The notes under the pieces are model-generated. The model was given only the letters and a program-made list of their open reading frames with translations. It had not been told where the DNA came from and searched no databases. A stretch of DNA of 23,969 bases from a virus: IMG/VR virus record IMGVR_UViG_3300006735_000256, positions 1 to 23,969 of that record; one strand, written 5' to 3'. Below, in pieces: positions 1-23,969 of this stretch (position 1 is its first letter; every line of letters begins with the position of its first letter). The position numbers and the translations under genes are program-made.

Positions 1-54
1 AGATGGGGAACTCACGCTTACGATTTATATGTTAGAAGAGGTGGAATATCATGA
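1..54 (+). CDS. C-terminal end of an upstream gene (partial)
   Basis: Frame 1 is open from the first base to a TGA at 52-54 and gives 17 residues ending RRGGIS. The stop overlaps the ATG of the next gene in an ATGA arrangement, the same junction seen at several other gene boundaries here, which is the main reason to believe it is coding. Too little remains to suggest a function. Confidence 0.5.
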   Translation, partial: RWGTHAYDLYVRRGGIS

Positions 55-671
55 ATTGGTGGATATTTTTAAAGGCAAACGACGAAGAACAAGAAAGAAT
101 GTTTAATGAGATACGAGATAATTTTGCAGATAGAGCAATTGATTCTGTAACTCCTTTAGGACATGAACGAGATGAGAGATTAAGAAGTATGGCTATGAAC
201 ATTCTACCTAGACAAGAAAATGTCGCGAGAAGAAATATTAAATTAAATTATGACGAACCTAAATACGATAGTCGTGGTCAAGCCTATCACCAAACTCCGT
301 TTAATGAAGAGGGAGTAAGAGGCACTACATTTGACGAACAGGCAGGTAGCGAACAACCAACTCTTAGAGGGAATATAAGGCGTCTTATTGACCACGACAA
401 ACAAGGAGAAACATTTGAAGGTAAAAATAAATTTGATGCTCGCCATCCTAGTTACGAACCCGGCGGTCGTGAAGATTTACCGGAAAAATTGAAACAGATG
501 CAAGCAGACGCTAAAAAGAAGCAGAAGGAAAGGTACAAGAGTCGACAAGAACAGCGTCTACGAAGGACACCTGCTGAAAAAAGAAATTACATCAACTTCG
601 GGCAACCCGACCAACCGCGAGGGCCACCAAAAGTAGTGGAAAGAAGAGATGATGACCCAATTTTCGGTTAG
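51..671 (+). CDS. Hypothetical protein, 206 aa, charged, N-terminal WWxxLK motif
   Basis: I do not recognise this protein. The ATG follows a good ribosome site (GAGGTGG at 38-44, 6-base spacer) and overlaps the upstream stop. The protein is highly charged and hydrophilic, with no membrane segment or signal peptide. It starts with MNWWIFLKAN; two other proteins in this window start with a similar Trp-x-x-Leu-Lys motif. From about residue 140 it becomes Lys/Arg/Gln-rich and probably helical (KKKQKERYKSRQEQR), and it ends in a Pro/Arg/Asp-rich tail (DDDPIFG). It lies three genes before the terminase in the same transcriptional direction, so a packaging or virion role is plausible but unproven. 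Confidence 0.75.
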   Translation: MNWWIFLKANDEEQERMFNEIRDNFADRAIDSVTPLGHERDERLRSMAMNILPRQENVARRNIKLNYDEPKYDSRGQAYHQTPFNEEGVRGTTFDEQAGSEQPTLRGNIRRLIDHDKQGETFEGKNKFDARHPSYEPGGREDLPEKLKQMQADAKKKQKERYKSRQEQRLRRTPAEKRNYINFGQPDQPRGPPKVVERRDDDPIFG

Positions 672-687
672 AATATGAGTTGGTTCA

Positions 688-2499
688 ATGAGTGACTTAA
701 TCATAAAAGGTAAAGGCGTCTATTACCGCGACGCTGATGGTGTTATGCACCCGATGTCTTTCCCACCGGAAGACTCGCCACATGACAAAATATCACATTT
801 TTACATCAATTCAATGACAGGTAATCCGTTTGAAGAGTTAGATGCTCAACACATAACCAAGTGGCCGATGAGTAGAGCGGCTGAAATAATGGCTAAAGAG
901 ATAATGGAACAAGGCCGAAACGGAGAGTATGTCAAAGATTTCGGTAGGGCTTTGATACACGCAAAAGAAGATATGAATGAAGCAACTAAAAGATTTAACG
1001 CGACGAAAGACGAGTCGGGAGATGTAAGTCAAAAGTTGCCAATACCGTTCCCTAGGGATGGAGGTTATCAATTGCATCCCGAATATATGAGTAATCACTA
1101 CGGTTCTCATCAATCAAGAAGAATTCCATCTAGTGACAGGAAGGTTAGAGATGACAAAGGTAGATTGATTAATAATCTCACTAATAATAAACCTCATCAA
1201 ACATTAGGTTTGCATCTTGAATCTCACGCGCTACACATGGCTAATGAGTTGAATGATGTTAACAAAGAAAGGGGTTACAAAAGTACAATAGGCGCTAAGC
1301 AGAATGTTATAGAACCTCAACAAATTACAGGAGGGGTTACAAGAAGATACTCTTCAAACGAGCGCGACCCAACATCAAAAGATAATACAGTTTTCCCCTC
1401 TCATTACGCAGATGCTCATGCGCAGACAGCCGCGTACGGTCAAATAAAACCCGCAGATATTATTTCAGTATTACCAAGTGATTTCTTTGTTCCTTCTGCT
1501 TCGGGTAACATGTCGACAGAAAACATGAACAAATTTATTCGTATGGGTTATGACCAACCCACAGCAAGAAAAATGGCACGCGCGCCTGTTAACCAACTGA
1601 TGTATGGTCGCGGTAGTGGTGGTTCGGAAACAGGTTTGAGAAAAGTTATGGAGAACATGGAATCTATTTTAGGCATCAAAGAAAATCCCGATGTCAAAAA
1701 TATATTCACTAGACATCAAAGTCAATTCGCGCCTTTAGTTCGAGGCGGTGATAGAGGTAGAAATAAAGCAGCCATTGAAATCATGGCTATGCTGAAAACA
1801 GCCGAAGAAATGGGTATAAGCATGGATTCTCTAAACTCTTACCCCGCGGCTCCATCAAGTGTTATGGACGGTTATAGAGAAATCGCTTCTTTAGAAGGTG
1901 GTAAACAACTCAACTTAGCCGAGTTAGGTAACGCTGATTCACACCATGAGATGCGCGGTAAATTCAATACAAACTACGACCACTTACACGATTCTTTCCC
2001 ACCGCATCTTTCTAGCGGAACTTTTGATGTAAGCGAGTTTGAAGATTCTCCGCCTGTTCGACCACCGGAAGAAGAGTTAAGCGTTGAACCTGCTACTAGA
2101 ACAACTCAAAGACCTTCTGCGGTAGACCCACTCGCTTCACTCGGCGGTTCAGCGGCGGCAGGTTATAGCGGCTTTGCCGCGCCTGCTAGTGGCTTTAGTG
2201 GTTTCAGCGGGTTTGACCCGCGTATACAAATGTCAAACGATGACCCTATGGGCGTCATAGCAAATATCATGGAGAGGGTGCAACTTCATGAAGCAGGAGG
2301 TTCGTTGATAGTCAAATACGACCCGCTAAACAAGTACGATATGGAAAAACTCGCAGACAAAGTCGGTATGACAAGTGTTGATGTAAGGGCTGTCGCGATG
2401 TCACTCGGAGATTGGAGTGTTGTCGCGAAATCTTTTAACACTACACATGATGTGGTGAGCATCATCAAGACTTCTTGCGGAGGTGCAATTAATGGTTGA
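688..2499 (+). CDS. Hypothetical protein, 603 aa, with C-terminal helical domain
   Basis: Function unknown. The ATG at 688 has only a weak upstream ribosome site (GAGTTGGTTCA), so the start is the least certain part. The first 470 residues are polar and rich in Asn, His, Met and Arg, with no motif I recognise. Residues about 481-515 are a low-complexity Gly/Ser/Ala/Phe linker with repeated SGF units. The C-terminal domain (about 540-598) looks like a compact helical, possibly helix-turn-helix, domain. It resembles the N-terminus of the next protein: both have an IKY or IVKY start, a Leu-Ala-(Asp/Lys) helix, a central Trp and a later His. The gene overlaps the next by 8 bases, which suggests coupled translation and related roles. 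Its place before the terminase suits a packaging or virion protein. Confidence 0.8.
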   Translation: MSDLIIKGKGVYYRDADGVMHPMSFPPEDSPHDKISHFYINSMTGNPFEELDAQHITKWPMSRAAEIMAKEIMEQGRNGEYVKDFGRALIHAKEDMNEATKRFNATKDESGDVSQKLPIPFPRDGGYQLHPEYMSNHYGSHQSRRIPSSDRKVRDDKGRLINNLTNNKPHQTLGLHLESHALHMANELNDVNKERGYKSTIGAKQNVIEPQQITGGVTRRYSSNERDPTSKDNTVFPSHYADAHAQTAAYGQIKPADIISVLPSDFFVPSASGNMSTENMNKFIRMGYDQPTARKMARAPVNQLMYGRGSGGSETGLRKVMENMESILGIKENPDVKNIFTRHQSQFAPLVRGGDRGRNKAAIEIMAMLKTAEEMGISMDSLNSYPAAPSSVMDGYREIASLEGGKQLNLAELGNADSHHEMRGKFNTNYDHLHDSFPPHLSSGTFDVSEFEDSPPVRPPEEELSVEPATRTTQRPSAVDPLASLGGSAAAGYSGFAAPASGFSGFSGFDPRIQMSNDDPMGVIANIMERVQLHEAGGSLIVKYDPLNKYDMEKLADKVGMTSVDVRAVAMSLGDWSVVAKSFNTTHDVVSIIKTSCGGAING

Positions 2500-4243
2500 A
2501 CAATGGGAACTAGATTGGAATAGTAGTATGATTAAATATGGAGAAGATGCGGGTACATTAGAATATATCTTAGCAAAAGGAGGTAACCTCTCCGATGTTA
2601 ACTATGTTATGCTTGACCAACAAGACAGCGGTTGGGAACCAATTATCAAGGCTATTGCAGAACGCGACAACTCTCACCCCGACATCATTCGGAAGCAAAC
2701 GCAAAACCCAATGTTTGGCATCAATCCTCAAACCTTCCAAGGTGCTGTGCCTGTCAATTTGGGTGGCGGACAGCAGACCGCCGCGACAAACAAGAGAGAA
2801 GTAAGAAACTTACTCGGCGCGCAAAGAGTTAATCAAGCAAACCAAAATATAGAAGCGGCTCAAGCCGCAGGTCAAGCACCTAGAGGTCGCGACTATGCTC
2901 AAACAGGTCAAAGACTTCGCGGTTTAGTGCAAGGCGCGAAGAACATTGGAAGAGAAGTTCTCTCACCTGCTTACTACGGCGCTACCGATGCTATGGGTAG
3001 AGGTATAGATAGAGCCGGTCCCGCTATGGCAGGTGCCGCGAAAAAAGTTGGAGGTGCCGTTGCAGGTGCAGGGCGTTTTTTAGCAGAAAAATTTCCGGGC
3101 GTAAAAGAAAGAATGGGTAATTTTGTTCAAGGCGTAGGCGATGTCGCTAGATATGGTAGAGAAGCATATAGAGGTGCAAAGGACGAATCCGCAGCAAGAA
3201 GACACGCTACTGCTAGAAGAGAATCTCTTAACAACGCGGTGGGTAGAATGGACACTGAAATGGATAAGATTAACAGAAGATACCCCGAAAATTCTCCTAC
3301 AAGTGGAACTAGCAGAAGGGCCGCTATTCAAGATTTAGCAAATAGATACGGCAAAAACTTCAACATAGATTCCTCCAAAGGTAATGTACAAGACGCTATG
3401 CGGGCTGAATCGGAGAGTCTTAATGTAGGCTTACAAACATCGCCTAGAGGCACCATAGGAAGAGCATTAGACATGGGCAGGGATAAGAGAGAATCAAGCC
3501 GAATTCGAGATGAATTAGGCGCGTTAGGTTTGGGTCAACAACCTCAAGCAGAAACGGAAAATGTCTCCTTACCGGAAGAAACAACCGCCGCAGTAGAAGA
3601 GCAAATGGAACAGGCATCGCCGGAAGCAAATACCAGTTCCATGACTGATGCTAAACCGGAAGAGCAGTCGATAGCAGGTATGCCAACTACGGAAGAGCCG
3701 GAAGCGCCATCACCTGTACCAACAGCAGCACCACCGCAGCAAGAAGAGGCGTCGATAGCAGGTATGCCAACAACAGCAGATAACAACTCGACTACCGGAA
3801 CTTTCACCGGGCAAGATATGGCTCCAATGACGAGTGCTGATGCTTTGAAGTATTACGATGATAATATAGCAAGTCATTACGGTGCCGAAGGTGCCGGTCA
3901 AGAGTATGGTTCAAAAGATAGAAGAAGGCAAATGGCTAGGATTCATGCGGGTGAAGAAGATTTCAAACCGGATTCATTCCCCGGTAGAGGGCAAGGACTA
4001 GCCGCGTCTAATATGCTACAATCTCTTGGTATAGAGATGGTTCAATTAGGTCATGCAGAAGACCAACAGGAAGCGGAAGAAATAATCGAAGATGCGCAAC
4101 AAGGCGACGCGGAAGCAAGTAAGAAAGTGCAAGACACACAGAACAAGGTTCCGGCGGTGAAGGTCGGGACTCCTAAGTTATTATCCGAAGACAGATTAGA
4201 TTCACAATGGGATGCACTCTTAAAGAGGTTGGAAGTTAGGTGA
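2492..4243 (+). CDS. Hypothetical protein, 583 aa, N-terminal helical domain; possible packaging partner of the terminase
   Basis: I chose ATG 2492 over an in-frame GTG at 2483 because GGAGGTG (2479-2485) then sits 6 bases upstream. Residues 13-71 form a small helical domain similar to the C-terminal domain of the preceding protein. Residues about 125-250 are rich in Ala, Gly, Arg and Lys (repeated AGAAKKVGGAVAGAG-like stretches) and could be an amphipathic or DNA-contacting region. Residues about 350-430 are a Pro/Glu/Thr/Ser linker holding two copies of SIAGMPTT. The C-terminus is acidic and helical. It lies directly before the large terminase gene, where small terminase subunits usually sit, but at 583 residues it is far too long for a normal one. 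A terminase-partner role is only a hypothesis; a virion protein is equally possible. Confidence 0.8.
   Translation: MVEQWELDWNSSMIKYGEDAGTLEYILAKGGNLSDVNYVMLDQQDSGWEPIIKAIAERDNSHPDIIRKQTQNPMFGINPQTFQGAVPVNLGGGQQTAATNKREVRNLLGAQRVNQANQNIEAAQAAGQAPRGRDYAQTGQRLRGLVQGAKNIGREVLSPAYYGATDAMGRGIDRAGPAMAGAAKKVGGAVAGAGRFLAEKFPGVKERMGNFVQGVGDVARYGREAYRGAKDESAARRHATARRESLNNAVGRMDTEMDKINRRYPENSPTSGTSRRAAIQDLANRYGKNFNIDSSKGNVQDAMRAESESLNVGLQTSPRGTIGRALDMGRDKRESSRIRDELGALGLGQQPQAETENVSLPEETTAAVEEQMEQASPEANTSSMTDAKPEEQSIAGMPTTEEPEAPSPVPTAAPPQQEEASIAGMPTTADNNSTTGTFTGQDMAPMTSADALKYYDDNIASHYGAEGAGQEYGSKDRRRQMARIHAGEEDFKPDSFPGRGQGLAASNMLQSLGIEMVQLGHAEDQQEAEEIIEDAQQGDAEASKKVQDTQNKVPAVKVGTPKLLSEDRLDSQWDALLKRLEVR
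3668..3690 (+). repeat. Short direct repeat, first copy (second at 3752-3774)
   Basis: The 23 bases at 3668-3690 recur at 3752-3774 with one mismatch. Both copies are in frame and encode SIAGMPTT inside the Pro/Glu-rich linker of the protein at 2492-4243. The 84-base period suggests a partial tandem duplication of the linker, with the intervening sequence diverged. Confidence 0.85.
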
Positions 4244-4244
4244 T
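4238..4244 (+). promoter_or_regulatory. Shine-Dalgarno site deciding the GTG start of the terminase
   Basis: AGGTGAT is fully complementary to the AUCACCU stretch near the 3' end of 16S rRNA and lies 3 bases (TAA) before GTG 4248. It overlaps the TGA stop of the previous gene. The same AGGTGAT plus 3-base spacing occurs before the internal scaffold start at 18575. Confidence 0.75.
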
Positions 4245-4247
4245 TAA

Positions 4248-5648
4248 GTGCAAGCAATTTCCCTTGAAGCCATTGAAGAAATAGATTTTGAAGTAGCGAA
4301 GCGCGACTTCAAATTCTTCTTTGAGCAGATATTAGGGTTTCAACTTTCACATCATCACGAAAGATGGTACAACAACTTAGAACAACGCAAAAGATACTGT
4401 GTTAAGGCAGCGCGTGACCATGGTAAGTCAACTCTATTCCTTGGCTACATGCTATGGAAGACAGCATTCAACCCTAAGACAAAAGCCGTACTAATTTCAC
4501 ACAGTCTACATCAGTCTATACATCACATGCGCACGCTTAATGATTTGATTGATGGTGTACCGTTTCTTGCTAAAATGAAAAAAGCCGATTCATGGTCTAA
4601 AACATTTTTTGGTTTTGCTAACGGTTCTAACATTAGCGCGAAGTCTGTTGGCGGTGCTATTCGTGGTATACACCCCGACCTTATTCTATGCGACGACATT
4701 CTGTGGGGAACAACTGACACAGAACTTGCTCGCGTCGCTTCATGGTTTTACGAAGTTCTTGTCCCGACACTCCACCACACATCGAAACTAATGATAGTCG
4801 GGACACCGTTCACTCCAACTGACCTTTACACAGAACTTGAAAGTCGTGACGGTTATCTTGTTGAAACATACCCTGCTATCAATGCGCGGGGAGTTGCGCT
4901 ATGGCCGGAGAGGTGGGATTTAGAATCACTAGATGCGCGTCGTGCTGATATGCCTGCGATTGCATTCGCTAGAGAATATCTTTGCGAACCAATGGACGAT
5001 GTGTCTAGTTTATTCCCTTCGACAGTATTACAAGCCGCTAAAGACAACTCTCTTAAATTAATTAATCGCGAAACAGGTGACCCGGACGACCAATACTTTA
5101 TCGGTTGGGACCCTGCTATTTCTAGCGACCGAGCGGCTGACTACACTGTTATGGTTGTACTTCGTCGCCCATCAACTAATCCCGAACTGCTTGAATTAGT
5201 TCATGCAGTTCGTCGTAAAAATATGGATTTCCGCACGCAAATTATGGAAATTCAAAAACTCAATGCCAAGTTTAGTCCCGATGTTATCGAACTTGAAGCC
5301 AACAATTTTCAGCGCGTCTTCGCTACTGAACTACGCGCAGACACAGACCTTCCTATCAAGACATTTATTTCCACACGCCAACGCCGTGAGTCACTTCTTA
5401 TGGGTTTGGTGTTGCGCTTTGAGAACGAGCAAATACGATTACCATGGGGCGACGACCGTTCACGAACAATGATTAGTGAATTAGAGCGCGAACTGATGAT
5501 GTTTGGTATGTCGAAAAAAGGTAAGTTAGACAGCATTGGTCGTCACGATGACTTTGCTATTGCTCTTGCCTTGGCTCATTGGGCCACAACGGAGTTCCGT
5601 GAGCGAATTGTTGACTTAGATGAAATAATGGAGGGGTTGTTAGATTGA
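4248..5648 (+). CDS. terL: Terminase large subunit (ATPase and nuclease)
   Basis: This is the packaging motor that hydrolyses ATP to drive DNA through the portal and cuts the concatemer. The 466-residue length fits the family. The N-terminal ATPase half shows a Walker A-like loop at 56-62 (RDHGKST), a Walker B at 145-150 (LILCDD) and a coupling motif near 182-190 (MIVGTPFTP). The C-terminal RNase H-like nuclease half shows the expected acidic residues: D288 in GWDPA, E348/E350 in VIELEAN, and D434/D435 in GRHDDFA. The start is GTG, set by AGGTGAT at 4238-4244. The TGA stop overlaps the next gene's TTG. Its place before the portal, protease and capsid genes is the usual head-module order. I am confident in the assignment; which packaging mode (cos or headful) cannot be told. 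Confidence 0.95.
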   Translation: MQAISLEAIEEIDFEVAKRDFKFFFEQILGFQLSHHHERWYNNLEQRKRYCVKAARDHGKSTLFLGYMLWKTAFNPKTKAVLISHSLHQSIHHMRTLNDLIDGVPFLAKMKKADSWSKTFFGFANGSNISAKSVGGAIRGIHPDLILCDDILWGTTDTELARVASWFYEVLVPTLHHTSKLMIVGTPFTPTDLYTELESRDGYLVETYPAINARGVALWPERWDLESLDARRADMPAIAFAREYLCEPMDDVSSLFPSTVLQAAKDNSLKLINRETGDPDDQYFIGWDPAISSDRAADYTVMVVLRRPSTNPELLELVHAVRRKNMDFRTQIMEIQKLNAKFSPDVIELEANNFQRVFATELRADTDLPIKTFISTRQRRESLLMGLVLRFENEQIRLPWGDDRSRTMISELERELMMFGMSKKGKLDSIGRHDDFAIALALAHWATTEFRERIVDLDEIMEGLLD

Positions 5649-6088
5649 GAAAAGAAACTAAACGGAGAGTATTGCAGCCAATCCGTAACGACGACCGACC
5701 TAAGATGGAGTTCAGCGACAAGCGGAGAGTATTAAAGCCGAAGCGCCGCCCTAAGATGGTACTTAGAGAGTCATTTGATGAGCCAAAAAAGATTAATCAA
5801 ACAGCGACGGGTAATAACAACACACAGATTTCTGCTAGTGGTAATGTAAATACTAACCCACCTCAAGAACTAAATCCTATGGACTTGGCTATGGAGGAAA
5901 TTAGAGCGGCAAAAGAACAGCGAGAAGCGCACGCAAAACAGTTTCAACAAATGATGAGTGGGTCTTTTGCTAACGCTTTTCCGCAAAATATATCTCAAGA
6001 AATGGCTGATATGATTGCTGCTTTCAAACTTCAAGGAATGTCTAACCAACAGGCAACAGAATTAGCAAGACAACAGTTAGGTGGTTAA
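5645..6088 (+). CDS. Hypothetical basic protein, 147 aa, with internal repeat
   Basis: Not recognised. The start is TTG at 5645, overlapping the terminase stop, with GGAGGGG at 5630-5636 eight bases upstream. The N-terminal 45 residues are strongly basic and hold two imperfect copies of a KRRVLxP...RPKM unit. A polar Asn/Thr/Gln linker follows, then a helical C-terminal half rich in Ala, Glu, Gln and Met (EEIRAAKEQREAHAK), which may form a coiled coil, and a terminal segment that looks like a small three-helix domain. A basic arm plus a helical oligomerisation region would suit a DNA-binding packaging accessory, and tight coupling to the terminase gene fits that, but there is no direct evidence. 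Confidence 0.75.
   Translation: MRKETKRRVLQPIRNDDRPKMEFSDKRRVLKPKRRPKMVLRESFDEPKKINQTATGNNNTQISASGNVNTNPPQELNPMDLAMEEIRAAKEQREAHAKQFQQMMSGSFANAFPQNISQEMADMIAAFKLQGMSNQQATELARQQLGG
5663..5679 (+). repeat. Imperfect repeat unit, first copy (second at 5723-5739)
   Basis: A 17-base stretch encoding RRVL(Q/K)P recurs 60 bases later with two mismatches. Each copy is followed by a second shared stretch, CCTAAGATGG, at 5699-5708 and 5750-5759. The repeats are in frame and form the basic N-terminal arm of the small protein. Confidence 0.7.
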
Positions 6089-6089
6089 A

Positions 6090-6395
6090 ATGACGGAAGG
6101 TTGGTGGCATCTCTTGAAAAATACCCCTCTCGGTGATGAGGGTCGCGGTGGGCGCAAAGTGCAATGCCCTAAATGTAAGCGTTATTTTTACGGTGAAACC
6201 GGATTAAACAACCATAATTGTCAACCTGCGCGAGATTTTAGTCAACCTTTGAGCCTCGAAGAAAAGCGCGAAATGCAACAATTTCTTCAAGGGTTCATGA
6301 CACAAACTCCAAGCGGTGATACTAATTGCCCTGCTTGTCAAGGGAGAGGAACTATTGATGAGGGCGACCCTTGCCCTATTTGCCGAGGTGGTTAA
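6090..6395 (+). CDS. Two-zinc-finger protein, 101 aa, DnaJ-like CxxCxGxG motif
   Basis: Likely zinc-binding protein of unknown role. ATG 6090 is preferred to an upstream in-frame GTG at 6081 because GGTGGT (6080-6085) precedes it. The N-terminus reads MTEGWWHLLKN, with the Trp-Leu-Leu-Lys motif shared with two other proteins here. The first zinc site is C26-x2-C29 with H42 and C44 (a C2HC-like finger); the second is C80-x2-C83 and C95-x2-C98, with the CxxCxGxG pattern of DnaJ zinc domains. A helical linker joins them. It belongs to a cluster of small Cys-rich genes between terminase and portal. No enzyme domain is present, so a protein-protein or nucleic acid adaptor role is most likely. Confidence 0.8.
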   Translation: MTEGWWHLLKNTPLGDEGRGGRKVQCPKCKRYFYGETGLNNHNCQPARDFSQPLSLEEKREMQQFLQGFMTQTPSGDTNCPACQGRGTIDEGDPCPICRGG

Positions 6396-6595
6396 TGATG
6401 ACTGATTGTAATTGTGAATTTTGCGTAGGAACGAATGCGGCTTTTGGTTATCTTGAAAAGAAACTATGCCCGGCGGGTAAAGCCGCGGCAAAGCGTAAAT
6501 TCAAAGTTTACCCAAGCGCGTATGCTAACGGATGGGCAGTTCAATACTGTCGCGGTAAATTCAAGGGTAAGAAAAAGAAGGGAAAGAAGAAATGA
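6395..6595 (+). CDS. Small Lys-rich protein, 66 aa, with YPSAYANG motif (DUF5872-like)
   Basis: The start is ATG 6395, overlapping the previous stop in TAATG; ATG 6398 is equally possible. GAGGTGG lies just upstream. The N-terminus has a CNCEFC cluster and a fourth Cys at 25. The rest is a basic domain with KRKFKVYPSAYANGWAVQ followed by an almost pure Lys/Gly tail. The YPSAYANG pattern is typical, from memory, of a small domain of unknown function found in marine viruses (Pfam DUF5872 or a relative). Function is unknown; the charge suggests binding of DNA or RNA. It overlaps the next gene by 4 bases. Confidence 0.75.
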   Translation: MMTDCNCEFCVGTNAAFGYLEKKLCPAGKAAAKRKFKVYPSAYANGWAVQYCRGKFKGKKKKGKKK

Positions 6596-6756
6596 AACTC
6601 AAAAAAGATAAATGTTGTTGCGGTGGTACAAAAAAAACACCTTGTGTGTGCATGATTGAAGGGAATCAATGTTCTGCCAAATCACCTAAATGCCCATGTT
6701 ATGCTTTGATGGATAAACAAAAAACTGCTTTGAAAAAGATGGTGCGCGTAGTATGA
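6592..6756 (+). CDS. Tiny Cys-rich protein, 54 aa
   Basis: This 54-codon frame runs from ATG 6592 (ATGA overlap with the previous stop) to TGA 6754-6756 (ATGA overlap with the next start) and fills the gap between two accepted genes exactly. The ribosome site is weak (AAGAAG). The protein has 8 cysteines in 54 residues: a CCC run at 8-10, then C18, C20, C27, C34 and C36, between Lys-rich ends. This spacing does not match a standard zinc ribbon but could bind one or two metal ions. Function unknown. The exact fit of both overlaps is the main support that it is real. Confidence 0.7.
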   Translation: MKLKKDKCCCGGTKKTPCVCMIEGNQCSAKSPKCPCYALMDKQKTALKKMVRVV

Positions 6757-7319
6757 CAGTTGAGAAGAACTTGAACCGATGGTTCAAGGAGAAGTGGGTG
6801 GATGTATCGCGCACAGGTAAGGATGGCAAGCATCCCCCTTGCGGTAGGTCAAAGGCTAAGAAAGGAAGCAAAGGCTATCCTAAATGTCGCCCTTCCGTCA
6901 AGGTATCAAGTAAAACTCCAAAGACTAGCGGCTCAATGTCGTCGGGTCAAAAGCGCGCGGCTACAAAGCGAAAGCGCAGTAAAAAACAAGGAGTAGGTGG
7001 AAAACCGACAATCGTGAAAAGCGAAGATGATAGGCAATATGGTGAAAGTTTAGAAGATTATCAACATCGCACTATGCATGGTTATCCTTGTAAGTTTTGT
7101 AATAGCGGCAGGGTGGCTCAACACAATGCTTGGTTTCCCGAACCGAGATGTCAAGAATGTTTCAAAGAAGCGGCGGAAGGCTTTTTACCGTCAATAGATG
7201 AAATGCACAGGCAATTAAATCAACCTCAATTTAACACTAATTGGCAAGACATTAACACAGGCGAACCAATGGACATTGCTTTTCAGTTGTTGAAAGATGA
7301 GAAAACCTACGGTGGTTAA
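6753..7319 (+). CDS. Basic-domain plus zinc-ribbon protein, 188 aa
   Basis: Two parts are visible. Residues 5-78 form a basic domain with NLNRWFKEKWVDVSR, a Cys-Gly-Arg-Ser step at 30-33, YPKCRPS near 42-48, and SGQKRAATKRKRSKK. I know this kind of domain from marine tailed viruses (a small DUF, function unknown; from memory, related to DUF5872). Residues 113-136 form a zinc ribbon with C113-x2-C116 and C133-x2-C136. The rest is a polar helical tail. ATG 6753 has GGTG 8 bases upstream and overlaps the previous stop. Fusion of the basic domain to a zinc ribbon is a notable arrangement. The likely role is nucleic acid binding inside the virion or during packaging, by inference from charge and place. 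Confidence 0.8.
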   Translation: MTVEKNLNRWFKEKWVDVSRTGKDGKHPPCGRSKAKKGSKGYPKCRPSVKVSSKTPKTSGSMSSGQKRAATKRKRSKKQGVGGKPTIVKSEDDRQYGESLEDYQHRTMHGYPCKFCNSGRVAQHNAWFPEPRCQECFKEAAEGFLPSIDEMHRQLNQPQFNTNWQDINTGEPMDIAFQLLKDEKTYGG

Positions 7320-7320
7320 A

Positions 7321-7731
7321 ATGGAATACGAATACATAATGCACGAACCAATAACAGCAGAAGAGTTAGCGATGATGAATGATGATGATATATCGAAAGA
7401 AGTATCGTTCTGCGATTGTTGTTCACCGTTTGAGATAGCAAGTTCTGTGTTAAAAGCAAAAAAGAAAAGCAAACCGTTTCATGGGTATAACCCTAACAAA
7501 CATGCTAAGACAGGTGGATTAAACGCTAAAGGTCGAGCCGCAGCAAAGCGTAAAACAGGCGCTAACTTGAAACGACCGGTGACAAAGAAACCAAGCAAAC
7601 TCAAACCCGGTGGTAAAGCAGCGGGTCGCCGTAAATCATTTTGCGCAAGAATGAGCGGTGTTAAAGGACCGACCAGTAAAGGCGGTAAAAAAACACCGAA
7701 AGGCGCAGCGTTGGCAAGGTGGAATTGTTAA
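7321..7731 (+). CDS. Basic protein, 136 aa, with SFCARMSG motif (DUF6321-like)
   Basis: The ATG at 7321 with GGTGG five bases upstream is preferred over the longer frame that begins at 7297 inside the previous gene. Residues 1-45 are acidic with a CDCC cluster at 31-34. Residues about 51-136 form a strongly basic domain with KTGGLNAKGRAAAKRKTG, KRPVTKKPSK, RRKSFCARMSG and a final LARWNC. This signature matches, from memory, a small domain of unknown function common in marine phages (Pfam DUF6321). It is the third basic-domain gene in a row. Function is unknown; a DNA-condensing or capsid-internal role is a reasonable guess only. Confidence 0.8.
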   Translation: MEYEYIMHEPITAEELAMMNDDDISKEVSFCDCCSPFEIASSVLKAKKKSKPFHGYNPNKHAKTGGLNAKGRAAAKRKTGANLKRPVTKKPSKLKPGGKAAGRRKSFCARMSGVKGPTSKGGKKTPKGAALARWNC

Positions 7732-7732
7732 A

Positions 7733-7849
7733 ATGGATGAGTATTGCGGGTGGTGTTACGCGACAGACAACCCGCAACCATTTGGATTTTGTAAAAAATG
7801 TTGGATTAAAGCAGGCAAACCGGAGGCGATGATAGTTGACAATAATTAA
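7733..7849 (+). CDS. Single zinc-ribbon miniprotein, 38 aa
   Basis: A 38-residue frame starts at ATG 7733, one base after the previous stop, and ends at TAA 7847-7849, overlapping the next gene's TTG start. It contains just one zinc ribbon: C5-x2-C8 and C20-x2-C23 with aromatic residues between, and a short polar tail. The perfect C4 pattern and tight packing argue that it is real despite its size. Partner and role are unknown. Confidence 0.7.
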   Translation: MDEYCGWCYATDNPQPFGFCKKCWIKAGKPEAMIVDNN

Positions 7850-9236
7850 TTTATTAGACATAGAATCTATGTTACTTTCACACCCTCTAATTAAAAATTC
7901 AATACAAGGCGCTAGTTTTGGTGACGCCCCTAAACCTGTTTCACAAGGACAGGGTGAGGCTAACGCAAATCCTGTGCCTGCCAAACCTAATGAAATAGAA
8001 GAAAAGAAAAAAGAAGAAGAAATGGCTATGAAAGTCAAACAGCAACTTGTCGCTAAAATGCCCGATGGTGGTTGGTTTCAATCTATGTTTGGACGAGGTG
8101 CTGAATCTTTAGTCAAAGACTTGAGAATGGCTAGACGCGAACATAAAAGTATGAAAGACGCTATTGATGAAGCAATTTACGCTATTCGTATCGCTAAGAA
8201 GCAAGAAGTTGATGCGACTTTGTCTTCATTAGAATGGATTGGTAAGCATGAATTAACTGTCAAATCTTTAGGTATTAGCGACCGTGATTTACAAGCACTT
8301 CGTAAGCATGGTCAAAACCGTGAGTATGCTCTTCGTCGCGCTTGCGTTCAATGGGAAAAGGCCAATGATGTCATCAGCAAATTATTATTGATTAACGGAG
8401 ATTTCAATAACGACCAAAGACAACTATGGGTAGATGCGCAACAGTTGAAGAAAAATGCTAAAAAAGAATGGAAAGGCGCGCTTCATTCAGTCGATAACAT
8501 TAAAAAAACCGAAGCGATATGGTTGACTAAAGCAGTAAATGTGTTAGAAGATAGAGGTCCATTACCTGCTAAAGAAATATTTAATGGCATGAATGGGGTT
8601 AAACAGTTAACTACACAAAAATTAGCAACGCTGATGAAAATGCATGGCGTTGAATATAATATAGAAAAAGTGGGTACCGGTTGGGGTCTTGTCCGTGACG
8701 ATACTGTTATTTTCAAAGATGTATGGGCTTACGCCGCAGGGTTCTTAGACGCTGATGGTTATATCACTATTACAAAGAGGCTTGAGCCAAGAGCAGGTTT
8801 TATCGCTACCGGTGAACGAGGGAAGATGCATTGTGAGCAATTACACAAAGCACTTGGTTGTGGTGTGCTTCAAACTGATTTGAAGATACACAAGAATAGT
8901 AGACGAACACAACATAGATTACAGTTTTATAGTGAAGACCATTTAAGAAAATTGATGAAAGGCATCCGACCGCATCTTCGCATGAAGAAAGGGCAAGCGG
9001 GTGCTGTAATTGAGTTACTTGATTTGCGCGGTCGTAAAACCGACATTATCAAGTCAAGGCGAGATGAGTTGTTTCGTATCGTTAAATGGTTGAATTGGAA
9101 AGATGTGCCGGACAAGCGCGAAGAGTTGTTGAAGGAGTGGAACATTGATGAAGCGGGAGTTCTAGCAATGTTTAGTCGGGACGGCGAAACCCTGCGTCTA
9201 GTTGACGACGCCAACCGACTTGTGGAGATGATGTAA
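7836..9236 (+). CDS. 466-aa protein with LAGLIDADG homing-endonuclease-like domain
   Basis: The start is TTG 7836 with GGAGG at 7822-7826. Residues 1-80 are a Pro/Glu/Lys-rich arm. About 90-230 is a long helical, Arg/Lys/Glu-rich region. About 235-290 looks like a winged helix (LPAKEIFNGM ... LATLMKMHGV ... GWGLV). Residues 300-308 read AAGFLDADG, a close match to the LAGLIDADG helix, followed by the beta-rich pattern DGYITITKR, a central basic stretch and EDHLRKLMKGIRPHL, as in the monomer fold of LAGLIDADG endonucleases. D305 or D307 could be the metal ligand. There is no sign of an intron or intein around it. It lies between terminase and portal, where HNH nucleases often sit in phages, so it may help cut DNA during packaging or may be a domesticated DNA binder. 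The endonuclease-like fold is fairly sure; activity is not. Confidence 0.8.
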   Translation: MTIINLLDIESMLLSHPLIKNSIQGASFGDAPKPVSQGQGEANANPVPAKPNEIEEKKKEEEMAMKVKQQLVAKMPDGGWFQSMFGRGAESLVKDLRMARREHKSMKDAIDEAIYAIRIAKKQEVDATLSSLEWIGKHELTVKSLGISDRDLQALRKHGQNREYALRRACVQWEKANDVISKLLLINGDFNNDQRQLWVDAQQLKKNAKKEWKGALHSVDNIKKTEAIWLTKAVNVLEDRGPLPAKEIFNGMNGVKQLTTQKLATLMKMHGVEYNIEKVGTGWGLVRDDTVIFKDVWAYAAGFLDADGYITITKRLEPRAGFIATGERGKMHCEQLHKALGCGVLQTDLKIHKNSRRTQHRLQFYSEDHLRKLMKGIRPHLRMKKGQAGAVIELLDLRGRKTDIIKSRRDELFRIVKWLNWKDVPDKREELLKEWNIDEAGVLAMFSRDGETLRLVDDANRLVEMM

Positions 9237-11077
9237 TGGCAGAAGAAAAAGGATTGGTCGGTCGATTTTTATCAACATTGACTAGCCCATTCCGTAGAAG
9301 AACAACCCCCGAACCTATAATGCCGCTTTGGAAGAGCGGTATTCAAGAACCTGTATTAGTACAAGGTGTGTCTATACCTGCTTTGTACGCTACGGTTCAA
9401 GAATCTATAATACTGAGAACGACTATCAATACTTTATGTCAAGAGATATTTAGACGCGGTTATTATTGGGAGAAAAAGTTTCACAAGAAGTGTAATAATT
9501 GCGGTGAAGAATATCAACACGATACTGTTGACAATTGCCGTATATGCGGTAACGAAGACTTTGATAGCCCCGATGCTGACCAAATTATATATCCGCGTTG
9601 GTTGATGAAACAACGCAACAGTATGGACCAATCTTTCATAGAAGTAATGAAAGAGATAGAATGGGATTTAGATATTGTAGATGATGCTTTCTTATTACTT
9701 ATTAAAGAATATTTTATCGACCCCGATAGTGGTGAAATAGAATTTTTCCGTATCAAAGAATTAGTCCGCGGTGACCCGACATTTATGCGTATTGTAGCAG
9801 ACAAAGCGGGTAAGCGCGGAGGTAGGTATTTGCTATGTCCTGTTCATCGCGACAAGACATACCCTCACAACGGCGACCATAAAAAATGCGATGTATGTTC
9901 ACTACCTCTACAAGATGTTCAATACATTAACACAGCGGGGAGTGGTAAGACGCAATACTATCTTGACGGTGAGGTGTTACACTTGTCTAAGTTTAATCCG
10001 TCTAAGTTGTACGGGCGTTCTCCTGTCGCTAGTATGTGGAGGCAAGCGCAATCACTTACAGCAATGGATAATTACATTTATCTTGCGTATCAAAAGAGAA
10101 GAATACCTAGAGGTATATTAGCAATCACTACCGATAACATTCAATCAACTGCTTCATTTTGGAAAGGCGCAGAAGAAAAGATGGAGCGCGACCCACATTA
10201 TATACCAAAAGTCGGCGTTGAGTCAGCATCGGGTCGTGGTAAAGTTGAGTTTGTTCGTTTCATGGACAGTCTTGATGAGATGCAATACGCACAAGTTCGC
10301 GACGAAATCCGAATGCGTATAGCGGCATTCTACGGCGTTTCTAATGTGTTTATGATGGATGCCGGTAAATCCGGCGGTCTTAACAATGAAGGTATGCAAA
10401 TTCTTGTCACAAACCGAGCAGTTGAATCCGGTCAAAAATTATACTCGCGAGAACTATTCCCAAGAATGCTTGAGCAAATGGGAGTTGAAGATTGGACTTT
10501 GACTCTTTATCCGAATGAGGAAGAAGATGAAATAACACGACTTAGACGCGATGAGCAAGAAGTTAACATCGCACAGCGTATGCAACAACTTGGTTTCCAA
10601 CCGGAGTTGACCGAAGACGCAGGCCGTGATATACGCTTTGTCTACAAAAAACCCGACCCGCAAGAAGTTATGCAACAACAACAAGGCGGCGCGGCGGGTG
10701 GAATGCCTCCGGGTGGCGGAATGCCTCCGGGTGGCGGAATGCCTCCACCAATGCCACCGGGGGGCGGTGGCATACCTCCACAGGGCGGGGGCGCGATGAT
10801 GCCACCGGGGGCAGGGGCTTCTCCTCCGGGCGGAGCGCCCCCTCCGGGCGGTGGTCAAATCATGATGATGGAGAAAGGCGGTATGGTCGGTCTTGGTGAA
10901 GGAACAGGGCAACGCGATAACGGACCTGCTCCTATTAGTTCCGAAACTCATCAATCCGGCGCACCTTCTTCCAAGAAGAATCAACGCGGAAGTGAAAAAA
11001 CTCCATTAGAGCAAGCACTCGATAGCGTTCAAGCCGCGAAAGACCCTACAAGTAAAAATAAAGAAAGTGGTTTTTAG
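9236..11077 (+). CDS. Portal protein with two zinc-ribbon insertions
   Basis: Forms the dodecameric ring at one capsid vertex through which DNA enters and leaves. Family features are the N-terminal PLWKSGIQEPV and EIFRRGYYWEKK segment, the stem-region pattern HLSKFNPSKLYGRSPVASMW (near 249-268), then IRMRIAAFYGVSNVFM and the NRAVESGQKLYSRELFPRML helix. The portal is interrupted by two C4-type zinc ribbons: C86-x2-C89 with C101-x2-C104, and C201-x2-H204 with C218-x2-C221. The C-terminus (about 480-550) is a Gly/Pro/Met low-complexity tail, then a polar end. The ATG overlaps the previous stop (TAATG). The 613-residue length is at the long end because of these additions. The portal call is strong from motifs and its place between terminase and protease/capsid; the zinc sites are direct readings of the Cys pattern. 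Confidence 0.9.
   Translation: MAEEKGLVGRFLSTLTSPFRRRTTPEPIMPLWKSGIQEPVLVQGVSIPALYATVQESIILRTTINTLCQEIFRRGYYWEKKFHKKCNNCGEEYQHDTVDNCRICGNEDFDSPDADQIIYPRWLMKQRNSMDQSFIEVMKEIEWDLDIVDDAFLLLIKEYFIDPDSGEIEFFRIKELVRGDPTFMRIVADKAGKRGGRYLLCPVHRDKTYPHNGDHKKCDVCSLPLQDVQYINTAGSGKTQYYLDGEVLHLSKFNPSKLYGRSPVASMWRQAQSLTAMDNYIYLAYQKRRIPRGILAITTDNIQSTASFWKGAEEKMERDPHYIPKVGVESASGRGKVEFVRFMDSLDEMQYAQVRDEIRMRIAAFYGVSNVFMMDAGKSGGLNNEGMQILVTNRAVESGQKLYSRELFPRMLEQMGVEDWTLTLYPNEEEDEITRLRRDEQEVNIAQRMQQLGFQPELTEDAGRDIRFVYKKPDPQEVMQQQQGGAAGGMPPGGGMPPGGGMPPPMPPGGGGIPPQGGGAMMPPGAGASPPGGAPPPGGGQIMMMEKGGMVGLGEGTGQRDNGPAPISSETHQSGAPSSKKNQRGSEKTPLEQALDSVQAAKDPTSKNKESGF
10700..10746 (+). repeat. Tandem 18-base repeat in the portal tail
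   Basis: An 18-base unit encoding GMPPGG is present 2.6 times without mismatch (10700-10717, 10718-10735, 10736-10746). It lies in a Gly/Pro/Met-rich segment from about 10680 to 10860 that is much richer in G and C than its neighbours. The perfect copies point to recent slippage or expansion. Confidence 0.9.
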
Positions 11078-11114
11078 GGATAAGTTAAAGACTTAGGCTC
11101 GCTTGGTCAGTCGC

Positions 11115-11456
11115 ATGAGCCTATTACATAAGATGGACCCGATGGTTCGTAAATTAGAAACTGCGCTATCCGAATTCAAAGTCGCGCTTGCTAACGACGA
11201 CCTTGTATCAGCAGAACAATTTTTGCGAAGTATACAGACTACAAGCGATTTTTTAGCAGACGATGTTACTGCAATTTACAAGTCCGAGAACGGAGGCGAC
11301 AAAGTTCTTGGAGTTAATGACAGATTTGCCGGAGGATTCCCTGTTGCGCAATTTAACAGTACGCAAGGTGTTATCGCTAAATCTAGTGACAGACCAATGG
11401 GTTATATCGGGCCGGATAGAATAGGTTCACATTTCAAGAAACAAGGACAGGTGTGA
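11115..11456 (+). CDS. Hypothetical protein, 113 aa
   Basis: Not recognised. I prefer ATG 11115; a TTG at 11103 in frame is possible, and neither has a strong ribosome site, which is unusual here. The first 60 residues are predicted helical (MVRKLETALSEFKVALANDDLVSAEQFLRSI-like, with heptad-like spacing), and the rest is polar with Gly-rich turns and a basic end. The 37 bases before it form one of the larger gaps in the window. Its place just after the portal fits a small head protein, but nothing in the sequence proves this. Confidence 0.7.
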   Translation: MSLLHKMDPMVRKLETALSEFKVALANDDLVSAEQFLRSIQTTSDFLADDVTAIYKSENGGDKVLGVNDRFAGGFPVAQFNSTQGVIAKSSDRPMGYIGPDRIGSHFKKQGQV

Positions 11457-11458
11457 GT

Positions 11459-11803
11459 ATGGCAGAAGACACCGATGCTATGGTGTTGATGAAAGCCCTC
11501 ATCACCAAGATGGAGTCGATGGATGCTGAAATTACATCTATGCGTAAAAGCATTCACACCCCGGAATTGTTACTAAAGAGAGCGGGTTTTGTCCGCGCTA
11601 AGACTCCTGCTAATGAAGATGTTTGGGGTGACCCGTTACGCGGTGACCGAGATGATGTCATCAGCAAAGCCGCAAACGCTATTGACGACGCAGGTATGAG
11701 TATGCCTGCGTCAAACGAAGAATGGCACGATATGGATTGGAGCGAAATTCACGCGATGGCTAACACCGCCGCAGAAGCAGAAGGAAGGAGGATTGACCAA
11801 TGA
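11459..11803 (+). CDS. Small helical protein, 114 aa, with scaffold-like C-terminal motif
   Basis: ATG 11459 is chosen because GGTG at 11450-11453 lies five bases before it and the upstream TGA at 11454-11456 is close. The N-terminus is a probable coiled coil (VLMKALITKMESMDAEITSMRK). The middle holds TPELLLKRAGF and an Asp-rich segment. Near the end is MDWSEIHAMANTA, which matches MSWDDVHRLANKA at the end of the protease/scaffold protein: Met, Trp, His, Ala, Asn and Ala are identical, and Asp/Glu, Val/Ile and Leu/Met are conserved. This suggests that both proteins dock to the same partner, probably the capsid protein. It could be a minor scaffold or assembly factor; this is inferred. Confidence 0.75.
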   Translation: MAEDTDAMVLMKALITKMESMDAEITSMRKSIHTPELLLKRAGFVRAKTPANEDVWGDPLRGDRDDVISKAANAIDDAGMSMPASNEEWHDMDWSEIHAMANTAAEAEGRRIDQ

Positions 11804-12156
11804 AGCCAATGAAAGTTGAAGCAGGGCAACTTGCCCCCGATGTAGATGAATTAATTGAGAAAGCAAACAAACTTATGCAAAAGGCTGAATCAAAAGAGTC
11901 CAAAGAGTTCGGCTCTACTAATGCTGATGGTTTTGAAAGAGTCAATGGTGTAGAAAAAGTTAGACCGGGCTACTATTGGACTAATCAACAAAAAATAAAA
12001 GTCGAAGATGTTAAGCGTCAAAAACCAAAGGCTGAGAAAGCCAATCTTAAAACACACTCCGGCTATCCTAATGTAGTTGAAATGCGTGAAAATAAAGCAG
12101 GTGACCCATCCGATAAGAATCCCGAAGGAGCATACAATCTCACCGAATTTTATTGA
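11800..12156 (+). CDS. Hypothetical charged protein, 118 aa
   Basis: Not recognised. ATG 11800 overlaps the previous stop (ATGA) and follows an AAGGAGG ribosome site. The N-terminal third is helical and Glu/Lys-rich. The middle has GFERVNGVEKVRPGYYWTN, where the aromatic YYW cluster may be a small folded core. The remainder is basic and polar and probably extended. The stop at 12154-12156 overlaps the GAGGTGA ribosome site of the giant gene, so the two are probably translated together. Confidence 0.75.
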   Translation: MKPMKVEAGQLAPDVDELIEKANKLMQKAESKESKEFGSTNADGFERVNGVEKVRPGYYWTNQQKIKVEDVKRQKPKAEKANLKTHSGYPNVVEMRENKAGDPSDKNPEGAYNLTEFY

Positions 12157-12167
12157 GGTGAAGAAGT

Positions 12168-15100
12168 GTGCGTGACAATGACATTCGGTACCACGATAGA
12201 GTAGTCAAAGACTTCGTACGCGCTTTGTTTGCTAAGCAAGATTGTAAAAACGAAGCCACGGATGTTTTGTTTAGCGCGCTTAATTTATCTCGTAAAAACT
12301 ACACATACGCGCCTTTAGTAAAAGAGGCGCAGAAAATTATTGAAAGTTTGCCTTACAAAGATGAGGCGAAAATTATTACTTCAAAAGACACAAGTTTTGA
12401 GCCTTCTAAAAAAAGACATCACAAGGGTCTACCTATTTTTCACATGGAGGATTGGGATAAAGCAGTTGAAGACGGTAACCTAAAAGCGTTAGATACTATG
12501 GTTAGGCGTAAAGCCGGTTGGCGATACCAAACCATTCCTAACATTGATGATTACAGTCAAGATGAGATAAGAACAAAGCATCACAAAATACACGCGTTAG
12601 GTCTACACCCTAACTATAATGACGAGATAGGTTCCTACTCTTCGCAACCTTTGTTTCATAAAATGATAAGACATTTGTATAAAAATAACGGAGCGCAGGC
12701 CAAAAAGTTAGATAAAGAAATGAAGAATGTTGCTAAAAATTTGCACTCTTCATTGAAAGCAGACCACTTGCTTACTAATTGGAACGGTGATGCGGTTAAT
12801 CTACAATCAATTTATCAAATGGGGTTCAACGATTTCAAAAAAGATTATGCTGAGAAGTTCCCTCTAGTTGATGATGATGATTTGAACCCATATTTTCTTT
12901 GGTGTAAGAAATGGGAACATGAAGGTATACCTAGAGAGTATTTGTTTAGAAGCGCGTTTGATGAAAACGGTGCGCCTAAAACGCAAATAGCCGACGAACT
13001 TCATCAAATAGTAAAAGACAATCTTAGCATTCAATTGGACGATGGTTCATTTATCTCACCGGACATGGAGAGAATAGGCACAGACGCGTACAGATACGGT
13101 ATATACATGTTACCGAATGATAAAATTAGAGAAGTCGAAAAGTGGATGATAGAAGGTGCTGATGACAAAGAGTTAAATGCAATATTTCCCGATATAAGAA
13201 AGGGCTTAGACATGAGAGGTTTCATGGCTCATCACACTAGATTAATGAACGGTGCTTTGAGAAACGCTTACTCAAGTCCATCTTTAAAAAATTCATTTAG
13301 TCATCGAACCGCTAATCGTTATTTAAATGACAGCGGCGAGGCTGAAATGTTAACTAATAGAAGTCAAAGGAAAAAATTAGAGTTAGAGGGAAAAATGCGC
13401 AACGGTAAAGGTTTTGACCAATTAGACCCTTCGACATACGCATCTTTATTCGACAGTTTAGACATTAATGGACTGATAGACAACACAGGGATGTTTGTTA
13501 CAGGTGAGGGTAAGTACCCTCATTATGCCGAAGATATTTTTGGCGACCCGGAAATAGAAATGACTGATGAACCGCCTAACATGAAGTCTTTAATTCAAAA
13601 CGGTTTTTTTGAAAATAATAAAGAAACCTTAGATGATATTATCAATCGTTCTAGCAACACTGTAATTGAAAACGCTCTTACAGGGTTGAAAATGTCAACT
13701 CTTGATGATTACGCTTTTACTCACAAATTTTCGGATGATTGGATAGATTCTAAAGACGCTAAACCTGCTTTGACTGCTCAAGGAATTCTAAGTCAATCGC
13801 TAGGCACACATGGTGGTTTAGATGGAGATTTCGATGACCTTCCGCAGTTAAGAGAAGAATCATTCCCTCAAGTATACTTTAGTAGTATGCCCGATGTTAA
13901 AATGTTACCAATTTTTAGAGGAATGAGAGATAAATTTAAAGGCGGCGCGAGAAGAAAAAATGTGTATGAAAAAACAGGTGACAAAATCATAGACGCGCAA
14001 ACAAGAGATGATTTAGACAGGGCTTTAACAAACTCACCGGACAAAGAAGAAAAATTAAGCGAGTTTGATTCAATAATTTTCAACCCCGAAAATGATAGAG
14101 CAAACAGCGTTTCTATACCGATTGATACAGTCAACAACCCGGCAGGTCAAACTACACAAGCCTTAGCGAGAATGAATACTTCTTACGGGGAGATGGTCGA
14201 TAAAAATCCTCAACCAAGGTCTACATCTTTGAAATCATTGTATTCTTTCTTTGGTCATGAAACTACATACTTACCAAGCGATTATGAAGAAGATATAGGG
14301 GTTCTAGGTATGGATGGATTACCCGACGAGATAGATAAAATATCATCACTCCCAATGACACAGATTAGTCAGTTGAGAAATAGAGCAAATGACAACGGGC
14401 ATGACAAATTATTTCTCGCAGAACAGTTACACACAGGTGAACTGAACCATACTACTCATGATAAAAATAAAGCAGAAGATAGATTGTTGATACCGTTGGG
14501 GCTTTTTGGCGCGCATACAGGAATTCACGGTGAAAAAAATGAAAAAGCAATTGAGAACTTTAAACGAGGTAATATTCATCACGACCACCATGTCGACCCT
14601 TTAGGTCAAGACCGTGATGGTAAAAATGTAATCCACGAATTGACCGGCAATGATATGTCTACACCTAGTGGTAACGCTATCTACAACAGCGAAGACTATT
14701 CTCAATATCGCCAAAAGTCTAAAAATTTATTAGGCGATTATTCTATACCTAAACCTCTAGTTAAAAATTTATCTACCCGTAGACAACTGTTGACTGAGGT
14801 ACAAAGACTAGACGAAGAGTATCAAAATCTTGATGATGAAGAACTTGAATTAGAATGGACTCAAAAAATGGCTAAAAAAATAAAAGATGGTGAACCGATT
14901 AATGGAACTAGCATTCACGGCACGCCTTATACTATTGGTCCATCTCGCGCATCTTTGCATCTTACTGATAAGAATGATATATTAAATCAAATGAGAGAAA
15001 CAAGAGATGAGTCTAAAAAAGATATGTTAAGAGCGAGATTAGCGCAAATAAATAATCAAGACATCGAAAGACCAATGCTTTCCGAGCGAGAACATGCTGA

Positions 15101-18026
15101 TAGAAAAATAAAACACGCGCATCAAACTCATGGTGTAACTCAAAAAATATTCAATGCTTTGAAACCTGCTCTTGAAAGATTACACCCCGGTTTGTTTGGT
15201 AAAGATGGCATGTCGGATGCGGAAAATAACCAAGCGTACATCGCTACTGGTTATTTAGCCCATGTCGCTGAACACATAGCATTAAATTTCTCACCGGATG
15301 AAATCTACAATTTGTTGAACGGCGACGCTTATCATGGATTTGATAGTGACACTAAAATAAATGAACACTTATCCGAAGAGGATATTACAGGATTAACAAA
15401 CATGACAGTTCCAAGAGAAAGACGCATGAACGCTGACGGGTTTTTAAAAATCAAAGAAGGCCACTTTGACAATAAACAAACTCAAGGTCATAAATTGTTT
15501 TCTAAATTAGCCGAAGGTATAACAGGGAAACCAATTCAAAATCAATCTCAAATTCAAATTTTCAATACAATAATTGACCAAGTAGAGAAAGCCGCGCAAA
15601 ACCAAGGGATAAGTTTTGAAGATGCTTTTATGGCAAGATACGCGCCTAGTCAAAAGACCGATAAAAAGCGACAATTAAATAGACCGACTCTCACTACTGA
15701 CAAAAGAAGATTAACAGACGACAAAAGATTTGTTGATAGTTATGCTCAATATATGAACGACAATTCTCTTGTCGAAAGTAGTTTACCTAGCAACAGAAAA
15801 GGCTCTTCTTATGTTCATAACCAAGGAGGTATACACTCTTTCCACGACCATTTGTTAAATGGGGGAGGTAATGTCGAGGATGAAGATGGCAATACATTGA
15901 GTTTGAATCAAGAAAGCCAAGTCATTTACAATATGTTATTACACGCTATGGAACAAACAAAGTATGGTAGCGATGTTGGTTTCTTAGGTAGAAGCGTTAA
16001 ACAAGGCGTAAATATGAAAAAACGAAGCACTATATTCCCAACAGGTTCTAGTAAAGATAGAAATAAAATGCAATCTTTAAGAAACTTAGCGCACATTTTA
16101 AACGACGAAACTTCACCTATTGCGGGGACTGTTGAAGTAAAACCCGACGAAGTGCCTGTCCGTGGTAATTCACTAGACGGTGCTAAATTACCTCCTGTAT
16201 ACACATCTAAGTTGCATAAATACGAACACGGTTATAATTGTAAACTTCCTATAAATATCAATATGGATGCGTTAAGAGATGGTGTTATGTTTACTGAAAC
16301 TGAGAAGCACAATCAATCTTCACCAAGTAATAAAAGAATGAATTTATTTTTACCGGAGAACGCTATGTATAGTTTGAATCCTAATCTAAGACCTTACAAC
16401 CCTGCCGCTTCTAACCACATCAATTATCAAACTTGGAGTCCTTCTATGGAAAGCAACCCTAACACTACATCCGGCAGACTCGCGGAAGGTGCAGGTAGTT
16501 TACAAGATAGCACTTTACTCACATCACTTGACAAGGTCATAGATGATAGTTTACTCTACAAAGAAGATGGTAAACCTCGACCTGTCAAATTTATGCATAG
16601 AATCTTTGACTTAGAAGACATGCAACATCTGCGCGGTTTTACCGGTGATTGGGTAATCAGTCTTTATCCTCAAGGTGAGCATGTTATCGCGACTAAGAAA
16701 GGTAAAAAATTAACAGCATATAATGATGAAGGTGAAGTTAAACTAAATAAAACATTGATAGAAGAAGTTGGTAGAGTGTATGAGAAGGACTTTGTAGTTC
16801 ACGCTATTCTACACGACGACATGATGACAGTCGTTGATTTATTGAAGACTGCCGATGAAGACACTCATAACATGCCAACTAAAGACCGAATCCGTCATCT
16901 TCGCGCCCAATACGAATCTAGTGAGCATATCAAATTACCCGAACCAATCAACACAAAGCGTAGCGATGATGAAGGGTTAAAAGTTGCCATAGAGGGTCTT
17001 CGTAAAGAGGGTAATCAAGATATTCTCCTTAGAGATGCTAACGCTACTTACATGAAAGGAGAGCCGCGACATCCTAAGTGGGTGTTGTTAAGTAAAGAAA
17101 AAATGGTAGATGTTATCGTTTTATCGCGTAGCGGCAAAGGTTGTACGATAGGGGTCGGTCCACTCATGAACCCGGAAAATTATGGCAAACGCGCTCAACA
17201 GTTAGGCGACGAGCATTACATGAATGTCGGTAGTGCTAAATGCGGGAGAGGTATCAAGGTCGGTGATTACATAACAGTATCTTGTACAGGAGTCAGTGCG
17301 TCTAAAAATGAACACCCTGTGTATAGAATAAGGTCAGCCAAGGCAACTGAAAACGAACCATTAGCCGCAGATAGCGTTGAAACTTTGTCTATTCTATCCG
17401 GTGACCACCATGTTGCTCAAAGCGTAAAGATGTCTAAAGGCAACATAGTAATTACATTCGCCGCGTTTGATGATGAAGTTATTTGTAAGACAAAAAAAGA
17501 AGGAGATTATTGGGTAGTAGAACCTCAATCGACTGTGTGGGGTAACGATTATCTTGTTAAATTAGCGCGTGACCAAGAAGCGTATTGGGAAACTTCCGCA
17601 GCAGTTCTTCTGTATAAAAAGAAAGATAGAGAAGACCCCGAATACGATGAAGTTGACCCCGAAGCACCTGCGGGGCATACTAAAAAACCTAAGAAAGTGC
17701 TTGAAGAAGAAGAAGAATTAATCAAAAGAGGGCTTGAACTACTTGAGCGCGGATTAGATAACTTGTCTAAAGAAAAAATTACTAGCACAGGAGTGCAAGG
17801 ATTAGGTATAGGATATGCGAGTCTTGACAGTTCTCCAAAGGGGCCTACTGAAAATATCCGCGACGATACTATGCCCGACTTCGACCCGCAAAACAGGCGC
17901 GACGATGAAATAAAACCTGCAACTTCAAAGAAAAAGAGTAGACTGCGAACAAGTCAAGGGGAAACTGCAACGCTAGAAGACGAAGGTGTCGTAGCGGTTG
18001 AGAACAGTTCCATTGATATACCATGA
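12168..18026 (+). CDS. Giant 1,952-aa protein with C-terminal degenerate DNA ligase-like domain
   Basis: The start is GTG 12168 with GAGGTGA at 12155-12161. Residues 1 to about 1460 match nothing I know. They are polar, rich in Asp, Asn, His and Lys, without membrane segments and with very few Cys. From about 1470 to 1740 the layout follows ATP-dependent DNA ligases: a beta-rich adenylation core, a PTKDRIRHL helix, a motif IV/V-like stretch, and an OB-fold-like domain beginning near MVDVIVLSRSGKG at 1646. The motif I region reads TGDW (1492-1495) where ligases have KxDG, motif IV reads DILLR (1618-1622), and motif V lacks its lysines (KWVLLS, W1638). The domain is therefore probably inactive. 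A Glu-rich helical segment (near 1850) and a disordered tail follow. The gene sits between portal and protease in the head module, overlaps the protease by 4 bases and is about a quarter of this window, so a virion-internal or minor capsid protein is likely. That the fold is ligase-like is inference from pattern, not proof. Confidence 0.85.
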   Translation: MRDNDIRYHDRVVKDFVRALFAKQDCKNEATDVLFSALNLSRKNYTYAPLVKEAQKIIESLPYKDEAKIITSKDTSFEPSKKRHHKGLPIFHMEDWDKAVEDGNLKALDTMVRRKAGWRYQTIPNIDDYSQDEIRTKHHKIHALGLHPNYNDEIGSYSSQPLFHKMIRHLYKNNGAQAKKLDKEMKNVAKNLHSSLKADHLLTNWNGDAVNLQSIYQMGFNDFKKDYAEKFPLVDDDDLNPYFLWCKKWEHEGIPREYLFRSAFDENGAPKTQIADELHQIVKDNLSIQLDDGSFISPDMERIGTDAYRYGIYMLPNDKIREVEKWMIEGADDKELNAIFPDIRKGLDMRGFMAHHTRLMNGALRNAYSSPSLKNSFSHRTANRYLNDSGEAEMLTNRSQRKKLELEGKMRNGKGFDQLDPSTYASLFDSLDINGLIDNTGMFVTGEGKYPHYAEDIFGDPEIEMTDEPPNMKSLIQNGFFENNKETLDDIINRSSNTVIENALTGLKMSTLDDYAFTHKFSDDWIDSKDAKPALTAQGILSQSLGTHGGLDGDFDDLPQLREESFPQVYFSSMPDVKMLPIFRGMRDKFKGGARRKNVYEKTGDKIIDAQTRDDLDRALTNSPDKEEKLSEFDSIIFNPENDRANSVSIPIDTVNNPAGQTTQALARMNTSYGEMVDKNPQPRSTSLKSLYSFFGHETTYLPSDYEEDIGVLGMDGLPDEIDKISSLPMTQISQLRNRANDNGHDKLFLAEQLHTGELNHTTHDKNKAEDRLLIPLGLFGAHTGIHGEKNEKAIENFKRGNIHHDHHVDPLGQDRDGKNVIHELTGNDMSTPSGNAIYNSEDYSQYRQKSKNLLGDYSIPKPLVKNLSTRRQLLTEVQRLDEEYQNLDDEELELEWTQKMAKKIKDGEPINGTSIHGTPYTIGPSRASLHLTDKNDILNQMRETRDESKKDMLRARLAQINNQDIERPMLSEREHADRKIKHAHQTHGVTQKIFNALKPALERLHPGLFGKDGMSDAENNQAYIATGYLAHVAEHIALNFSPDEIYNLLNGDAYHGFDSDTKINEHLSEEDITGLTNMTVPRERRMNADGFLKIKEGHFDNKQTQGHKLFSKLAEGITGKPIQNQSQIQIFNTIIDQVEKAAQNQGISFEDAFMARYAPSQKTDKKRQLNRPTLTTDKRRLTDDKRFVDSYAQYMNDNSLVESSLPSNRKGSSYVHNQGGIHSFHDHLLNGGGNVEDEDGNTLSLNQESQVIYNMLLHAMEQTKYGSDVGFLGRSVKQGVNMKKRSTIFPTGSSKDRNKMQSLRNLAHILNDETSPIAGTVEVKPDEVPVRGNSLDGAKLPPVYTSKLHKYEHGYNCKLPININMDALRDGVMFTETEKHNQSSPSNKRMNLFLPENAMYSLNPNLRPYNPAASNHINYQTWSPSMESNPNTTSGRLAEGAGSLQDSTLLTSLDKVIDDSLLYKEDGKPRPVKFMHRIFDLEDMQHLRGFTGDWVISLYPQGEHVIATKKGKKLTAYNDEGEVKLNKTLIEEVGRVYEKDFVVHAILHDDMMTVVDLLKTADEDTHNMPTKDRIRHLRAQYESSEHIKLPEPINTKRSDDEGLKVAIEGLRKEGNQDILLRDANATYMKGEPRHPKWVLLSKEKMVDVIVLSRSGKGCTIGVGPLMNPENYGKRAQQLGDEHYMNVGSAKCGRGIKVGDYITVSCTGVSASKNEHPVYRIRSAKATENEPLAADSVETLSILSGDHHVAQSVKMSKGNIVITFAAFDDEVICKTKKEGDYWVVEPQSTVWGNDYLVKLARDQEAYWETSAAVLLYKKKDREDPEYDEVDPEAPAGHTKKPKKVLEEEEELIKRGLELLERGLDNLSKEKITSTGVQGLGIGYASLDSSPKGPTENIRDDTMPDFDPQNRRDDEIKPATSKKKSRLRTSQGETATLEDEGVVAVENSSIDIP

Positions 18027-19477
18027 AATACTGTCGCGCTGTAATGGCTATTCTTGCGGCACCTAGTGCTTCGTCAAACCCTGTCATTTTGAAGGGTATT
18101 GGTGATGACCTAATTGTAGCAGGTTACGCATCAGTTGAGATGGTCGATAAGCAAGGTGATTTAATCACTCGCGGTGCTTTGAAAGATGCGTTTGGTAACT
18201 TTATGAAAGCAGATGGTTTTCGTAATGTTCAACTAGCACACTCTAATATTCAAGTAGGAAGTGTCATTCCTTCCTACACTGATTCAAGCGGTCGATTGTG
18301 GAAGTCCGAAGTAGACGACACAGGAATGTTCGTAGTCATTAAACTGCGCGGAGATATTGAAAAAGCCCGCGAAGTTGCATCCGAAATCCGTAAGGGAAGC
18401 CTGCGGTCATTCTCAATAGGCGGTCAAGCCTTTGAGCGTGTCAACAAAAGCGACCAAACTCGCGGTGATTACCGTGAAATTCGTCGCATGGAACTCCATG
18501 AGGTCACTATTTGTGAGAAGGGTATTAACCCCGAAGCGCAGTTTAGGATTCTCAAGGAAGACAAAGGTGATACTATGACGAACCCAATGAGCGAACTGCA
18601 AAGCGTACTTGAAAGGTTATCTAAGAAATTAGATAAAGAAGAGGACGACGACAAAAAGAAGAAGAAAGACAAAGAAGAGAAGGAAGCCGGAGATTTGGGT
18701 GGATTAGACCCGGATAACGACGGCAGACCCGGACCTTTCGGTAACGACGACGACGACGACGACGATGCGCCTAAACCAAAAAAGAAAACTCAACCCGAAG
18801 ATGATGAAGATGATGAGGGGTTGGAAGAAATGATGTATGGAGAAGATGACATGACAAACAAAGCAGATGATATGATAACGACAGATTACTTGACTTGGTT
18901 AGAGTCTACCGTGAAAAGCGCAGGGTTTGACCCAAACGCGGCTCGCGACCACTTTAACAAAGGCTATGGACCGGGCGAAAGTGCTTTCGACATGAGAGGA
19001 CAAGGTTCTCTTGAAGGAGCAGGCGAAGATGATTCCGGTAAAAGACCGCAACCTAACTTTGGTTCCGCTCCAAGTGGAAACAAGAATGTTATCAAAGGTG
19101 ATTATTTGAATCATGGTAATGTTTCTTCATCCGAAGTTGAAGCAGCGTACGAGATTTTCAAAGCCGCAGCAGAAGAACAACAATTCAAGGCTGACCTTAA
19201 CAACCAATTTACTGACAGATTCTTGAAAGAGCAAAAGTTTGAAGCGGATTCAATAGCAAAGCAACAATTTGATGCTCGCGCACCACTTGTTGAATTGCAG
19301 AAAGCAGTTCTAGCACTTAACGGTAGAATAGACAATGTATCAACAGAATCTACTCTAATCTCTAAGTCCGCTGATACTACTAGCGTAACTATTCCCGAAA
19401 CTACTGAGTTAGCATCAATGTCGTGGGACGATGTCCACCGACTTGCTAATAAAGCGTTGACAGGAGGCGATTATTAA
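18023..19477 (+). CDS. Prohead protease with fused scaffold
   Basis: The N-terminal 180 residues are a prohead serine protease of the HK97/XkdF kind: VAGYASVEMVDKQGDLI (32-48), LAHS with H73 as candidate catalytic His, GSLRSFSIGG (125-134) with the candidate Ser, and MELHEVTICEKGINPEA (156-172). A long Asp/Glu/Lys-rich linker follows (about 200-275), then a helical C-terminal half that ends in MSWDDVHRLANKA. This is the fusion of protease and scaffold seen in many tailed viruses; the protease cleaves scaffold and capsid protein during maturation. The TAA overlaps the capsid ATG. The ATG at 18023 lacks a clear ribosome site; ATG 18044 is an alternative. An internal start at 18575 would make the scaffold separately. 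Confidence 0.9.
   Translation: MKYCRAVMAILAAPSASSNPVILKGIGDDLIVAGYASVEMVDKQGDLITRGALKDAFGNFMKADGFRNVQLAHSNIQVGSVIPSYTDSSGRLWKSEVDDTGMFVVIKLRGDIEKAREVASEIRKGSLRSFSIGGQAFERVNKSDQTRGDYREIRRMELHEVTICEKGINPEAQFRILKEDKGDTMTNPMSELQSVLERLSKKLDKEEDDDKKKKKDKEEKEAGDLGGLDPDNDGRPGPFGNDDDDDDDAPKPKKKTQPEDDEDDEGLEEMMYGEDDMTNKADDMITTDYLTWLESTVKSAGFDPNAARDHFNKGYGPGESAFDMRGQGSLEGAGEDDSGKRPQPNFGSAPSGNKNVIKGDYLNHGNVSSSEVEAAYEIFKAAAEEQQFKADLNNQFTDRFLKEQKFEADSIAKQQFDARAPLVELQKAVLALNGRIDNVSTESTLISKSADTTSVTIPETTELASMSWDDVHRLANKALTGGDY
18565..18571 (+). promoter_or_regulatory. Internal Shine-Dalgarno site inside the protease gene
   Basis: AGGTGAT, fully complementary to the 16S 3' end region, sits 3 bases before an in-frame ATG at 18575. 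Motif and spacing match the terminase start exactly. It lies at the boundary between the protease domain and the scaffold part. Confidence 0.6.
18575..19477 (+). CDS. Nested in-frame scaffold protein, 300 aa (internal start)
   Basis: The same frame as the protease gene can start again at ATG 18575 (residue 185), directly after the last protease motif. The product would be a free scaffold: a coiled-coil start (SELQSVLERLSKKL), the Asp/Glu-rich linker, and a helical Glu/Ala/Gln-rich region with a probable capsid-binding end (SWDDVHRLAN). Nested protease/scaffold genes are well known, for example lambda C/Nu3. The strong site AGGTGAT at the domain boundary is the evidence; whether both products are made is not shown by the sequence. 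Confidence 0.55.
   Translation: MTNPMSELQSVLERLSKKLDKEEDDDKKKKKDKEEKEAGDLGGLDPDNDGRPGPFGNDDDDDDDAPKPKKKTQPEDDEDDEGLEEMMYGEDDMTNKADDMITTDYLTWLESTVKSAGFDPNAARDHFNKGYGPGESAFDMRGQGSLEGAGEDDSGKRPQPNFGSAPSGNKNVIKGDYLNHGNVSSSEVEAAYEIFKAAAEEQQFKADLNNQFTDRFLKEQKFEADSIAKQQFDARAPLVELQKAVLALNGRIDNVSTESTLISKSADTTSVTIPETTELASMSWDDVHRLANKALTGGDY
18744..18766 (+). repeat. GAC triplet repeat encoding a poly-Asp run
   Basis: Uninterrupted GAC/GAT codons encode seven Asp in a row in the scaffold linker. The simple repeat may vary in length between strains by slippage. Confidence 0.85.
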
Positions 19478-20616
19478 TGGCAAGAAATTATGTAAGAACA
19501 GTACAAGACATGGAAAGATACTACTACGGCGGAGCATCCTCAACAGGGTACACCTACGGCTCCGGTGACATACTAAAGGCAGACGCGCCTCTAATGTCCT
19601 CGACAGCAGGTACATATCAAGCAATTTACGGCAGAAAAGTATGGTCACAATTGAACCAAGAGTTCAATGCCTTTTCTATACTACCTAAGAAACCATGGGA
19701 AAGAAGCGGTTGGAGAATTCTAACTTCGCGTGCTGACTTCACAAAGGGTGGAGGAATTGCAGAAAACGGAACTCTACCGGACACAAGCCGACCGGAGTTC
19801 TTGCATGTAGCAGCAAAGCCAAAGACTGTGGCTCACACCTTTGACCTGTCCGAAGTTAGCATGTTCCTATCCGACAAAGATGATGGAATGGGCGATGTTC
19901 GACAAGTTCTAAAAGAAGAAATGGGTAAGCATCACGCTGAACACATTAACAGAATGCTTCTTGAAGATGTAGACACACCTGTTGGTAACGACTTTGAATC
20001 TCTTGACAGACTGGTTTCCGACCCGGACAAGATGACCACAGGTACAGGCCATGTAAGCGCAACTACTGACCACGACATTTATTCTATTACCCGCGACGGA
20101 ACAGCAGATTTCCACAGCGCAGAAGTAGATGTTGCCGCGGCTAACAGAAACCTATCTCTAAATCAAATGGACGGATTGTTTCAACAACTTTGGACCCGTG
20201 GTGGTAACCCGAAGGTTATCCTAACTGGTTACGACACTCTAATGAGAGTTCAACAACTTCTACAATCCCAACAAAGGTTCATGGACAGTAAGAGAATTAC
20301 TCCAACTTACAACGGTGTAAAGGGTGTTCCGGGTCTTGAAGCAGGATTTATCGTTGCTACATACAACGGTGTCCCAATCATCCCAACCAAAGACATGCCT
20401 CAAGATGGTGCAAATTCACTATCTCGTATGTACTACCTTGACACAGATTACCTATGGTTCCAAACTGCTATCCCAACACAGTATTATGAGTCCGGTATTG
20501 AAACCGGCGACCCATTCGCGATTAACCGTCTTGGACAAGAGGGGCTTTACAGAACTATGGGAGAACTATGGTGTTCTTTCTTTGGTGCTAGTGGTAGCAT
20601 TCGTGATTTACAATGA
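19477..20616 (+). CDS. Major capsid protein, HK97 fold
   Basis: Main shell protein, 379 residues. It has the usual pattern of the family: a polar N-arm (MARNYVRTVQDMERYYYGG), an early helix region near VWSQLNQEFNAFSILPKKPW, a Gly-rich E-loop (GGGIAENGTLPDT), a long spine-like helix region (DDGMGDVRQVLKEEMGKHHAEHINRMLL), the central P/A-domain strand pattern with NPKVILTGYDTLMRVQQLL, and the end segment QTAIPTQYYESGIETGDPFAINRLG. It starts with ATG 19477 overlapping the protease/scaffold stop, with GGAGG at 19463-19467. It lacks a long N-terminal scaffold arm, consistent with a separate scaffold next door. The call rests on pattern and context; the context is very strong. Confidence 0.92.
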   Translation: MARNYVRTVQDMERYYYGGASSTGYTYGSGDILKADAPLMSSTAGTYQAIYGRKVWSQLNQEFNAFSILPKKPWERSGWRILTSRADFTKGGGIAENGTLPDTSRPEFLHVAAKPKTVAHTFDLSEVSMFLSDKDDGMGDVRQVLKEEMGKHHAEHINRMLLEDVDTPVGNDFESLDRLVSDPDKMTTGTGHVSATTDHDIYSITRDGTADFHSAEVDVAAANRNLSLNQMDGLFQQLWTRGGNPKVILTGYDTLMRVQQLLQSQQRFMDSKRITPTYNGVKGVPGLEAGFIVATYNGVPIIPTKDMPQDGANSLSRMYYLDTDYLWFQTAIPTQYYESGIETGDPFAINRLGQEGLYRTMGELWCSFFGASGSIRDLQ

Positions 20617-20622
20617 GGTGAT
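20615..20622 (+). promoter_or_regulatory. Strong Shine-Dalgarno site after the capsid gene
   Basis: GAGGTGAT overlaps the capsid stop and lies five bases before ATG 20628. The same motif precedes the next genes at 21127-21134 (GAGGTGAT, before TTG 21139) and at 21788-21794 (AGGTGAT, before TTG 21800). Confidence 0.7.
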
Positions 20623-20627
20623 TAAGT

Positions 20628-21128
20628 ATGGTAGCAACAACAACAAAAACAGAAAAAGGATTAAGCATTAAAGTAGCAGACAGTGATTTTACATTAGTCG
20701 ATATACTTGCAGATATAGACATGAGGCAAGGAACCCCTGTTGATGAAACGACATGGTTAGGAGCAAACTATCCGGGCGATTCATCTTTGACAAGTTCATT
20801 TGGACCACAACAAACAGACCGAGCAAACAACGGTGGACTAAGACTGGTTACTTTCACAGTGAACATTGTCCAAGCAGCGACAGTCGAACCTCTATTGTTT
20901 TCAGCAGGTGCTTCAAAGATTCTTGGAATTGTCGGATATGCTTCGGCAACAGCCGCGAAAGATGTGACAATCACAATGACTAACACAGGTGCTTTTGGCT
21001 CAACAACCACAAGCGATATTGCCACCGAAGCACCTCTCGCAACAGGTGGAGCATTGCCTTGTCTTATCTTGGATTCCGAATCCGCGAATCAAGTAGTGCA
21101 AGTAACTGTCTTATTGCTTGGCGCATGA
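20628..21128 (+). CDS. Small beta-rich protein, 166 aa; candidate capsid decoration protein
   Basis: Directly after the capsid gene, with a perfect GAGGTGAT site. The protein is rich in Thr, Ala, Gly and Val with alternating hydrophobic residues (LRLVTFTVNIV, KILGIVGYASATAAKDVTITM), suggesting a beta-sandwich. No Cys and no membrane segment. There is no recognisable enzyme motif. Position, size and composition fit a decoration or minor capsid protein that sits on the shell; this is inference. High expression like that of the capsid protein is suggested by the strong ribosome site. Confidence 0.8.
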   Translation: MVATTTKTEKGLSIKVADSDFTLVDILADIDMRQGTPVDETTWLGANYPGDSSLTSSFGPQQTDRANNGGLRLVTFTVNIVQAATVEPLLFSAGASKILGIVGYASATAAKDVTITMTNTGAFGSTTTSDIATEAPLATGGALPCLILDSESANQVVQVTVLLLGA

Positions 21129-21138
21129 GGTGATTTCT

Positions 21139-21507
21139 TTGCCAACTATAACCTATAAAGGACCGCGACGAAGCGGCGCTAACATGGGTCGATTAGGTTG
21201 GTGGATTTGGGGTAAGCCGGTTAATGTATCGAGTGAATGGCTTGATACTAACCGCGCTGCTGTCGATGGAGCAGACTTTGTAATTGAAGGACATGCTTTT
21301 GAAACAGTAGACTTAGGCAACGATGGTCTACCCGACATGGGTTGGAAAAAAGGTGATATATTGACTTACATGGAAGAGAATGGCATTGAAGGTGCTTCAT
21401 CTCTATCCACTAAGAAAAAACTACTCGCGCTAATTGACGCGCATCTTAACCCATCCGAAGAAACTATAACCGAAGGCGAAGAAGCACAAACAACAGGAGA
21501 TGAATAA
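21139..21507 (+). CDS. Head-module protein, 122 aa, with C-terminal HeH/LEM-like helical domain
   Basis: The start is TTG 21139, chosen because GAGGTGAT at 21127-21134 lies four bases upstream; the longer frame from 21118 runs into the previous gene without a ribosome site. Residues 1-50 form a beta-type domain with WWIWGKPVNV and EWLDTNRAAVDGADFVI, a pattern I associate with small head proteins of tailed viruses. Residues about 64-103 (WKKGDILTYMEENGI ... STKKKLLALIDAHL) look like a HeH/LEM or SAP-like helix-extension-helix domain, which usually binds DNA or protein. The tail is acidic. It may bridge shell and DNA; the exact role is unknown. Confidence 0.8.
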   Translation: MPTITYKGPRRSGANMGRLGWWIWGKPVNVSSEWLDTNRAAVDGADFVIEGHAFETVDLGNDGLPDMGWKKGDILTYMEENGIEGASSLSTKKKLLALIDAHLNPSEETITEGEEAQTTGDE

Positions 21508-21509
21508 TT

Positions 21510-21788
21510 ATGGCATTTAGTTCAACGACAGATAGCAGACCACACAGTATAGGAGATTTAGTTCTTCTTAGCGGAACATTTAACGCAGCAGGTGCGGTAA
21601 CAGGAACAATTGACCTCTCATCGCATCTTAGTGAGATTCTAAGCGCGACAGTCAATGGTGACACATTTGGTGACATTACAGGCGGTGGTGTAGACGGAGC
21701 ATTGGTTTTGATTCCTACCGCTACAACACTTGTTATTGATTGCGTTAGTGGCAATACAGGTAAGTGGACTGCAATTGGTAAGAGATAA
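21510..21788 (+). CDS. Small beta-rich protein, 92 aa; candidate capsid-associated
   Basis: ATG 21510 follows GGAGATGA. The sequence is small, uncharged, and rich in Gly, Thr, Ser, Ala and Ile, with alternating hydrophobic residues (VTGTIDLSSHLSEIL, GALVLIPTATTLVID), suggesting an all-beta fold. Proteins of this look occur near capsid genes in marine viruses. A decoration or spike base role is possible; function is not known. It is followed by the AGGTGAT ribosome site of the next gene. Confidence 0.75.
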   Translation: MAFSSTTDSRPHSIGDLVLLSGTFNAAGAVTGTIDLSSHLSEILSATVNGDTFGDITGGGVDGALVLIPTATTLVIDCVSGNTGKWTAIGKR

Positions 21789-21799
21789 GGTGATTCACC

Positions 21800-21973
21800 T
21801 TGTCCAATACCAAAGTGTTTGAGTTTACACCTAACGAGGCTTGTGAAACAGGCGCGCTTGTTGCAGGTGGAGTCCAAAAGGTTCTTGATGATTATACCGA
21901 CAGCAAAACTGTTGAGAGTATAACATCATATACCATGCAGGGCAATCTATATGTTGTAGTCGTCACCTCATGA
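21800..21973 (+). CDS. Small protein, 57 aa, TTG start
   Basis: A 57-codon frame begins at TTG 21800, five bases after AGGTGAT (21788-21794), and ends at TGA 21971-21973. It fills the space between two accepted genes. The sequence begins MSNTKVFEFT, has GALVAGGVQKVLDD in the middle and ends in a beta strand (GNLYVVVVTS). This alternating beta/helix layout suggests a small folded domain. Function unknown. The strong ribosome site and exact fit make it likely to be real. Confidence 0.7.
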   Translation: MSNTKVFEFTPNEACETGALVAGGVQKVLDDYTDSKTVESITSYTMQGNLYVVVVTS

Positions 21974-21984
21974 GGGTGAGCGAC

Positions 21985-22251
21985 ATGGATATAGAAACAC
22001 TCCGCCGCCTTGAGAAGCAAGGTTGGAAGCAAGCAGAAGAGTCGATGGTCAAGACCGACGAGCAGGACAAGTTGAAAGGTGTTATCAAGCGTCAAAACAT
22101 TAAGACGCGTAACATCCGAGATATTGTCAACATCGGTCAAGGTACCCGTTGCAGACATTGCGGTATGCTTCATTTCTGTTATCTTGAGCGTTGCGGTGCT
22201 TGTAAGAAGCCTATGGATTACAATCTCGGTAAGACCGAAGAGGTCGTCTAA
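21985..22251 (+). CDS. Zinc-ribbon protein, 88 aa
   Basis: I prefer ATG 21985, which has GGGTGAG just upstream, over ATG 21970, which overlaps the previous stop but lacks a ribosome site. Residues 1-50 are a charged helix. C56-x2-C59 and C70-x2-C73 form a zinc ribbon, with an extra Cys at 65. The stop overlaps the next ATG (TAATG). This is another zinc-ribbon protein in the head module. Role unknown. Confidence 0.75.
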   Translation: MDIETLRRLEKQGWKQAEESMVKTDEQDKLKGVIKRQNIKTRNIRDIVNIGQGTRCRHCGMLHFCYLERCGACKKPMDYNLGKTEEVV

Positions 22252-23843
22252 TGCCGACAGTATTTCAAACAGGAGAGCGAGAGGGTAGACCTCTATTCCC
22301 CGATAGGCTTTACTACACATCCGCGCAAAAGGTAGCAGACATTCTGCAAATTCCTTTACCCGACCCTGTCCCTATGTATCAAAACAACTCAAACACGCAT
22401 GTTTTCATATCAGCGAGGGATTACCGATTAGTCGGTTTTGAAGTGGGGGACACAATTGAACTTACTTCGGACAACGAATTTCCTCATGAATGTGTAATAG
22501 CCTCAATAGCCGTCGCCACTTCCGGTAGCAATAAATTTGTCGGGTTAGAAATGTCTCCCGGCACAAGTAATACATTTGATATAACAGAAAACGCGGAAGT
22601 TCAAAGTCTTCAATCATTCACTAATGGTAAGCGTAAGGGTGTCACAAAGAAACAGGTTGAAACACTCATCCTAAGAACGCAAGACAAGATAGACAACTTG
22701 ACAAACAATTCTTGGCGACCTATGTTGCAGACTGCTGAATATCTTAACTTTGATACTTACAAACCATACCGTCGCAGATACTATACAGATTATGTTGGTT
22801 CTGTTCCTTTGATGTTTCGCAATGCTCAACAAATACTAAGACTTGAAATATGGCAGGGTGCTGATTATCGCGAAATAGCCGCGGCTGAAATACGATTGAA
22901 AGTTGATGACTTCACACAACTAACTGCTGATACCGATAAAGTATTCTTATGTCCGGGCGGTGGTGGCGTAGCAACATTGACTGTTGGTAATGGGTCTTCT
23001 AAGTTCCGCGCGCAATTTGACAATGTAAGCACAGCACAGCAATTATCCGACCTTATTAACAAAGACTTACGAAAAGGCAAAGCCGCAACAGAATTCAGTC
23101 CATCATTCATATTAGAAGATGCGACAGAAACAGACGGAACAATAACAGCAAATGTGCATCATGAGTTTATGGCATCGGCTAATGCAGATTATGGCGGCGG
23201 TCAAGTAAAAATTACTTCTATGCGTCGCGGTGAAGCGGGTGAAAATTCAACTTATGCTTGCACATCTTCCGGCATCACATTCTCCGGCGCAACAGATGTG
23301 TCAACCACAGTTCAATCCTCAACATCCTCAACTATCACCGTCGCTGATGTGACAGGGCTTGTGCCTTTCGGCATCATCAACATAGGTAGCGCATACGGTT
23401 ATTACACTAGCATTACAGGAACAACACTCAACGGAGTTGTAGACCTCGTAGGTGATATTAGCGCGGCGGCAACCAACGGCGCGACACTTCTTCAAAAGAA
23501 ATTCAAGATTGATTATGTCGGAACAACCACAGGCGACGAGGCTCGTCTTCGCGATTGGTGGGCCGACTACGATATGGGTGTTATTTATTTTAACAACTCA
23601 TACCCCTACTTCTCATGGAACGCAGTCAAGGTATCGTATGTCTATGGTGAGCGGTATGTCGAAAAAGCAATTGAAGATATATGCACCAAATTGGTCGCGA
23701 TGGATTTGATACTGTCCGACGACCGAAGCGTGCTACTACCCGAAGGAACACAGAATGTGGACTTGGGTAGCAAGTATCAATTATTCAAAGCGCAGGTTGC
23801 GGAGACGCTACCGCGCTACACAGAAGTAATGACGGTGTTGTGA
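22251..23843 (+). CDS. Probable head-tail connector (adaptor) with a beta-domain insertion
   Basis: 530 residues. The N-terminal region ends in a helical segment typical of adaptor proteins (VTKKQVETLILRTQDKIDNL, 131-150, then NNSW). The C-terminal 72 residues (VKVSYVYGERYVEKAIEDIC, then KLVAMDLIL) match the other half of an HK97 gp6-like adaptor, in which a VxVxYxYG strand precedes a long helix. Between them lies about 300 residues of beta-rich sequence, including TITVADVTGLVPFGIINIG and YYTSITGTTLNGV, a beta-domain pattern often found in tail-associated phage proteins. The position after the capsid genes fits. I infer a connector ring on the portal carrying an inserted external domain; a baseplate or neck protein is the alternative. 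Confidence 0.75.
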   Translation: MPTVFQTGEREGRPLFPDRLYYTSAQKVADILQIPLPDPVPMYQNNSNTHVFISARDYRLVGFEVGDTIELTSDNEFPHECVIASIAVATSGSNKFVGLEMSPGTSNTFDITENAEVQSLQSFTNGKRKGVTKKQVETLILRTQDKIDNLTNNSWRPMLQTAEYLNFDTYKPYRRRYYTDYVGSVPLMFRNAQQILRLEIWQGADYREIAAAEIRLKVDDFTQLTADTDKVFLCPGGGGVATLTVGNGSSKFRAQFDNVSTAQQLSDLINKDLRKGKAATEFSPSFILEDATETDGTITANVHHEFMASANADYGGGQVKITSMRRGEAGENSTYACTSSGITFSGATDVSTTVQSSTSSTITVADVTGLVPFGIINIGSAYGYYTSITGTTLNGVVDLVGDISAAATNGATLLQKKFKIDYVGTTTGDEARLRDWWADYDMGVIYFNNSYPYFSWNAVKVSYVYGERYVEKAIEDICTKLVAMDLILSDDRSVLLPEGTQNVDLGSKYQLFKAQVAETLPRYTEVMTVL

Positions 23844-23847
23844 TAAT

Positions 23848-23969
23848 ATGAACCCAATGAAAGAAGCATGGATATTGTTGAAAGGCAATCCCGGCATGCG
23901 CGATGCAGACGGCAAACCTATTGAACACCCTGCCGCTATGGTGTATGATAACCTCCGCCAACACATTCC
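23848..23969 (+). CDS. N-terminus of next gene (cut off by the window end)
   Basis: An open frame begins at ATG 23848 four bases after the connector stop and runs off the window after 40 codons. It starts MNPMKEAWILLKGNP, sharing the Trp-x-x-Leu-Lys motif with the proteins at 51 and 6090. By place it could be a head-completion, tail-terminator or other neck protein, but the fragment is too short to say. Confidence 0.7.
   Translation, partial: MNPMKEAWILLKGNPGMRDADGKPIEHPAAMVYDNLRQHI

Follow-up and report, generated by a model that had tools for sequence, protein, structure and literature searches.

An 'ATP-dependent DNA ligase' is listed among the replication or DNA genes of magroviruses (PMC12999244, PMC10768690), and likewise in the available parts of PMC10160649 and PMC7318539. 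In the available part of PMC5332604, PolB and a chaperonin are both marked in MGII viruses. In group A magrovirus, one read covers parts of the ligase gene and the prohead protease gene (PMC7318539, available part). The window, which is the whole stretch of DNA analysed here (23,969 nucleotides; IMG/VR record IMGVR_UViG_3300006735_000256), contains a ligase-like part within a giant protein, the gene of which is located between those of the portal and the S78 protease and major capsid protein (MCP). The head genes of the window are as follows.

4248..5648, + strand, terminase large subunit
9236..11077, + strand, portal protein
12168..18026, + strand, giant 1952-aa protein (GTG start at 12168, stop at 18026), with the predicted pseudo-ligase near its C-terminal end
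18023..19477, + strand, S78-type prohead protease gene, the ATG of which overlaps the stop of the giant gene
19477..20616, + strand, MCP

This location in a head gene cluster, which the first-pass annotation had proposed, is also found in the relatives. The prohead protease gene directly follows the giant gene in 86 of the 87 loci, the MCP gene is located near it in 81 (the remaining six loci end at most 1.62 kb from the giant frame), and the portal gene is located upstream of it in all 29 loci with more than 3.4 kb of upstream sequence. Complete stop-to-stop giant frames in the non-redundant relatives span 1683-2404 codons (n=45). This gene order suggests that the giant protein is likely to reside in the head or on the portal. 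Neither a chance ORF nor a decaying pseudogene accounts for the frame, because none of the 17 loci checked contains a stop inside the match and dN/dS is far below 1. Promoter and terminator scans give values close to those of shuffled sequence.

The 87 non-redundant relatives are derived from 250 locus ids, many of which are from one contig, by removing near-duplicates at 95%, and L181 is excluded from the counts because it is too short. The relatives were taken from scans as the best 80 of 137, the best 80 of 387 and the best 80 of 426, so that most of the distant relatives lie outside these sets. For alignments A2, A3, A4 and A5, 33 of 42, 24 of 43, 27 of 28 and 13 of 15 references were used, respectively. 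No match is obtained when 50,697 phage records are searched by tblastn with the whole giant protein (E up to 0.01) or with the L088 domain (E up to 1), and a profile search of genome contigs with the motif III-OB alignment A3 gives 16 stretches, none of which is a relative. When the giant protein and four relatives are searched against Pfam and PHROGs, all matches other than those to ligase and snurportin have E values of at least 0.017.

The first-pass annotation had assigned a degenerate ligase to positions 16580-17400. This assignment fits residues 1459-1740 (16542-17387) of a real frame, and the C-terminal part of the giant protein is arranged as follows.

16542..17102, + strand, adenylation-core-like domain, residues 1459-1645 (AF2 model, PDB matches and the Pfam DNA_ligase_A_M matches given below)
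16641..16652, + strand, TGDW (1492-1495), a conserved stretch ahead of motif I, not motif I itself
16659..16682, + strand, motif I equivalent SLYPQGEH (1498-1505; hhalign), with Tyr1500 at the place of the nucleophilic Lys
17016..17036, + strand, motif IV equivalent QDILLRD (1617-1623), with Arg1622 in place of the ligase Lys
17067..17093, + strand, motif V equivalent RHPKWVLLS (1634-1642), with both ligase lysine places changed (Leu1640, Ser1642)
17103..17387, + strand, OB-fold-like domain, residues 1646-1740 (VIA alignment to 2cfm)
17388..17618, + strand, extra domain after the OB fold (1741-1817), with strands and two helices, hardly covered by the PDB matches
17688..17897, + strand, conserved tail segment (1841-1910), including GLG and SPxGPT

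Structure prediction and structure search, which had been proposed as a check, give a ligase fold. In the AlphaFold model (pLDDT 83.7), residues 1459-1740 have the predicted core-plus-OB fold of archaeal ATP-dependent DNA ligases, and the strand at model positions 188-197 corresponds to residues 1646-1655, in agreement with the annotated start of the OB fold near residue 1646. In VIA, the model is aligned to the Pyrococcus ligase 2cfm with a Z of 21.0 (269 residues, rmsd 3.6), and this alignment covers model positions 1-290, that is, residues 1459-1748. The best Foldseek match has an E value of 7.8e-14; among the 50 matches listed, 46 are named DNA ligases and the remaining four are chains of NHEJ ligation or synaptic complexes, and the TM-scores for the whole model are just 0.37-0.51. 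Pfam DNA_ligase_A_M matches 22 of the 33 aligned members at E of at most 0.1 (best 2.3e-8).

Profile searches, which had also been proposed, bear out the ligase assignment for the family, but not for the window copy. The family profile gives ten PDB hits at E up to 10, six of which are archaeal DNA ligases (the best is 4eq5 with 0.0011, and the other five range from 0.016 to 0.29); the others are human DNA ligase 3 (one), snurportin-1 (two) and an isomerase (one). The score of the family against 23 archaeal ligases in hhalign is 36.4, while 20 column shuffles reach at most 26.1; the reference set of real ligases keeps 23 of 26, three of less than 450 aa being left out. No Pfam ligase model matches the copy in the window, and a PDB search with A1, the close-family profile, finds nothing. 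Thus, the ligase assignment rests on the relatives and the predicted structure. PF04679, the Pfam OB-domain model of ligases, matches none of 13 records. The ligase DNA-binding domain is not detected upstream of the core by hhalign in six stretches, which score 11.2-13.9. Minimal ligases without an N-terminal DNA-binding domain are described in the available part of PMC4220977. The model of the N-terminal residues 1-900 has a pLDDT of 68, with 85-560 largely ordered and helical, and matches nothing in the PDB at E 0.001, with 95 matches when E is raised to 10, and none of its VIA Z values reaches 5; single domains may be missed in a model as long as this one, so that the absence of a PDB match is not a sign of a new fold.

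The active site is extensively altered. TGDW had been annotated as motif I. This candidate is excluded by the profile alignment (hhalign), which places motif I at SLYPQGEH and TGDW in the strand before it. The motif I Lys is absent in all 86 aligned of the 87 relatives (one has a gap), and in 48 aligned of the 49 members that were found only by motif-I-independent scan patterns; its place is occupied by Met, Tyr, Trp, Ile, Phe, Leu or Ser across the family. The motif III Glu place, the column of which was set by eye with the model's strands, is I, V, L or F in 86 aligned of 87. The loss of the motif IV Lys in DILLR, as annotated, is seen in all 87 relatives, in which it is replaced by Arg, and the motif IV Glu place is Glu in five and a gap in 41. 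Motif V indeed lacks both lysines in the window; the first is Leu, Met or Val in 87 of 87, and the second, which is Ser in the window, is retained in 15 of 87. In an earlier set of 63 relatives, the nick-binding Arg place (aligned by eye) is N, G, D, S or a gap in 62, and motif VI RFPR is not retained as such, its first-Arg place being Arg in 22, including the window. The net charge of the core is -4 in the window (family median -8, range -18 to +2), while that of real ligases is -2 to +17 (22 of 23). As judged from these sequences and the model, the C-terminal part is very probably a pseudo-ligase by identity, in which the catalytic residues have been lost.

The ligase-like C-terminal part is the most conserved region of the giant protein. 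Positions conserved at 90% or more number 61 of 390 in this part, as compared with five of 1440 in the N-terminal part, and 13 of 122 in the tail (1831-1952). The dN/dS of the ligase-like part is 0.02-0.09 in ten pairs, while that of the N-terminal part is 0.11-0.26 in eight of the same pairs and saturated in the other two. Invariant residues cluster ahead of motif I (MHR, RGF, GDW) and also at the places of motifs IV and V (R, D, Y, GE, R, PKW), the conservation of RHPKW and RGFTGDW being in part an effect of the search patterns. Strong selection on a dead domain probably fits re-use, not decay. The annotated reading as an inactive ligase in a head gene cluster holds with respect to the ligase fold, the degenerate active site and the location, and is in line with the strong selection, but it does not hold with respect to the position of motif I.

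Searches of 20 long records of relatives, some of which are perhaps fragments, find no separate ligase. PF01068 matches 12 of these records, in every case at coordinates within the giant frame, and the real-ligase profile A5 matches two, both in the giant frame (1.8e-278 in a control genome). An NAD ligase is found in none of 13 records. Thus, a live ligase elsewhere in these viruses is excluded as far as PF01068, A5, NAD ligase and PF04679 searches reach, given that PF01068 missed even the giant gene in eight of the 20 records and that a very diverged second ligase could escape. PolB is found in 10 and Cpn60 in 12 of 13 long relative records; in the Pfam search, none of the window's ten proteins matched PolB or Cpn60. 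The magrovirus-like genes in the relatives, together with the ligase and protease passage in the available part of PMC7318539, suggest that the 'DNA ligase' reported for magroviruses, viruses of Poseidoniales, may be this pseudoenzyme. Titles and abstract beginnings in the literature name no such pseudo-ligase; the 2017 magrovirus and 2025 Poseidoniales virus papers might.

It is likely that the C-terminal part is a pseudo-ligase of the archaeal ATP-dependent type that serves a head-assembly protein as a binding module without catalysis, whether or not its ligand is DNA. The core-plus-OB unit would have descended from an archaeal-type ATP-dependent DNA ligase. Before the divergence of the sampled viruses, it would have lost the nucleophilic lysine together with most of the remaining adenylation residues, and it would have been retained as such a module in a protein that is produced along with the prohead. 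The two lobes may still be able to enclose a ligand with a phosphate, the simplest candidate being viral DNA at an end or nick, which would be contacted during packaging or delivery; the conserved basic residues round the old motifs IV and V may hold this ligand, and the module may be positioned at the portal or within the head by the variable first 1440 residues of the protein together with its conserved tail. This ligand mechanism as a whole is possible and is proposed tentatively. As a precedent, catalytic mutants of yeast Dnl4 are still recruited to breaks (PMC3694833, available part). The cap-binding domain of snurportin, to which some members have weak matches, is a second precedent. The slightly negative charge of the core, the loss of the nick-binding Arg place and the lack of a detected DNA-binding domain count against DNA binding. 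The complete proposal, that the magrovirus ligase is a pseudoenzyme, that these ocean viruses do not encode a ligase themselves, and that the dead ligase on the giant head protein grips a viral DNA end or nick in or at the capsid and plays a part in packaging or delivery, is rather doubtful.

It is possible, if somewhat doubtful, that protein-protein contact or scaffolding is now the sole role of the pseudo-ligase, which would, for example, dock the giant protein to the protease, portal or capsid during assembly and would bind no nucleic acid. The nearly constant adjacency of the protease gene, the start/stop overlap in the window, the lost nick-binding Arg place, the slightly acidic core and the replacement of the motif I lysine, in most cases by a bulky residue of aromatic or aliphatic type, are consistent with such a role, but a mere scaffold would not need the invariant MHR, RGF and GDW and the residues of the old motifs IV and V, part of which is pattern bias. 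Less probably, by analogy with snurportin, the old ATP pocket might bind a nucleotide-like or capped/5'-phosphate ligand without chemistry and act as a sensor. The snurportin cap-binding domain has the capping-enzyme/ligase fold but no catalytic activity, and PF21974 weakly matches seven of the 33 members (best 0.0022) and full-length L180 (2.8e-5), while mRNA capping enzyme Pfam models match six; however, in the 33 members the ligase matches are stronger and more numerous, the 24.7 bits of L180 are below the Pfam cut-off of 27, and no cap or nucleotide-like ligand of this kind is known in these viruses. It is quite unlikely that the protein is delivered into the cell along with the genome and that the pseudo-ligase is a decoy that interferes with the DNA ligase of the host or with its clamp: the head-module position could permit ejection, and the viruses, for which no separate ligase was found in the long records, presumably use the host's ligase, but damage to it would be expected to damage viral replication. 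A still active ligase or nucleotidyltransferase with a non-canonical nucleophile, such as the RHPKW Lys (present in 87 of 87, and in 38 of 38 members not sought with that pattern) or a Tyr/Ser, is highly improbable despite two lobes predicted to be intact, because the motif I place offers no common nucleophile and the motif III Glu and first motif V Lys are lost throughout.

If the preferred reading, a pseudo-ligase re-used as a binding module, is true, one of the replication enzymes listed for families of a widespread archaeal virus order is no enzyme, the view that replication is nearly self-sufficient loses one of its elements, and the host ligase becomes a testable dependency. The giant protein would then be an example of a strongly selected dead DNA ligase within a virus head module, and would raise the question of the role of a ligase fold without ligation, which simple assays of binding and adenylation could address.

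The core and OB fold are common to the giant protein and the archaeal ATP-dependent DNA ligases of Pyrococcus (2cfm), Thermococcus (4eq5) and Archaeoglobus (3gde), over 267-269 residues with 14-16% identity, and the motif IIIa Asp, the motif I Gly and the Tyr and Trp of motifs IV-V are kept in both. Unlike these ligases, the giant protein is without the nucleophilic Lys and the motif III Glu, is altered in motifs IV, V and VI, has no detected DNA-binding domain, and carries the domain inside a frame of 1683-2404 codons. The likeness to the m3G cap-binding domain of snurportin-1 is a weak profile likeness in some members, and snurportin-1 is a eukaryotic import adaptor with the m3G cap as its ligand, not a virus head-module protein. 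The head module of Druskaviridae (HVTV-1, HCTV-16) has an MCP, portal and protease related to those here, and also large proteins between portal and protease (an unnamed one of about 1047 aa, Mu gpF-like or head assembly proteins and a 'zeta toxin'). These proteins have no sequence relation to the giant protein, so that a giant gene common to these viruses and Druskaviridae is excluded at the level of sequence. Neither lost catalysis nor a giant head-module gene is mentioned for the magrovirus ligase in PMC12999244 and PMC10768690, or in the available parts of PMC10160649 and PMC7318539. The order of the ligase and protease genes in group A magrovirus, as given in the available part of PMC7318539, is the same as that found here.

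The C-terminal part of the giant protein (residues 1459-1740) is a widespread, strongly conserved pseudo-ligase. The gene encoding this protein and its neighbours are arranged in the window, a virus record of 23,969 bases, as follows.

4248-5648, terminase, upstream of the giant gene
9236-11077, portal, upstream of the giant gene
12168-18026 (+), giant gene, GTG start, one uninterrupted frame to the stop, 1952 residues
18023-19477, S78 protease, downstream, its start overlapping the stop of the giant gene
19477-20616, major capsid protein, downstream of the giant gene

A 466-aa frame (7836-9236) sits between the terminase and portal genes; its residues 297-400 are homing-endonuclease-like (PHROG HNH endonuclease, E 3.6e-10; Pfam LAGLIDADG_3, at only E 0.21). 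Among the 87 non-redundant members of the family, the protease frame begins -58 to +36 bases from the end of the giant frame in 86 loci, the exception (L048) being a cut-off locus. The capsid gene lies 1.4-1.7 kb past the end of the giant frame in 81 of the 87 loci; the other six loci stop no more than 1.62 kb past that end. The portal gene is upstream in all 29 loci having more than 3.4 kb there. We infer that the product of the giant gene belongs to the head or the portal. The complete stop-to-stop giant frames (n=45) span 1683-2404 codons. In L013 (3735-10085), a giant frame of 2117 codons continues beyond the usual end.

The first-pass annotation assigned a ligase fold to the C-terminal part of the protein by eye, and structure prediction bears this out. 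Modelled with AlphaFold, residues 1459-1818 give a pTM of 0.74 and a mean pLDDT of 83.7. When the model is searched against the PDB with Foldseek, the 50 matches listed comprise 46 named DNA ligases and four chains from NHEJ complexes (best E 7.8e-14), with a TM by query length of just 0.37-0.51 among these 50. VIA gives a Z of 21.0 to 2cfm, with 269 residues at 3.6 Å spanning the core and OB-fold-like domains, and in many of the other matches only the core is aligned, at 2.4-2.9 Å. A search of predicted viral structures ranks an unnamed protein of 827 residues first (E 2.9e-24), ahead of named DNA ligases, other proteins without a name and capping enzymes. Profile searches agree in part. The profile of close relatives matches no PDB chain and the window's own copy has no Pfam ligase match, but an alignment of 33 diverse members matches archaeal DNA ligases in six of ten PDB matches (best 4eq5, E 0.0011), the remaining four being human ligase 3, snurportin-1 (two chains) and an isomerase. 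The hhalign score against 23 archaeal ligases is 36.4 (probability 84.5), while 20 column shuffles reach at most 26.1. DNA_ligase_A_M of Pfam is found in 22 of the 33 members at E <= 0.1 (best 2.3e-8), and the top two matches of a single-sequence search are DNA ligases (E 0.35 and 0.46). These results support the predicted ligase-like fold for residues 1459-1740.

Residues E248, K250, D252, G253, R255, E300, E399, K404, K421 and K423 are invariant in the alignment of real ligases. The hhalign alignment pairs EIKYDGAR of a real ligase with SLYPQGEH of the window, and therefore Tyr1500 occupies the place of the catalytic lysine. TGDW (1492-1495), previously read as motif I, precedes this site and was misplaced. 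At the motif I Lys position, the 87 members have M (30), Y (22), W (22), I (6), F (4), L (1) or S (1), one member being gapped. At the motif III Glu position they have I (62), V (20), L (2) or F (2), again with one gap. Arg replaces the motif IV Lys in all 87 members, the first Lys of motif V is replaced by L (55), M (30) or V (2), and its second Lys is retained in 15. Because one early scan used RGFTGDW as a pattern, the scan was repeated with patterns outside motif I; the 49 members reached solely by such scans have the motif I Lys in 0 of 48 aligned, with one gap. R, K and W of the RHPKW stretch are each present in 38/38 members from scans not using it as a pattern. The domain does not pass any of the four catalytic-motif tests applied for an active DNA ligase. 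The degenerate ligase proposed earlier within a head-gene cluster is real and unusual, apart from its misplaced motif.

Positions conserved at 90% or more number 5 of the first 1440, as compared with 61/390 in the pseudo-ligase part and 13/122 in the tail (window and 54 long relatives). In ten pairs, with three sequences used twice, dN/dS of the pseudo-ligase is 0.02-0.09; that of the N-terminal part is 0.11-0.26 in eight of these pairs and saturated in the other two. These results indicate that a domain without its catalytic residues is the best-kept part of the giant protein. The tail contains a second conservation peak (17688-17897) with a GLG...SPxGPT motif. N-terminal residues 85-560 (12420-13847) are predicted to be mostly ordered and mainly helical; a PDB structure search with the N-terminal model gives no clear match, the model being too long for this to be decisive.

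Family B polymerase is detected in 10 and Cpn60 chaperonin in 12 of 13 long relative records, and both are marked in Marine Group II viruses (PMC5332604). This gene content, from the relatives' records rather than the window, suggests that the viruses are magroviruses. In one relative's record a polymerase match carries eight in-frame stops (G015:C1:27584-28504), and in another a Cpn60 match is divided between two frames (G004:C1:33582-34998). ATP-dependent DNA ligase is listed among the replication proteins in the ICTV profiles of Apasviridae and Aoguangviridae (PMC12999244, PMC10768690), and is encoded by almost all magrovirus units according to PMC10160649. PF01068 matches 12 of 20 long relative records and the real-ligase profile 2 of 20 (control genome, 1.8e-278), every match lying inside the giant frame; no separate ligase is found in these 20 records with either profile, and no NAD ligase in the 13. 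A group A magrovirus read described in PMC7318539 covers parts of a ligase gene and a prohead protease gene, and this order is that of the pseudo-ligase gene and protease here. The reported ligase, at least in such viruses, would be the dead domain of the giant protein, and the pseudo-ligase has probably been recorded before as an active ligase.

The pseudo-ligase may bind a ligand without chemistry, and DNA is a candidate ligand. Both lobes are retained, basic residues are conserved at motifs IV-V, and catalytically defective yeast Dnl4 is still recruited to DNA breaks (PMC3694833), providing a precedent. Against DNA, the core is slightly negative, the nick-binding Arg is missing, no DNA-binding domain of ligases is detected, and motif VI is broken, though its first Arg place is Arg in 22/63, including the window. 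A role limited to binding proteins is almost as probable as DNA binding. A ligand resembling a nucleotide is a reasonable alternative to DNA, because the snurportin cap-binding domain, a dead member of the ligase fold, is weakly matched by 7 of the 33 members.

By capsid and portal, the nearest named relatives among phage records are the haloarchaeal Druskaviridae (30-35% identity). A 530-aa protein of the window (22251-23843; phrog_17057) has Druskaviridae homologues 3' of the capsid gene (phmmer 1e-18, 2.4e-14). No sequence link is found between the giant protein and the proteins of the equivalent interval in two Druskaviridae loci (L104 6230-14564; L105 6689-14857). This interval instead encodes a protein of 1046-1048 aa, one of the Mu gpF-like/head assembly kind, and a 'zeta toxin' of 1209-1313 aa.
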